From positions 62,001 to 126,000 of the forward strand of contig JAPLTX010000051.1 of NCBI GenBank assembly GCA_026397915.1: DNA of 64,000 nucleotides, read 5' to 3'. Made by a program: the position numbers and the translations under genes. The notes under the pieces are model-generated. The model searched no databases and was not told where the DNA came from. It saw nothing but the letters and a program-made list of their open reading frames with translations. This DNA is from Verrucomicrobiota bacterium (GTDB taxonomy: Bacteria > Verrucomicrobiota > Verrucomicrobiia > CAIQCK01). Below, in pieces: positions 1 through 64,000 of the stretch. Within the stretch, counting starts at the first letter, position 1. The number at the start of each line of letters is the position of its first letter.

Positions 1-2
1 AA

Positions 3-1481
3 GCCATCAAGCTTCCGCCGAACAACCAGCCGCTCGACGTGACATTGCGCGTGCAGCCGCAGCAACTCGGCACGTTTACCTATGCGGCGAGCATTGAGCC
101 GCTGGCAGATGAACTGACCGGCCGCGACAACAGTGCGTCGTTTATCGCGCGCGTCATTGCCCAGAAGCCGCGCGTGCTCTTCATCGCCGGCAACGCAGGC
201 AAGGAATACCGCTACCTCAAGAACCACCTGACGCGCGACACGACGCTCTCGGTGAGTTGCTGGCTGCAAAGCGCTGACGCGGCGTTCAACCAGGAAGGCG
301 ACGCGCCGCTGACGACGCTACCGAAGACGGAGCAGGAGTTGTTCGGCTACGACGTGATCGTCATGCTCGATCCCGACCCACGCGAGTTCGATGCGGCGTG
401 GGCGAAACTGCTGGCGCGGTTCGTTGGCGACCACGGCGGCGGACTGGCGTTCATCGCGTCGAACAAGTTCACGACGGATTTCCTGATGGCGGGCGAGCTA
501 CGACCAGTCGCCGACCTGCTGCCGGTGCAGATCGAGCGCGAGCAGCTCACCGTGGCCGAGGCGCTCAGCCGCGTGAACCAACAGGATTGGCCGTGGCTGG
601 TGACAGCGGCGGGATTTGAAAACCCCGTCTTCCAACTCGACGCGGACCCGGAGCGCAACCGCCGAATCTGGGCGGCGATGCCAGGCTTTTACTGGGCGCA
701 GCCGGTGCGTGCGCTCAAGCCGGGCGCGACGGCGCTGGCGGTGCACAGCGACCCGCGCCGACAGACGCGGCAGGGGCCGCAGCCGATTGTGGCGACGCAG
801 TTCTACGGGCCGGGCCGCGTGCTTTTCGTGGCGAGCGACTCGACCTGGCGCTGGCGGTTCGGCGGCGCGCGCGCGTTCGAACAGTTCTGGAGCCAGGCGG
901 TGCGTTATCTCACACAAGGCCGGCTACTCGGCGGGATGAAACGGCTCGTGTTGACGACCGATCACGACGAATACTCGCTCGGCCAGCGGATTACGGTGCG
1001 GGCGAAGGCGCTCGACGCAGGCTACAAGCCAGCGGCGATGGACCATTTCGAGGCGCTGGTGAAAACGGCGTCAACAACCGCGCGTGTGTTGCGACTCGAC
1101 CCCATCGCCGGCACGGCGGGCGAATTTGAAGGATCGCTGGTGGCGGAACAACTCGGCTTGTGCGAGATCACGGCCAATGTTTCCGGTGGCACCGCCCGCG
1201 AAGCGATGGCGCTCAAGACGGTGCGCGTGACGCTGCCGCGGCTGGAGTTCAAGGACACGCGCATGAACGAGCCGCTGCTGCGACAGATCGCGACGGCCAC
1301 AGGCGGTGAGTTCCTGACGCTCGATCGGATCGGCGAACTGCCGAAGCTCTTGCCGAAACGCGAGCAACTGCTGGTCAATGAGCAGACGCAGGACATCTGG
1401 GACACGCCGCTGGCGCTGTGCCTGTTCTGCGGACTGCTCTTCACGGAATGGGCGATAAGAAAATGGAAGAATCTGGCGTAA
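3..1481 (+). CDS. GATase-like / VWA-associated membrane protein, 5'-truncated by the window edge
   Basis: Frame is open to the window edge (AIKLPPNNQPLDVTLRV...); GATase1-like segment VLFIAGNAGKEYRYL...GYDVIVMLDPDP...HGGGLAFIAS; C-terminal TM segment. Confidence 0.65.
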   Translation, partial: AIKLPPNNQPLDVTLRVQPQQLGTFTYAASIEPLADELTGRDNSASFIARVIAQKPRVLFIAGNAGKEYRYLKNHLTRDTTLSVSCWLQSADAAFNQEGDAPLTTLPKTEQELFGYDVIVMLDPDPREFDAAWAKLLARFVGDHGGGLAFIASNKFTTDFLMAGELRPVADLLPVQIEREQLTVAEALSRVNQQDWPWLVTAAGFENPVFQLDADPERNRRIWAAMPGFYWAQPVRALKPGATALAVHSDPRRQTRQGPQPIVATQFYGPGRVLFVASDSTWRWRFGGARAFEQFWSQAVRYLTQGRLLGGMKRLVLTTDHDEYSLGQRITVRAKALDAGYKPAAMDHFEALVKTASTTARVLRLDPIAGTAGEFEGSLVAEQLGLCEITANVSGGTAREAMALKTVRVTLPRLEFKDTRMNEPLLRQIATATGGEFLTLDRIGELPKLLPKREQLLVNEQTQDIWDTPLALCLFCGLLFTEWAIRKWKNLA

Positions 1482-1503
1482 GACGTAATGCGTAAGGAAT
1501 GAA
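1476..1503 (+). repeat. Heptamer array GCGTAAG/ACGTAAT/GCGTAAG/GAATGAA spanning a stop codon and the next start codon
   Basis: 7-bp periodicity; stop TAA at 1479-1481, ATG at 1499. Confidence 0.7.
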
Positions 1504-3577
1504 TCAGCGGATCCATCAATTACTCGGTTCGCTGCGCTGGCTGCTACGGTTGCACCTCGCGCTCGGCGGATTATCGCGCGTCGGTGCCGTGGGCGTGGCG
1601 GCGGCACTCGGGACGTGGACGCTGGATTGGTGGTTGCGGTTGGATTGGGGGCCGCGCGGACTGCTCGGCACACTGGCTCTGATCATAATCGGTGTCGCAG
1701 GCTGGCGGTGGTTCTTGCGGCCCATGATCCGAAGGTTTTGCGATACAGATGTCGCCCTGGCTTTGGAGCGCGCGTTTCCGCAATTCGGCGACCGACTGCT
1801 GACGGTAGTGGAGGATGGAAGAGGCAAGGCGGAAGTGTCACCCGCGCTGTTGGAGCGCGTAGCGGCAGAGGCGGCAGAGATTGCCGCGGGCGTGCGGCCA
1901 TTGCAGGCGCTCGATCATAGGCGGCTGGCGCGATGCCTTGCGCTTGGCGTTGGTGCGCTGCTGGTGATTGCGATAGTGGCGGCGTTTTTTCCGCAGGAGT
2001 TGGAGGTCTGGTGGCAGCGCGACGTATTGTTGCGAAACGTGGAGTGGCCGCACGCGACGATGCTCGAAATCAGCGGCTTCCCCAACGGCACAGCGCGGGT
2101 CGTGCGCGGCGCGCCGTTCAACATCCTGGTGACCGCGTCGGGCTGGCAGATTCCGGAAACCGTAAAGCTGGTGCTGGATTACGAGCATGCCGGCCGGTTC
2201 CGCGAGGTGCTCACGCGCGTCGGCAACGGGAAGTTTGCGAAACGGTTTGACTCGGTCATCGAAAGTTTCCGGTTCCGCGCTTTCGGCGGCGACGGCGCGA
2301 CGGGCGAACTGCGAGTCGAGGTGGTGGACCCGCCGATGCTCCGCAACGTGCGGATGCGGCTCGTCTATCCGGCCTACACGCGCCAACCGCCGCGCGAGAT
2401 CGGGCCGAGCGACGGCGCGGTGGAGTCGGTGGTTGGCACGCGGCTCGAACTGCGCGCTACCAGCACCCGGCCGTTGCGATACGCGAAGCTCCAAATTCCA
2501 AACTCCAAGCCTCAAAAGCTGGCTTCGAGCGTCATGGACGCGCGCGTCGAGGCCGCCACCAACGTTTCCGCACAGTTCGTCATCAAGGAAAGCGGGCGTG
2601 TTCAGATTTCCATCGAGGACATGGAGGGACTGCGGGCCGATCCCGCGCTCAGCTTCGCGCTCGACGCGCAGCCGGATCGGCCGCCGTTGGTGCGGCTGAC
2701 GTTGAGCGGCATCGGCGACAAGATCACTCCGGTGGCGACGTTGCCGGTAGCGGCGGAGGCGCACGACGATTTCGGCGTGGCGGCCCTGAGTCTGGCGACG
2801 TCCACCAACAACACTACCTGGCAGAGTCAGCCACTCGCCGGCGCGGCACTGGGCAACGCCGAGGTCCATCTGGAAACGCGGCTGCCGGTCGAGTCGTTGC
2901 GAGTTGCCGAAGGCTCGGTGTTGAACATCCGCGTCGAGGCGACGGACGCGGCGACTCCGCCTGGCTGTGGCGCGAGCCAGTCGCTGGCGCTGCGCGTGGT
3001 GAGCGCGGCAGAACTGATGGCGGACCTGAACCGCCGCCAGAAGGAATATCGCGCCGAGTTCGAGCGGCTGACGCGCAAGCACCGCGAGGCACTCGACGCG
3101 CTGCGGGTGATTCGCGAGGGCGCGGCGGCGGGCAAGCAGCCGGACTTAGTGCAGCTCTCGCCGCTCGTGGCTGACGAGCGCGAGGTGGGCAATGGATGCC
3201 AGACGATGTCGGAATTGTTCCTGCGGATACTCGACGAGATGAAAAACAACCGTGTCGGCACCCCCACCGAGCAGGAACGGCTGCGCGCGCGTGTCGTGGG
3301 GCCGCTGACCGAGGCGAGCCGACAATTGCTCGGACCGGTGGTGACGCAGCTCGGCGCGGTGACGCCCAGCGTGAGCGCACCGCTGGGACCGGCGTTCGAG
3401 CAAGCGCAAGTCGCTTACAACCAGATGCGGACGATTCTAGCCGAGATGATGCGCGGCGAGACGCTGTCCGACGCCGTGGCGGCGCTGCGGGAGATTTTGA
3501 AGGACCAGAGCCAGCTCAACGAGGCTACACGCAAGGCGCTGGAGGTGGAGTTGCAGCGGTTGTTGAAGTCACCGTAA
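1499..3577 (+). CDS. DUF4175-like membrane protein
   Basis: 692 aa, N-terminal TM helices, long coiled C-terminus; directly follows the preceding gene. Confidence 0.55.
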   Translation: MNQRIHQLLGSLRWLLRLHLALGGLSRVGAVGVAAALGTWTLDWWLRLDWGPRGLLGTLALIIIGVAGWRWFLRPMIRRFCDTDVALALERAFPQFGDRLLTVVEDGRGKAEVSPALLERVAAEAAEIAAGVRPLQALDHRRLARCLALGVGALLVIAIVAAFFPQELEVWWQRDVLLRNVEWPHATMLEISGFPNGTARVVRGAPFNILVTASGWQIPETVKLVLDYEHAGRFREVLTRVGNGKFAKRFDSVIESFRFRAFGGDGATGELRVEVVDPPMLRNVRMRLVYPAYTRQPPREIGPSDGAVESVVGTRLELRATSTRPLRYAKLQIPNSKPQKLASSVMDARVEAATNVSAQFVIKESGRVQISIEDMEGLRADPALSFALDAQPDRPPLVRLTLSGIGDKITPVATLPVAAEAHDDFGVAALSLATSTNNTTWQSQPLAGAALGNAEVHLETRLPVESLRVAEGSVLNIRVEATDAATPPGCGASQSLALRVVSAAELMADLNRRQKEYRAEFERLTRKHREALDALRVIREGAAAGKQPDLVQLSPLVADEREVGNGCQTMSELFLRILDEMKNNRVGTPTEQERLRARVVGPLTEASRQLLGPVVTQLGAVTPSVSAPLGPAFEQAQVAYNQMRTILAEMMRGETLSDAVAALREILKDQSQLNEATRKALEVELQRLLKSP
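2489..2516 (+). repeat. Heptamer array CTCCAAA/TTCCAAA/CTCCAAG/CCTCAAA in the DUF4175-like gene
   Basis: 7-bp periodicity; encodes KLQIPNSKPQK in frame. Confidence 0.8.
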
Positions 3578-3584
3578 CCGTGCC

Positions 3585-4433
3585 ATGCAAAGAACGATCC
3601 ATCTGATACTGCTCGCGGTCGTCTTCTTTTCATCGCACCCGACGGACGCGGCGGAGCCGACGGCGTCGCCGCGCACGTGTATCCTTGCCGCGTTCGATGA
3701 CGAACTGGCGCTGCTGTATCGGGCGCTCGCCGAACCGAAAGAAGAAGTGCTCCACGGTATTCATTTCGCCGCCGGCAAGCTGAAGGGTCGCAACGTCATC
3801 GTCTGCCGCAGCGGCATCGGCAAGGTGAACGCCGCTATGGTCACGGCGCTACTTATCCAGCATTACCGGCCCTGCGAGATCATCTTCACGGGCATCGCCG
3901 GCGGCATCAACCTGGAGTTGCGTCCGGGCGACATCGTCATCGCGTCAAAGACGGCCCAGCACGATTTCGGCACGCTTACAGCCGAAGGCATGGAAGTGCG
4001 CGGCATAAAAAGCGCCGTCACGTGGCAACGGAATCCCGTTTTCCTTGAGCCGGACGCACGGTTGATGGCGCTGGCAGACGCCGCCGCGAAACGCATCAAG
4101 CTGGCCGACATCGAAACTCGCGACGGCAAGCGGCATCCGCGCATCATCAAAGGTGTGGTCGTGACAGGCGACGTCTTCGTGGCGTCGCCCACGAAGAAGG
4201 CCGAACTGCGCAAGGCGCTTGGCGCCGACGCGGTGGAGATGGAGGGCGCGGCAGTGGCGCAAGTCTGCCAGGATTTGCGCGTGCCGTGGCTGGTCGTCCG
4301 CAGCATCAGCGACGGCGCGGATCACAACGCGCTTCAGGACGTGGATTCGTTCACTGCGTTGGCCGCGCAAAACTCTGCGCACCTTGTCATGGACATCGTC
4401 GCGCAGCTTGCTGCGGAGAATAACCGCAAGTGA
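3585..4433 (+). CDS. 5'-methylthioadenosine/S-adenosylhomocysteine nucleosidase-like protein with N-terminal signal peptide
   Basis: GIGKVNAAMVTALLI, FTGIAGGIN, VEMEGAAVAQVC, RSISDGAD motifs; N-terminus MQRTIHLILLAVVFFSSHPTDAAE. Confidence 0.85.
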   Translation: MQRTIHLILLAVVFFSSHPTDAAEPTASPRTCILAAFDDELALLYRALAEPKEEVLHGIHFAAGKLKGRNVIVCRSGIGKVNAAMVTALLIQHYRPCEIIFTGIAGGINLELRPGDIVIASKTAQHDFGTLTAEGMEVRGIKSAVTWQRNPVFLEPDARLMALADAAAKRIKLADIETRDGKRHPRIIKGVVVTGDVFVASPTKKAELRKALGADAVEMEGAAVAQVCQDLRVPWLVVRSISDGADHNALQDVDSFTALAAQNSAHLVMDIVAQLAAENNRK

Positions 4434-4445
4434 TCGAACAAACGC

Positions 4446-5636
4446 TCAGCCCAGCTTGTATTGCTTGGCGGCTTTCGCGCCGAGTTGATCCACGACGAGT
4501 TTCCGCAGGTCAACGGTCGAGCCGATCGTTGCGCCGGTCGGGAGCTTCTCACCGTCAACGAGACTTTTCTCGGCAGCCTCCAACACGAGCGTCGTGTAGA
4601 AGCCAAGAGTGATCGGGCTGTTCATCGCCTCGCGCTCGGCGGCGGAGAGCTTGCCGTTGCGCAACGCGAGAATCTGCTGATAGAGGCGGCCGGGGCTGCC
4701 GATGCCGTAGCCGGTCACGCTGTTGTCCTTGTCGAAGTTCTTGAAGAGCGGGTTGACCTCGAAAATGCCGTCGGGATGGAACTCGCGCAGGCCGGGCTGA
4801 TCCAAGCCGAGGTCCATCATGCCGTCGGAGCAGATGATGCGGCTGGACTGCACGGTGTTTGACCAAGCGGTGTTGGGCAGCGCCCATCCGGTGAGGATGT
4901 GGGCGATGGCACCGGTGTCGAACAGTATCTCCGTATCCACGAGATCGTAGCCCTTCACCGCGATCGGCTTGAGCGACGGCAGCTTCTGCGAATAGCCGAC
5001 GGCGCGCACCTGCATCGGCGTGAGGTTGACGATCTTCATCAGCGCGTCCGCCATGTGCACTGTCAGGAACGATGCCGGTGTGTTCTTTTCGGCGAAATTG
5101 GGCGACGCAAAGAAGCGCGGCGAGTGGTTCGGGTCGGCCACGCTGAGCTTGTCGAGCATGTAGAAAACCGCCGCTTGGAACTGTCCGTAGCGGCCGCTCT
5201 GAAAACGCGCTTCGGCTTCCTTGATGCGCGGGTCTTCGCGCTTGTGGAAGTCCACGCCGAGGAAACGACCCGTCTTCTTCGTCGTCTCGATCATCGCGTG
5301 CGCGTCCTTGAGCGTCGCGGCGGTTGGCTTCGGCACGACCACGTCGAGACCTGCGTTGAGCGCCGCCACCGTTGGCGCGCAGTGGAGATGGTCCGGCGTG
5401 TTGATCTGCACTGCATCGAGTTCAGTCTTCGCGAGCAGTTCCTTGTAGTCGGTGAAACGGCGGTTGGCCGGCAGGCCCGCGAGGTCGCCGAACCAGTTCC
5501 GATATTGTTCGTTCGGGTCAGCGACGGCGCAGATTTCCAACAGCGGCGTGTAGCTGCTGCGGAAGTAAAGGTATTGATAGATTTCGCGGACGACGGAACC
5601 CGCGCCGATGATGCCGAGACGAAGTTTGGTCTTCAT
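4446..5636 (-). CDS. Gfo/Idh/MocA family oxidoreductase
   Basis: LRLGIIGAGSVVREIYQ Rossmann motif; VVPKPTAATLKDAHAM. Confidence 0.85.
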   Translation of the reverse strand: MKTKLRLGIIGAGSVVREIYQYLYFRSSYTPLLEICAVADPNEQYRNWFGDLAGLPANRRFTDYKELLAKTELDAVQINTPDHLHCAPTVAALNAGLDVVVPKPTAATLKDAHAMIETTKKTGRFLGVDFHKREDPRIKEAEARFQSGRYGQFQAAVFYMLDKLSVADPNHSPRFFASPNFAEKNTPASFLTVHMADALMKIVNLTPMQVRAVGYSQKLPSLKPIAVKGYDLVDTEILFDTGAIAHILTGWALPNTAWSNTVQSSRIICSDGMMDLGLDQPGLREFHPDGIFEVNPLFKNFDKDNSVTGYGIGSPGRLYQQILALRNGKLSAAEREAMNSPITLGFYTTLVLEAAEKSLVDGEKLPTGATIGSTVDLRKLVVDQLGAKAAKQYKLG

Positions 5637-5649
5637 GAGTGTTGTTCTG

Positions 5650-7416
5650 TCAGATGGTGCCGGTTTGTTTCAAGAGGAATACCGCCAGAAACTCCACCGC
5701 GGCGCGCGCTTCCTCCAGCGAGATTTGCTCCTGGTCGGAGTGCGCGTGAGCCAGCGTGCCGGGGCCGAACGTCAGCACAGGCATCCCCGGATATTCGGTG
5801 GCGAAGAGCCGCGCATCGCATGACACCGTCCAGCCGAGAATCGGCTCGTCTTTCCAGATACCCGTTTCCTTTGCAGCGCTGATGGCGTTGCGCATCGAGG
5901 GCGAGTCGGGGTCGCCATCGAACGCGACGTTGTGGAGCTTCTCGTAGGTGACTCGCACCACGTCCTCGCCGCGTTCCGGCCGGCCGAGCCGTCGCAGGCA
6001 AGTCTCCGCGCCATGCTGTGCTGCACGGCGCATCCGGTCCATGACTTCGTTGATGTGGTGCGTTGGCACGAAGCCCTGGCCACCTTCGAGCACCAGCACG
6101 TCGCCGTAAGGCTTGCCGCCGAGTTCCAGACGCATCAGGCCGCCGGCGGTCGCCTCTATCTTCGGCCGCGACTGCGCGAGGCTGCGAACCAAGTGCGCCA
6201 TCTTGGTGATCGCGCCGTCGCGCTCGCGGATCGCGCCCATGTGGCCGGTCGCGCCGTGGACGGTCACGACGAAGCCGTTGCCTTCGCGGGCAAAATCGTA
6301 ATGGACCGGCACCATCGGCTTGCCGGTCGCGGCTTCGATGACCTTGCTCTTGTCGCCATAGAGGCCGGTGTAGGCTGCGAGTCCAACTTCGAGACAGTCG
6401 CGCACGAGCAGTTCGGTCTTCTTACTTGGCGCGCTGTCGAACTGAATGGTGAAGTTCACCTCGCCACAGATGCGGCTCGGATGCTCGCCGAAGGAGCCGA
6501 TGATGCCGTGGCAGGTTTGCACCGGTCGCTGTGGGAAAAGATCGTGGCGGCTTTCAGCACGAATAGCTGCACCTTCTTTCTCCATCTCCTCGTTCACGAA
6601 CGCGGCCATCTCGAAGAGTGACGCGCACGCGACCTTCTTCAAATCGGCGCGATACCAGACTGCGCCGCGGTTGGCCGGGTGGAGTTTGAGGCTGGTGATC
6701 TCCAGCACGATCATGCTGTCGTAGAGTTTCTTCAGTTCGCGATCCATCGCCAGCGATAGCGAACCGTTGCCACCGGTTTCCTCCTCGACGACGGCCATCA
6801 TCACCACGTTCTTCTTCCATTTTAGCCCGGCCTTGGCCATGACTTCGGAGAGGACCTTCAGCGCGGCGACCGCGCAGATGGTCGGTCCCTTGTCGTCGGC
6901 CGAGCCGCGGCCGTGGATGAGCTTGCCCTCCGCGCGCGGCGGAAAATACGGCGCGACGACATCCACGTGGCTGTTCACCGCCACCGACTGGCCACCACCG
7001 CTGCCGGCACCGGGGATGATGTAAAGCAGGTTGCCGCGGCCAGCGTAGGTTTCCTCCGGTGTCAGACCGGCCGGACGTTGCGGCGTCTTGGTGAAGTGGA
7101 GGAGCGAGTAGTTCGGATGCGACTTGATCGCTGGGTTGACCGGTCGCCGTTCGATGCGCGCGCCGGCAAAACCGACGCCCTTCAGCTCGCGCTCAAAAAC
7201 GCGGAAGCAGCCGTCCTCCGCCTCGCGCATGACCGACACGTCCGGGTTGGGCGTGGTATTGAACCGACAAATCTCAACGATAAGGTTCTTCAGGTAACGC
7301 TCGAACTCCGGCGTGCGCGTGCGGGCAAAAATATCCTTAAGGATGGGATTGTTCGCGCTTGGCGGCGCGGAAGGTTTCGTCGGTTGTCTGCGAGACTTCA
7401 GTTTCTTGACTGGCAT
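5650..7416 (-). CDS. M20 family metallopeptidase
   Basis: VAVNSHVDVV, GRGSADDKGP, VVEEETGGNGS motifs. Confidence 0.85.
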   Translation of the reverse strand: MPVKKLKSRRQPTKPSAPPSANNPILKDIFARTRTPEFERYLKNLIVEICRFNTTPNPDVSVMREAEDGCFRVFERELKGVGFAGARIERRPVNPAIKSHPNYSLLHFTKTPQRPAGLTPEETYAGRGNLLYIIPGAGSGGGQSVAVNSHVDVVAPYFPPRAEGKLIHGRGSADDKGPTICAVAALKVLSEVMAKAGLKWKKNVVMMAVVEEETGGNGSLSLAMDRELKKLYDSMIVLEITSLKLHPANRGAVWYRADLKKVACASLFEMAAFVNEEMEKEGAAIRAESRHDLFPQRPVQTCHGIIGSFGEHPSRICGEVNFTIQFDSAPSKKTELLVRDCLEVGLAAYTGLYGDKSKVIEAATGKPMVPVHYDFAREGNGFVVTVHGATGHMGAIRERDGAITKMAHLVRSLAQSRPKIEATAGGLMRLELGGKPYGDVLVLEGGQGFVPTHHINEVMDRMRRAAQHGAETCLRRLGRPERGEDVVRVTYEKLHNVAFDGDPDSPSMRNAISAAKETGIWKDEPILGWTVSCDARLFATEYPGMPVLTFGPGTLAHAHSDQEQISLEEARAAVEFLAVFLLKQTGTI

Positions 7417-7461
7417 GATGAGATCTCTTCCTGACCCACAGCGGCCGGAAACATCGGTGAA

Positions 7462-9132
7462 CTATGTGGTCGCGCCTTCGGATTTGCCTTCGGTCTTGAG
7501 TTTGTTCTTCGCGGCCTTGGCTTGCTCACTCTTCGGCCATGTCTTGATGAGGAACTCGAAGACCTGCTGGCTGAACTGCCGCTCGTGACCGAGCGCGCTC
7601 TCGGCAAAGTGGAAGCCGATGTAGAAGATGTCTTCCGGCTCCAGCAGTTTCTTATCCTTGGCGAGGCAGTCGAACAACTTGAACGACGGATCGCGCAGGA
7701 GCGCCGCGAAGCCGCGCAGGCACGGGTCCTCGCCGCGGCGACCGGGCGACAGATCCTTCGGGGATGTTTTCAGCCCACTGAAGCTGAGTTGGTAGCGCAC
7801 CGTCGCGTTAAAGAACTCCGTGTTTGCGAGCAGTCGCAGTGACTGCACGGCGGCGGCGAACTTCTTGCGCTGGCGCAGGTCCTCACCGGCTTCGGCGATC
7901 TGGGCGTTGAAGCCGGCGGCGTCCACGTTGCGGAGCAGCCAGGTGTAGGCCGGCACACGCGGGTCGTTTTTCTCCAGCAGATCGAGGCAGCGCGCGGCGA
8001 GCTTCTTCTTCGCGTCCTTCGCGAACCGCTCGGCGTGCGGCTTCAGCAGCTTGGCGACGTTCCACGCATCGTCGGCGGTTGCAACCTTGCCGAGTTTCTC
8101 CAGCAACGGCTGCGTGGCGTCCTCAATCCGGCAAAGCGCCTTCGCGGCGATGTCGCGCACTTCCTGGTCGGCGTCGCTGAGCCAGTCAAGCATCGAGCTG
8201 ACGATCTTCTTGCCCGTCTGATGGCCGAGCTTGCGCACGGCGAAGCGGCGGACTTCGGCGTTGTCGCTCTTGGCGAGCTTCTCCAAGTCACCGACGACAC
8301 TGGCTGGAAACTCCAGCGGCGCGAGCAACGCGGTGGCCGGACTGACGACGTTCTCGCGATCCTCTTCTTTGAGCAGCGGCAGGACCTTCTTGATCATCGC
8401 GTCCACGCCCGCGCCATCCCTGCTGAGGTTGGCGAGCGCCTGCAGCGCGTTGCGGCGGACAAACGCCACCTGTTTCGGGCCGATATAATCCAGCAGCAGC
8501 GAACGCGCCGCTGGATTGCCGAGGCTGCCGAGCAGGATCAGGCAGGAGGTGGTGGCCCGCATGTCTTTCTTCACGCGCGGCGTTTTCAGGAAGCTCGCGA
8601 TTTGTTTGAACAGATCCTTCCGTTCTTCCTCGTTGGCATCGCTGATGTGGCGACGGATGGCGCCGCAGATGGCCTTGACCATCTCGAAGTCGGGATCGAA
8701 CAAGCCGGTCAGCAGGAACCGCGTTGCGCCGTCGCTGTGGAGCCGCGCGAACACGTCCATAAGCGCGAGCTTCTGTTGCGTCGCGGCCTTTGCCCAGACC
8801 TTCTCCAACTCGGCCTCGATGTCCATCTTGAGTTGCGCGAGCGCCTTGCCGGCGGCGTCGCGGAGCGCGGGCGGGGCGTTGAGCAACATCGGCAGCAGAT
8901 ACGGGAATGCCGTCTTGTGGCGCGTGCGGCCGAGCGCGGCGACCAGCTCGCGGGTGAGCGTGTCGTCGGCGTGACCGAGCGCGGAGCCGAGCGCGCGCAC
9001 GACATCGGCGTCGGGGGGAGCGAGTTCGCCGAGCACGATGGCGGCGGCAAGGCGGCGATTGGGAACTTCGCTGCCAAGCAGCGCGGCGATGGTTTGAAGT
9101 TGCTTGTCCATTGTTTTGATAGGCTTCACCAA
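7462..9132 (-). CDS. HEAT-repeat domain protein
   Basis: Repeated alpha-helical pairs (DNAEVRRFAVRKLGHQ, DADQEVRDIAAKALCRI). Confidence 0.75.
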   Translation of the reverse strand: MVKPIKTMDKQLQTIAALLGSEVPNRRLAAAIVLGELAPPDADVVRALGSALGHADDTLTRELVAALGRTRHKTAFPYLLPMLLNAPPALRDAAGKALAQLKMDIEAELEKVWAKAATQQKLALMDVFARLHSDGATRFLLTGLFDPDFEMVKAICGAIRRHISDANEEERKDLFKQIASFLKTPRVKKDMRATTSCLILLGSLGNPAARSLLLDYIGPKQVAFVRRNALQALANLSRDGAGVDAMIKKVLPLLKEEDRENVVSPATALLAPLEFPASVVGDLEKLAKSDNAEVRRFAVRKLGHQTGKKIVSSMLDWLSDADQEVRDIAAKALCRIEDATQPLLEKLGKVATADDAWNVAKLLKPHAERFAKDAKKKLAARCLDLLEKNDPRVPAYTWLLRNVDAAGFNAQIAEAGEDLRQRKKFAAAVQSLRLLANTEFFNATVRYQLSFSGLKTSPKDLSPGRRGEDPCLRGFAALLRDPSFKLFDCLAKDKKLLEPEDIFYIGFHFAESALGHERQFSQQVFEFLIKTWPKSEQAKAAKNKLKTEGKSEGATT

Positions 9133-9137
9133 CCAGG

Positions 9138-10301
9138 CTATGGCGTCGAGGAAAAATGTTGGCCACCGACCACGGCATCAGTAACGCGAAGCCGGCCGTT
9201 TTCCAACGCAAACAAGATGAGATCGGCCGAGCCGCCCTTTTCCAGCACGCGCGGCGCGAGGCCGAGCAGTCGCGCCGGATTGTCGGTGACCATTCTGACC
9301 GCGTCCGCGAGGGAGACGCCGGCCCACGCGATGACGTTGGCAACGCAGTTCTCCAGCGTGGTCGCCGCGCCGAAGAGGTAAGGCGTGCCCGGCAGGCAGA
9401 TCAAGCCGTTAGGCTTGGCTTCCACTTCCACCCGTCCGTAGCGGTAAACTCCCGGCGGCATGCCGGCGGGCGGCACAGCATCGGTGACGAGGATGGAACG
9501 CACAACGCCCTTCGCTCGGATGAAGTTTTTCACCACGTAAGGCGGCAGATGATGACCGTCGGCGATGAACGCCGCGTTCAAGCGGTCTTCGGCAAGTTGG
9601 ACTTGGATGTAGTTGGCATGGCGCGGCAGGACGGCGTGGCTGCCGTTGCCGAGATGGGTGGCCACCGTCGCCCCGGCGGCAACCGCGTCGGCGATCTGCT
9701 GCTCGTTGGCGGCGGTGTGGCCAATCCCAACCACGACGCCGGAAATGACGGCTTGTTCGATGAAACGCGTCATGCCCGGCAGCTCCGGCGCGACCGTGAC
9801 GAGCTTGATGCGCCCGCCAGCGGCTTCCTGGAACCGCTGAAATTCTTCCCACGACGGCAACCGGACCGCGTTGACGTAATGGCCGCCACGCGGACCGTCC
9901 TCGGCGGAAATATACGGGCCTTCGAGGTGAAAGCCCGGAATCGCACGCGCCAACTCCGGCCGTTCTTCCCGCGAGAGAGAGACGGCGCGAAAACATGCGG
10001 CCATGCGGTCATGCGCTTCGCTAACGATCGTGACGAGGTATTGCGTAGTGCCGTGGCGCAACTGCTCACGCGTGGCACGGGCCAGATCGTCGGCGGTCAA
10101 CGCAGGGTTCTGGAAATCCACGCCGGCGAAGCCATTGATATGGATGTCGAGGAAACCGGGTGCGATGAAAACATTGCCGCCACCAAGGTCCGGCGCGCAG
10201 GCCGGGTCCGGCGGTGCAACATCGGCGATGACACCGTCGGCGTCGTTGACGCGAACGTCCACGACTTGGCCGGTGACAAAGTGTTTACCTCGAATCAGCA
10301 T
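9138..10301 (-). CDS. nagA: N-acetylglucosamine-6-phosphate deacetylase
   Basis: FIAPGFLDIHINGFAGVDF, HLEGPYIS, GHTAANEQQI, HLGNGSHAV, VTDAVPPAGMPPG; start placed at MLIRGKHF. Confidence 0.88.
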   Translation of the reverse strand: MLIRGKHFVTGQVVDVRVNDADGVIADVAPPDPACAPDLGGGNVFIAPGFLDIHINGFAGVDFQNPALTADDLARATREQLRHGTTQYLVTIVSEAHDRMAACFRAVSLSREERPELARAIPGFHLEGPYISAEDGPRGGHYVNAVRLPSWEEFQRFQEAAGGRIKLVTVAPELPGMTRFIEQAVISGVVVGIGHTAANEQQIADAVAAGATVATHLGNGSHAVLPRHANYIQVQLAEDRLNAAFIADGHHLPPYVVKNFIRAKGVVRSILVTDAVPPAGMPPGVYRYGRVEVEAKPNGLICLPGTPYLFGAATTLENCVANVIAWAGVSLADAVRMVTDNPARLLGLAPRVLEKGGSADLILFALENGRLRVTDAVVGGQHFSSTP

Positions 10302-10391
10302 GGCGGTTTCAGAGATGCGCGCACAGCATAGAAAGTTACGGCAGCAATTTCCAAACTTTCTTTTTAGCGGCAGCCCGGTATTCTTCAATGC

Positions 10392-11408
10392 ATGTTTGCG
10401 AGATTCTATGCCGGTCTGTTGCTTGGCGCCTGCATGCTGCTAGCCGGTTGCGACAATCCCACGCCGCCGCCGAAGTTGCGCGTCGCGATGGTGGTCAAAG
10501 CAAAGGGCAACGCTTACTTCGACGCGTGCGCCGTCGGCGGACGCAAAGCCGCGAAGGAACTCGGCGTGCAGTTTTTCTACGAAGCACCCGTGGACGGCTC
10601 GGTGGAGGAACAAATCGAAGCGGTGGACGGCTTGGTCACGCGCCGGATGAACGCCATCGTGATCGCGCCGCACGAGGCGATGGCGTTGGCTCCGGCCCTC
10701 AAACGGGCGCGGGAAAGCGGCGTGCATATCATCACGTTTGACACCGATGCGGACGAAAAGCGCAGCGAGCGCGAGTGGTTCGTAAAACCCGCCAGCGATG
10801 TGACAGTGGCGCGCGGGTTGGTGGGGAACATGGTTTCATCAGCCGGCGCAAAAGCGCGGACGGTTATCATCGCCAGCGCCAACGCTGCGGCGCGCCAGCA
10901 ACAGTGGATCGGGGCAATGCGGGAACAGATCGGCAAAGTTTGCCCGACGATGCAAATTGTGGAGATCAGGCGATGCGAGGACGCCAATGCAGCCTTCACC
11001 GCCACACAGGAGGTGTTCCAAAACAACCCGGACGTCATCGGCATATTCGCACTAACGCCCGAACTGTTGATTAGTGCAGCCAAGGCGGTGAAATCCGGCA
11101 ACCAGAAGCGGTTCGTCACGGGCGTGGGGTTGCCCAACAGCACGCGCGTTTTCGTCAAGGACGGCATTGTGCCGGCGTTTGTGATGTGGAATCCGACCGA
11201 CCTCGGTTATCTCGCGGTGCATGTGGCTGTGCAAACTGTCAAGGGCCAGTTGCACGATGACAGCAGCGAGGTTGCCATCAACGAATCCGAGGTTGTCAAT
11301 GGTGTGGCCCGCACGAAGACGGTCCGGAGGGCGATCAAAAACCGCGAGATCCTGCTCGGTGAACCGATGATCGTCACGGCAGAGACGGTGAATCAGTTCG
11401 ATTTCTAA
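10392..11408 (+). CDS. Sugar-type ABC transporter substrate-binding lipoprotein (periplasmic binding protein family)
   Basis: Lipobox LLAGC; RVAMVVKAKGNAYFDACAVGGRKAAKELG; no adjacent permease or ATPase. Confidence 0.82.
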   Translation: MFARFYAGLLLGACMLLAGCDNPTPPPKLRVAMVVKAKGNAYFDACAVGGRKAAKELGVQFFYEAPVDGSVEEQIEAVDGLVTRRMNAIVIAPHEAMALAPALKRARESGVHIITFDTDADEKRSEREWFVKPASDVTVARGLVGNMVSSAGAKARTVIIASANAAARQQQWIGAMREQIGKVCPTMQIVEIRRCEDANAAFTATQEVFQNNPDVIGIFALTPELLISAAKAVKSGNQKRFVTGVGLPNSTRVFVKDGIVPAFVMWNPTDLGYLAVHVAVQTVKGQLHDDSSEVAINESEVVNGVARTKTVRRAIKNREILLGEPMIVTAETVNQFDF

Positions 11409-11418
11409 AGCGGCTGTC

Positions 11419-11868
11419 TCAATCGCTGAACGGCTGACGTGTCGCGAACGCCCCTTGAATCAGCCGCACTTCCGTCGCTGTCCCCGCCTCGTCCATGTAA
11501 ACCTCGACGACATCAAACCGCACCGGTATGCGCGGATTGCCGAGCAACCGCAGGTATTCGCGGGCGCAACTGGCGAGGTGCCGTTGCTTCTCGCGGTTCA
11601 CGGCGTCGGCTGCCGCCCCGAACCGGTCGCTGCCGCGCGTCTTTACTTCTACAAACGCCAGCACGGCGTCGTCGCGCGCCACCAGGTCAATCTCGCCGTG
11701 TTTGCCGTGGAACCGACGCGTGAGGATTTTGTAACCGCGCTGGCGCAGATAGCGTGCCGCCGCCTGTTCGCCGCGCTCGCCCTTCACGAGATGGGCCGGC
11801 GCGGCGGAGGCGGTTGGATTTCGCAGACGCTGCCACCAGCCAAGCATAAGTCGAATGATGCCGCGCAA
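11419..11868 (-). CDS. YraN family (UPF0102) endonuclease-like protein
   Basis: GERGEQAAARYLRQRGYKIL...HGEIDLVARDDAVLAFVEVKTR. Confidence 0.9.
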   Translation of the reverse strand: MRGIIRLMLGWWQRLRNPTASAAPAHLVKGERGEQAAARYLRQRGYKILTRRFHGKHGEIDLVARDDAVLAFVEVKTRGSDRFGAAADAVNREKQRHLASCAREYLRLLGNPRIPVRFDVVEVYMDEAGTATEVRLIQGAFATRQPFSD

Positions 11869-11936
11869 GGCCCGGCGGATCGAGCAGATTCAGTGGACAG
11901 CACGGAGCCTGCCGTTGCTCATGGCCAACCCTTCGT

Positions 11937-12209
11937 TCAAGACCGCCGGTCGCTGGCGGGCTTTTCCAGCGCGTGGCGATACATCCGCGACATGCTGGTG
12001 CAGGTGTCCAGCGATGACTTGCCATCGTCGTTCTGCCAGACTTCCTCGTAGCACGGCTTGGCGGGAAGGCGTTTCAGCCGCGTCTCTTTCAGGATGGTTC
12101 CGTCCGGTTTGCAGAGCAGCTCCAGATTCAGCGGCTTCTTTTGCCGGTTCAACCGGTCGGACAGGATGACCAGAATCTTTCGCGTCTTGTTCTTTGTGTT
12201 CGTCGCCAT
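11937..12209 (-). CDS. Hypothetical protein, 90 aa
   Basis: ORF with plausible composition between two same-strand genes. Confidence 0.4.
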   Translation of the reverse strand: MATNTKNKTRKILVILSDRLNRQKKPLNLELLCKPDGTILKETRLKRLPAKPCYEEVWQNDDGKSSLDTCTSMSRMYRHALEKPASDRRS

Positions 12210-12266
12210 AGGTCTATTGGGTTGTTTCAGGCTGATTATTGAAAACCTTCGCGTTATCGCAATGGT

Positions 12267-12758
12267 TCATTTGGGCGGGTTCGTCTCCAAAAACACCGTC
12301 TTGCGGTCGCCGGACGAGAACGAAACCAGTGTCTTGAGCGGTTCGGAACCGGTGTTGGTCAGCTTGTGTTTGACGCCGACGGGAATGCAGAGGGTCGTGC
12401 CGGGCTTCAGCGCGATCGTCTGGCCTTCGGAGCTGTGCGTGCCGCAGCCGGAGATCACGTAGAGCACCTCTTCGCAGTTCGGATGGAAATGGAGCGGGTT
12501 GCCGTGGCCGGGCAGGATGGTGGCGAGGCCGATGGTTTGCTGCGCGCCGGGCGCAAGCTTCTCGTTGCACACCCACTTCAACGTGCCCCACGTAAACTCC
12601 TGCGCCGGGATCTGCTCCGCGTGGGTAACGCCAACCGCCGGCTTCGCTGAAGCTTTCTCCTCGCCATTAGCGTTCGCTATCCACAAACCCGACACCACCA
12701 CTGCCAGAAGAATTGTTTTCATCGCCCGCATTGCAGCACGTTCAACGGCGGCTGGCAA
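12267..12758 (-). CDS. Cupin domain protein, secreted
   Basis: GHGNPLHFHPNCEEVLYVISGCG and CIPVGVKHKLTNTGSEPL. Confidence 0.85.
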   Translation of the reverse strand: MPAAVERAAMRAMKTILLAVVVSGLWIANANGEEKASAKPAVGVTHAEQIPAQEFTWGTLKWVCNEKLAPGAQQTIGLATILPGHGNPLHFHPNCEEVLYVISGCGTHSSEGQTIALKPGTTLCIPVGVKHKLTNTGSEPLKTLVSFSSGDRKTVFLETNPPK

Positions 12759-12786
12759 GCGCGCCTTGCCCGCGTGATGGCGGTAA

Positions 12787-14925
12787 TTGACAGCCGATGC
12801 GGAGCGGTTAGGGTTGGCTGGAATAACCGGTCAGGCACAGCGCCTGCTCCAACTAGTGAAAACTGAAACCTTCAAAGTCAGCGGCATGACGTGCGCCGGT
12901 TGCGCAGCGAACGTCGAGAAGGCGTTGCGCTCCGTCGCAGGCGTCGCCGAGGTCAGTGTCAGCGCAGCCACCGGCAAGGCGATCTGCCAGTTCGACCCGC
13001 AACAAGCAACCGTGAACGCGCTGACCGCTGCCGTCAGGAAAGCTGGCTACGGCATCGAGAAACCGGCCAACACCGTGTCCGTGCTGCCATGGTGGCGCAC
13101 GCCGTGGCTGCCGGTGGCCGCGGTCGTCGCGCTCATCATCGCCGGCTGGGCGCTGCATTCAGACCCCCTGCTGATTACCGCCACCGCGCTCGCGGCTTAT
13201 CCGATCGTCTGGACCGCGCTGAAGACGCTGGCCCGCCGTCAGATCAACGCTGACGTGCTCGTGGCCACCGGCGTGATCGCTTCCGCGTCCATCGGCCAGT
13301 TCCTCGCCGCGGCGGAGGTCGCGCTCATCATGCGGCTGGGCGAACTGCTGGAGAACTTCACCATCGAGCGCGCACGCCGCTCCATCGGCAGCCTGATGGA
13401 ACACATGCCACTGATTGCCCGCGTCCGCCGCGGCTCACGTGAGGAGGAAGTTCCCGTCGAGCAGGTGGAGGTCGGCGACCTCTGCGTCGTGCGGCCCGGC
13501 GAGAAGATTCCCGTGGATGGCGTTGTCGAGAGCGGCCAAAGCTCCGTCAACCAAGCCGCCGTCACCGGCGAGTCAGCGCCAGCGGACAAGAGTGCGGGCA
13601 ATGAGGTGTTCAGCGGCACGCTTAACATTTCCGGCGCACTCATCGTCCGCGCCACGCGCGTGGCGGCAGAATCCACGCTGGCGCGCATCGCCGCGCTAGT
13701 AGAGGCGGCGCAGCAACGCGAGGCGCCGATCCAACGCACGCTCGACCGTTGGGCGCGGTGGATGGTGCCGCTGATGATCACACTATCGCTGCTGACGCTG
13801 GCGTTCACAGGCGACGTGACGCGCGCCATCACGGTGCTTATCGTCGCCTGCCCGTGCGCGCTCGTGCTGGCAACGCCGACGGCCATCGTCGCCGCCATCG
13901 CCCGTGCCGCGCGCGAAGGCGTGCTCATCAAAGGCGGCCAGTATCTCGAAGCCGCCGGCCGGCTCAAGGTGGTCGTCTTCGACAAGACCGGCACGCTGAC
14001 TCGCGGCGAACCGTCGGTGATTGACGTGAAACAGTTTTGTCCGGAGCACAGCTCAGCGGAGATGATCGCGCTGGCGGCGGTGGCGGAGAAGATGAGCCAG
14101 CATCCGTTTGGCCGCGCCGTGGTGGAACACGCCGACGCGATGCAACTGGCCGTGCCAGATCCGGCATTGTTCGAGGCGCATCACGGCGAAGGCGTGTCAG
14201 CGCGGCACAACGGTCAGCGCATTCTTGTCGGCAAACGTTCGTTGCTGGAACGGCACGCTGTGGCGCTCGACGCCAGCCAAGGCGAGCACCTCGCCGAGCA
14301 TGAAGGGCACGGCCACACGACGTTGATGGTGGCCCACGACGGCAAGGTCTGCGGCACGATTTGCGTCAGCGACGAGCCGCGTGCGCAGGCCGCCGACGCC
14401 GTGGCGGAACTGCGGCGACTCGGCATCGAGAAGATCGTCATGCTCACCGGCGACAACCCACGCGTGGCCCGCTCCGTCGCCACGCGGCTTGGCATTGCCG
14501 ATGTAGAGGCGAACGTCATGCCGGAGCGCAAGGCCGCGCACATCGAATCGCTGCGCCAGGCGCACGGCGCGGTGGCGATGGTGGGCGATGGCATCAACGA
14601 CGCGCCTGCGCTCGCCACGGCGGACGTGGGCGTCGCGATGGGCGTCAGCGGCACGGACGCGGCACACGACGCGGCAGACATCGCACTGATCGCGGACGAC
14701 CTCAGCAAGGTGGCATTCGCGGTCGGTTTGAGCCGGCACACGTTGCGGATCATCCGGCAGGGATTGGTGTTCGCACTGCTGTTTAACGTGGCAATGATCA
14801 GCTCGGCGATGCACGGCGTCGTGAGTCTCATCGGCGGCGCCGTTGCCCACCAGATCAGCAGCCTCGTGGTCATCCTCAATGCGATGCGTCTGCTCGGCTA
14901 CGGCAAAACGCGCCCGCGCCCTTGA
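12787..14925 (+). CDS. Heavy-metal translocating P1B-type ATPase with N-terminal HMA domain
   Basis: GMTCAGCAANV, TGESAPADKSAG, ACPCALVLATP, FDKTGTLTRGE, GDGINDAPALATADVG; exact start uncertain. Confidence 0.93.
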   Translation: MTADAERLGLAGITGQAQRLLQLVKTETFKVSGMTCAGCAANVEKALRSVAGVAEVSVSAATGKAICQFDPQQATVNALTAAVRKAGYGIEKPANTVSVLPWWRTPWLPVAAVVALIIAGWALHSDPLLITATALAAYPIVWTALKTLARRQINADVLVATGVIASASIGQFLAAAEVALIMRLGELLENFTIERARRSIGSLMEHMPLIARVRRGSREEEVPVEQVEVGDLCVVRPGEKIPVDGVVESGQSSVNQAAVTGESAPADKSAGNEVFSGTLNISGALIVRATRVAAESTLARIAALVEAAQQREAPIQRTLDRWARWMVPLMITLSLLTLAFTGDVTRAITVLIVACPCALVLATPTAIVAAIARAAREGVLIKGGQYLEAAGRLKVVVFDKTGTLTRGEPSVIDVKQFCPEHSSAEMIALAAVAEKMSQHPFGRAVVEHADAMQLAVPDPALFEAHHGEGVSARHNGQRILVGKRSLLERHAVALDASQGEHLAEHEGHGHTTLMVAHDGKVCGTICVSDEPRAQAADAVAELRRLGIEKIVMLTGDNPRVARSVATRLGIADVEANVMPERKAAHIESLRQAHGAVAMVGDGINDAPALATADVGVAMGVSGTDAAHDAADIALIADDLSKVAFAVGLSRHTLRIIRQGLVFALLFNVAMISSAMHGVVSLIGGAVAHQISSLVVILNAMRLLGYGKTRPRP

Positions 14926-14937
14926 GCGCGCGCCGGC

Positions 14938-15123
14938 TCAAGCCGCCATCTTCATGGCATTGAGATTCTCCAGCAACGATTCAACCGTCGCCTGCTCCGC
15001 CTTTAGTCTTTCCCTGAACTCGCGCGTGCTCGTGTGTCTCGTTTCGATGAGCATCTCCCGGGCGTGAGTGGATAGCAGTTGGACCAGCAGGTCGCGTTCT
15101 TTGTCGGAAAGTTCCAGCATCAT
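14938..15123 (-). CDS. Small hypothetical protein, 61 aa
   Basis: Amphipathic helical ORF MMLELSDKERDLLVQLLSTHAREML. Confidence 0.45.
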   Translation of the reverse strand: MMLELSDKERDLLVQLLSTHAREMLIETRHTSTREFRERLKAEQATVESLLENLNAMKMAA

Positions 15124-15241
15124 AACGTCTCCTCGTGGACTGTTAGAGATTCCTGTTTCCGCTGAAACTTAGGCCGCAAGGCTGCCGGTGGCAAGGGCTG
15201 CGCTGTTTGACGCTGCCGAGCTGTTCTGTTAGCGTCGCGTC

Positions 15242-15943
15242 GTGGCCGAAACGCTGGTCGTCAACGAAATCTTCAAGAGCATCCAGGGCGAGAGCACCCG
15301 CGCTGGCCTGCCGTGCGTTTTTGTCCGCCTTGCCGGCTGTAACCTGCGCTGTTCCTGGTGCGACACCGCCTACGCTTTCACCGAAGGCGCGCGGATGACG
15401 CTCGACAAGATCGTGGACCGCGTCGCCGCGTTCGACTGCAACCTCGTCGAGTTGACCGGCGGAGAACCGTTGATGCGCTCCAACTCGCTGCTGCTCATGA
15501 CGCAACTCGCCGATCGCGGCCATACCGTCTTGCTGGAAACCGGCGGCTCGCTCGACATCGGTCCGATGGACCCGCGCGTCATCCGCATCATGGACCTGAA
15601 ATGCCCCAGCAGCGGCGAGTGCGAGCAGAACCGCTGGGAGAATATCCCGCTGCTGCGCGCCAACGACGAGGTGAAATTCGTCATCGCCACGCGCGAGGAC
15701 TACGACTGGGCCAGACGGCAACTTGAACGCTGGCATCTGCCGGCCATCTGCACCGTGCTCTTCTCGTGGGCACATCCGCTGCCGCCGGAACAACGCGACA
15801 TGACGCTGAAGCCCATGCCGCCGGACCAACATCCAATCACCATGCGCGAATTGGTCGAGCAGATGCTTGCCGACAAACTGTCGGTCCGGTTCCAGCTCCA
15901 GATGCATAAATATGTCTGGGAACCGACAGCGAGAGGAGTGTAA
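15242..15943 (+). CDS. queE: 7-carboxy-7-deazaguanine synthase
   Basis: FKSIQGESTRAGLPCVFVRLAGCNLRCSWCDTAYAF radical SAM CxxxCxxC motif. Confidence 0.93.
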   Translation: MAETLVVNEIFKSIQGESTRAGLPCVFVRLAGCNLRCSWCDTAYAFTEGARMTLDKIVDRVAAFDCNLVELTGGEPLMRSNSLLLMTQLADRGHTVLLETGGSLDIGPMDPRVIRIMDLKCPSSGECEQNRWENIPLLRANDEVKFVIATREDYDWARRQLERWHLPAICTVLFSWAHPLPPEQRDMTLKPMPPDQHPITMRELVEQMLADKLSVRFQLQMHKYVWEPTARGV

Positions 15944-17181
15944 TGCTGCCTCTTCTCAAAACCCGCATCCCCGGTCCGCGCTCACGCGCGCTTTCTCGCC
16001 AGCTTCGCCGGCACGAGTGCCGCAACACGACATTTGTCAGTGCCGACTGGCCAATCTTCTGGGAGCGCGCACGCGGCTGCAATGTCTGGGATGCCGACGG
16101 CAACCGCTACCTCGACCTGACCGCCGCGTTCGGCGTCGCCAGCGTCGGCCACAACAACCCGCGCGTTACCGCCGCCGCCCGCGTCCAACTCAGCCGCCTC
16201 GTCCATGCGATGGGCGACGTGCATCCAAACGAGTTGAAGGTCCGGCTCGCGACTGAGCTTTCCGCTCTCACGTTCGACCGCTGGCTCCGCAAATCAGAAA
16301 TCATAAATCATAAATCTAAAATCCTCTTCTCCAATTCCGGCTCCGAGGCCGTCGAAGCCGCGCTGAAGACCGCCATACTCGCCACCGGCAAGCCCGGTGT
16401 CATCGCCTTCGTCGGCGCCTACCACGGTCTGACCTACGGCGCGCTCGACGCAACGGCGTGGAACTACTTCCGCGCACCGTTCCATCCGCAACTGCCCGGT
16501 TTCACCGTCCACAGCGCGCCAACCGAATCGGCCGTGCGCGCCGCCTTCGAGCAAAGCGAGCGAGGTATCGGCGCGGTCATCGTCGAACCGATCCTCGGTC
16601 GCGGCGGCATCGTGGTGCCGCCGCCCGATTTTCTGCCAATGCTCCGCCGCGTCTGCGACGAACACCGTGCGCTGCTCATCGCCGACGAAATCTACACGGG
16701 CTTCTGCCGCACGGGCCGATGGTTTGCCGTCGAGCATTGGGGTGTCGTGCCCGACCTCATCTGTGTCGGCAAAGCCATGAGTAACGGCTTCCCGATCTCT
16801 GCCTGTATTGGCCGCGCCGACGTGATGGACGCATGGCCCGAAAGCGCCGGCGAAGCTCTCCACACCAGCACGCACCTCGGCAACCCGCTCGGCTGCGCAA
16901 TGGCGCTCGCCGCCATCGACGAAATGAAACGGCTGAAACTCGACGAGCACGCCTGCCGGCTGCAAGACCGCCTGCCCGGCCGCGGCCTCGGCTTGATGAA
17001 AGGCGTCGAGTTGCCAAACGCGACCGCCTGCCAGCGCGCCGTCAAGCGCCTGTTGCGCCGCGGCATCATCGCCCTCGGCGGCGGCGAGCGCGGCAACGTG
17101 CTCACGTTGACGCCGCCACTGACGATCTCGGAGGGAGAACTGGAGTTTACGGCGAAAGAAATTGTCCGTGCAACAAAGTGA
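15943..17181 (+). CDS. Class III (PLP) aminotransferase
   Basis: LFSNSGSEAVEAALKTA, VGAYHGLTYG, LLIADEIYTGFCRTG, GKAMSNGFPISACIG. Confidence 0.9.
   Translation: MLPLLKTRIPGPRSRALSRQLRRHECRNTTFVSADWPIFWERARGCNVWDADGNRYLDLTAAFGVASVGHNNPRVTAAARVQLSRLVHAMGDVHPNELKVRLATELSALTFDRWLRKSEIINHKSKILFSNSGSEAVEAALKTAILATGKPGVIAFVGAYHGLTYGALDATAWNYFRAPFHPQLPGFTVHSAPTESAVRAAFEQSERGIGAVIVEPILGRGGIVVPPPDFLPMLRRVCDEHRALLIADEIYTGFCRTGRWFAVEHWGVVPDLICVGKAMSNGFPISACIGRADVMDAWPESAGEALHTSTHLGNPLGCAMALAAIDEMKRLKLDEHACRLQDRLPGRGLGLMKGVELPNATACQRAVKRLLRRGIIALGGGERGNVLTLTPPLTISEGELEFTAKEIVRATK
16292..16324 (+). repeat. Heptamer array AATCAGA/AATCATA/AATCATA/AATCTAA inside the aminotransferase gene
   Basis: Direct 7-bp periodicity; encodes RKSEIINHKSKI in frame. 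Confidence 0.85.
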
Positions 17182-17184
17182 TTG

Positions 17185-20100
17185 CTACTCCAGCAATCCC
17201 TGCAACTCCTCCATCGTCAGTCCCTGTGCAAAGGCTTCGTCGCTGGCGAGCGTGCTGGCGATCAGTTCCTTCTTCCGTTCCTGCAACAGCACGATCTTCT
17301 CCTCGACGGAGCCGCGCGCGATGAGCTTGTAGCTCGTGACGATGTTGGATTGGCCGATGCGGTGCGCGCGGCCGGTCGCCTGGTCTTCGACGGCGGGATT
17401 CCACCACGGATCGAAGTGAATCACCGTGTCCGCGCCGGTGAGATTCAGGCCGGTGCCACCGGCTTTCAGGCTGATAAGAAACACCGGAATCTCCGGCGAT
17501 TCCTGAAACCGCTGCACCACACCCGCGCGGTCCACCGTGCTGCCGTCGAGATAGCAATAGCTGATGCCGCGTTCGTTCAGCGCCGTCTCGATCAGTTTCA
17601 GTAGCCGCACGAACTGGCTGAAGACCAGCACGCGATGTCCGCCGTCGCGCGCTTCCTCGATCAACTCCAGCCCCATTTCCAGTTTCGCCGACGGGTCGTT
17701 CCATCGCCTGTCGCTCGTTGCCGGCAAGAGGTCGAGATGACAGCACGCCTGCCGCAGACGCATCAGCGCCGTCAGCACTGCGAGCCGCCGCTGCGCCTCG
17801 CCGCCTTTGCCGGAGAACTCAAAGACCTCGCGCCGGCTTTGTTCGAGTATTGCTTGATAGACGGACTTCTGTTCGTCAGACATCTCGCAAAGCGTCGTTT
17901 GCTCGATCTTCGCCGGCAGATCGCGCGCGACCTCGGCCTTGGTGCGGCGCAGCACGAACGGCCGCAGCCGCTGGCGCAACCGGCGCAGCGCAGCCTCGTC
18001 GCCGCCCTTGGTGATCGGCGTTTCGTAGCGGTCGCGGAACTCCGTCGCCGGGCCGAGGTAACCGGGCATCAGGAAATCGAAAATGCTCCAGAGATCATAA
18101 AGCGAGTTCTCCATCGGCGTGCCGGTCAGCACGAACCGCCGCGCCGCTTGCAGCGACTTCGCTGCCTGCGCGTTCTGGCTGAAGCGGTTCTTGATGTGCT
18201 GCGCTTCGTCGAGCACGACAGTGTCGAACTCCAGCGCCGCATACTGTTCCATGTCGCGCCGCAACAGCGCGTAGCTCGTGATGACCAGATCGTGTTCGCC
18301 GATGGCCACGAACGCCGCGTGCCGCTTCGGCCCGTGCAACAACAACGTCCGCAGTTCTGGCGTGAACCGCGCCGCTTCGGCCTGCCAGTTCGTCACGAGG
18401 CTCGTCGGGCAGATGACAAGCGATGGCTTGCGTTCGGCGTTCGCAGATTTTCGAAGCGAGAGATAGACGAGCGTCTGGATCGTTTTGCCGAGGCCCATCT
18501 CGTCGGCGAGGATGCCCGCGAGGCCGTTTTCGCCCAGGAAGTGCAGCCAGTTTACGCCCGTCGCTTGATACGGCCGGAGCAGTTGGCGGAAGCGGTCGGG
18601 CAGCGCCAAGTCGCGCATCGCTTCCAGACGCGGCGGCGGCTGCCAGTTCGAGCGCGACGAGATGTTCCACGGGCCCTCGCGCAACGCCTCGTCCAGATAC
18701 GCGCCGAAGCGGCGGCCCAGCTTCAACGCTCCGCCCGTCTGCTCGGCCTGACAGTCGTAGATGACCTCCTGCAATTCCTCCGCCGCCGTCGTCGGCACAA
18801 GCGCGATGCGGCCGTCGGCCAGACGCTCGTGCGACACGCCGCGCTGCAACATCCGTTGCACGTCCGCCAGCGACAACGCCGGCGCACCCGCCGCGTTCTT
18901 GAACTGCACGTCCACCGCCAGCCAGTCCTCGCCCGACGATGTGACCGCCACCTCCGGCTCGATGACTTCGCAACGGCGCAGGAAGTTCCCCATTCGCTCG
19001 CCGAGCACCACGTCCCACCGCGCTCGCCACTGGCGCAGATCGTTGGCGAGAAAATGGCAGACGCGATTCTCGCCGACGAGCGCGTAAAGCTCCGGCCACC
19101 GCTCGCTCGGCACGAATCCCTCCGCGAACACTTGCTGCTGCGCGCGCCGCTCCGCCGCGAGGTCGCGCGTCCAGTAGCGCAGCGGATGGGACGCGTCAGG
19201 AAACCACTCGCGTTTCGGTTCAGCGCCCGCGCCCGGCTGGGCGCGAAGCGGAAACGCCTTGTCGTCGTAGGTCGCATCGAGTTGCACCGTCAGCCCCATC
19301 AGCGCGCCCTCCAGTGTGGCGCGGATGCGCGGCGCTCGCGGCGCAAACTGGAGCTTCGCGAACGCGTCGTTCAACACCAACCTGGCGTGCTTCTCCAACG
19401 CCGGCAGTTCACGCTCGTAGAATCGCGCAAACTCCTCCCGCGACAACGTCACCTCACCATGCGCCAGCGCCTGATACGCCGGCGGCAGTGGATTGGATCG
19501 CTCCAACACCGCGCCATCGAACACCCACGCACCCAACACCTCGCCTCTCCGCATCGAAACCTCCGCGAGCCGCAGCTTCACTTCGCCCGACGGCTGCAAA
19601 TCGAGAAACAGTTCCGGCTGCGCCTCGCCACCGCGCACGTCGAGTTTTTGCTGCGTGCCTCGCGTCACGCGCGAGTGACCGGAGAGAGAGTTAAAGAAGA
19701 GGTCAAAGTCATTTGCAGCGAGCTGCCACAAGCCAGCCACACCGCCGCTGATCTTCTCGACCGCTGCGATGAACCGTTCGTCTGCATCGCTGACGATGTA
19801 AGGCGCCGCGGGTTGGTGCGGCACCGCGTCGAGTGGCTTGAATTGCCCGCCATTCACGCTTCCTTTCACAACCACCTGCATTGCGCCGGTGCGCCACGCC
19901 TTGGCCAAATCCACCGGCAACGCCACCGCAAGTTCCAGCGTCTGGCTCCCGGCCGGCGCGTCCTCGCGGGCCACGCGTTTCAGCAGTGGCGCAGAGACCG
20001 TTGTCGTCTTCGTGGTTTGTTCTGCTTTCGTCGCGGCTGGAATCACCGGCGTCACCGGGCGCGGTTTGTCGCGATTCAGGTAGGCGTGAACGAGCGCGAC

Positions 20101-20370
20101 GACGTGCGAGCAGATCGTGCCGTCGCGTTGCGCCTGCCGGCAACTGCACAGGTTCTCGATGCCGAAGACCCCCGGCGCAATCTTCAGCCGCGCGCGCACG
20201 GTGGCGCCACCCACACGCACGGTGCCTTGCAGCAGCGGCGGGTTGAACTCGACGCCCAGCACACATCCGGATTCCGCCAACGAGCGGCCTTCCTTCGACG
20301 CGCGCCAGTCGCCGAGGTCACGCAGCAATTCGGGCGTGATCTGCGGCTGATTGTTCGGTTCGTTCGGCAC
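17185..20370 (-). CDS. SNF2-family DEAD/DEAH helicase with SWIM zinc finger
   Basis: DEMGLGKTIQTLVYL, VLDEAQHIKN, GTPMENSLYDLWSIF, GRAHRIGQ; SWIM motif CSCRQAQRDGTICSHVVAL. Confidence 0.93.
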   Translation of the reverse strand: MPNEPNNQPQITPELLRDLGDWRASKEGRSLAESGCVLGVEFNPPLLQGTVRVGGATVRARLKIAPGVFGIENLCSCRQAQRDGTICSHVVALVHAYLNRDKPRPVTPVIPAATKAEQTTKTTTVSAPLLKRVAREDAPAGSQTLELAVALPVDLAKAWRTGAMQVVVKGSVNGGQFKPLDAVPHQPAAPYIVSDADERFIAAVEKISGGVAGLWQLAANDFDLFFNSLSGHSRVTRGTQQKLDVRGGEAQPELFLDLQPSGEVKLRLAEVSMRRGEVLGAWVFDGAVLERSNPLPPAYQALAHGEVTLSREEFARFYERELPALEKHARLVLNDAFAKLQFAPRAPRIRATLEGALMGLTVQLDATYDDKAFPLRAQPGAGAEPKREWFPDASHPLRYWTRDLAAERRAQQQVFAEGFVPSERWPELYALVGENRVCHFLANDLRQWRARWDVVLGERMGNFLRRCEVIEPEVAVTSSGEDWLAVDVQFKNAAGAPALSLADVQRMLQRGVSHERLADGRIALVPTTAAEELQEVIYDCQAEQTGGALKLGRRFGAYLDEALREGPWNISSRSNWQPPPRLEAMRDLALPDRFRQLLRPYQATGVNWLHFLGENGLAGILADEMGLGKTIQTLVYLSLRKSANAERKPSLVICPTSLVTNWQAEAARFTPELRTLLLHGPKRHAAFVAIGEHDLVITSYALLRRDMEQYAALEFDTVVLDEAQHIKNRFSQNAQAAKSLQAARRFVLTGTPMENSLYDLWSIFDFLMPGYLGPATEFRDRYETPITKGGDEAALRRLRQRLRPFVLRRTKAEVARDLPAKIEQTTLCEMSDEQKSVYQAILEQSRREVFEFSGKGGEAQRRLAVLTALMRLRQACCHLDLLPATSDRRWNDPSAKLEMGLELIEEARDGGHRVLVFSQFVRLLKLIETALNERGISYCYLDGSTVDRAGVVQRFQESPEIPVFLISLKAGGTGLNLTGADTVIHFDPWWNPAVEDQATGRAHRIGQSNIVTSYKLIARGSVEEKIVLLQERKKELIASTLASDEAFAQGLTMEELQGLLE

Positions 20371-20513
20371 GGCGCTGAATCATTGGCCGGAACCACGGCG
20401 CTTGCAAGCCGCGCTTGATTCGGCGGCGAAGATGGCTAGACTCTGCCGCGCTAGAAACAAGACAAACCAATGATGTGAGGCTCAGCCTCCGCTGTTTGCG
20501 GCCGAACCAGCGA

Positions 20514-21644
20514 ATGAAAACCGCGCGAAAGACAACTTATCTGCCCGCCCCGAAGTCTCCGTCCGCCGGAGAACTCGACGCGCGCATTCTCAACCTCATC
20601 GCCCGCGGCGTCGAGCATCGCTGCCCCGACGCGGGGTTTGACTCGCTCGCTTTGGCGCTCTTCCGCCACCAGTTCGCGCTAAACCGGCCCTATCGCCGCT
20701 ACTGCGAGTCGCTCAGCCGCAGCCCGCGCAACGTCGCGCACTGGAAGCAGATTCCCGCCATTCCAACGACCGCGTTCAAGAACGCCAATCTGACGACGCT
20801 CACGCCGAAACAACGCACCACCGTCTTCCACAGCAGCGGCACCACCGAACACCGTCCCAGCCGCCATTTTCACAACGCGGCGACGCTGGCGCTCTACGAG
20901 GCGGCGTTGTGGCCGATGTTCGCTGGGCGGGTGACGAGTGGCGAGTGGCGAACGGCAAGAAATTGTCAGCTTGTGATTCTCACGCCCACGCTCGCCGAAG
21001 CACCACATTCCTCGCTGGTCCACATGATGGAAACCGTCCGCCGCCGCCGGCAAGCGCCGCCGTCGGTTTTTGTTGGCGCCGCCGCGTTGGAGAATGGCCG
21101 CGCGCTTGCTACGGCAGTTCAATCCAAAATCCAAAATCCAAAATCCAAAGTCCTCCTACTTGGCACCGCCTTCGCCTTCGTCCGGCTGTTCGACGCGATA
21201 ACCACTGCGCCGCGTCAGGGACGCGGCCTACAGTTGCCACCCGGATCACGCGTGATGGAAACCGGCGGTTACAAGGGCCGCACGCGCGAAGTGCCGCGCA
21301 AGGAGCTTCACGCGCTCATCTCCGCCAAGCTCGGAGTGCCGCGCACGGCCATCGTTAGCGAATACGGCATGTGCGAGCTGTCGTCGCAGTTCTATGCAGC
21401 TTCCCAGTCCGCAGTCTTCCACGGCCCACCTTGGACTCGTGTGCGGCTTATCAACCCCGAAACCGACCGCGAGGCGCGCGAGGGCGAGCGCGGCCTCATC
21501 CGCATTTTTGACCTCGCCAACCGCGCTTCAGTCATCGCGATCCAAACCGAGGACATCGGCGTGCGCCGCGGTGACGGCTTCGAGTTGCTCGGCCGCGCAC
21601 CCCAAGCGGAAGCGCGAGGATGCTCGCTCATGGTGCCGTTATGA
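20514..21644 (+). CDS. LuxE-like acyl-protein synthetase
   Basis: RTTVFHSSGTTEHRPSRHFH, VMETGGYKGRTREVPRKEL, SEYGMCELSSQFY. Confidence 0.82.
   Translation: MKTARKTTYLPAPKSPSAGELDARILNLIARGVEHRCPDAGFDSLALALFRHQFALNRPYRRYCESLSRSPRNVAHWKQIPAIPTTAFKNANLTTLTPKQRTTVFHSSGTTEHRPSRHFHNAATLALYEAALWPMFAGRVTSGEWRTARNCQLVILTPTLAEAPHSSLVHMMETVRRRRQAPPSVFVGAAALENGRALATAVQSKIQNPKSKVLLLGTAFAFVRLFDAITTAPRQGRGLQLPPGSRVMETGGYKGRTREVPRKELHALISAKLGVPRTAIVSEYGMCELSSQFYAASQSAVFHGPPWTRVRLINPETDREAREGERGLIRIFDLANRASVIAIQTEDIGVRRGDGFELLGRAPQAEARGCSLMVPL
20931..20958 (+). repeat. Heptamer array GTGACGA/GTGGCGA/GTGGCGA/ACGGCAA in luxE-like gene
   Basis: 7-bp periodicity read directly; in frame (RVTSGEWRTAR). Confidence 0.7.
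21121..21148 (+). repeat. Heptamer array (AATCCAA)x4 in luxE-like gene
   Basis: Four perfect 7-bp units, encoding QSKIQNPKSKV in frame. Confidence 0.95.
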
Positions 21645-22702
21645 CAACGGGACAAACCATTGCAACAACGGCCCGGCTCTGGCTCAAACGCGGCAACCCG
21701 TGGATGGCTCGTGCCAAACGCGAGGTCACCGCCTTTTCGCCACAAATGGTTGAGATGGGCCTGCGCGAGCTGTTTGAGGATATCGCAGCAAACGTTGAAG
21801 AACTGGAGCGACGCGAAGCTCCACGAATCACGAGTCACGGATCGCGAATCACGGTTTCCCACGTCCTCTCCGGCAACCTGCCCAACCCCGGCGTGGTCAG
21901 CATCATCATCGGCCTGCTCGCCGGCGCGCGCAACGTGGTGAAGCCCGCGACGGGCGATCCGGTGCCGGCGTTGTTCATCGAGTCGTTAGCGGCGGTGGAT
22001 GCGAAGTTGGCTGGGCGCGTGACGCTGACTGCCAACCGCGAGGCATATCAGAAGGCGAACGTGGTCGTGGCGTATGGAGACGATGTAACCCTTGCGGTGC
22101 TGCGGGCGAAAACTAAAGCGTCGTTTTTCGACTTTGGCCATCGCAATAGCATCGGCGCTGTTAATCTCTGCCATTCCGCAATCCGCCATCCGCAATCCGC
22201 GATCGTCGCGGCGGCTCGCGACGTCTCAATGTGGGACCAGCAAGGCTGCATGTCGCCGCAGTGCTTCTACATCAAAGGCGACGCTGCGGCGTTTGCTGAG
22301 GCGCTCGCGCACGAGATGGAACGGTTTGACCGCCGCTGGCCGCGCGCAACGCTGTCGTTCGGAGACGCGGCGGCTATTGCGCACGTGCGAAACGAGTGGA
22401 GTTTCCGCGGGCGCGTGTGGGACAGCAATGGTTCGACGCACTGGACGGTGGTGCTGGATAAGCGCGGCGGTTGGGCGCCATCGCCTCTGAACCGGTTTGT
22501 TTTCGTGCGACCGATTGAGTTGCTGACGCCGAAACTGGCAAAACAACTTCCGCTTTCCACTGTCGGGTTCGCGGGGTTTTCGCTCAAGGAAGTAATGGGC
22601 ATGGCGCAAGCAGACCGGTATTGTTCGCTCGACGAAATGCAGCGGCCGTCGTTGTTATTAACCAATGGAAGCCGGCCGCGTGTCGGCGATTTGATTGTAT
22701 GA
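21641..22702 (+). CDS. LuxC-like acyl-CoA reductase
   Basis: [43 protein letters not shown] catalytic-Cys region; ATGA overlap with luxE-like gene. Confidence 0.82.
21826..21853 (+). repeat. Heptamer array AATCACG/AGTCACG/GATCGCG/AATCACG in luxC-like gene
   Basis: 7-bp periodicity; encodes [10 protein letters not shown] in frame. Confidence 0.8.
22173..22200 (+). repeat. Heptamer array ATTCCGC/AATCCGC/CATCCGC/AATCCGC in luxC-like gene
   Basis: 7-bp periodicity; encodes [11 protein letters not shown] in frame. Confidence 0.88.
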
Positions 22703-23100
22703 AAGTTGAATTGATCAAGGATTTCACGTTCGAGGCGGCGCACGCGCTGCCGAAGGCGCCGAAGGGCCACAAATGCGCCCGGCTGCACGGACACAGTTTC
22801 AAGATCGAAGTGCATGTGGCCGGCACCGTGGACGAGAAGCGCGGCTGGCTGGTGGATTACGGCGAGATCAGCCATGCGTTCCGGCCTGTGTATGAGCAGC
22901 TTGACCATTATTATCTGAACGAGGTGCCCGGTCTGGAGAACCCGACAAGCGAGGTCTTGGCGCGTTGGATCTGGAAGCAACTGAAGCCGGTGCTGCCGAA
23001 GTTGAGCGCCATCGTCGTGCAGGAAACCTGCACGGCGCGTTGCGTGTATCGCGGCAAGCAGGCCAGACACTCTTGTCTGGCCTTGTCCAACTCTGTTTGA
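22699..23100 (+). CDS. queD: 6-carboxy-5,6,7,8-tetrahydropterin synthase
   Basis: [43 protein letters not shown]-like region; ATGA overlap with luxC-like gene. Confidence 0.9.
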
Positions 23101-23131
23101 GATTATCCCAGCCAGACAGGAGTGTCTGGCC
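23061..23131. repeat. Two palindromic arms in inverted orientation (GGCCAGACACTCTTGTCTGGCC ... GCCAGACAGGAGTGTCTGGCC)
   Basis: Left arm 23061-23082, right arm 23111-23131; each arm self-complementary and the arms complementary to each other. Confidence 0.85.
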
Positions 23132-23137
23132 TACGAC

Positions 23138-24095
23138 ATGAGCGACGTCATCTTGCGGCTGGAGCAAGTGGAAAAGCATTTCGGCGCGACCGCTGCGGTC
23201 AACGGTATCACGCTCGACATCGCGCGTGGCGAGTTTTTCGCGCTGTTGGGACCGAGCGGTTGCGGCAAGACGACGCTGCTACGGCTGGTGGCGGGCTTCG
23301 AGCAACCGGATGCAGGGCGTGTCATTCTCGACGGCACGAACGTGGCCGGCGTGCCTGCAAACGAGCGGCCCGTGAACACCGTCTTCCAGCACTACGCGCT
23401 GTTTCCTCACCTCACAGTCGCCGACAACGTTGCGTTCGGCCTCCGTTACCAATCCAAAATCCAAAATCGAAGAGATGTTGAAGCTGGTGCGCATGGAGGG
23501 ACTTGGCGGGCGCATGCCGGACCAACTCAGCGGCGGGCAGAAGCAGCGCGTGGCGTTGGCACGGGCACTGACCCTGCATCCGAAGGTGTTGTTGCTCGAC
23601 GAACCGCTCGCGGCGCTCGACGTGAAGCTGCGCAAGGAGATGCAGGTGGAGCTGAAAGCGCTCCAGCGGCGCGTGGGCATCACGTTCATCTTCGTCACGC
23701 ACGATCAGGAGGAAGCGTTGACGCTGGCCGACCGGGTGGCGGTGATGAATCTTGGCAAGATCGAGCAGGTCGGCACGACGGAAGAGGTTTTCGAGCGGCC
23801 GCGGACAAAGTTCGTCGCGGACTTCATGGGCGCGGTTAATTTCCTCAACGGCTTCGTCGTGCGGCCGGAGAAGATGCGGTTACGGGTAACGGCCGCCGGG
23901 GACGCGGTCGAGGGGAAGGTTGAGAGCAAAGTGTATCAGGGCGAAACGACGCGCTGGCTGGTGCGCACAGCGGACGGGAAGCTGCTCACGGTCGTCGAGC
24001 AGAACGACGGCGTGCCCGATGCCGTGTCGCGATTGCGCGAGGGCGACGCTGTGTGGGTGAATTGGGAGAAACGACACGAAGTGCCGCTGCAATGA
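23138..24095 (+). pseudogene. potA: PotA-like spermidine/putrescine ABC transporter ATPase, split by a frameshift
   Basis: Walker [21 protein letters not shown] in the frame starting 23138; [41 protein letters not shown] in the frame of the 23430..24095 ORF; switch at about 23450-23470. Confidence 0.85.
23451..23471 (+). repeat. Heptamer array AATCCAA/AATCCAA/AATCGAA at the potA frameshift
   Basis: 7-bp periodicity; coincides with the frame switch. Confidence 0.85.
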
Positions 24096-24964
24096 AATCT
24101 CGTTCCGCACTCCGCACTCCGCACTCCGCTTTTCTTCTCATCTCACCGACGTGGCTTGTGCTGGGGCTGCTGTTTCTTGCGCCGCTGGCGATTATGCTGT
24201 GGCTGAGTTTTCAGCAGCGCGGGCTTTATGGCGGGATTGAGCCGGGGCCGACGCTGGCAAACTATGTCCGCAGTTTCGAGTCCGGCTACACCATCATCTA
24301 TGCGCGCTCGGTGTGGATTGCGGTGGCGACGACGATGACCTGCCTGCTGGTGAGCTATCCGGTGGCTTACTACATCGCCTTGAAGGCGCGGCCGGAGCGG
24401 AAGAGCTTGCTGCTCGCGCTGGTGGTGATTCCGTTCTGGACGAGTTTCCTGGTGCGGACCTATGCGTGGATGTTCATCTTGCGCGACCAGGGCGTGATCA
24501 ACTCGTTGTTGATGTCGCTCGGCATCATCCACGAGCCGCTACCGCTGCTCTACACGCCACTGGCGGTGATGATCGGGCAGGTCTATGCCGAGGTGCCGTT
24601 CATGGTGCTGCCCATCTACGCGTCGTTGGAGAAGCTCGACCGCTCGCTGCTGGAGGCAGCGCGCGACCTCGGCGCGGGCGCGGCGGCGGCGTTCTGGCGC
24701 GTGACGGTGCCGTTGGCGATGCCGGGAACCGTGGCGGGTATCGTGCTGGTGTTCATTCCAAGTCTCGGCACGTTCATCACACCCGACCTGCTCGGTGGTG
24801 CGAAGGGAATGCTTGTGGGCAATCTCATCCAGAACCAGTTTGGCCCGGCGCTGAACAAACCGTTTGGCAGCGCGGTGGCGATGACACTGACGGCGTTTGT
24901 GCTGGCGCTGCTGTGGGCGTATGCGGGCTGGGCGCGGCGGCGAGGCGAGGAGGTGGCGTTGTGA
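24092..24964 (+). CDS. potB: Spermidine/putrescine ABC transporter permease
   Basis: TM permease; [28 protein letters not shown] loop; ATGA overlap with potA. Confidence 0.9.
24102..24129 (+). repeat. Heptamer array GTTCCGC/(ACTCCGC)x3 at potB N-terminus
   Basis: 7-bp periodicity; encodes SALRTPHSA. Confidence 0.9.
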
Positions 24965-25734
24965 AACGTGGAGCGCCGATGCTGCGAGCGGTGACGTGGG
25001 TTGTGTATGCGTTTCTCTACGCGCCGATTGCGGTGCTGGTGGTGTTCTCGTTCAACTCGGAGCGGCAGACGGCGATTTGGAAACACTTCACGCTGGATTG
25101 GTATCGCGTGTTGTTCCGGGACGAACTGATCGGCCACGCGGTGGTGAACAGCTTGATCGTCGGTGTGATGGCGACGGTCGTGGCGACGGTGATCGGGACG
25201 ATGGCAGGGCTGGCGCTGGCGCGGCATGAGTTCCGCGGCAAACGGGCGACAATGTCGCTGCTCTACCTGCCGGTGATTGTGCCAGAGATCGTGGTCGGCG
25301 CAGCGTTGGTGAGTTTGTTCGGGTTCATCGCGATGCGGCTGAGCCTGACGACGGTGATTCTGGCGCACATCGCGTTCAGCATCAGCTATGTGGCTCTGGT
25401 GGTGCGGGCGCGGCTGGCGGGGTTTGATCGGTCGTTGGAGGAAGCAGCGATGGATCTCGGCGCAAACCGCTGGCAGACGTTCTGGCGCGTGACGCTGCCG
25501 CTCATCGCGCCGGGTGTGCTTGCGGGAGCGTTGCTGGTGTTCACACTTTCCATTGATGACTACATCATCACGTCGTTTGTGGCGGGGCCGGGCGCGACGA
25601 CGCTGCCGTTGCAAATCTACTCGATGGTGAAGACTGGCGTGACGCCGGAGATCAACGCGGTGTCCACGTTGCTGCTGGTGGTGACGATTGGCTTGATTGC
25701 GGCGGCACAGCGGCTAGAAACTTCGAAGCGATGA
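24961..25734 (+). CDS. potC: Spermidine/putrescine ABC transporter permease
   Basis: EEAAMDLGANRWQTFWRVTLPLIAPG; GTG start overlaps potB stop. Confidence 0.9.
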   Translation: MKRGAPMLRAVTWVVYAFLYAPIAVLVVFSFNSERQTAIWKHFTLDWYRVLFRDELIGHAVVNSLIVGVMATVVATVIGTMAGLALARHEFRGKRATMSLLYLPVIVPEIVVGAALVSLFGFIAMRLSLTTVILAHIAFSISYVALVVRARLAGFDRSLEEAAMDLGANRWQTFWRVTLPLIAPGVLAGALLVFTLSIDDYIITSFVAGPGATTLPLQIYSMVKTGVTPEINAVSTLLLVVTIGLIAAAQRLETSKR

Positions 25735-26756
25735 AACGATTCATTGCGCTTTGCGTGCTCCTGACACTGCTCGGCTGCGGTGGCAAGGACGATGGCAAAC
25801 GGCTCAACGTCTATATCTGGACCAATTACATCACGCAGGAGCTGCTGAGCCAGTTCACGGCGCAGACGGGTATCAGGGTCAAATTCGACGTTTACGATTC
25901 GAACGAGGCGGTGCTGGAGAAGTTGGCGTCGGGCGCAAGCGATTACGACATTGTGGTGCCGACGGATTACATGGTGCGCATCCTAGTCAAGCAGGGACTA
26001 CTGGTGCCGCTCGACCGCTCGAAGCTGACGAACCTCGCCAACATCACGCCGAAGTTCCGCGATCTGCCGTTCGACCCGGGCAACCGCCACAGCGTGCCGT
26101 ATCTGTGGGGCACGACCGGTTTCGCCTACAACAAGGCAAAGGTTGGCAAGGCGCTGGACAGTTGGGTGGCGGTGTTCGACGAGCGGTGGAAAGGGCGCGT
26201 GCTGATGCTCGACGACATGCGGGAGTGTTTTGGCGTTGCGCTGCGGGTGCTCGGCTACTCAGCGAACTCAACCAATGTTTCCGAGTTGGCCGCTGCGCGC
26301 GACCTGTTGGTGAAACAAAAGCCGCTGGTGAAAACCTACAACTCGTCAGACTTCGCCGGCATCCTGCGCAGCGGCGACGTGTGGATTGCCCACGGCTACA
26401 ACGGCGAGTTGGCCAAGGCGTGCGACGAGGACAAGAACCTCGCCTACGTGATTCCGAAGGAAGGTTGCACGGTGTGGGTGGACAACCTCTGCATTCCGAA
26501 AAGCGCGCGGCATGTCGAAGCGGCGCACGCGTTCATCAACTACATGCTGGAAGGAAAGAACATCGGGGCGGTGGTCAACGCGATGAGTTACGCCTGTGCG
26601 AACGACGCGGCGCGGCCATTCATCAAGCCGGCGTTGCTCGCCGATCCGACGCGTTATCCGGACGAGGCGGCGCTAAAGCGGTGCAATCTTCTCGGCGACC
26701 TCGGCGAAAGCCTGCAACTCCGCGACCGCTACTGGACCGAGGTCAAGGCGAAGTAA
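25731..26756 (+). CDS. potD: Spermidine/putrescine-binding lipoprotein
   Basis: Lipobox LLGC; LNVYIWTNYITQELLSQFTAQTGIRVKFDVYDSNEAVLEKL. Confidence 0.92.
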   Translation: MKRFIALCVLLTLLGCGGKDDGKRLNVYIWTNYITQELLSQFTAQTGIRVKFDVYDSNEAVLEKLASGASDYDIVVPTDYMVRILVKQGLLVPLDRSKLTNLANITPKFRDLPFDPGNRHSVPYLWGTTGFAYNKAKVGKALDSWVAVFDERWKGRVLMLDDMRECFGVALRVLGYSANSTNVSELAAARDLLVKQKPLVKTYNSSDFAGILRSGDVWIAHGYNGELAKACDEDKNLAYVIPKEGCTVWVDNLCIPKSARHVEAAHAFINYMLEGKNIGAVVNAMSYACANDAARPFIKPALLADPTRYPDEAALKRCNLLGDLGESLQLRDRYWTEVKAK

Positions 26757-26769
26757 GAACCGCACGATT

Positions 26770-28548
26770 CTACTTCTTGCTGCCGATGCAAAAGAGCGAC
26801 TTCTTGCCGCGGATGTAGATGCGACCGTCGGCGAACGCGGGCGATGAGAGCACTTCCTCGCCGAGTTCGGCGCGCGCTACTTCTTTGTATTCGTTACCGG
26901 CTTGCAGGACGATAACGCTGCCCTTGTCGCTGAAGAAATAGACCTTGTCGCCGGCGAGGGCGGGCGACGACTTGAAGCTGATGTTGTCCAGCTCCTTCTC
27001 CCAGAGCTTCTTGCCCTTCGTTGCTTCAAAACAGGTGATCTGGCCCGTGGAGGTGGCGAGATAGACGCGCTGGCCGTCGCAGAGCGGGCTGGAAACATCT
27101 GGCAGGCCGTCTTCCGCGCTCCAGACGACGTGGGTCTTGGTCACATCGCCCTCGCCGTCGGGTTTGATGGCGGCGAGTTTCTCGCCTTCGATGGCGGTAA
27201 ACACGAGGCCCGCGCCGAAGACCGGTGAGGGTGTGACTTCACCGGAGAGCGCCTCGGCACGCCAGATTTCCTTGCCGGAGGCGGGGTCATAAGCCATGAC
27301 CCACGGCTTGGCGGTGACGATAAACATCTCACGTTTGCCGGTGTTGATGAGAATGGGCGACGACCACGAACCGGGCACAGGCCGCGGCGCGGACTCCCAC
27401 GCGGTGTTGCCCGTCGCGGTCTCAAGCGCCAGTATCTTCGACTTGCCATCCTTGCCAGTGCCTTGGTCAACTTGGATCAGCAACCTATCGCGATAGGTCT
27501 CCAGCGACGACGCATGACCGTAACTGTCATCGAACTTGCCGAGATTCCGCGCCCAGACGCGATTGCCTTTGTAGTCGAAGGCGGCAACGTCAGCGTTGGC
27601 AAAGATCGCATAGACTCGCCGGCCATCAGTTGCCACCGTGGAAGGCGCGAAGCCGCCCTCATCCATCACTGAGGGAGCTTCGGGATCGGTGCCGGGAATG
27701 TCGCCGACCTGCTTTTGCCACAGCAGCTTGCCATTCGTCGTGTCGTAGCAATAGACCTCGCGTTTCTTCTCCGTCGCACCGCAAAGGAACACGCGGTTGC
27801 CCCACAGCACGGGCGAGTTTGGGCCGATGATTGGCACAGGCACTTTCCATAAAATATTCTCGCCTGTCTTCGCGTTCCACGTCGTCGGGACGTTCGCGTA
27901 GGCTGAGATGCCGGAGCCGCTCGGCCCGCGGAAACGCGGCCAGTTTTGTTTGAGTTCCTCCGGCGTCGGGAACGGCGTCGTCGGGGCCGGCGGTTCGGCA
28001 GCAGCAGCGGCTTCCGTTGTCGCAGCGGCTTTTGCGGTTTGCGCCGGGATGAACGTCGTCGTCTCCGCCGCCAGCGCCCACGCCGCGGCACCGAGCATCA
28101 CACCAAGCATCGCCACTCCCATTCGCGCCGTCGCGGCGGCGTGGTCTTCGGTTTCATGCGTGCGATCAAGCTTCTGCGTCTTTGGCAGTTTCCGCCGGTA
28201 GATGGCCGACTGGACGGCAAACAGGAACACCGATGCGCCCACAATCAGCAGCCAGCCGCCGCGCTCGGCCAGCAAGACGTGGCGCGAGTGGTGCCGGCGC
28301 AGGTTGTGGTCCAGCGCGCGGATTTGTTTTTTCAACCCTTCGTCGGTGGGATTCTGCACCAGCGATGCCTTGAGTTGTTTAAGCTCCTGCGCGGTCAGCG
28401 GGTCGAAAGACCGGCTCTGAAGCTGGTTGATGAGCATCAGCGCCGCGATGATGACGCAGAACGCTCCCGCGATGATGGCAGTGCGGACCTGCGCTTGCGG
28501 CCAGTGGCCTGCGGCGGTCGGCGTGGAATTCTTGGTTGCTGGCTGCAT
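26770..28548 (-). CDS. PQQ-binding-like beta-propeller repeat membrane protein
   Basis: WPRFRGPSGSGIS, repeated GKLLWQ / GNTAWES / GKEIWRAE / KKLWEKEL blades; N-terminal TM helices; start at MQPATKNS. Confidence 0.85.
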   Translation of the reverse strand: MQPATKNSTPTAAGHWPQAQVRTAIIAGAFCVIIAALMLINQLQSRSFDPLTAQELKQLKASLVQNPTDEGLKKQIRALDHNLRRHHSRHVLLAERGGWLLIVGASVFLFAVQSAIYRRKLPKTQKLDRTHETEDHAAATARMGVAMLGVMLGAAAWALAAETTTFIPAQTAKAAATTEAAAAAEPPAPTTPFPTPEELKQNWPRFRGPSGSGISAYANVPTTWNAKTGENILWKVPVPIIGPNSPVLWGNRVFLCGATEKKREVYCYDTTNGKLLWQKQVGDIPGTDPEAPSVMDEGGFAPSTVATDGRRVYAIFANADVAAFDYKGNRVWARNLGKFDDSYGHASSLETYRDRLLIQVDQGTGKDGKSKILALETATGNTAWESAPRPVPGSWSSPILINTGKREMFIVTAKPWVMAYDPASGKEIWRAEALSGEVTPSPVFGAGLVFTAIEGEKLAAIKPDGEGDVTKTHVVWSAEDGLPDVSSPLCDGQRVYLATSTGQITCFEATKGKKLWEKELDNISFKSSPALAGDKVYFFSDKGSVIVLQAGNEYKEVARAELGEEVLSSPAFADGRIYIRGKKSLFCIGSKK

Positions 28549-28553
28549 GATAT

Positions 28554-29885
28554 TCAACTCTTCTGTTCGCCTCGAACCGGTGTCAGCGGGATGACGTTCT
28601 TGCTTTGGATGCGTTTCAAGCGGACGATCTCTTTCGGGCAGTAAACGTAGCACCGGCCGCACGAGACGCAGTCGCCCGGATGGGGATCGTAAATGTCCTG
28701 CTTTCGCGGTTCGGAAACCGAGATCAATGTCACGCCGAACACCAAACCGACAAACGCGCCGAACCACACGCTGCCGCCCACAAATCTGCCGCGCACGCGC
28801 AGCGCCTCGGCGTAGAGTTCCTCCGCCGGCTGGCCGGTCTGGCGAAACGCTTTACTGGCGTCGGTTAGCTCCTTCACCTTGCCGGCGTCTTCGGCAGCGA
28901 CTTGTTCGGCGAGGCTGACGGTGGCGTGCATTCGCGAGAACGGCACGCCGAGCCGCCCGCCGAGCCAGCCACCCAGCACGACGAGCAACGGCACCAACGC
29001 CGCCAGCGCGATCAGCCGACGCTTGCGCTTGCGCGGATCGGGATGCGGGTCCTTCAGGGTCGGGTCGGCGATGGCGCCATACGGGCAGGCGGTGTCGCAA
29101 ATCTGGCAGTGGATACAATCGGTCGGCGAAAGCGTCACGCCCCATTTCGAGTAACGCGACACGAGACTCAACAGCGCGCCATACGGGCAGAGGAAGCGGC
29201 AATACGGCCGACCAATGAAAATGCCGGCGATCAAGAACGCCGCGCCGAGTGCCAGCATCCCGAAGCTGCCGGTGCGCCGGTAGAGCGCGATGAATGGATC
29301 GTATTCGCAGATGATGAACGCGCTGCCGGTCGCTGCGAAAAGAATTCCCGCCCCGAGATAGACGAACGGCAACACGCCGAGCACGTGTTCCAGCCATGCC
29401 GGCACCTTCACCGGTTTCAGTAGTGTCAAATCCTGAATCGCACCCATCGGACAGACCGCCGCGCAAAACGTCCGTCCGAAGAACAGCGTGAACACCAACG
29501 GCAACAAGAAGAACGCCACGGTTGTCAGCGGCACGACGTAGCCGCTGTTGAACAACGCCAGCGTGATGTCCTGCACCGAGCCGATCGAGCAGACGCAGCC
29601 TTGCTGGTAAAAGCCGAAATAGAGCAGCGAGAACACCGACACCGCCAGCACGCCGTCGCGCGAGCGTTTTCTCAAGACCAGATGCGATGTCAGCGCCAGC
29701 GCCGCCACCAGCACCGCCACGTCGAGGTAGCTTAGCCATTGCGCCCGTGCCGCTGGCACGGTCGTTACGGGCATCTTGTAACCGGCATCGAATTCCGGCG
29801 GCGGGAACCGCTCAACACCGAACGCGCTTGCAAGCGGCAAGCCTAGCAACGCCAACCAGAGACAACCGCGAACCAGTCGTCTCAT
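28554..29885 (-). CDS. NapH/NosR-like polyferredoxin membrane protein (4Fe-4S)
   Basis: FGRTFCAAVCPMGAIQ, GRPYCRFLCPYGALLS, CIHCQICDTACPYGAI, CVSCGRCYVYCP; several TM helices. Confidence 0.88.
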   Translation of the reverse strand: MRRLVRGCLWLALLGLPLASAFGVERFPPPEFDAGYKMPVTTVPAARAQWLSYLDVAVLVAALALTSHLVLRKRSRDGVLAVSVFSLLYFGFYQQGCVCSIGSVQDITLALFNSGYVVPLTTVAFFLLPLVFTLFFGRTFCAAVCPMGAIQDLTLLKPVKVPAWLEHVLGVLPFVYLGAGILFAATGSAFIICEYDPFIALYRRTGSFGMLALGAAFLIAGIFIGRPYCRFLCPYGALLSLVSRYSKWGVTLSPTDCIHCQICDTACPYGAIADPTLKDPHPDPRKRKRRLIALAALVPLLVVLGGWLGGRLGVPFSRMHATVSLAEQVAAEDAGKVKELTDASKAFRQTGQPAEELYAEALRVRGRFVGGSVWFGAFVGLVFGVTLISVSEPRKQDIYDPHPGDCVSCGRCYVYCPKEIVRLKRIQSKNVIPLTPVRGEQKS

Positions 29886-30457
29886 GCCTGATGCTCCCGA
29901 TCCTTCATCAGGTAAGGTTTGTCCGCCGGCACACGCTGGAATGCCTGCGGGGGACACGCGATGGCGATCGCGCATTCGTCGCAGTTCACGCAGCGATCGT
30001 GGCGCACTTGCAGGAAGAACGAACCATTGCCGAACAGAACGCAGCCCTTCACGCACTTCGCGCAACCGATGCAAAGTGGCTCGTCTATGGTGTATTCGTA
30101 GTAGGGATCCTCCAGCGCGCGGCGCTTGATTGCGCCGGTCGGGCAAAGCTGGTTTTCGGCGCCGGTGTCGAGACTGATCGGCTCCGGCTCGAAGTAGCCG
30201 GTGCATAGCTTGCAGTAGCCGCACATCGGATAGACCTGCACGCACTTGACCGCCGACGGATGCATCACGCACTCGGTTGCACAGCGCGTGCAGCAAATGC
30301 ACTTGTAGGGATCAATTTGCCACACCGTCCGCTTTGGCTGGCTGCGGCGGAAGAGCAGCGTTGTCGCCGCACCCAGCAGAAACAGGAACGCGCCACGCAC
30401 GGTGCCATTGAAGAACTGGCGTCGCGAGGACTCCGGTTTGGTGATCGGTGCGCTCAT
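29882..30457 (-). CDS. 4Fe-4S ferredoxin-type protein, NapG/MauM-like
   Basis: CICCTRCATECVM, CIGCAKCVKGCV, CVNCDECAIAIACP; N-terminal RRQFF-type leader. Confidence 0.85.
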   Translation of the reverse strand: MSAPITKPESSRRQFFNGTVRGAFLFLLGAATTLLFRRSQPKRTVWQIDPYKCICCTRCATECVMHPSAVKCVQVYPMCGYCKLCTGYFEPEPISLDTGAENQLCPTGAIKRRALEDPYYEYTIDEPLCIGCAKCVKGCVLFGNGSFFLQVRHDRCVNCDECAIAIACPPQAFQRVPADKPYLMKDREHQA

Positions 30458-30687
30458 GAACGTTTCGCCGTCCCTCTCACCTCGGCCGCTTGCGGCAAGA
30501 CACACGTCTGTAGCGACACGCAGCCGCGGCAAAGCTTGATCTTCGGACAGTTGGCTTGGTCTGGCGTCGCCGTTCGCCGCGCCGTCAGCACACCGGCCAC
30601 CGCCGCCAGCGCAACCAAGATCGCATAACGCAAACCGCTGCGCAGAAATTCGCGCCGGCCCTGGATTTGTTGGAGAAGCGGGTTCAT
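30454..30687 (-). CDS. Small membrane-anchored Cys-rich protein
   Basis: One TM segment then CPKIKLCRGCVSLQTCVLP; ATGA-type overlaps with both neighbours. Confidence 0.65.
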   Translation of the reverse strand: MNPLLQQIQGRREFLRSGLRYAILVALAAVAGVLTARRTATPDQANCPKIKLCRGCVSLQTCVLPQAAEVRGTAKRS

Positions 30688-31751
30688 TTCTTTCGGGTGA
30701 AGACGCGGACCTCTCGTGTGAACGCGTCCGCCAGCAGGACGCGGCCTGTCGAGTCTACCGCCAGGTCCATGCAGACGCCGCTCACCCCAGCCGTGTGAGG
30801 GTTCTCGATCTGCTTTGGGAAAAGTTCCGGCCCGGCGACGACGCCCTCGAAATCGCCCTTCGTGGAATACACCTTCACGCGCGGCAGACCTTTCTCGCTG
30901 GTCACGAACCGGCCATCAGGCAGGCGCGCGAAGTGAATCGGGTTGCAGCAGCCGCAGAATCCTTTCACGCCAAGACTCTCCTCGCCCCAGAAGCTCTGGA
31001 GATCACCGTCGAACGTGTAGGCTTCGAGCCGGTGCCGTCCCGGATTCACAACCCAAAGCAGTCCGTCCGCACCGACGCTAAGATCGAGATACGGACTCGG
31101 CACGATGAAGCCGGGGATGTGTTTCTCCGGGTTCTTCTTACCAATGCGACCGACCAGTTTACCGGAGAGATCGTAGCGCAACACCACGCGGTTACCCGCA
31201 TCGGCGACGAACACGTCCTTTTCCGCCACCGCCACCGCCGTCAGCACTGCGTCGCTGCCCGCGCTCTTCCATCGCGCATGCTGCGCGCCGGAAGTGTTGA
31301 ACACCTCCACATGGTCTTTCATCCCTACGAAAACGTTTCCCGTCGCGGCCACTGCCAGACAACGCGGCCGGTCGCCCAACTCGAACTCGCTAACGCGCTC
31401 GCCGGCCTTGTTGAACACGCGAACCACCTGATCGCCCGCGGCGTAAACGTGATCCGCCGGGCCGACCGCGATGGCGCGCAACTCCTTGAAGCCCGTGGTG
31501 ATTTTCGCCGCCTCGTCGTATTGGATGAGCGCGGGATCGGTCTTGTAGAACTTCGACAAATCGTAGGTGAATTCGCTGCCGAGGGTGTGCCCGCCGCCGC
31601 CTTTGCCAACGACCGGCTTCTCCGCCTGCGCAGGAAACGACAGCAATCCGCTCGCGCTCCCCAACCCGAACAACGACGCTCCGCCGACGCTCCGCCGCAA
31701 AAACTGGCGTCGCGTGGCCTTCGCCGGACTGTTCAGCGCATCGCTCATCAT
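30684..31751 (-). CDS. NHL-repeat / six-bladed beta-propeller protein with Tat-type signal
   Basis: TRRQFLRRSVGGASLFGLG leader; repeated DHVYAAGDQVVRVFNKAGE, DVFVADAGNRVVLRYDLSGK. Confidence 0.82.
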   Translation of the reverse strand: MMSDALNSPAKATRRQFLRRSVGGASLFGLGSASGLLSFPAQAEKPVVGKGGGGHTLGSEFTYDLSKFYKTDPALIQYDEAAKITTGFKELRAIAVGPADHVYAAGDQVVRVFNKAGERVSEFELGDRPRCLAVAATGNVFVGMKDHVEVFNTSGAQHARWKSAGSDAVLTAVAVAEKDVFVADAGNRVVLRYDLSGKLVGRIGKKNPEKHIPGFIVPSPYLDLSVGADGLLWVVNPGRHRLEAYTFDGDLQSFWGEESLGVKGFCGCCNPIHFARLPDGRFVTSEKGLPRVKVYSTKGDFEGVVAGPELFPKQIENPHTAGVSGVCMDLAVDSTGRVLLADAFTREVRVFTRKK

Positions 31752-31915
31752 TTGTTGTCCAAAAACAACCGCTCGGTCGCCGCGAAACTTGCGTCATCGT
31801 CGCCCCGCTTGCAAGTCTAGGTTTATGCGACGATGCAGCGATGGTCCACCCCTTGACGACCCGCGTTGAACGGCACAAGATACCAACGTCGTCACCGAGC
31901 AAATCGGATCAACAC

Positions 31916-32710
31916 ATGGCTGTCATCACTTTGACCACGGATTTTGGCATGAGCGGCTGGTTCGCCGCGGCAATGAAAGGCGTCATCGCCGGCATCGCGC
32001 CGGACGCGCGCGTTGTGGACGTGACGCACGAGATCGCCGGGCAGGACATCCTCGCCGGTGCGTTTGTGCTTGCGCAATGTTTTCGCAACTTCCCGCGCGA
32101 CACCGTCCACGTCGCCGTCGTGGACCCCGGCGTCGGCTCGCCCCGGCGCGCCATCGCGGTGAAGTCGCAGGATTATTTTTTCCTCGCGCCCGACAACGGG
32201 GTGCTGACACTGGCCCTCGCCTCCGTGGACGATCGCGCCCCGCTGCAAATCCGCTCCATCGAGAACGAGCGGCTTTTCAACCGGCCCGTCAGCCGCACGT
32301 TTCACGGCCGTGACATCTTCGCGCCCGTGGCCGCGCACCTTGCCAAAGGCATTGCGTTCCAAGAAGTCGGCCCGGTCATCGAGAACATCGTCCGGCTGGA
32401 GACCGCTGAGCCGAAGGTGAACAAGAAAGGCATCGAAGGCCGCGTGATGTTCGTGGACCGCTTCGGCAACCTCGTCACCAACATCGCCGCCCACCACCTC
32501 GAACAACTTCCCGGCGAGCCAAAATCGTTCCGCATTGGCTCTCGTTGGAACAACGTTATTCGCAAATTTGGCCGCTTTTACGCTGAAGTGCCCCACGGCA
32601 AAGCCATCGCCATCATCGGCTCCAGTAATCACGTCGAACTGTGCGTCAATCTCGGCAACGCGGCGCAGAAGTTCCGCGCCAAACCAGATGACAAGGTTTA
32701 CGTCTCGTAG
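31916..32710 (+). CDS. SAM hydroxide adenosyltransferase family (DUF62)
   Basis: ITLTTDFGMSGWFAAAMKGVIAGIAP...VVDPGVGSPRRAIAVKS...APDNGVLT...FHGRDIFAPVAAHLA. Confidence 0.92.
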   Translation: MAVITLTTDFGMSGWFAAAMKGVIAGIAPDARVVDVTHEIAGQDILAGAFVLAQCFRNFPRDTVHVAVVDPGVGSPRRAIAVKSQDYFFLAPDNGVLTLALASVDDRAPLQIRSIENERLFNRPVSRTFHGRDIFAPVAAHLAKGIAFQEVGPVIENIVRLETAEPKVNKKGIEGRVMFVDRFGNLVTNIAAHHLEQLPGEPKSFRIGSRWNNVIRKFGRFYAEVPHGKAIAIIGSSNHVELCVNLGNAAQKFRAKPDDKVYVS

Positions 32711-32793
32711 CACCCGCATCTTTCCCGGCGACGTTCCAGCCGCCACCACAGCCTTGCAATTGCCATCCCGCAAACTAACCTTAGCGCTGGTCT

Positions 32794-32813
32794 GCCCCGA
32801 AAGCTTTCGGGGC
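32794..32813. repeat. Perfect 20-bp palindrome GCCCCGAAAGCTTTCGGGGC
   Basis: Read directly from the sequence; intergenic. Confidence 0.95.
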
Positions 32814-32832
32814 GGGTGACCGTTAAAATCCA

Positions 32833-33729
<897 letters not shown>

Positions 33730-33734
33730 GAACG

Positions 33735-34823
33735 ATGAAACCACGTCCACCAACACCCGCAGCCCTTGGCTACCGCATGCCGGCGGAGTGGGAGCCGCAC
33801 GAAGCGACATGGCTGACGTGGCCCCGCGGAGCGGGCGCGAGTTTCCCCGGCAAGTTCGGGCCGGTCCCGGCTTATTGGGTGAAACTGGCCGAGTTGCTCA
33901 GTCCGCACGAGCTGGTCCGCATCGTCGTCCACGACGAGGCACACGAGGAGAAAGTCCGCCGTCTCCTCTCTGCATCCAAAAAGCTCCGCCGCGAGCGTGT
34001 TTCCCTCCATCGCTTCGGCTGCAACGAATGCTGGTGCCGTGACCACGGGCCGATCTTTGTTGTCCGAAAATCAGAAATCAGAAATCAGAAATCAGAAATC
34101 GCTGTCCTCGACTGGCGCTACAACGCCTGGGGCGGCAAGTATCCCCCGTGGAACCTCGACGACGCCATCCGGCGGCGCGCCGCGCAAACTCTCGGCCTGC
34201 CGCTGCTCCCGCCGGGTATGGTGCTCGAAGGCGGTTCCATTGACGTTAACGGACACGGCACGGTGCTCACCACCGAGTCCGTTATGCTCAACAAAAACCG
34301 CAATCCACGCCTCACAAAACGCCAGATCGAGCAGCGTCTCCGCGACTACCTCGGCGTGACCAACATTCTTTGGCTCGGCGATGGCATCGCCGGCGACGAC
34401 ACCGACGGCCACGTGGACGACATCACACGTTTTGTCGGCCCGCGCACGGTCGTCACCTGCGTCGAGGACGATCCCGCCGACGAGAACCACGCGCCGCTGC
34501 ACGACAACCTGAAACGCCTCCGTGCGATGCGCGACCAGGATGGCCGGCCGCTGCGCGTCATCGAGTTGCCCATGCCCGGCCGGCTCGAAGGCCGTGGCCA
34601 GCGCCTGCCCGCCAGCTACGCCAACTTCTACATCGCCAACGACGTGGTCCTCGTGCCGGTTTACTCGCACCGAAACGACAAGCGCGCGACGGCCATCCTC
34701 CAACGATGTTTCCCGAAGCGTCGTGTCATCGCTATCGAATGCACCGACCTCGTCTGGGGCCTCGGCGCGCTGCACTGCGTCACGCAACAGCAACCGCGAG
34801 CTACCTGGCCGGCCGCGCACTGA
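33735..34823 (+). CDS. aguA: Agmatine deiminase
   Basis: MPAEWEPHEATWLTWP, CNECWCRDHGPIFV, WRYNAWGGKYPPWNLDD, GLGALHCVTQQQP. Confidence 0.93.
   Translation: MKPRPPTPAALGYRMPAEWEPHEATWLTWPRGAGASFPGKFGPVPAYWVKLAELLSPHELVRIVVHDEAHEEKVRRLLSASKKLRRERVSLHRFGCNECWCRDHGPIFVVRKSEIRNQKSEIAVLDWRYNAWGGKYPPWNLDDAIRRRAAQTLGLPLLPPGMVLEGGSIDVNGHGTVLTTESVMLNKNRNPRLTKRQIEQRLRDYLGVTNILWLGDGIAGDDTDGHVDDITRFVGPRTVVTCVEDDPADENHAPLHDNLKRLRAMRDQDGRPLRVIELPMPGRLEGRGQRLPASYANFYIANDVVLVPVYSHRNDKRATAILQRCFPKRRVIAIECTDLVWGLGALHCVTQQQPRATWPAAH
34069..34100 (+). repeat. Heptamer array (AATCAGA)x4 in aguA
   Basis: Four perfect 7-bp units encoding RKSEIRNQKSEI in frame. Confidence 0.95.
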
Positions 34824-34886
34824 TTCCCTGATTGTGATTTCCGCGGGGCATCTCTACAGTCCTGCCCGCACGGTCGAGGAATCAGG

Positions 34887-37800
34887 ATGAACAAGGCGAT
34901 CACATTACTTGCTGCCACCGCGCTGGCTGCCATTGCCGCCGGGCCGAAGCCCGCGCCGCAGGAGATTCCCGGCGGCAGATTCCAGCCACCTTCGATGCCA
35001 ATGGCGCCGGGCGTGCCGGTGGTCTATGAGCACAGCGCCGAAGCGGGGCCGGACGAGACGTTCTTCATCGTCGGTGAAAAACTTTCGACCAACCTCGTCG
35101 CTTGGGGCGTCAGCGCATCTGATCCGGTCGGTCAGCAATGGCTGCCGCGAGTGCAGTTTCTCACCGGCGGTTACCTCGCAGCAACATTGCCGGAGAAAGC
35201 GCAAGACGGGCCGTTTGTGGTATGGGTGAAGAACGCCGCCGGTTGCTCCGCGCCGGTCGTGTTGAACGCGCCGCAGCCGTGGTGGTGTTTTCCTAACGTC
35301 GCCTCTGCGAACGACACGGTGCGCGTCTTTGGCCGCAACCTCGCGCGCAGGCCCGACGGCGTGGAGGCGTTTGTCTATATCGCGCAGGCCGGTCGCGCCG
35401 GTGTCTGGGCGGACGTGAACGAAGCGGACAAGTATTCCGTCTCCTTTAGTGTGCCGGAAGGTCTCGCACCGGGCGACCACATGGTTTGGGTTCACGCCGG
35501 CGCGGGCGGCGAGTTTGGTTGGGGCGAGCCAGTAAAGCTGCGCGTGACGGCGGCCGCAGTGGAGAAAGAACCGGCGGTCACGGAGTTGCCGAAGGTGGTG
35601 GAACTCCAGCGCGTGCTCGACGCGGCGGGCAAGCGCGGCGGCGGCGTGGTAAAGCTGCCGGAGGGCACGTTCCAGTTCAGCGGCACGCTGCGCATTCCTA
35701 CGGGCGTCATGCTCAGTGGCGAGGGCATGGACAAGACGAAGCTACAATTGGTCCACGATCCGAATGCGACCTTCGCGCGGCTCGGCGTCAGCGGCTGGGG
35801 TCATGCGCCCGGCGCCGTTCACACGCCTGGCGACACGATGGAATACGCGCTTGACGTGCCGCGAGCCGGCGAGTGGACCGTCTGGCTGCGTTACGCGACG
35901 GAGATGTCGCCTTGGAAGCAGCCGGGCGTCAGCGGAAAGCACGCGCTTATCGTGGACAACGGTGAGCCGGTGCCGCTGGAGAATCTGCCGAACACCGGCA
36001 GCTTCGGCGAATTTAAGTGGGCGAAGTCGGCGACGCTGAAGCTGTCGGCGGGCCTGCACAAGCTCGTTTGGAAAAACGTGAAAGGCGGCGGCATCTCGCT
36101 CGACGCGTTTGTGTTGGCACTCGACCCGGCATTTGTGGCAACGGAGGAGTTGACAAGATCAGGACAGGTGTCCCGCCTGTCCAATCCTTCATCAACGGAC
36201 AAGCGGGACACCTCTGTTACCTTGGACGGACGGGGTGCCTGTCCTGCTTTGATCCTTCAAGCAGAAGACTGCGTGAAGTTCGTCGCGAAGGACGGCTCAC
36301 TGCGGACCGGTGACCACGCGGCGATCTGGCTCAGCGGCGACGGCGCGGCTGTGGAAAACCTGACGTTGCTTGGCAACGCGCAGGTCAATATCGGTGTCGC
36401 GGTCCGTTCGCCAGAGCCGACAACATGGCTGCACAACTGCCGCATTGAGAAAGTGCGCGTCGCCGATTGCGACGGCAAACAGGCCGAGAACTGCGGTGTG
36501 CTCGCGGTTCGCGCCGAGCGCGCTACCGTCGTCGGCAACGAGCTTCGGGGGCGCACTCCATTGTTCATCTCCGGCGCGCGGCAGACCGAGTTCGCGCGGA
36601 ACCGGCTGGTGTCGGTAACGCGTTTCGGCGGCAACGCGGAGGCGGCGATTCTCGGCCGCTGTGAGCCGATCGAGGAGTGCGTCATCGAGGAGAACCTCAT
36701 CGCCTCGCCGCGCGGCGCGGAGGCGGGCGGGCCGACGGCGCGACGGCTGCTGTGGTTTTCGACGGGGCACGGCTCCATCACGCACAACTGGATTTCCGGC
36801 AACGGCGTCGAGGAACCGCGCGGCCCCGGCGCGAGCGTCGGCACGGGCCAGGCGCGCTTCGGCGGCGTGGCTGGCACGGACCAGAACGTCGGCGAGATGA
36901 TTTTGTTCGAGGGCAACCATCGCACCGCCTACTTCGGCCCTCTGGCCGGCGCTGACGGCGCGAGCGTGACGCTGCCGAAGACGTTTCCGCCGACGCCTGA
37001 TGACCGGCTTGGCAGCGTGAAGCGCGAGCAGCTTGCTCGCGACGCTGACAACAACGAGACGCCGTTCTGGCCGCCCGACGTGGACGACGGCACGCCGGAG
37101 CCACCGATGGGCGAATACTACGTCACGGTTTTCAGCGGCGTGGGCCAGGGACAGACGCGGCGCGTGGTGAAGCGCGACGGCGAGCGGCTACTGCTCGACC
37201 GGCCGTGGCGCGTCGCGCCGGCGAAAGGCTCGGTCGTTGCGGTCGGCACAATGTTTTACCGCAACCTCATCGTCGGCAACCACACAGCTGACGGCATGAC
37301 GGGCGTCCAGCTTTGGATTTCGTGCGTTGAGAACGTCATCGCCGGCAACACCATTGCGCGGCAGCGCAAGCCAGGCCTGTTCCTCTACGCCAACGGCACC
37401 ACGCTGGCGTCCTCGATGCCACGCACATGGAACCGCGGCATCAGCCCGCTGTTCTGGAACGTCGCCGAGGGCAACCGCGTCGAGGAATGCAGCGCTGGCG
37501 CGCTCGTCACCAGCGGCGACGCGCCAAAACTGCCGATCGAGTTCCCACGCGCGCTTGGCAACGTGCTGCGGCACAACTCATTCATCCGCAGCCGCAGCGA
37601 CGGTGTGGTCCTCATCAGCCGCAAAGGCGCCGCCAGCGCGGGTGACACGTCGGCGTCGGTGGCCGGCACGGTGGTGGAGTTTAACGTGGTGCGCGATGCT
37701 GCAACCGCTTATCATGCCGCCGGCAGCAGCGATGCGATTGTGTTTCGCCGCAACCACGCGTATTTCTGGTATCCGGTGAACATCTCGACGAACGCACCAG

Positions 37801-37925
37801 TGGCGTTCGCAGTGGACGAGCCGGGCGCGACAGTGGCGATCGAGCAAAACTCGGTGGAAGGCATTCACGGCGGCAGCGAGTCGCGGATAATTCAGGTGAA
37901 GCGCGCGAAGGAAAACGACAGGTGA
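34887..37925 (+). CDS. Secreted right-handed beta-helix (pectate-lyase-like) protein
   Basis: Signal peptide; GGVVKLPEGTFQFSGTLRIPTGVMLSGEGMDKT; NVIAGNTIARQRKPGLFLYANG repeats. Confidence 0.75.
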   Translation: MNKAITLLAATALAAIAAGPKPAPQEIPGGRFQPPSMPMAPGVPVVYEHSAEAGPDETFFIVGEKLSTNLVAWGVSASDPVGQQWLPRVQFLTGGYLAATLPEKAQDGPFVVWVKNAAGCSAPVVLNAPQPWWCFPNVASANDTVRVFGRNLARRPDGVEAFVYIAQAGRAGVWADVNEADKYSVSFSVPEGLAPGDHMVWVHAGAGGEFGWGEPVKLRVTAAAVEKEPAVTELPKVVELQRVLDAAGKRGGGVVKLPEGTFQFSGTLRIPTGVMLSGEGMDKTKLQLVHDPNATFARLGVSGWGHAPGAVHTPGDTMEYALDVPRAGEWTVWLRYATEMSPWKQPGVSGKHALIVDNGEPVPLENLPNTGSFGEFKWAKSATLKLSAGLHKLVWKNVKGGGISLDAFVLALDPAFVATEELTRSGQVSRLSNPSSTDKRDTSVTLDGRGACPALILQAEDCVKFVAKDGSLRTGDHAAIWLSGDGAAVENLTLLGNAQVNIGVAVRSPEPTTWLHNCRIEKVRVADCDGKQAENCGVLAVRAERATVVGNELRGRTPLFISGARQTEFARNRLVSVTRFGGNAEAAILGRCEPIEECVIEENLIASPRGAEAGGPTARRLLWFSTGHGSITHNWISGNGVEEPRGPGASVGTGQARFGGVAGTDQNVGEMILFEGNHRTAYFGPLAGADGASVTLPKTFPPTPDDRLGSVKREQLARDADNNETPFWPPDVDDGTPEPPMGEYYVTVFSGVGQGQTRRVVKRDGERLLLDRPWRVAPAKGSVVAVGTMFYRNLIVGNHTADGMTGVQLWISCVENVIAGNTIARQRKPGLFLYANGTTLASSMPRTWNRGISPLFWNVAEGNRVEECSAGALVTSGDAPKLPIEFPRALGNVLRHNSFIRSRSDGVVLISRKGAASAGDTSASVAGTVVEFNVVRDAATAYHAAGSSDAIVFRRNHAYFWYPVNISTNAPVAFAVDEPGATVAIEQNSVEGIHGGSESRIIQVKRAKENDR
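36161..36246. repeat. Palindromic-arm element inside the beta-helix gene
   Basis: AGGACAGGTGTCCCGCCTGTCC ... GGACAAGCGGGACACCTCTG ... GTGCCTGTCCTG; arms inverted. Confidence 0.8.
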
Positions 37926-40117
37926 AACTCCAAATTCCAAATTCCAAACTCCAAGGAAGCCTCAAACACCAAGCGCCAAGAACGCTCGCACCGACGCGCC
38001 AGCTGTTGAAGCTTGGAGCCTGGAGTTTCTCTGAGACTTGGAGTTTGAAACTTGGATTCTTCGTCGCGTGCGTGTTTTTCGGAACGTTCGGGCATGCCCA
38101 GAACCTTCTGCCAAATCCGAGCTTCGAACTGGGCATGGCTCACTGGAACTGCCAGATCAGCGACGTGGACGCGTTCGCGCGACGGCCGGCGATTGAGTGG
38201 GAAAATCCCGCGCCAGACTTGCGCGGGACTGACGCGGCACATGGGTGGCGCTGCCTGCGCGTGGTGCTGGATGAACATCAGCGGCTGACGATGCGGTCGT
38301 TCTGGCAACCGATGCCGGCCGGCAAGGCGCGGACGTTTTCGATATTCCTTCGCACCGAGACGGGGCCGCGAACCACACCGGCGCCGCAGACGGAACTGGC
38401 GGTCGAGCAGCCCGGTGGCGCGGCGGCGGCGACCGCGTGCCGCGTGTTTCCGATGGCCGCCTGGCAGCGAGTATTTGTGACACAGCCGGCCGCGAAGGCA
38501 ACGAGTGGACAGGCGCGCGTGGTGCTGCGAGCGCGAGGGCCGCAGACGCTGTGGATTGATGCGGCACAGTTGGAAGCAGGCGAGCAAGCCACGCCGTTTG
38601 CGCCGCGGCTGCCGGCGGAGGTTGCGGTAACGTTGGCGCAAACAGAACACTGGTTTACGCCGAGCACGCCGCCGCAGGTCGTGGTGGCGCTGGCTTCTTA
38701 CGCGGCGCAGCCGACAAACGCGTCATGGCAGGTGCGTGTCACCGGGCGTGACTTCAACGAGCATGGTGTTTTCCGCCACGAGATGACGATAGGCACGTTG
38801 AGCAACGGGCTGGGCTCGGCGTCTGTTGCGTTGCCGCTCGGTGCGGCGGGCCACATCGTCGTGGTGGCGGAACTCGACGGTGTCGGATCGCGCGACGAGA
38901 CGGCGTTGGCTATCGCACAACCGTTGGTGGCGCGACCGCCGGGACGCGCGTCGCTGTTTGGCGGAACGGTCCGCTGCCGGCGCGACCATCTGGATGCGGC
39001 GGCCCGGCTGGGCGTGCGCTGGGTGCGGATGCCGCTGGCAACGCAATGGTTCGCCGTCGAGCCGCGGGCCGGGGAATGGCAGTGGTTCGACGAGATACTG
39101 CGTGCGGCGTGGCGGCGTGGGCTGGAAGTGCTCGGCTCGCTCGACGCGTCGGCCTACTGGGAGAACGGCCCACAGGACCGCGGCTCGCAGCCGGAGGAAT
39201 GGGACACTTACGTCCAGCAGACCGTCCATCGTTGCCGGAACTGGGTTCACGCGTGGGAAGTGTGGAACGAGCCGGATCAGCCGGGCTTGCTTGCCGGCCG
39301 CGACGCGGAGGAGCGGTTGCGGAACTACTCGAAGCTGCTGCAACGCACGTATGCGGCTGCAAAGTCAACAGACCCCGGCTGCCTGATCGTCGGCGGCGCG
39401 CTTGGCGATCCGGCGCTCGCGGCAAAACTATTGCAACCCGGCGTGCTCGCCGCGATGGACGCCTTGTCCGTCCATCTGACGCCTGCATCCAGCGCGGCAG
39501 ACCTTGCGGCGGACCCGCCGGTGGCGAAAACGGTGGCTGCGGTCAAGGCAGCCATGCGCGCGCGCGGCGGCGAAAAGCCGGTGTGGATCACGAGCGGCGG
39601 CTTGCGGAACGTGGCCAGCAGTTATCGCGAGCAGGCTCTCGGCCGGCCTGCGGGCAGCGCACGACCGTTGTTGCCGCGTGAAGCGGCGGCGTTGATCGTG
39701 CGGCAACATGTGCTCGCGATGGCGGCCGGCGCGGAGAGATTTTTCTGCGGCTTGGCGTCGCCGTGGAACGCAGCGGACGAGGACCCGGTGAACGGCTTTT
39801 TCGAATACGATGATTCGCCGACAGCGGCGGCGGTGGCTTACTACGTAGCCAACGGCCTGCTCGATGGCGCGACGTTTTTGGCGGAGCGCACGCTGGTGGC
39901 GGGAGCGCGGGCGTTTGAGTTCGAGCGCGCCGGCGACAACGGACGTGTGTTGGTGGCGTGGGCCTTGCCGGAAAAGGGCGTGGAGGTCCAGTTGTCGCCG
40001 GAGTGGACGTCATCGGAGTCGCGGATGGTGGACTTGATGGGCAGCGTGGGGAGGCCGGAGAACCCGCGTGTGCGACTGACGCGCTTGCCAGCGTATTGGG
40101 TGACGACAAAACGGTGA
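37922..40117 (+). CDS. Secreted glycoside-hydrolase-like protein with carbohydrate-binding-like N-terminus and TIM-barrel-like core
   Basis: NLLPNPSFELGMAHW; HAWEVWNEPDQPGL acid/base-type NEP motif; GTG start overlaps upstream stop. Confidence 0.68.
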   Translation: MKLQIPNSKLQGSLKHQAPRTLAPTRQLLKLGAWSFSETWSLKLGFFVACVFFGTFGHAQNLLPNPSFELGMAHWNCQISDVDAFARRPAIEWENPAPDLRGTDAAHGWRCLRVVLDEHQRLTMRSFWQPMPAGKARTFSIFLRTETGPRTTPAPQTELAVEQPGGAAAATACRVFPMAAWQRVFVTQPAAKATSGQARVVLRARGPQTLWIDAAQLEAGEQATPFAPRLPAEVAVTLAQTEHWFTPSTPPQVVVALASYAAQPTNASWQVRVTGRDFNEHGVFRHEMTIGTLSNGLGSASVALPLGAAGHIVVVAELDGVGSRDETALAIAQPLVARPPGRASLFGGTVRCRRDHLDAAARLGVRWVRMPLATQWFAVEPRAGEWQWFDEILRAAWRRGLEVLGSLDASAYWENGPQDRGSQPEEWDTYVQQTVHRCRNWVHAWEVWNEPDQPGLLAGRDAEERLRNYSKLLQRTYAAAKSTDPGCLIVGGALGDPALAAKLLQPGVLAAMDALSVHLTPASSAADLAADPPVAKTVAAVKAAMRARGGEKPVWITSGGLRNVASSYREQALGRPAGSARPLLPREAAALIVRQHVLAMAAGAERFFCGLASPWNAADEDPVNGFFEYDDSPTAAAVAYYVANGLLDGATFLAERTLVAGARAFEFERAGDNGRVLVAWALPEKGVEVQLSPEWTSSESRMVDLMGSVGRPENPRVRLTRLPAYWVTTKR
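37926..38058. repeat. Inverted heptamer pair: AACTCCA/AATTCCA/AATTCCA/AACTCCA ... TGGAGCC/TGGAGTT ... TTGGAGT/TTGAAAC/TTGGATT
   Basis: 7-bp periodicity in both arms; right arm is the reverse-complement type. Confidence 0.75.
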
Positions 40118-40199
40118 AGACGGGGCGGCGTTTTCCGCTGCGCGGCAAGAAATTGTTTGCAATTGGGCCGGTCGTCACTAAGAGTCTTTGGCCCCGGTT

Positions 40200-40275
40200 G
40201 GGGGTGTAGCTCAGTTGGTAGAGCGCCTCGTTCGCAACGAGGAGGTCAGGGGTTCGAATCCCCTCACCTCCACCA
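40200..40275 (+). tRNA. tRNA-Ala (anticodon CGC)
   Basis: Cloverleaf folds by hand: GGGGGTG/CACCTCC acceptor with G3:U70, anticodon stem CCTCG-TTCGCAA-CGAGG, encoded CCA. Confidence 0.97.
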
Positions 40276-40305
40276 ACCGTGGTTCGCTTCGGCCGGTGCC
40301 GGCCG

Positions 40306-41274
40306 TCACTTTCCCGCAATGATCAGGTCGAGACGGTCGTTGAATTCCTTGAGCGTCAAGCCACCATCTTCAATAGAGAGCCAGCCGTTGTAGCCAACAT
40401 CTTCGAGCGCCTGGCGCACCACGGGCCAGTTGACGCTGCCGTCGCGCGGATGGACGAACTTGCCACCGTGGCCGTCGGGGTTAAGTTGGAAGTCCTTGAT
40501 GTGGCACTTGGCGATGAGCGGGCCGAGCGCGCGAATCCAGTCCTCCGGCTTCTGATACTTCACGTGGTTGCCGATGTCGAAGTAAGCCTTCACCCATTCG
40601 TTGTGGAACGACGCGACGAAGTTCTGGAATAGCGCCGGTTTCACCCAGAGGTTATTCCAGACGTTTTCGAGCGCAATGACCACCTTCAACTGCTTGGCCA
40701 ACGGGATGAGCTTCTTCACCGCGGCGCGCGACGTGTCCGTGGCATGGTTCTGCGCGGCGATGTAGTCCTTGTATTTCTCGTTATCGCCGGCAACGACCTT
40801 CTTGACGTGCCCTGTTCTCTTGTCGAACTCGATGTCGAACTCCCACGCCTCCGGCATGGCCATGCCTTTGCCGCCAATCTTGCATGGCACTAACAGCACG
40901 GCGTCCGCGCCAAACGCGTGCGCAGCTCGCAGCGCATCTTCCGTGACCTTCAGCGAGCTTTCCACCTTCGCCGGATCCTCGCTGTTGAACTCGGCCCAAC
41001 CACGCAGAACAGAGTGGATGCGCATGCCGAGCTTGTCGGCGATCTTGCGGCACTCGGCGGCCTCCTCCACGGTGACGATGCCGCCCTCGACGCCCTCGAA
41101 GCCAGCGTCTTTCAGCTCCTGCAGTTCTTTCTCGCTCGGCTTCTTGCGAATCATCGCCTTGTGGAGCTTGGTCTTGAACGCAGCGCGTGCGTCAAGGCTC
41201 CCGGCGGCCCACAGGCCGAGGCCGGCGGCAGCGGAGGTTTTCACAAAGTCGCGTCGGGTCAGGTTGGTGTTCAT
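40306..41274 (-). CDS. Sugar phosphate isomerase/epimerase (xylose-isomerase-like TIM barrel) with Tat leader
   Basis: NLTRRDFVKTSAAAGLGL leader; VALENVWNNLWVKP, KAYFDIGNHVKYQKPEDWI, IKDFQLN, GYNGWLSIEDG. Confidence 0.85.
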   Translation of the reverse strand: MNTNLTRRDFVKTSAAAGLGLWAAGSLDARAAFKTKLHKAMIRKKPSEKELQELKDAGFEGVEGGIVTVEEAAECRKIADKLGMRIHSVLRGWAEFNSEDPAKVESSLKVTEDALRAAHAFGADAVLLVPCKIGGKGMAMPEAWEFDIEFDKRTGHVKKVVAGDNEKYKDYIAAQNHATDTSRAAVKKLIPLAKQLKVVIALENVWNNLWVKPALFQNFVASFHNEWVKAYFDIGNHVKYQKPEDWIRALGPLIAKCHIKDFQLNPDGHGGKFVHPRDGSVNWPVVRQALEDVGYNGWLSIEDGGLTLKEFNDRLDLIIAGK

Positions 41275-41433
41275 GCAGAGTCTCCAGCGTTTGTTGATGT
41301 TTGAAAAATGAAGTCTTTCGCCAGTGCCGCGCAGCTTGTCATGTCCCCGCCGGCTAGTCAAACTCCCTTGCGTGCTGATGGCGGCGACATCCGGGTTGAT
41401 TCAGCCCGCGCGCCACGCTAGGGTTTCGACCGT

Positions 41434-41985
41434 ATGAGCAAAATCATCCGCGGCAAAGTGTATGTGGTGCGTGACAACATTGACACCGACCAGATTATTC
41501 CGGCGCAGTATTTGAGCCTCCTGCCAAACGTGCCGGAGGAATACGAGAAACTCGGCAGCCACGCGATGGCGGGCTTGCCCGATAGCAGCTACCCGGAGCG
41601 GTTCATCAAGCCGGGCGCAATGGACGCCGAGTATCCCATCATCATCGGCGGGCGGAATTTCGGTTGCGGCAGCAGCCGCGAGCACGCCCCCGTGGCACTC
41701 GGCGCGGCCAACTGCGAGGCAGTGGTGGCGGAAGGTTTCGCGCGTATCTTCTTCCGTAACTGCGTCGCCACCGGCGAAATTTACCCGATCGAGTCCACAC
41801 AACGGCTCTGCGAGATCTTCAAGACCGGCGACGAGGCGGAACTGGACCTCGACAAAAATGAGATGGTTGCGGTGGAGACCGGCCAGCGTTACGCGCTGAA
41901 GCCGCTCGGCGACGCGCGCGCGGTGATTGATGCCGGCGGCTTGTTTGCCTACGCAAAGAAGACCGGCATGATTGCGGCTGGTTAG
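41434..41985 (+). CDS. leuD: 3-isopropylmalate dehydratase small subunit (aconitase swivel domain)
   Basis: VVRDNIDTDQIIPAQYL; IIGGRNFGCGSSREHAPVALGAANCEAVVAEGFARIFFRN. Confidence 0.87.
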   Translation: MSKIIRGKVYVVRDNIDTDQIIPAQYLSLLPNVPEEYEKLGSHAMAGLPDSSYPERFIKPGAMDAEYPIIIGGRNFGCGSSREHAPVALGAANCEAVVAEGFARIFFRNCVATGEIYPIESTQRLCEIFKTGDEAELDLDKNEMVAVETGQRYALKPLGDARAVIDAGGLFAYAKKTGMIAAG

Positions 41986-42113
41986 ACGGCGTTTCTTGCG
42001 GGAGCCGGCGGTTGTGCGACGCAGCGGCCGCGGCACGGAGTGAAAGGCGTGCGAATTCGTTTTTGCTTCCTGCGACGCGTTGCGGCATAGTTAGGCCAGA
42101 AGGAGACGCCACC

Positions 42114-42956
42114 ATGATCAAAAGCATTCTCTTCTGCACCGACGGTTCCGAATACTCCAGCGTTGCGGGTGACTACGCCATCTGGCTCGCCCAGAAACTC
42201 AAGGCTCGCATTGTGGCCCTGCACGTAACCGACGTGCGGCTGCTTGAAGCGCCGTTGCTGGCCGATCTCTCAGGCGCAATCGGCGCGCAACCGTATCAGG
42301 CACTGCTGCCGCAACTACAGGAAATGCAGAAACAGCGCGCCGGTGTCATCCTCAACGCGGTTGCCGACCGTTGCCACAAGGCGGGCGTCCAGTGCTCGAC
42401 GCTGCATCGCACGGGCAGTGTGGTGGAAAACATCGCTGAAGAGGAAACGCGCACGGAACTGGTGGTGCTCGGCCAGCGCGGCGAGCACGCGCAAGCCATC
42501 GGCCAGTTCCTCGGCTCCAGCGTTGAGCGCGTCGTGCGCCGTTCCATCAAGCCCTGTTTGGTCACGCCGGCCAAATTCCGCGAACTGCGCCAAGTGCTGG
42601 TGGCCTACGATGGCAGCGCACAATCCAGCAAGTCGCTGCAGGTGGCCGTCGAGTTATGCCAGGCGCTCGGCCTCAAGCTCAGCATTGTCACGGTCGTGCC
42701 CGCGCCGCCGGAGATGGGCGTCAACGACGCAATGGAGGACGCCGTGCGCACGGCGAAGGACCACGGCATTGAGCCGTCGGCCGAGACGCTGGTGGGCCAT
42801 CCCGAACAGCAGATTCTGGAGTGCACCGAACGGCGGCGAGCCGACCTCATCGTGATGGGCGCCTACGGCCATACGCGGATCCGCGAACTGATCCTCGGCT
42901 CCACCACCACCCACGTCATCCGCAAGAGCGATGTGCCGGTGCTGCTGACACGCTGA
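42114..42956 (+). CDS. Universal stress protein, two UspA domains
   Basis: ILFCTDGSEYS ... VLVAYDGSAQSSKSL ... LIVMGAYGHTRIRELILGSTTTHVIRKSDVPVLL. Confidence 0.92.
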   Translation: MIKSILFCTDGSEYSSVAGDYAIWLAQKLKARIVALHVTDVRLLEAPLLADLSGAIGAQPYQALLPQLQEMQKQRAGVILNAVADRCHKAGVQCSTLHRTGSVVENIAEEETRTELVVLGQRGEHAQAIGQFLGSSVERVVRRSIKPCLVTPAKFRELRQVLVAYDGSAQSSKSLQVAVELCQALGLKLSIVTVVPAPPEMGVNDAMEDAVRTAKDHGIEPSAETLVGHPEQQILECTERRRADLIVMGAYGHTRIRELILGSTTTHVIRKSDVPVLLTR

Positions 42957-42995
42957 GCGCAACCGAGGCGGGCAGCAACGCACCGGCCAGCGCCA

Positions 42996-43520
42996 TCATT
43001 TTTTCTCCTGCTGCTTGAGTTGTTCCAAAGCCGCTTTGATCTCGGCAGCGGCCTGCTTTGCATTCACCGTCAGGTTTCGCCAGGCGATCCGGCCTGACTT
43101 GTTGATGACGAATGTAACGCGCGAGCAGAACTTCTCCCTTGCCGCGCCATACAACTCGCTGCCCCTGTGGTCCGTGTCGGCGATCAACCCAAACGGCAGC
43201 TTGTAATGCGCAGCAAACTTCGCATGCGACTCAACCGAATCGTAGCTTACGCCGAGCACAATCGCGTCCAGCCCTTTCAGCGCCTCGAAGCCATCGCGCA
43301 GATCGCACGCTTCCACCGTGCAGCCCGGCGTGAAGTCCTTCGGGTAGAAGTAAAGGACGATGTTCTGTTTGCCGATCAGGCCGGCGAGATTGACCGGCTG
43401 CGGATGCGCGGCCGCCTGAAACAGCGGCGCCTTGTCGCCGACGTTGGGCGTCTCTTCCGCAAAGGCGGCCAGCAACGGCATCAGGCACAGGCAAATCACC
43501 ACAAGAGCTTTTGATTTCAT
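42996..43520 (-). CDS. Peroxiredoxin (Bcp-like), secreted
   Basis: VLYFYPKDFTPGCTVEACDLRDGFEAL; N-terminal signal peptide. Confidence 0.9.
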   Translation of the reverse strand: MKSKALVVICLCLMPLLAAFAEETPNVGDKAPLFQAAAHPQPVNLAGLIGKQNIVLYFYPKDFTPGCTVEACDLRDGFEALKGLDAIVLGVSYDSVESHAKFAAHYKLPFGLIADTDHRGSELYGAAREKFCSRVTFVINKSGRIAWRNLTVNAKQAAAEIKAALEQLKQQEKK

Positions 43521-43618
43521 AAGGTGGCAAACCTAACCCTTGTTTGCCGCCGCGCAACCCCGCTGCACGAGCGATACCTCCTTCCAAAACCGCCGCAGCC
43601 GTGGCATAAGAACCGGCC

Positions 43619-45928
43619 ATGAAAGCCTCCTCGCTCGCCGCTTCTCTTATGTCGCTTCTCGTCGTCGGCTCCCTTGCGGCCGACGACAAGTTCCTGCCCG
43701 GCACGCAGCCGCTCACCGGCACCAACGACCTCTCACTGGGCATGATCGCCGGCATTGACCGTTTCCTCGACCGCGAACTGGCCGCGAGCGTCGAGCGCCG
43801 CGCCGCGAAGTGGCATCGCAACTTCTCCTCGCCCGAAGCCTACACGAAGTCTGTCGAGCCGAACCGCGAGCGGTTCAGGAGAATCATCGGCGTGGTGGAT
43901 GAGCGGGTGAAGCCGGAGTTGCATTTGCTCGCGACGCCGACGCAATCTGCGCAGGTCGGCGAGGGGTGGGGTTACAAGATTTTCGCCGTGCGCTGGAGTG
44001 TGCTGCCTGGCGTGGATGCGGAGGGATGGCTGCTACAGCCGAACCAAGAACCGGTGGCGGATATTGTCGCGCTGCCAGATTGCGATACGACGCCGGAGAT
44101 GCTCATCAAGCCGTTTCCGGCGAGGCTCGCGCAGATGGGATGTCGTGTCCTTGTGCCGATGCTGATGGACCGACGCGATACTTACTCCGGCAATCCGAAA
44201 ATTCGCATGACAAACCAACCGCACCGCGAGTTCATTTATCGCGCCGCGTTCGAAATGGGCCACCACATCATCGGCTACGAAGTGCAGAAGGTTCTCGCGG
44301 CGGTTGATTGGTTTTCTGCCGACGCGAAGCGGCCCATCGGCGTTATCGGCTACGGCGAAGGCGGCCTGCTGGCGTTCTATTCTGCAGCTGTTGACACGCG
44401 CATCAACGCGGCTCTTGTCAGCGGTTACTTTCAGACTCGTGAGCAAGTCTGGCGCGAGCCGATCTACCGCAACGTGTCTGGCTTGTTGGAAGAGTTTGGC
44501 GATGCCGAGATAGCCAGCCTTGTTGCGCCGCGTGCGCTGGTCATCGAGGCGAGCCGCCATCCTGAAATTGCCAGGCCGCCTGCGCCGTCGCAGGGCCGTG
44601 CCGGTGCCGCGCCGGGCGTGATTGCCACACCGTCTGCGGACTCCCTCATATCGGAATTCAATCGGGCAAAGAAGTTGGTCGAACCAATACACCCGCCGCT
44701 CGAAATGGTCCTGACAGCCAACTATCCGTTCCTTCCAGATGTTCTTTTTGCACTCGATCCATTCCTGAAAGCACTGAAATTGTGGCCGCCACCGTCAATT
44801 ATCGGCGGGCCGGGACATTTCACCGGAAATTCCACGGTTGATGCCGAGCGCTTCCACCGCCAGTTCGACCAACTCGTCGAGCACACGCAACGCGTGCTGC
44901 GCGAAGGCGAGGCGCGGCGGGCGGAATTGTGGACGAAACCGAATTTGAACCTCAGCCACGCGGGTTTTCCGCCCGCGAAAGACTCGGCCGCGGTGGTGAA
45001 GAAATACCAAGAGGACACGCGCTGGTATCGCGATTATCTGTGGGACGAGGTCATCGGCCGGTTTCCGCCGGCGTCGCTACCGATGAATCCGCGCTCGCGG
45101 CTGGTCTATGACGAACCGACGTATCGCGGCTACGAGGTGATGCTCGACGTGTGGCCGGACGTTTATGCTTACGGAATCCTGCTCGTGCCGAAGGACCTCA
45201 AGTCGGGCGAACGGCGGCCTGTTGTGGTCTGCCAGCACGGGCTGGAGGGTCGGCCACAGGATTGTGCGAACCCGAAGGTCGAGAGTCGCTATTACCACAG
45301 CTTCGCCAACAAGCTTACCGAGCGCGGGTTCATCACCTTCTCGCCACAGAACCCCTACATCGGCAAAGACGAGTTCCGTGTGTTGCAGCGGAAACTCAAC
45401 CCGCTCGGCAAGACGCTCTTTGCCGTCATCGCGCGTCAGCACGAGCGGACGCTGGACTGGCTCGCGGCACTGCCTTTCGTGGATGGCGAGCGGATCGCGT
45501 TCTACGGGCTGAGCTACGGAGGCAAGTCGGCGATGCGGCTGCCGGCGATGCTGGAGAAGTATTGCCTCTCGATCTGCTCTGGCGACTACAACGAGTGGAT
45601 CGCTAAAAACGCCTCCACGACCTTCAAGGGCAGCTACATGTTCACCGGCGAGTATGAGATCTTCGAGTGGAACCTCGGCAACACGTTCAACTACGCCGAG
45701 ATGTCATGGTTGATCTGCCCGCGGCCGTTCATGGTCGAGCGCGGCCACTTCGACGGCGTGGGCGTGGACGAGATGGTGGCTTACGAATACGCCAAGACCA
45801 AGCGCCGCTACGACCTGCTCGGCACCGGCGACCGCTGCGAGTTCGAATACTTCAGCGGCCCGCACGAGATCCACGCCGTCGGAACGTTCGACTTCCTCCA
45901 CAAACACCTGAACTGGCCGAAACGATGA
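43619..45928 (+). CDS. Secreted protein with two tandem alpha/beta-hydrolase domains
   Basis: Domain 1 elbow VIGYGEGGLLAF, domain 2 elbow FYGLSYGGKSAM. Confidence 0.75.
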   Translation: MKASSLAASLMSLLVVGSLAADDKFLPGTQPLTGTNDLSLGMIAGIDRFLDRELAASVERRAAKWHRNFSSPEAYTKSVEPNRERFRRIIGVVDERVKPELHLLATPTQSAQVGEGWGYKIFAVRWSVLPGVDAEGWLLQPNQEPVADIVALPDCDTTPEMLIKPFPARLAQMGCRVLVPMLMDRRDTYSGNPKIRMTNQPHREFIYRAAFEMGHHIIGYEVQKVLAAVDWFSADAKRPIGVIGYGEGGLLAFYSAAVDTRINAALVSGYFQTREQVWREPIYRNVSGLLEEFGDAEIASLVAPRALVIEASRHPEIARPPAPSQGRAGAAPGVIATPSADSLISEFNRAKKLVEPIHPPLEMVLTANYPFLPDVLFALDPFLKALKLWPPPSIIGGPGHFTGNSTVDAERFHRQFDQLVEHTQRVLREGEARRAELWTKPNLNLSHAGFPPAKDSAAVVKKYQEDTRWYRDYLWDEVIGRFPPASLPMNPRSRLVYDEPTYRGYEVMLDVWPDVYAYGILLVPKDLKSGERRPVVVCQHGLEGRPQDCANPKVESRYYHSFANKLTERGFITFSPQNPYIGKDEFRVLQRKLNPLGKTLFAVIARQHERTLDWLAALPFVDGERIAFYGLSYGGKSAMRLPAMLEKYCLSICSGDYNEWIAKNASTTFKGSYMFTGEYEIFEWNLGNTFNYAEMSWLICPRPFMVERGHFDGVGVDEMVAYEYAKTKRRYDLLGTGDRCEFEYFSGPHEIHAVGTFDFLHKHLNWPKR

Positions 45929-46950
45929 GCCGCATTGCCGCGCTTCTGACAACGGCATGCCTGCTTGCGACAGCGTTCGCAGCGGCAGCAGAGCCGAAAC
46001 CCGCTGCCGAACTGGTGACGTTTGCCGGCCGCACGATGGGCACGGCTTACTCGGTGAAGTTTCTCCAGCCGCCCGCGCCCGTCGTCGTCGAGCAGGCGCG
46101 GCGGGAGGTCGGCGCGCTGCTGGACCGCTTGGATCGGGCAATGTCCACCTACCGCGAGGACTCGGAGGTCTGCCGTTTCGGCGCGTATCGTGGTAGTGAT
46201 TGGTTCGCGGTGTCGGCGGACACAGCGCGCGTGGTCGTGGAATCGCTGCGCGTGAGCGAGTTGACCAGCGGCGCGTTCGACGTGACGGTGGACCCACTGG
46301 TGCGACTGTGGGGATTCGGTCCGCGCCGTGAAACCGGCGAGGCACCACCGGAGCAGGCGATTGCCGAAGCTCGGCGCAAGGTGGGCTGGCGGAAACTGCA
46401 AGCGCGGCTCGATCCACCTGCGTTGCGGAAAACGTCGCCAGAGATTTCCGTGGACCTCTCCGCCATCGCGAAGGGTTACACCGCGGACGCTGTCGCCGAA
46501 CGACTCGGTCAGTTCGGCGTAACGAACTACCTCGTTGCCATCGGCGGTGAACTCAAGGCGCGCGGCCACGGCCAGCAAGGCCGGCCGTGGCGTGTTGGCG
46601 TTGACAAGCCGCTCGATGACGGCCGCGCCATCCAGCGCGTCATTGAGTTGAAGGACAAAGCAGTCTCCACGTCGGGCGATTACCGCAATTTCTTCACCGA
46701 CGCCGGCCACCGCTACTCTCACGTCGTTGACCCGCGCACCGGTCGGCCCGTCACGCACAATCTCGCCTCCGTTACCATCGTCTGCGAGACCAGCGCGCGC
46801 GCCGACGCGCTGGCGACGGGGCTGATGGTGCTCGGCCCAGACACTGGCTACGCGCTTGCGGCAAAGCATGGCTGGCCCTGCCTTTTTATCCTACGCGCCA
46901 AATCCGGCTTCATCGAGAAGCCGACGCCGGCGTTTGAAAAACTGCGGTAA
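45925..46950 (+). CDS. apbE: FAD:protein FMN transferase
   Basis: GRTMGTAYSVKF, AIAKGYTADAVAERL, YLVAIGGELKARG, SHVVDPRTGRPV; ATGA overlap with upstream gene. Confidence 0.93.
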   Translation: MSRIAALLTTACLLATAFAAAAEPKPAAELVTFAGRTMGTAYSVKFLQPPAPVVVEQARREVGALLDRLDRAMSTYREDSEVCRFGAYRGSDWFAVSADTARVVVESLRVSELTSGAFDVTVDPLVRLWGFGPRRETGEAPPEQAIAEARRKVGWRKLQARLDPPALRKTSPEISVDLSAIAKGYTADAVAERLGQFGVTNYLVAIGGELKARGHGQQGRPWRVGVDKPLDDGRAIQRVIELKDKAVSTSGDYRNFFTDAGHRYSHVVDPRTGRPVTHNLASVTIVCETSARADALATGLMVLGPDTGYALAAKHGWPCLFILRAKSGFIEKPTPAFEKLR

Positions 46951-47031
46951 CGGCAGGTTACGGTATGGTGGCGTTCGCCGTTGTGCATTCCAACGCTTGA
47001 CGCGGCAACCATCGTTCTCAATACTGGCGGT

Positions 47032-48384
47032 ATGAAGCCTTCTGATTCGATCAGTCGTCGCCAGTTCGTCACCACTTCGGCGTCGGTCTTCGGCACCTTC
47101 GCCATTGTCTCCCAGCACAAAGCCCACGCCGTCGGCCCCAATGACAAGGTCGTCATCGGCGTCATGGGCCTTGGCGGTCGCGGCACCTATGTCGCCACCA
47201 TGTTCGCCAACCGGCCGGACGTGGACATTGCCTACATCAGCGACGTGGACACGCGCAAGTTCTCCCGCGCCCGCGCCGCGATCGAGGAGGCGCAGGGCAA
47301 GCCGCCGAAAGCGGTGCAGGACTTCCGCAAGATGCTTGAGGACAAACGCGTGGACGCAATCATCAACGCCACGCCCGATCATTGGCACGCGCTCGGTTCG
47401 ATCATGGCCTGTCAGGCCGGCAAGGACGTGTTCGTCGAAAAACCGATGACGCACAGCGCATGGGAAGGCCGCAAGATGATCGAGGCGGCCGCCAAGTATA
47501 AGCGCGTCATCCAAGTCGGCATGCAGAGCCGCAGTTGCCAGTATCTGCGCGACGCCGCCGAATACATCCGCTCCGGAAAACTCGGCGATGTTTACCTCGT
47601 GCGCGTTTTTAATATGCTGCAGCACCAGATGCGCAAGACGCCGACGACCGAAAGCGCACCGGTGCCGCCCGGATTCGACTACGACACTTGGTGCGGCCCC
47701 GCGCCGGTGGTGCCCTACGACCCGAGCCGTCGCTGGCTCGACCGCTGGGAGTTCAGTTGCGGCGCCATCGCTGGCGACGCCGTCCACCAGATTGATCTCG
47801 CGCGTTGTCTCATCGGCGACAAGCCGTTCCCAGACACCATCAGCCATGCCGGCGGCGTCTGCGCGCTCACCGACGGCCGCGAGATTCCCGACACGCAGAT
47901 GGTCACGTTCGAGTATGGCAAGCTGACGATGCTGTTCGAGTCGGCGCTCTGGACACCCTACATGACCAAGACACCGATGGATCGCCGCGACAAGGGCCAG
48001 TTGCCGCCGAACTGGGCCTTCAACGCCACGCGCATCGAAGTGCTTGGCACGAAGGGCTTCATGTATTACGGCCGGCATGGCGACGGCTGGCAGGTGTTCA
48101 ATGAAAAGGCCGAGTCGGTCGTGGCCGCGCCGGGCCGCCAAGCGGACAAGGAGCATCACGACAACTTCATCGCGTGCATCAAGAACCGCCAGCAACCGGT
48201 GGCCAACGCCGAGCAGGGCCATTATTCGGCGATGCTCTGCCACCTTGGCAACATCTCCTACCGCGTCGGCAACAAGAAGCTCGCGTTTGACGCCAAAACC
48301 GAGACGTTCAAGGACGCGCCGGAGGCCAACAAGTTCCTGAAGCGCAGCTACCGCGCGCCGTGGGTCATTCCCGACAACGTGTAA
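47032..48384 (+). CDS. Gfo/Idh/MocA family oxidoreductase with Tat leader
   Basis: SISRRQFVTTSASVFGTFAIV; VVIGVMGLGGRGTYVATMF; KDVFVEKPMTHSAWEGRKMIEAA. Confidence 0.9.
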   Translation: MKPSDSISRRQFVTTSASVFGTFAIVSQHKAHAVGPNDKVVIGVMGLGGRGTYVATMFANRPDVDIAYISDVDTRKFSRARAAIEEAQGKPPKAVQDFRKMLEDKRVDAIINATPDHWHALGSIMACQAGKDVFVEKPMTHSAWEGRKMIEAAAKYKRVIQVGMQSRSCQYLRDAAEYIRSGKLGDVYLVRVFNMLQHQMRKTPTTESAPVPPGFDYDTWCGPAPVVPYDPSRRWLDRWEFSCGAIAGDAVHQIDLARCLIGDKPFPDTISHAGGVCALTDGREIPDTQMVTFEYGKLTMLFESALWTPYMTKTPMDRRDKGQLPPNWAFNATRIEVLGTKGFMYYGRHGDGWQVFNEKAESVVAAPGRQADKEHHDNFIACIKNRQQPVANAEQGHYSAMLCHLGNISYRVGNKKLAFDAKTETFKDAPEANKFLKRSYRAPWVIPDNV

Positions 48385-48479
48385 TGCGAGGCCAGCCGGA
48401 GGAAAACGCAGAGGCGTGGCGACTCTCAGTGCCATGAACAGCGCTGCGCCGCGCCTTTGCGTTGAAATCCATCCACATC

Positions 48480-49604
48480 ATGAAACGTTTCCTCTTCATC
48501 TTGATTCTGGCCGCGCTGGCCTGCCAGCCGGCCTTCGCCCAGTGGCTCTCCATCACCAACGTCACCGCAAAGCTCGGAGACTCCGAGATGGGCGGGCCGT
48601 TCTTCAAGATCGAGTATGAACTCGCCGTGAAGGACATCTCGCGCGCCGCGCCGGCGTATGTGTTCGTTCGCTACCGCGAGAGCGCGACCTCGGGTTGGAG
48701 GTTGATCCCGCAAACGGCGTTGCGCGGCGACCACGACATTGTGGAGTCCGCCGGCAAGAAAAAGATGTTCTGGTGGGGCCTTGGCTCGCTCGGCTTGGCC
48801 AACGCGTCGCAACTCGAAGTCCGCGTGCGCGGCATCCGCATGGTTCGCGTGCCGGGCGGCGCGTTCAAGATGAATGTTGTCCTCGGTGGGGGCTTCGACG
48901 AATCGAAACCTCAGATCGAGCCTACCACGCTGCCAACGTTCTGGATGGCGAAATACGAAACCACCGTCGGCATGTATGCCGATTACCTCAACGAGACCGG
49001 CAAGGGCGGCAGCGGCTGGCACAAACACATGACCAACCCCGAGCGCTGTGGCATCACGCACAACCCCGGCGACACCTACGCCGTCGCGCCGGGCCGCGAG
49101 AAGTTCCCCATCAACTACGTCTCATGGTATGACGCCGCCGGATTTCTGGACTGGTGTGGCCTGCGGCTGCCGTCGGAGGCGGAATGGGAGAAGACATTGC
49201 GCGGCGGCCTCTACCTCGACGGCGACGAATCGAAGAAAGCGCCGAACCCGAAACCGGAACGGAAATATCCCTGGGGCGACGAAGCGCCCGACACCGGCGG
49301 CGTGTGGCGTTGCAACGGCGAGGGCGACGCGGACGGCTTCCCGGAACTCGCACCGGTGGGCAGCTTCGATAAGTTCAACAGCCCCTACGGCGCGTGCGAC
49401 ATCGTCGGCAACGCCGCCGAGTGGACGCTCGACTGGTATTCGACCTCGTTCCACGCCGGCCTCGACGGCTACCGGATGATTCGCGGCGGTTCCTTCATGG
49501 ACCCGCCCGCCGGCTGCGACGCCGTCACCGGTGCCACCCAGTTGCCCGTCAAGCGCAGCAGCATCACCGGCTTCCGCGGCCTGCGCGACGCCTGGACCGA
49601 GTAG
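48480..49604 (+). CDS. SUMF1/FGE-sulfatase domain secreted protein
   Basis: VRVPGGAFKMN, KYETTVGMYADYLN, FPINYVSWYDAAGFLDWCGLRLPSEAEWEKTLRGG, YPWGDEAPD, IRGGSFMDP. Confidence 0.88.
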   Translation: MKRFLFILILAALACQPAFAQWLSITNVTAKLGDSEMGGPFFKIEYELAVKDISRAAPAYVFVRYRESATSGWRLIPQTALRGDHDIVESAGKKKMFWWGLGSLGLANASQLEVRVRGIRMVRVPGGAFKMNVVLGGGFDESKPQIEPTTLPTFWMAKYETTVGMYADYLNETGKGGSGWHKHMTNPERCGITHNPGDTYAVAPGREKFPINYVSWYDAAGFLDWCGLRLPSEAEWEKTLRGGLYLDGDESKKAPNPKPERKYPWGDEAPDTGGVWRCNGEGDADGFPELAPVGSFDKFNSPYGACDIVGNAAEWTLDWYSTSFHAGLDGYRMIRGGSFMDPPAGCDAVTGATQLPVKRSSITGFRGLRDAWTE

Positions 49605-49751
49605 CGCGGTAAATACCAATCGCTGACAGCTTTTTCTCGCCGCCCCCACCGATCCTGAAGGTGAGCAGGACGCAGTGGGTGGATTATTGGCCGGAAGAGC
49701 GCCCATAAAATTGAACTTTCGGCACGCTCGCGCTGTCTCTATAGTCACCCT

Positions 49752-50747
49752 ATGGCTACAGAGAAAAGCATCAGCGAACTCACGGAACTCATTCGCCAGG
49801 AAAGCGCCTTTGTCACGGCGATCCAGAGCGAATTGAGCAAAGTCATCGTCGGTCAGCGTTACATGATCGAGCGGCTGCTCATCGGCCTGCTCGCCAACGG
49901 CCATGTGCTGCTGGAAGGCGTGCCTGGCCTTGCCAAGACGCTCGCGGTCAAATCGCTCGCGTCGGTCATCAACACCCGGTTCCAGCGCATCCAGTTCACG
50001 CCGGACCTGCTGCCCGCCGACCTCGTCGGCACGCTCATCTACAACCCGCGCGACGGCACGTTCTCGGTCAAGCGCGGCCCGGTGTTTGCCAACATCATTC
50101 TCGCCGACGAAATCAACCGCGCGCCCGCCAAGGTCCAGAGCGCGTTGCTGGAGGCAATGCAGGAGAGGCAGGTGACCATCGGCGACCAGACCTTCAAGCT
50201 GGAGGAGCCGTTTCTGGTGCTTGCCACGCAAAACCCGATCGAGCAGGAAGGCACGTATCCGTTACCCGAGGCGCAGGTGGACCGCTTCATGCTCAAGATC
50301 GAGATCACTTATCCCACCAAGCAGGAGGAGCGGCAGATTCTCGACGCCCGCGCGTTCACCTCAACGCCGGTGGAACTCAAGCCCATCATCGGCCCCGACG
50401 ATATCCTCCGCGCCCGCAAGGTGGTGGACCAGATTTACATGGACGAGAAGGTCAAGAACTACGTCGTGGACATCGTCCACGCCACGCGCGACCCGAAGGC
50501 CTACAAGATAGACGTGGCCGGCCTGATCGAATACGGCGCCTCGCCGCGCGCGACAATTTTCCTGACGCTCGCCGCCAAGGCGAGCGCGTTCCTGCACGGC
50601 CGCGGCTACGTCACGCCGCAGGACATCAAGAGCATCGGCATGGACGTGCTGCGCCACCGCGTCATCCCGACCTACGAGGCCGAGGCCGAGGACGTGACGA
50701 GCGAGGACATCGTGAAACGCATCTTCGACGAAGTGCCGGTGCCGTAA
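49752..50747 (+). CDS. MoxR family AAA+ ATPase
   Basis: VLLEGVPGLAKTLAVKSLA, FTPDLLPADLVGTLIYNP, LADEINRAPAKVQSALLEAMQERQVTIG, LATQNPIEQEGTYPLPEAQ. Confidence 0.95.
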   Translation: MATEKSISELTELIRQESAFVTAIQSELSKVIVGQRYMIERLLIGLLANGHVLLEGVPGLAKTLAVKSLASVINTRFQRIQFTPDLLPADLVGTLIYNPRDGTFSVKRGPVFANIILADEINRAPAKVQSALLEAMQERQVTIGDQTFKLEEPFLVLATQNPIEQEGTYPLPEAQVDRFMLKIEITYPTKQEERQILDARAFTSTPVELKPIIGPDDILRARKVVDQIYMDEKVKNYVVDIVHATRDPKAYKIDVAGLIEYGASPRATIFLTLAAKASAFLHGRGYVTPQDIKSIGMDVLRHRVIPTYEAEAEDVTSEDIVKRIFDEVPVP

Positions 50748-50751
50748 ATGA

Positions 50752-50836
50752 ATTTTGGATTTTGGATTGCCGATTTTGGATTGCCGCAGAAGGCAGTCCT
50801 CAATCCAAAATCCAGAATCTAAAATCCAAAATCGAA
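50752..50836. repeat. Inverted heptamer pair: ATTTTGG/ATTTTGG/ATTGCCG/ATTTTGG/ATTGCCG and AATCCAA/AATCCAG/AATCTAA/AATCCAA/AATCGAA
   Basis: 7-bp periodicity in both arms (50752-50786 and 50802-50836); the ATG of the next gene is at 50836. Confidence 0.92.
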
Positions 50837-51711
50837 TGCTTCCCCGCAACATCATCAAGAAGATCCGGCAGATCGAGATCAGCACCCGCCGCGCCGTCAA
50901 CGACGTGCTGGGCGGACAGTATCACAGCGTCTTCAAGGGCCGCGGCATGGAGTTCAGTGAGGTCCGCGAATACCAGCCCGGCGACGACATCCGCACGATT
51001 GACTGGAACGTCACGGCGCGCATGGGCCATCCGTTCATCAAAAAGTTCACCGAAGAGCGCGAACTGACCGTCATGTTGCTGGTGGACGTGAGCGGCTCGG
51101 AGATTTTTGGCAGCGTGCGCCAGCTCAAGAACGAACTCGCCGCCGAGGTCGCCGCGGTGCTGGCGTTCTCAGCCATCCGCAACAACGACAAGGTCGGCCT
51201 GATCATGTTCAGCGATGACATCGAGCTGTTCGTGCCGCCGAAGAAAGGCAAGACGCACGTCTTGCGCGTTATCCGCGAAATCCTCTACTTCACACCGAAG
51301 GGCCGCCGCACGGACATTCCTGCCGCGCTGCGGTTTCTCGAACAGATCACGGCGCACCATAGTGTCACGTTCCTGTTGTCGGACTTCATCGCCGACGACT
51401 GTCAGAAGATGCTGCGCGTGGCGAACCAGCGGCACGACATGGTGGCCGTCGCCATCACCGACCCGCGCGAGATCGAAATACCCCCTATTGGCATCGTGGA
51501 GTTGGAAGACGCCGAGACCGGTAGCCGCGTGCTGCTAGACACCTCGCACGAGCCAACGCGGCGGAACTTCTGGGAGACGGCCATCCGCCGCCAACGCGAG
51601 CGCGCGCAGATGTTGCGGAATTGCGGCGTGGACCTGGTCGAACTGCGCACCGACGAGCCGTATTTGAAACCGTTGATCAAGTTCTTCAGGATGAGGGAAG
51701 CGAGACACTGA
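50836..51711 (+). CDS. DUF58 domain protein
   Basis: GRGMEFSEVREYQPGDDIRTIDWNVTARMGHPFIKKFTEERELTVMLLVDVSGS. Confidence 0.92.
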   Translation: MLPRNIIKKIRQIEISTRRAVNDVLGGQYHSVFKGRGMEFSEVREYQPGDDIRTIDWNVTARMGHPFIKKFTEERELTVMLLVDVSGSEIFGSVRQLKNELAAEVAAVLAFSAIRNNDKVGLIMFSDDIELFVPPKKGKTHVLRVIREILYFTPKGRRTDIPAALRFLEQITAHHSVTFLLSDFIADDCQKMLRVANQRHDMVAVAITDPREIEIPPIGIVELEDAETGSRVLLDTSHEPTRRNFWETAIRRQRERAQMLRNCGVDLVELRTDEPYLKPLIKFFRMREARH

Positions 51712-51751
51712 TTCTCAATTCGAGGAAGAACAAATCACCAACCACGAATCT

Positions 51752-52327
51752 GTGAATACGAACGACATCCACGACATCAAGCCCGATGTCCTCATCCTGC
51801 CGCCGTGGTGGGTGTGGGCGGCGCTTGCGCTGGCGGTGGCGGCGGTGGTGCTCGTGGTGTGGCTGGTCTTGCGCAAACGCCGGCAGGAGGCGAAGGAAAC
51901 ATTCGTGCCGCGACAGAACGCAGTCGAGGAGGCGCGCGAGCGGCTGGATGCGGCACGGAAGTTGATGCTGGCGAGCGAGATCGAGGCGTTTTACATCGCA
52001 GTGTCCGACGCGGTGCGGCAATACATCGAGCGGCAGTTTCGTCTTCGTGCGGCGGAGCAGACCACCGAGGAATTCTTGCAGGACATGGCGCGATCACAAC
52101 GGTTGCGGCCGACGCACAAGGAACTGCTCACAGATTTTCTGACGCAGTGCGACCTGGTGAAGTTCGCCCGCTTCCGGCCGGGGCCGAAGGAAATGGAAGC
52201 CGCGCTGGCGGCGGCGACGCGGTTCGTGGATGAAACCGTGCCGCAGGAAATAGTCCCGGGTTCCGGTTCCAAGACTGAAACTCCGGAATCTGCTGGCCAG
52301 ACGCCTGCGGCTACACCGCAATCTTGA
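51752..52327 (+). CDS. DUF4381-like single-TM protein of the Bat operon
   Basis: One TM helix after DIKPDVLILPPWW; position in operon. Confidence 0.6.
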   Translation: MNTNDIHDIKPDVLILPPWWVWAALALAVAAVVLVVWLVLRKRRQEAKETFVPRQNAVEEARERLDAARKLMLASEIEAFYIAVSDAVRQYIERQFRLRAAEQTTEEFLQDMARSQRLRPTHKELLTDFLTQCDLVKFARFRPGPKEMEAALAAATRFVDETVPQEIVPGSGSKTETPESAGQTPAATPQS

Positions 52328-52331
52328 ACGG

Positions 52332-53336
52332 ATGAACTTCACTTTTGCCAATCCGTGGTTGCTGCTGCTACTGGCGCTGGTGCCGCCGCTGATCTGGTGG
52401 CGGCAGCGACATCGGTGGGCGGCGGCGCTGCGGTTCTCAGCGGTCGCGCCGCTGTTGCAGTTCTCACCGTCGCCGTGGCTGCAATTGCGGCGAGGGCTGG
52501 TCGTGCTGCGCGGCGTGGCGCTGGCCTGTCTCGTGATTGCGTTCGCACGGCCGCAGAAACCGCTCGCCGAGGAGAAAGCGGTGACGGAGGGCATTGACAT
52601 CGTGCTCTGCCTCGACGTGTCGGGCAGCATGCTGGCGGAGGATTTTGAAAAAGACGGCCGTCGCCGCAACCGCGTGGACACGGTCAAGGAAGTGGTGCGC
52701 GACTTCATTGTCAAACGCGCGAACGACCGCCTCGCCATGATCGCCTTTGCCGGCCGCCCCTACACCGTGTGCCCGCTGACGCTTGACCACGAATGGCTGA
52801 TCGAGGGCCTCGACCGCGTCCGTGTCGGTTTGATCGAGGACGGCACGGCCATCGGCTCAGCGCTTGGTTCCAGCGTGAACCGCCTGCGCGACATCAAGGC
52901 CAAGAGCCGCGTCGTGGTGCTGCTCACGGACGGCTGCAACAACGCCGGCCGGCTTTCGCCTGACGTGGCCGCCGACGCCGCGCGGGCGCTCGGCATCAAG
53001 GTTTATACCATCGGTGTGGGCACTGGCGGCATTGCGCCGATGCCTGTGGTGGATCCGGCGGGCCGCACGCTCGGCTATCGGATGATGCAAGCCGATCTCG
53101 ATGAGCCGCTGCTCAAACGCATGGCCGAGAAAACCCACGGCCAGTTTTTCCGCGCCGCCGACACGCGGCAGCTCCAGCAGATTTACGAGACGATTGACAA
53201 GCTGGAGAAGCGCAAGATCGAGGCGCCTTCCTACCGGCAGATGAACGAACTGTTCCCGTGGTTTGCGTGGCCGGGCCTGGCGCTGTTGCTGGTTGAGGTC
53301 GGGTTGGGACAAACGAGGCTGAGGAAGCTGCCATGA
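52332..53336 (+). CDS. BatA-like VWA domain protein
   Basis: FANPWLLLLLALVPPLIWW; IDIVLCLDVSGSMLAEDF; FAGRPYTVCPLTLDHEWL; LTDGCNNAG. Confidence 0.9.
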   Translation: MNFTFANPWLLLLLALVPPLIWWRQRHRWAAALRFSAVAPLLQFSPSPWLQLRRGLVVLRGVALACLVIAFARPQKPLAEEKAVTEGIDIVLCLDVSGSMLAEDFEKDGRRRNRVDTVKEVVRDFIVKRANDRLAMIAFAGRPYTVCPLTLDHEWLIEGLDRVRVGLIEDGTAIGSALGSSVNRLRDIKAKSRVVVLLTDGCNNAGRLSPDVAADAARALGIKVYTIGVGTGGIAPMPVVDPAGRTLGYRMMQADLDEPLLKRMAEKTHGQFFRAADTRQLQQIYETIDKLEKRKIEAPSYRQMNELFPWFAWPGLALLLVEVGLGQTRLRKLP

Positions 53337-55111
53337 AATTTGGCAACCCCATCGTCTTGAACTGGCTCTGGCTCGCGCCGCTGGTCGTGGCGTTTTTCTG
53401 GTTTGCGTGGCGTCAACGCCGCCGGGCACTGGAGTTGTTTGCCGCGCCGCACTTGTTGCCGGTGATGGTGCCAACGCTGAACGAACGGCTCGGCCTCGTG
53501 CGCGCGGCGCTCGTCACGACGGCGATCATCTCGCTCGTGTTGGCGCTGGCGCTGCCGCGTTGGGGCTACCAATGGCAGGAGGTCAAACGGCGCGGTATTG
53601 ATATCTTTGTGGCGCTCGATGTTTCCCGAAGCATGCTGGCGCAGGACGTGCGGCCCAGCCGGTTGGAGCAGGCGAAGTTTGCCGTGCGTGACCTGCTCAA
53701 GATGGCCGTCGGTGACCGCGTCGGCCTGATTGCGTTCGCGGGCACGCCATTCATCTCCTGTCCGCTGACGCTCGATCATGCCGCTGTGCAACTGATGCTG
53801 GACGACATGACGCCGGATATCATTCCGCTCGGCGGCACCGACATCGCCAGCACGATCAAGGAGGCGATGCGCGGATTTGGCCGCAGTGCCGACCGCAACC
53901 GCGCGCTGATCCTTATCACCGACGGCGAGGCCACTGAAGGCGACGCGGTTTCCGCCGCCAAGACCGCCGCAAACATTGGCATCAAGATCTTTACCATCGG
54001 TATCGGCACGACCTCAGGCGAGTTGATCCCAGTGCCCGCCGAAGGAGGATCGCGCGAGTTCTTGAAGGACCGCGACGGTCGCGTGGTGCAGACCAAGCTC
54101 GACGAAGCCACGCTGCAACAGGTCGCGCTGGCCACCAAGGGCTACTACGTCCACGCTACCGCCGGCAACTTCGGCCTCGACACAATCTACCGCAACGGCA
54201 TCGAGCCGATGGCGCCGAAGGATTTCGAAACCCAACTGATGAAGCGCTTTGAGGAACGGTTCCAGTGGCCGCTTGGCCTTGCGCTGGCGCTGTTGATGGT
54301 GGAGGCGCTGCTGCGCGAGCGGCGGAAGGAAGCGCGCGGCTTTGTGTCTCAGACGGCCGGAAGCTCCCTGACCCCGGTGGTCATCCTCGCCTTCTTCCTC
54401 AACTCTTCACTCTTCACTCTTCACTCTTCACTTTCTGCCGCCGACATCACCGAGCCGCCGCCGAAGCTTTACAACGAAGGCAACGCGATCTATCGCCAGA
54501 AGCAGTTCGACGCAGCGGCGAAGGCCTACCAACAATCGTTGGTCACGCAAGACACCGCGTTGCAACAGCGCGCGTTCTACAACCTCGGCAACGCCTGCTA
54601 CCGGCAGGCCGACCCGCTGGAAACGCCCGATCCCAAGCAAGCGGAAGAGCTTTTCAAGCAGGCAGTCACCTGCTACGACAGCGCGCTCGCGCTCGACCCG
54701 AAGGATGGAGATGCGGCGTTCAACAAGAAGCTTGTGGAACTGCGACTGAAGAAACTCCAGGAGCAGCAGAAACAGCAACAGCAGCAGCAACAGAACCAGC
54801 AGCAAAAGCAGGACAAGCAACAGCAAGCTGCCCAGCAACAGAAACAGGATCAACAACAAAAACCCGGCGAACAAAAGCAACAGCAGCAGGCGCAGCAGCA
54901 GCAACAACAACAGCCGCAGCCCAAGCCGGGCGAGAAGCCGGAGCCTGAAAAGAAGCCCGGCGACGACGATGGCCAGCCCGACAAACAGCGCGAGATGAGC
55001 GAGCAGGAGGCCAAGCTGTTGCTTGACGCGCTCCGCGACGAAGAAAAACAATGGAAAGAGCGGAAGCCGCTGCGTAAGTTGGGCGAACGTGAGCCGGATA
55101 AGACATGGTGA
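53333..55111 (+). CDS. BatB-like VWA protein fused to a BatC-like TPR protein
   Basis: VWA: IDIFVALDVSRSMLAQDV, FAGTPFISCPLTLDHAA; TPR: KLYNEGNAIYRQKQFDAAAKAYQQSL; Q-rich C-terminal region. Confidence 0.88.
   Translation: MKFGNPIVLNWLWLAPLVVAFFWFAWRQRRRALELFAAPHLLPVMVPTLNERLGLVRAALVTTAIISLVLALALPRWGYQWQEVKRRGIDIFVALDVSRSMLAQDVRPSRLEQAKFAVRDLLKMAVGDRVGLIAFAGTPFISCPLTLDHAAVQLMLDDMTPDIIPLGGTDIASTIKEAMRGFGRSADRNRALILITDGEATEGDAVSAAKTAANIGIKIFTIGIGTTSGELIPVPAEGGSREFLKDRDGRVVQTKLDEATLQQVALATKGYYVHATAGNFGLDTIYRNGIEPMAPKDFETQLMKRFEERFQWPLGLALALLMVEALLRERRKEARGFVSQTAGSSLTPVVILAFFLNSSLFTLHSSLSAADITEPPPKLYNEGNAIYRQKQFDAAAKAYQQSLVTQDTALQQRAFYNLGNACYRQADPLETPDPKQAEELFKQAVTCYDSALALDPKDGDAAFNKKLVELRLKKLQEQQKQQQQQQQNQQQKQDKQQQAAQQQKQDQQQKPGEQKQQQQAQQQQQQQPQPKPGEKPEPEKKPGDDDGQPDKQREMSEQEAKLLLDALRDEEKQWKERKPLRKLGEREPDKTW
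54399..54433 (+). repeat. Heptamer array (TTCACTC)x3 plus partial at the BatB/BatC junction
   Basis: Three perfect 7-bp units and a fourth near-perfect; encodes NSSLFTLHSSLS. Confidence 0.92.
54755..54930 (+). repeat. CAG/CAA-rich poly-glutamine tract in BatB/C
   Basis: EQQKQQQQQQQNQQQKQDKQQQ...QQQQAQQQQQQQPQPKPGE. Confidence 0.9.
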
Positions 55112-55112
55112 G

Positions 55113-56945
55113 ATGAAGGAAATCAGAAATCAGAAATCAGAAATCAGGAATCGGAAGCTATTTGGCTTCTGTCGCCTGGTTGTCGTCTTCTGTCTTCTCT
55201 TCCCCTGCCTCGCCCACGCGGCCAACTTCACCGCCTCTGTGGACCGGACGGAAGTTTCCGTCGGCGAGCAAATCCAACTTACCCTGCGTTGCGAGGACAT
55301 GCCGAGCACCGGGCAGCCGCAGTTACCGCCGCTGGATGGTTTTAGTGTCGCCTACGGCGGTGCGCAAACGCAAGTGAGCATCGACAACGGTGTGCGTCAC
55401 GACGCGGTCGCGCACGTTTTCTTGCTGACGCCCGCGCGCGAAGGCACGCTGGTGATCCCCGCCTTCAACTTGCAGTTGGGCAATCAGGTGCTCAGCAGTC
55501 AGCCGATTGTCATCAAGGTAGCCAAGGGCCAGATCCAAGGCGTCAACACAGAAGACGTTTTCCAGCTCAAGCTCTCCATCGCCCGCACCAACCTCTTCCT
55601 GAACGAAATGGTGCCACTGGACTTGAAGCTCTCCATCCGCAACGGCATCCGCTACCGCAGCCAGATGCCGTCCATCGCCGCGGCCGGCTTCAGCGAGATC
55701 AAATTGCCGCGCCCGGTCGAGTCGCAGGAAGTGATTGATGGCAAATCGTTTGTCGTTTACACCTTCCGCACGCTGGCCAGCCCGATGCAAATTGGTCAGC
55801 TTGCGCTTGGTCCCGCCCAAGCCGCGCTGGACGTGTTTATGGACTCCGGCCGCCGCCCGCGGCTGCCCGGCTTCAACGATCCGTTCTTCGAGAACTTCTT
55901 CGGCGGCGGTGGCGAGACGAAAAGAATCACCGTGACATCACCGGCCGTGCCGGTGCGCGTGTCGCCTTTACCTGACGCCGGCAGACCGGCTGACTTCACC
56001 GGCGCAGTCGGCCGCTACGCACTCGACGTGACCGCCAAGCCTACCACGCTGCGCACAGGCGAGCCGGTGACACTCACCATCCGTGTTGTCGGCCAGGGCA
56101 ATCTCGCCACGCTCGCGCCGCCGAAGTTTACGCCACCGGAAGGCTTCAAGAGCTACGAGCCGGTGGTGAAGGGCAAGCAAACCGATGAGATGGGCTATAC
56201 CGGCGAGAAAATTTTCGAGCAGGTCATCGTGCCGCTGTCAGTGCGCGCGTCGGTGATCCCGCCGGTGACGTTCAGCTTCTTCGAGCCGGAGCAGGGGCGT
56301 TACCAGACACTCAGTCGCGGGCCGATCCAACTCAACGTGCAGGAGTCGCCCGCTGGCGCAACACCTGTTGTTGTCGGCGTTGCGCCCGCCGGTGCGGCGC
56401 CGCGTCCGCCGGAGAAACTCGGCGTCGGCGTCGTCTATCTCAAGCCCGACCTCGGCGCGCCCGCCCCAACCTCGGCTATGCTCTACCGGCAAACATGGTT
56501 TCTCGCCGGTCAGGGCGCGCCCGTGCTGGCGCTGATGATCTCACTGTTTGCGCAACGCCGCCGCGCGCGGCTCCGCAGTGACATCCGCTACGCCCGCAAA
56601 CGTCGCGCCTACGGCAACGCCCAGCGTCGGCTCGCCGAAGCCGAGCGGCTGTTGCACACGGGCCAGAGCCAAGGCGCGGCGTTCTACGCGACACTGTTCA
56701 AGACACTGCAAGATTACCTCGGCGACCGGCTGAACCTGCCGTCGTCTGGCATCACCAGCAACATCATCGAGGAGCAACTCCGTCCACGCGCCTTGCCGCC
56801 GGAGATTTGCCAGGCGTTGAAGGAAGTGTTCGCCGCCTGCGACGCCGCACGGTTCGCCCCGAACATACAAGGCAAGGTGGATCGCGAGCGACTAGTGAAA
56901 ATCGTGCGTGAGGTCATCGTGGCGATGGAGAAGTTGTCATTGTGA
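55113..56945 (+). CDS. BatD-like protein
   Basis: NFTASVDRTEVSVGEQIQLTLRCE; repeated Ig-like segments; C-terminal TM; operon position. Confidence 0.85.
   Translation: MKEIRNQKSEIRNRKLFGFCRLVVVFCLLFPCLAHAANFTASVDRTEVSVGEQIQLTLRCEDMPSTGQPQLPPLDGFSVAYGGAQTQVSIDNGVRHDAVAHVFLLTPAREGTLVIPAFNLQLGNQVLSSQPIVIKVAKGQIQGVNTEDVFQLKLSIARTNLFLNEMVPLDLKLSIRNGIRYRSQMPSIAAAGFSEIKLPRPVESQEVIDGKSFVVYTFRTLASPMQIGQLALGPAQAALDVFMDSGRRPRLPGFNDPFFENFFGGGGETKRITVTSPAVPVRVSPLPDAGRPADFTGAVGRYALDVTAKPTTLRTGEPVTLTIRVVGQGNLATLAPPKFTPPEGFKSYEPVVKGKQTDEMGYTGEKIFEQVIVPLSVRASVIPPVTFSFFEPEQGRYQTLSRGPIQLNVQESPAGATPVVVGVAPAGAAPRPPEKLGVGVVYLKPDLGAPAPTSAMLYRQTWFLAGQGAPVLALMISLFAQRRRARLRSDIRYARKRRAYGNAQRRLAEAERLLHTGQSQGAAFYATLFKTLQDYLGDRLNLPSSGITSNIIEEQLRPRALPPEICQALKEVFAACDAARFAPNIQGKVDRERLVKIVREVIVAMEKLSL
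55121..55155 (+). repeat. Heptamer array (AATCAGA)x3/AATCAGG/AATCGGA at BatD N-terminus
   Basis: Five 7-bp units starting 8 nt after the ATG. Confidence 0.93.
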
Positions 56946-57715
56946 GAACGATTGCATCCATCTTGGCGTTGGTGCTGGCTGCGTCGGCATGGGCTGCCGA
57001 CGCGCCGGCGGCGTTCCGCGAGGCCGCAGCACTCTACGACCAGGGCCAGTTCGATCAAGCCATCGCACGTTACGAATCGCTCATCGCCGCCGGCGTGCGT
57101 AGTGCCAACCTTTACTTCAACCTCGGCAACGCTCACTTCAAAGCCGGCCATCTCGGCCGCGCCATCCTCAACTTCGAGCGCGCCCACCAACTCGAACCGC
57201 GCGACCGCGACGTGGATGGCAACCTTGGTTTCGTCGAGAAGCAAACGAAAGCCTACGACGCCGCTGCCGCCGGCGGTTGGTCCGCGTGGCTTGCAGGCGC
57301 ACGCGACAGCCTTACAACGGACGAGTGGACATGGCTGGTCGTCGCGTGCTACTGGCTGGCAATGCTTGGCCTGATCGTGTTCATCTGGCTGCCACCAGCC
57401 ATCGAGTGGCGACGCTGGTTCCGCTCCGCCGCCATCACGTTCGGTGTCATCGTGCTGCTCGCTAGCGTCGGCCTTGGCGCGAGGATTGTAATCGAAGAAG
57501 GTCCGCCGGCCGGCATCGCCATCGCGAAGGAGGTCGTCGTCCGTTTTGCGCCGGTGGACGACGGTATGCGACACTTCACCACCTACGAAGGCCAGAAACT
57601 CTGGATCGTCGGCGAGCGCCCGTCGCGGATGCAAGGCGTGCCCGGCTGGCTTGAAGTCGAACGCGCCGACGGCAAAAGAGGCTGGGTGCTTGCGGATGCG
57701 GTGGAGAAAATTTAG
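56942..57715 (+). CDS. BatE-like TPR protein with SH3-like C-terminus
   Basis: AAALYDQGQFDQAIARYESLIAAGVRSANLYFNLGNAHFKAGHLGRAILNFERA. Confidence 0.82.
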   Translation: MRTIASILALVLAASAWAADAPAAFREAAALYDQGQFDQAIARYESLIAAGVRSANLYFNLGNAHFKAGHLGRAILNFERAHQLEPRDRDVDGNLGFVEKQTKAYDAAAAGGWSAWLAGARDSLTTDEWTWLVVACYWLAMLGLIVFIWLPPAIEWRRWFRSAAITFGVIVLLASVGLGARIVIEEGPPAGIAIAKEVVVRFAPVDDGMRHFTTYEGQKLWIVGERPSRMQGVPGWLEVERADGKRGWVLADAVEKI

Positions 57716-57725
57716 CAACCAGCGG

Positions 57726-58478
57726 TCACCGGCAACTCGCCGCCAGCCACACGATCAACTCCGTTGTCTCATTGAGCGCGCCGACCGTGTCACCGGTCAG
57801 GCCGCCGATGCGGCGGTTGCAGTAGCTCACGAAGAGCACCAGCCATATTCCAGCCAGCACGAACGCCAGCGCGGCGGGAACAAACTGCCGGATCATCGTG
57901 CAGCCAAACACCGCCATCGCCAGCGCCATCCACGCGTGATCGCGGCTGAGCTGGCCGATGTAGGTCTTGCCTGTGCCTTCCTCACGCGCATAGCGGCCCA
58001 TCGCGCAGGCGAGCAGGACGACGCTGCGTCCGACGACGGGCGCGGCGGCAACGACCCACAAGCCGCGGTGCGCAGGGACGTTCATCAACGCGACAGCTTT
58101 CAGGCCAAGCACAGAAACCAGTCCGACAACGCCCATCGTGCCGATGTGTGGGTCTTTCATGATGCGCAGCGTGTCGTCGCGGTCGCGGCCAGCGTAAAAC
58201 CCGTCGCACATATCCGCCAGCCCGTCGAGGTGCAGTGCGCCAGTGAGCACCGCCAGTTCCACCACGAGCAACGCTGCCACCACCGGCCAAGTAAAGACGC
58301 AACCCAGCGCCCAACCCGTCATCGCCACAGCAACGCCCAAGCCGAGGCCGACCACCGGAAAGAAGTAGGTTGAATCGCGCAGTTCGTCGTCCGTCACCGG
58401 GTCAGCCACGCGCACCCGGACGACGGTGAGGAACTGCACCGCCAGCATCAGCCGCCGCACGATCGCTTGAAAGTTCAT
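57726..58478 (-). CDS. cobS: Adenosylcobinamide-GDP ribazoletransferase
   Basis: AVQFLTVVRV; GALHLDGLADMCDGFYAGRDRDDTLRIMKDPHIGTMG. Confidence 0.94.
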   Translation of the reverse strand: MNFQAIVRRLMLAVQFLTVVRVRVADPVTDDELRDSTYFFPVVGLGLGVAVAMTGWALGCVFTWPVVAALLVVELAVLTGALHLDGLADMCDGFYAGRDRDDTLRIMKDPHIGTMGVVGLVSVLGLKAVALMNVPAHRGLWVVAAAPVVGRSVVLLACAMGRYAREEGTGKTYIGQLSRDHAWMALAMAVFGCTMIRQFVPAALAFVLAGIWLVLFVSYCNRRIGGLTGDTVGALNETTELIVWLAASCR

Positions 58479-59578
58479 CAGTGTTTCTCCGTGACACCCG
58501 CCTCGGCAAACGTCGCCATCTCGTTGTAAAACTTCGCCGCCGCTTCGATCAAGTGCATCACCAGCGCCGCGCCCGTGCCTTCGCCGAGCCGCAGGTCGAG
58601 GTCCAGCACCGGCTCCAAGCCGAGCGTCTCCAGCGTGACGCGATGGCCCGCCTCGACCGAACGGTGCGCCGCGAAGCAGAACTGCGTGACGCCCGGCGCG
58701 AGTCCTGCCGCGATCAACGCCGCCGCCCCGCTGATGAAACCGTCGAGCACCACCGGCCGCCGCGCCGCCGCCGCGCCAAGGACGACGCCTGCCAGCCCCG
58801 CGATTTCGAGGCCACCGACCTTGGCGAGCAGGTCCAGCGCGTCGAGCGTTGAGCGTGTAGCGTCGGGCGTGAGACCATGCAACTCCAGCGCACTGCTGAT
58901 CACCTCAATCTTTTTGGCCAATCCCGCGTCGTTCACGCCCGTGCCGCGGCCGGTGACTTCCGCAACCGGTCGGCCCGTTATCGCGGCGACGATGGCACTG
59001 CTGGCGGCAGTATTGCCAATGCCCATGTCGCCGGTGGCGATCAGTTCGGCTCCGCGAGCGATCTCCGCTTCCGCAACCTCAACGCCTGCGGTCAGCGCGG
59101 CAACCGCTTGGTCGCGCGTCATGGCCGCTTCGCGCGCAAAGTTACGCGTGCCCGGCGCCACCTTGCGGCGCAGAAACTCAACGTTGCCCGAAGTGTCGGC
59201 AGGCTTGGTTGCTGGCGGAAACTCCGCGTTGACGCCGATGTCCACCACCACGAGCCGCGCGCCGGCGTGGCGGGCGAGCACATTGATCGCCGCGCCGCCA
59301 CGCAGAAAGTTCAACACCATCTGCGCCGTGACCGCCTGCGGATACGCGCTGACGCCTTCCGCCGTGACGCCGTGGTCGCCGGCCATAACAATGATGGTCT
59401 TACGGCGCACGCTGGGTCGCTCAGCGCCCGTGATCGCCACAAGCTGGCGCGCGATCTCTTCGAGCCGGCCGAGACTGCCGGGCGGCTTGGTCAGGGAATC
59501 AAGCCGCGCCTGCGCGCGCTCAGCCGCGGCTGCCGGAAGCTGGCCGATGCGGTTGATAGTCTGCTGAAGTTTGTTCAT
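58478..59578 (-). CDS. cobT: Nicotinate-nucleotide-dimethylbenzimidazole phosphoribosyltransferase
   Basis: LTKPPGSLGRLEEIARQLV; VMAGDHGVTAEGVSAYPQAVTAQMV; GDMGIGNTAASSAIVAAITG; DGFISGAAALIA. Confidence 0.95.
   Translation of the reverse strand: MNKLQQTINRIGQLPAAAAERAQARLDSLTKPPGSLGRLEEIARQLVAITGAERPSVRRKTIIVMAGDHGVTAEGVSAYPQAVTAQMVLNFLRGGAAINVLARHAGARLVVVDIGVNAEFPPATKPADTSGNVEFLRRKVAPGTRNFAREAAMTRDQAVAALTAGVEVAEAEIARGAELIATGDMGIGNTAASSAIVAAITGRPVAEVTGRGTGVNDAGLAKKIEVISSALELHGLTPDATRSTLDALDLLAKVGGLEIAGLAGVVLGAAAARRPVVLDGFISGAAALIAAGLAPGVTQFCFAAHRSVEAGHRVTLETLGLEPVLDLDLRLGEGTGAALVMHLIEAAAKFYNEMATFAEAGVTEKH
58839..58873 (-). repeat. Degenerate heptamer array GCGTCGA/GCGTTGA/GCGTGTA/GCGTCGG/GCGTGAG in cobT
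   Basis: GCGT at strict 7-bp spacing over five units. Confidence 0.65.
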
Positions 59579-59632
59579 TGGCGACGCGGCTCATAACGGC
59601 GTATCATGACCGCGGTCAAGGAGATTTAACCG

Positions 59633-60280
59633 ATGCAAGAAGAAGCCAGAAGCCAGAAGTCGGAAGTCGGAAGGAACTGGAAGCCGGTTCTTCTTCTGTC
59701 CTCTGTCCTCTGGCTTCTGACTTCTGCCGTCCTCCTCGCCGATGCTCCAGACAAAGTGCGCGATCTGACGAAAGCTCGGCAAGCGGAGCGGGACCGCGCG
59801 GCGGCAAGCGTGCCGGTGGCGCGGCCGGGGGAGGTGTATCGGCGCTACTTCGCCGCGATGAAAGCGGGCCGGTTCCCAGAGGCAGCCGTCGCACTCACAG
59901 ACGAATCGTTGCGACAGATGAAGGCAACACTGATCCGGGCGCTACAGGAAGCTCCGCTCGATGAACTGGCCAAGTTCATCCGTGAAGCCGGCTTCAAATC
60001 GGCGGCGGAGATTCAACTCAGTGGTTCCGGCAAAGTCTTCACCGGCTGGATACGCAGCGGCTGGCGTGCGCAACGCTTCCTGCAACGGGTCCGGCAAAAT
60101 GAAATCGTGTCAGTAAAGGAAACAATCCACGACGACGTGTGCGATCTCGTGATCGAGTTCAAACCGGCCGCGGAAGCCACCGCCATTTCCGCCGTCTGTC
60201 CCAAGGAAACCGTTGTGTGCGAGCAACGCGACCGCGTCTGGCGGCTAAAGCTGGAGATTCCGCTGGAAACCATTCCGTAG
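59633..60280 (+). CDS. Secreted hypothetical protein
   Basis: Signal peptide LLLSSVLWLLTSAVLLADA; conserved-looking globular body. Confidence 0.65.
   Translation: MQEEARSQKSEVGRNWKPVLLLSSVLWLLTSAVLLADAPDKVRDLTKARQAERDRAAASVPVARPGEVYRRYFAAMKAGRFPEAAVALTDESLRQMKATLIRALQEAPLDELAKFIREAGFKSAAEIQLSGSGKVFTGWIRSGWRAQRFLQRVRQNEIVSVKETIHDDVCDLVIEFKPAAEATAISAVCPKETVVCEQRDRVWRLKLEIPLETIP
59642..59728. repeat. Inverted heptamer pair: GAAGCCA/GAAGCCA/GAAGTCG/GAAGTCG and TTCTGTC/CTCTGTC/CTCTGGC/TTCTGAC/TTCTGCC
   Basis: 7-bp periodicity in both arms (59642-59676, 59694-59728). Confidence 0.9.
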
Positions 60281-60329
60281 CGCCGGCTTCCGATCCGCCT
60301 CCGCCATGTGCGCCGTCGGTAGGTTGGCG

Positions 60330-61073
60330 CTAGACGACCTTCACTACAACGGCGGTGGCGTTGTCATGTCCTCCGCGCTCGTCAGCAAGCCGCAGCAATT
60401 CCTCCACCGCCTGTTCCGGCGCGGGACTGTGACGCAGGATATGGGAGATCTCTGCTGACGTTATTTCCCTCGTCACACCATCGCTGCACAGCAGCAAAAC
60501 GTCGTGATGCTTCAGCTCGACTTCGCAAACCTGTGGGTTGTGCAGCGGTTCCGGGCCAAGGCTCTGCGTCAGCATGTGCGAGAGCGCTGATTTCATCACC
60601 GGATGTTCCTCGCTAACACCGCGGTTGAGCAGTTCGCCGGCCACGGTGTGAGGAATGCTGATTCGTTTCAACTTGCCAGCATGGAGAAGGAAAGCCTCGC
60701 TGTCGCCAACGTGGCCGAGGATGAACCGATGATGGGTGATCCAACATGCGGTCAACGTCGTGGCCATGCCGTGATATCGCATGTCGGAGAGTCCCCGCGC
60801 CAGCACAGCGTCGCTGACCTTGCGCAACGCCATGAGCATGGTCGCCACCGAGCGGTCGCCCGACGACGAGCTGTAAAACTTGAGGAACCTCGCCAGTTCC
60901 CGCAACGCTGTCGCGCTGGCCACCTCGCCAGCAGGCTGGCCGCCCACGCCATCCGCCACCGCGTAAAGCCGCAAGTGGTCGTCGCGCAGGAAAGCGTCTT
61001 CGTTGACCGGACGGACCCGGCCGATGCTAGTCGAGCCGTAGCTGATCAAACGGAGTTCCTTAGCCTTGGTCAT
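60330..61073 (-). CDS. PP2C-family Ser/Thr protein phosphatase
   Basis: SIGRVRPVNEDAF, LYAVADGVGGQPAGEVAS, GHVGDSEAFLLHAGKL, LLCSDGVTREIT, DERGGHDNATAVVVKV. Confidence 0.94.
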   Translation of the reverse strand: MTKAKELRLISYGSTSIGRVRPVNEDAFLRDDHLRLYAVADGVGGQPAGEVASATALRELARFLKFYSSSSGDRSVATMLMALRKVSDAVLARGLSDMRYHGMATTLTACWITHHRFILGHVGDSEAFLLHAGKLKRISIPHTVAGELLNRGVSEEHPVMKSALSHMLTQSLGPEPLHNPQVCEVELKHHDVLLLCSDGVTREITSAEISHILRHSPAPEQAVEELLRLADERGGHDNATAVVVKVV

Positions 61074-61132
61074 AACTGCTTATCCCACACAATGCAGACT
61101 TCCGTGCAGGCTATGGATTCTTGACGGAGAAA

Positions 61133-62929
61133 TCAACCACGACGGCCAAATTTCTTTTCGAGTTCGGCGTAGGACAACTGGATCATCGTCGGCCGGCCGT
61201 GCGGGCATGTGTAGGGGAGGTCGCAAGCGTGCAGTTCGCGTAGCAACGAATCCAACTCCGGGATGCTCAGCGGATCGTGCGCCTTCACCGCATGTCGGCA
61301 GACGGTCGTCGCAACGGCATCCTCGCCGAGCCGCAGCTTCGACAGCGACGCGCCGCCGGCTCGCACTTCGTCAAGAACGTCTTGAAACACCTGGCGCAAA
61401 TCCACGCGCGCCGGCAGCCACGGCGGCAGCGCGTCCACCAGAAACGCCTTCGGCCCGAATTCGGACAGGCCGATGCCCATTCGTTGAAATACCGCCATAT
61501 TCTCCCGCACGAATGCCGCGTCGCGCGCTTCTAATTCCAGCGTTGCCGGAATCAGCAACCGTTGTGACGGCGCGGCACCCTGCTCCAATTGCTTGAGCAT
61601 TCGTTCGAACAACACGCGCTCGTGGGCCGCGTGCTGGTCCAACAACACAAGCCCCTCGGCGGATTCAATCAGCACATAGAGTTGCCCGACGACACCAATC
61701 ACGCGCCAGGAATCGTGGGGCGTGGAGCTTGGAGCGCCGGGAATGTCCGGCACCGGAGCTGGCGTAGCCGTCGTCGCCACGCTCGACGCTCGACGCTCCA
61801 CGCTCCACGTCCCTGCCTGCGTCAGCGGCAGCCGTTGCTCAACAGGCGCGGGCATCGCATCCACCGTTTCAGCCTGCAACGTCAGCCGCACCGGCTGCAC
61901 CGGCGCGGCAGCGACTTGCGGCTCCAGCGCGCGCCGCACCGTCGCGGTCACGGCGGCGCGCACGGCGTATTCGTCGCGGAAGCGGACCTCGCGCTTGGTC
62001 GGATGGATGTTCACGTCCACTGCGCCCGGCTCGATCTCGACGAAGAGGAACGCGATCGGAAAGCGGCCCCGCATGAGCGCGGTGTGATACGCCTCCAGCA
62101 GGGCGAAGTTGATGCCGCGGCTCTCGACCGGCCGGCCGTTGACGAAAACGTGCTGCTGGTCGCGCGTGGCGCGGCTTACGCCGGGCCGGCCGACGAAACC
62201 GGTGACACGCGCGCCTCCGGGAATTTCAGATTTCAAATTTGAGATTTGAGATTCCCCAACGGGCACGAGGTCCTGGAAAAATTCCGCGCCGTAAATCTCA
62301 CGGATGCGCTCGGCCAGCGTCCGAGCCGGCGCGAGATCAAGAACCACGCGGTCCTCGTCCTGTAACCGCCACGCAACCGCCGGGTGTGCCAGCGCATGGA
62401 GTGTGACGATGTGGTGGATGTGCGCGCTCTCGGTCTGTGGCGTGCGCAGGAATTTTCGGCGCGCGGGCAGGTTGAAAAAGAGCGACCGCACCTCGACCGT
62501 CGTGCCGGGCGCGGTGCCGACCTCCTGGACGTTCAGCAGTTTTCCGCCGGCGATCATAACCCGCGTGCCGCTCGGCGCGTCGTGTTCGCGCGTCGTGAGC
62601 GTGAAACGCGACACGGCAGCAATGGACGGGATCGCCTCGCCACGGAAACCGAGCGTGTGGATGCTCTCGATATCCTCGGCGACAGCTATTTTGCTCGTGC
62701 CGTGGCGTTCCAGGCAGAGCAGCGCGTCGTCGCGGCTCATGCCCCAACCATCGTCGGCCACGGAAATCGCGCTGCGCCCGCCGGTGCGGAAGCCGACCCG
62801 GACCTGCCGCGCGCCGGCGTCGAGGGAGTTCTCCAGCAACTCCTTGACGACCGACGCGGGCCGCTCGATGACTTCACCGGCTGCTATCTGGTTGATAACC
62901 TGCTCGGGCAGCAGGCGGATTCGATTCAT
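61133..62929 (-). CDS. mutL: DNA mismatch repair protein MutL
   Basis: IRLLPEQVINQIAAGEVIERPASVVKELLENSLDAGA; GFRGEAIPSIAAVSRF; DQHAAHERVLFE; ACHVP-like CDLPYTCPHGRPTMIQ. Confidence 0.96.
   Translation of the reverse strand: MNRIRLLPEQVINQIAAGEVIERPASVVKELLENSLDAGARQVRVGFRTGGRSAISVADDGWGMSRDDALLCLERHGTSKIAVAEDIESIHTLGFRGEAIPSIAAVSRFTLTTREHDAPSGTRVMIAGGKLLNVQEVGTAPGTTVEVRSLFFNLPARRKFLRTPQTESAHIHHIVTLHALAHPAVAWRLQDEDRVVLDLAPARTLAERIREIYGAEFFQDLVPVGESQISNLKSEIPGGARVTGFVGRPGVSRATRDQQHVFVNGRPVESRGINFALLEAYHTALMRGRFPIAFLFVEIEPGAVDVNIHPTKREVRFRDEYAVRAAVTATVRRALEPQVAAAPVQPVRLTLQAETVDAMPAPVEQRLPLTQAGTWSVERRASSVATTATPAPVPDIPGAPSSTPHDSWRVIGVVGQLYVLIESAEGLVLLDQHAAHERVLFERMLKQLEQGAAPSQRLLIPATLELEARDAAFVRENMAVFQRMGIGLSEFGPKAFLVDALPPWLPARVDLRQVFQDVLDEVRAGGASLSKLRLGEDAVATTVCRHAVKAHDPLSIPELDSLLRELHACDLPYTCPHGRPTMIQLSYAELEKKFGRRG
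61720..61812. repeat. Inverted heptamer pair GCGTGGA/GCTTGGA/GCGCCGG and CACGCTC/GACGCTC/GACGCTC/CACGCTC/CACGTCC in the mutL linker
   Basis: 7-bp periodicity; encodes WSVERRASSVA on the minus strand. Confidence 0.82.
62221..62253 (-). repeat. Heptamer array ATCTCAA/ATCTCAA/ATTTGAA/ATCTGAA (minus strand) in mutL
   Basis: 7-bp periodicity; encodes SQISNLKSEI in frame. Confidence 0.85.
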
Positions 62930-63016
62930 GTGCGGGTAAGATAACTTGACCGTGTCCGATGCCCAATGATAATTTGCGACCCTCAGCGACAGCCCGGCAG
63001 GGGCGTCGTTGCGGAT

Positions 63017-63094
63017 GGTGGGCGTAGCTCAGCCTGGTAGAGCTCCAGATTGTGGATCTGGCCGTCGCGGGTTCAAATCCCGTCGCCCACCCCA
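63017..63094 (+). tRNA. tRNA-His (anticodon GTG)
   Basis: GTGGGCG/CGCCCAC acceptor, G-1, anticodon stem CCAGA-TTGTGGA-TCTGG, CCA encoded. Confidence 0.97.
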
Positions 63095-63103
63095 TCTTCA
63101 ATG

Positions 63104-63138
63104 ATTTCGAATCTCGAACTTCAAATTTGAAATCGCGG
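63104..63138 (+). repeat. Intergenic heptamer array ATTTCGA/ATCTCGA/ACTTCAA/ATTTGAA/ATCGCGG between two tRNA genes
   Basis: 7-bp periodicity. Confidence 0.7.
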
Positions 63139-63142
63139 TCAC

Positions 63143-63219
63143 GCGCCCGTAGCTCAATTGGATAGAGCATCTGACTTCGGATCAGAGGGTTGGGGGTTCA
63201 AGTCCCTCCGGGCGCACCA
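63143..63219 (+). tRNA. tRNA-Arg (anticodon TCG)
   Basis: GCGCCCG/CGGGCGC acceptor, anticodon stem TCTGA-CTTCGGA-TCAGA, CCA encoded. Confidence 0.96.
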
Positions 63220-63244
63220 AGCAGTTTCGACAACGACCAAACTT

Positions 63245-64000
63245 ATGAGCGCGAAACGAGCAGCAAAAGGAAAAGCCACGGTGGCCCACGGGCTAGTGCC
63301 GATGATCGCGGCCTACTTCGGCAAGCCGGGCAGCTACAGCCACGAGGTGGCGGCGCGGCGGTTCCCGCGCAACGCCGTGTTGAAATCCTGCCGGATGATC
63401 TCGGACGTGTTCGAGACGGTAATGCGCGATGCGGCCGATTACGGCGTGGTGCCAATCGAGAACACGCTGGGCGGGCCGATTTACGACACGGTGGATGAAC
63501 TGATCCGCCAGAACGAACCGCCGATCGGGCTGACGGTGTGCGAGGAGTTGTCGCTGCACATCATGCTGTCGTTGCTCGGGCGCAAGCAGGCGCCGCCGAA
63601 GCGCATCTACTCACACTTCGTGCCGCTGAAGCATTGCGGCGACTGGGTGCGGGCGCGCTATCCGGGCGCGGCCATCCTGGAAACCGAGAGCACCTCGGAG
63701 GCGGTCGAGCGGGCCGCGAGCGAGCCGGACGCGTGGGCCATTGGCAACCGTGGCGCCGCGGCGATGCACAAACTGCACATCATTGTCCCCAAGCTCGGCA
63801 CCAAGGCGGAAAACATTACGCGTTTCTATCTGCTGGGCAGGCATTCAGGCGTGGCGCGCTCGGCCACGCATACGTTGCTGGTGTTCGGGTTGCAGCATCG
63901 CCCCGGCTCACTTGTGATGGCGCTACAGGTGCTTCAAAAACACAAGATCAACATGACGCGTATCGTGTCGCGCGCGCTGCCGCACAACCCGGAAGAATAT
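63245..64000 (+). CDS. pheA: Prephenate dehydratase with ACT domain, truncated by the window end
   Basis: Read manually: AYFGKPGSYSHEVAARRF, YGVVPIENTLGGPIYDTVDEL, AIGNRGAAAMHKL, TRFYLLGR, FGLQHRPGSLVMALQVLQKHKINMTRI. Confidence 0.92.
   Translation, partial: MSAKRAAKGKATVAHGLVPMIAAYFGKPGSYSHEVAARRFPRNAVLKSCRMISDVFETVMRDAADYGVVPIENTLGGPIYDTVDELIRQNEPPIGLTVCEELSLHIMLSLLGRKQAPPKRIYSHFVPLKHCGDWVRARYPGAAILETESTSEAVERAASEPDAWAIGNRGAAAMHKLHIIVPKLGTKAENITRFYLLGRHSGVARSATHTLLVFGLQHRPGSLVMALQVLQKHKINMTRIVSRALPHNPEEY

Follow-up and report, generated by a model that had tools for sequence, protein, structure and literature searches.

Results

The window that we analysed, a 64,000-nucleotide stretch (positions 62001-126000 of contig 7) of the 6.17 Mb, 62-contig genome G000, carries the genes of a PotABCD polyamine transporter (Table 1). 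The best NCBIfam matches are, in order, PotA (for both halves of the gene), PotB, PotC and PotD, all of them below the curated cut-offs, and the PDB chains closest to the PotA orthologue of the related genome G001 are those of PotA in 8zx1 and 8y5f. As an earlier note on this DNA had supposed, potB, potC and potD are intact; they align to four relatives without a stop. In potA, which extends from 23138 to 24095, the coding sequence is divided between two frames. The frame of the ATG at 23138 encodes Walker A and the Q-loop, continues as RRDVEAG... and remains open until a stop ending at 23839, and the signature/Walker B half occupies an open +1 frame from 23430 to 24095. Both the open reading frames and the codon-usage scores switch exactly at the heptamer array at 23451-23471, so that the array-borne frameshift described in the earlier note is real. 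Five relatives encode an ATPase whose single chain contains Walker A, signature and Walker B; potA of the window does not. The arithmetic of the earlier note is also right: since 7 mod 3 = 1, taking away one unit or adding two restores a continuous frame. The biologically right form is the one with two units added, which has the exact length found in three relatives (QSKIQNPESRIEE, QSKIQNSESRIEE and KSEIRNQKSDIDE).

Table 1. The pot operon and in-gene heptamer arrays of the window (window coordinates)
Feature	Position	Strand	Remarks
AAATCAT array, class-III aminotransferase gene (15943-17181)	16298..16316	+	In frame
AATCCAA array, luxE-like gene	21121..21149	+	29 bp; in frame
5' part of potA (Walker A, Q-loop half)	23138..23450	+	In frame from ATG to FGLRY; NCBIfam NF006987 (PotA), E 2.6e-46; dN/dS 0.05-0.08 against relatives
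Heptamer array AATCCAA-AATCCAA-AATCGAA in potA	23451..23471	+	Perfect over 18 bp, with a degenerate third unit; the +1 frame change occurs here; three relatives have 14 bp more
3' part of potA (LSGGQ signature, Walker B, H-loop, C-terminal domain)	23472..24095	+	Open in +1 frame; TIGR01187 potA, E 1.2e-66; codon scores
potB	24092..24964	+	Intact; ACTCCGC heptamer array within the N-terminal codons (24104-24129)
potC	24961..25734	+	Intact
potD	25731..26756	+	Intact
AAATCAG array, agmatine deiminase gene (33735-34823)	34068..34100	+	In frame; length-differing stretch against PDB 1xkn

Two further features of the neighbourhood may be mentioned. Genes for N-carbamoylputrescine amidase and agmatine deiminase (32833-34823) lie about 6 kb from potD, which makes this a polyamine neighbourhood. 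Directly upstream of the potA start, two copies of the palindrome GCCAGACACTC(T/C)TGTCTGGC occupy 23062-23130, and the peptide preceding the ATG in G001, G002 and G006 suggests a similar palindrome element in those genomes.

What did the potA array look like before the frame was lost? We compared the site in five relatives, of which G001, G002 and G003 belong to the same genus and G005 and G006 to the same family; their C-terminal halves of PotA are 85-89% identical to that of the window. Alignment to these orthologues, the check that the earlier note had suggested, gives a single open frame through the site in all five. Relative to the window, the site is longer by 14 bp in G001, G002 and G006 and by 17 bp in G003, and G005, which has no array there, is 9 bp beyond the +14 class. 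All five lengths thus equal that of the window plus 14 bp modulo 3, and the window allele disagrees. The site reads FGLRYGKPKIENPKSSIEE in G003 and FGLRYKSEIRNQKSDIDE in G006. The arrays of the relatives are in frame and mostly interrupted by substitutions, with the exception of the pure array of G006 (four AAATCAG units), and when the in-frame G001 protein is aligned to E. coli PotA (8y5f/8zx1), a single-residue gap falls at the array site. A scan of the genome contigs found only distant PotA homologues (39-65%). Because the lengths agree modulo 3 among the relatives and the window departs from them, we read the window allele as the ancestral in-frame array minus two heptamers.

The split gene and its operon retain the marks of purifying selection. 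The dN/dS of both parts of potA in G000 is about 0.05-0.15 (0.09-0.15 for the C-terminal part) and resembles that of the relatives and of potB, potC and potD. The C-terminal part carries six lineage-specific replacements in G000 versus 3-10 in the other genomes; those specific to G000 at sites conserved in the others are K16M, I35T, F126L and D127N. Comparison with the relatives revealed no second disabling change in potA, potB, potC or potD. Since neither dN/dS nor the replacements show a clear relaxation, either the break is young or other alleles exist beside that of the window; the absence of decay would also suit a gene that is in frame only part of the time.

The potA array belongs to a large set. 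With at most one mismatch, AATCCAAAATCCAA occurs nine times in the window versus 0.00 times in shuffles, and 43 times in the genome versus none for the reversed pattern, an excess that places the potA array beyond chance. In 1.23 Mb of G000, a count of runs of 18 or more matched bases gave 21 at period 7, four at period 21 and otherwise one at periods 3-20, which is the period-7 excess of over-represented heptanucleotide SSRs. The AATC-core arrays in the same 1.23 Mb show no bias towards intergenic DNA: 17 of 24 lie in frame inside genes. The only in-gene array out of frame is that of potA (17 to 1; p about 1e-7 against one third in frame), and AATC is on the sense strand in 17 of the 17 in-frame arrays (p 1.5e-5). 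Two other candidates for a frame-changing array, at 50802 in the window and at C28:60049 in G002, both proved to lie at gene junctions. The pattern of four AATC at 7-base spacing occurs 42 times in G000 and is absent from the reversed control; AATC spaced every 6 or 8 bases gave no case in the genus. Of 286 genomes of the class, 129 contain this 7-spaced pattern, as do 5 of the 50 genomes to which scattered PotA homologues led. In genus g5, where G008, G125 and G138 were compared together with sister genomes, these three genomes have 33-150 AATC arrays and most others have none, which indicates very patchy gain or loss.

Where in proteins do the arrays fall? The in-gene arrays, most of them with an A(A/C)TC core, lie in protein loops. 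Besides the aminotransferase, luxE-like protein and agmatine deiminase, the array-bearing proteins include a MutL-like and a RimO-like protein (the names MutL, RimO and luxE were assigned by eye) and several related proteins of contig 25. In each alignment to a homologue of solved structure, the two proteins differ in length over the stretch that contains the array. Read in the sense direction, the units encode hydrophilic heptapeptides (NPKSKIQ, NQKSEIR and NPQSAIR), and the antisense translations are hydrophobic for the most part or are interrupted by stops. The frame and strand preference of the in-gene arrays would be accounted for by selection acting on the protein. We rejected the idea that the AATC core itself is favoured through stop avoidance, as 37 of 64 AATCNNN units are stop-free in the sense direction versus 69% of all heptamers. 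Four related proteins on contig 25 of G000 (at about 21.8, 34.9, 41.9 and 45.8 kb) carry near-identical AATCCAA arrays in the corresponding loop, the array peptides being ESKIQNPKSKI or QSKIQNPKSKI ahead of [YFL]LDLG. Elsewhere in the luxE-like gene, a loop at 20935-20951 holds an unrelated filler in each species, all of them 18 bp longer than in the window and some containing hairpin repeats.

The units themselves differ between species. The potA unit is AATCCAA in G000, AATCCAG in G001, a mixture of AATTCAG and AATCCAG in G002, and AAATCAG in G006, and the unit of the luxE-like loop is AATCCAA in the window, ACTCCGC in G001, AATCCAA in G002 and AATCCGC in G003. The frame is kept through the unit changes in both genes, and in several cases so are the exact length and the AATC register; for example, the potA sites of G001 and G006 align without gaps and with AATC in register. 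At the other in-gene sites compared, between-species length differences are multiples of three. In approximate arrays, variation at the four core positions is about half as frequent as at the remaining three (51/760 versus 83/570), a count that may be biased by the grouping of arrays by core.

Discussion

How was potA broken? We propose that it is a recently broken gene, produced when an in-frame heptamer array contracted by two units, and we consider this probable, in a judgement that is based on one genome's assembly and that counts the chance of an assembly or sequencing error against it. The earlier note had already raised the possibility of a recent break, and both the in-frame relatives and the lack of any sign of long decay support it. 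Between its Q-loop region and the LSGGQ motif, PotA has a stretch that tolerates changes in length, and there the ancestor of this genus, and probably that of a sister genus, would already have had an in-frame array. In the window lineage two units (14 bp) would then have been lost, most likely through slipped-strand mispairing, which would shift the frame of the signature/Walker B half and leave a truncated PotA that lacks a complete ATP-binding cassette and has presumably lost its function. The direction and number of slippage steps are those suggested by parsimony across the aligned sites, and the window allele is presumably fixed or common in its population.

Could the two units instead have been lost in assembly or base-calling, from a potA array that is truly in frame? 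Every relative is in frame, the remaining gene and operon are under purifying selection, and G000 is a 62-contig draft and the one genome of its species that was compared, points that speak for such an artefact. However, perfect heptamer runs of 31-34 bp were assembled elsewhere in G000, so that a collapse of the potA array is not expected, and the ancestral array of about 35 bp would be shorter than common read lengths, as these are generally known. Moreover, when 69 orthologous proteins were used as queries on the contig, an internal frameshift came up in potA alone (a second flag, near 32.8 kb, is the junction of neighbouring genes), so that indel errors are rare. We regard an artefact as unlikely, while granting it some weight in the estimate given above for a recent break.

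The earlier note put forward as a candidate a phase-variable switch, in which the copy number of the array reversibly toggles PotA in the population. Part of this proposal stands. Copy number does cause the frame change, and within the potA ORF each 7-bp unit gained or lost shifts the frame, as a length change does at contingency loci. The array is also pure over 18 bp, the downstream half of potA is free of decay, and phase variation by heptanucleotides is known elsewhere. In H. influenzae hmw1A and hmw2A, for example, the unit is likewise 7 bp long and its copy number can alter expression, but there 13-38 copies stand in the promoters of surface adhesins (PMC2651432), whereas the potA array has just 2.6 perfect copies, lies in a transporter ATPase gene and falls short of the long, pure, hypermutable tract of a contingency locus. 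A polyamine transporter ATPase is no surface structure and would be an atypical contingency gene. The potA arrays of the relatives are always in frame and mostly interrupted. Furthermore, switching genes would often be caught out of frame, and the ratio of 17:1 in frame among the in-gene AATC-core arrays of G000 therefore argues against a general switch. For the heptamers of Xanthomonas and Nostoc, too, phase variation was judged unlikely, with general-metabolism genes dominating (PMC4692102). The switch is thus unsupported, and we hold it to be very improbable.

An old loss of potA, with the whole operon decaying, can draw on the few replacements specific to G000 (K16M, I35T, F126L and D127N), but dN/dS in both potA halves, and likewise in potB, potC and potD, is close to that of the relatives, and with no second disabling change seen in these genes we give this history very little credence. 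Recoding, by which +1 ribosomal frameshifting or transcriptional slippage would link the two potA halves and account for the conservation that persists in both, was rejected as a rescue of potA and seems highly improbable, since the junction has neither a stop codon nor a known +1 shift site, the zero frame stays open for ~120 more codons, the longest A-run is four, and the relatives need no shift.

The probable recent break in potA leads to a broader question, namely what kind of repeat these arrays are. A tentative idea, which we regard as possible but rather doubtful, is that A(A/C)TC-core arrays form one recurrent repeat class present in several phyla, which here invades protein loops and is refreshed inside them, so that units change and the frame is kept. 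Rickettsia palindromic elements provide a precedent for in-gene, in-frame repeats tolerated in many unrelated proteins. Unlike these elements, the arrays described here are non-palindromic and represent no fixed element, being built of a short tandem unit that varies between species.

Closer in sequence are the heptanucleotide SSRs of Xanthomonas (GGGAATC) and Nostoc/Anabaena (GGGGA(T/C)T), in which the 7-bp period is likewise over-represented genome-wide, many arrays have near four units, and position is kept while sequence and length are altered between related species (PMC4692102). Rotated, and for Nostoc reverse complemented, their units read AATCGGG and A(A/G)TCCCC, which resemble the AATC core of the present arrays. 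Those arrays, however, lie for the most part between genes, are rich in G and are under-represented on the coding strand of ORFs, whereas those of G000 are A+C-rich, mostly in-gene and in frame, and sense in 17 of 17 in-frame cases. Similarly, the repeats in the P6b element of the Nostoc/Calothrix tRNA-Leu(UAA) intron fall into Class I (TDNGATT) and Class II (NNTGAGT), the reverse complements of which, AATCNHA and ACTCANN, are the two cores observed here, and the repeat class at one site has been repeatedly replaced in evolution (PMC4476775). Those repeats lie in an RNA stem-loop of a group I intron, whereas the potA array of G000 lies in a protein gene. We found no paper stating that Xanthomonas, Nostoc and the present arrays have a core in common, in a search mainly of the open literature, and the likeness is drawn from our own data; nor did we find literature on heptanucleotide repeats in Verrucomicrobia or on the repeat strings or peptide. 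Heptamer arrays are a known kind of repeat, of which we have not found the in-gene version described.

Taken alone, potA is a minor example of a frameshift carried by a repeat, in a transporter gene for which relatives still show the ancestral length of the site. The over-representation of heptamers in bacteria is without an accepted reason, and in-frame arrays in conserved proteins, their units at a given loop differing between sister species, offer a natural experiment on how arrays originate, change their units and break genes. If a recurrent invading class does exist, it would imply a mutational or recombination process with a sequence preference rather than plain polymerase slippage, and its price would be that genes such as potA are broken at a steady rate when the copy number slips. 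A practical caution is that heptapeptides such as NPKSKIQ, NQKSEIR and NPQSAIR, when met in predicted proteins, can represent repeat filler. Finally, we note that two opposed heptamer arrays between two genes of the window (50752-50836) would form a strong hairpin (-42.1 kcal/mol, z -6.8), and that opposed AATC arrays about 44 bp apart are also found in G003 (C71:19077-19145).
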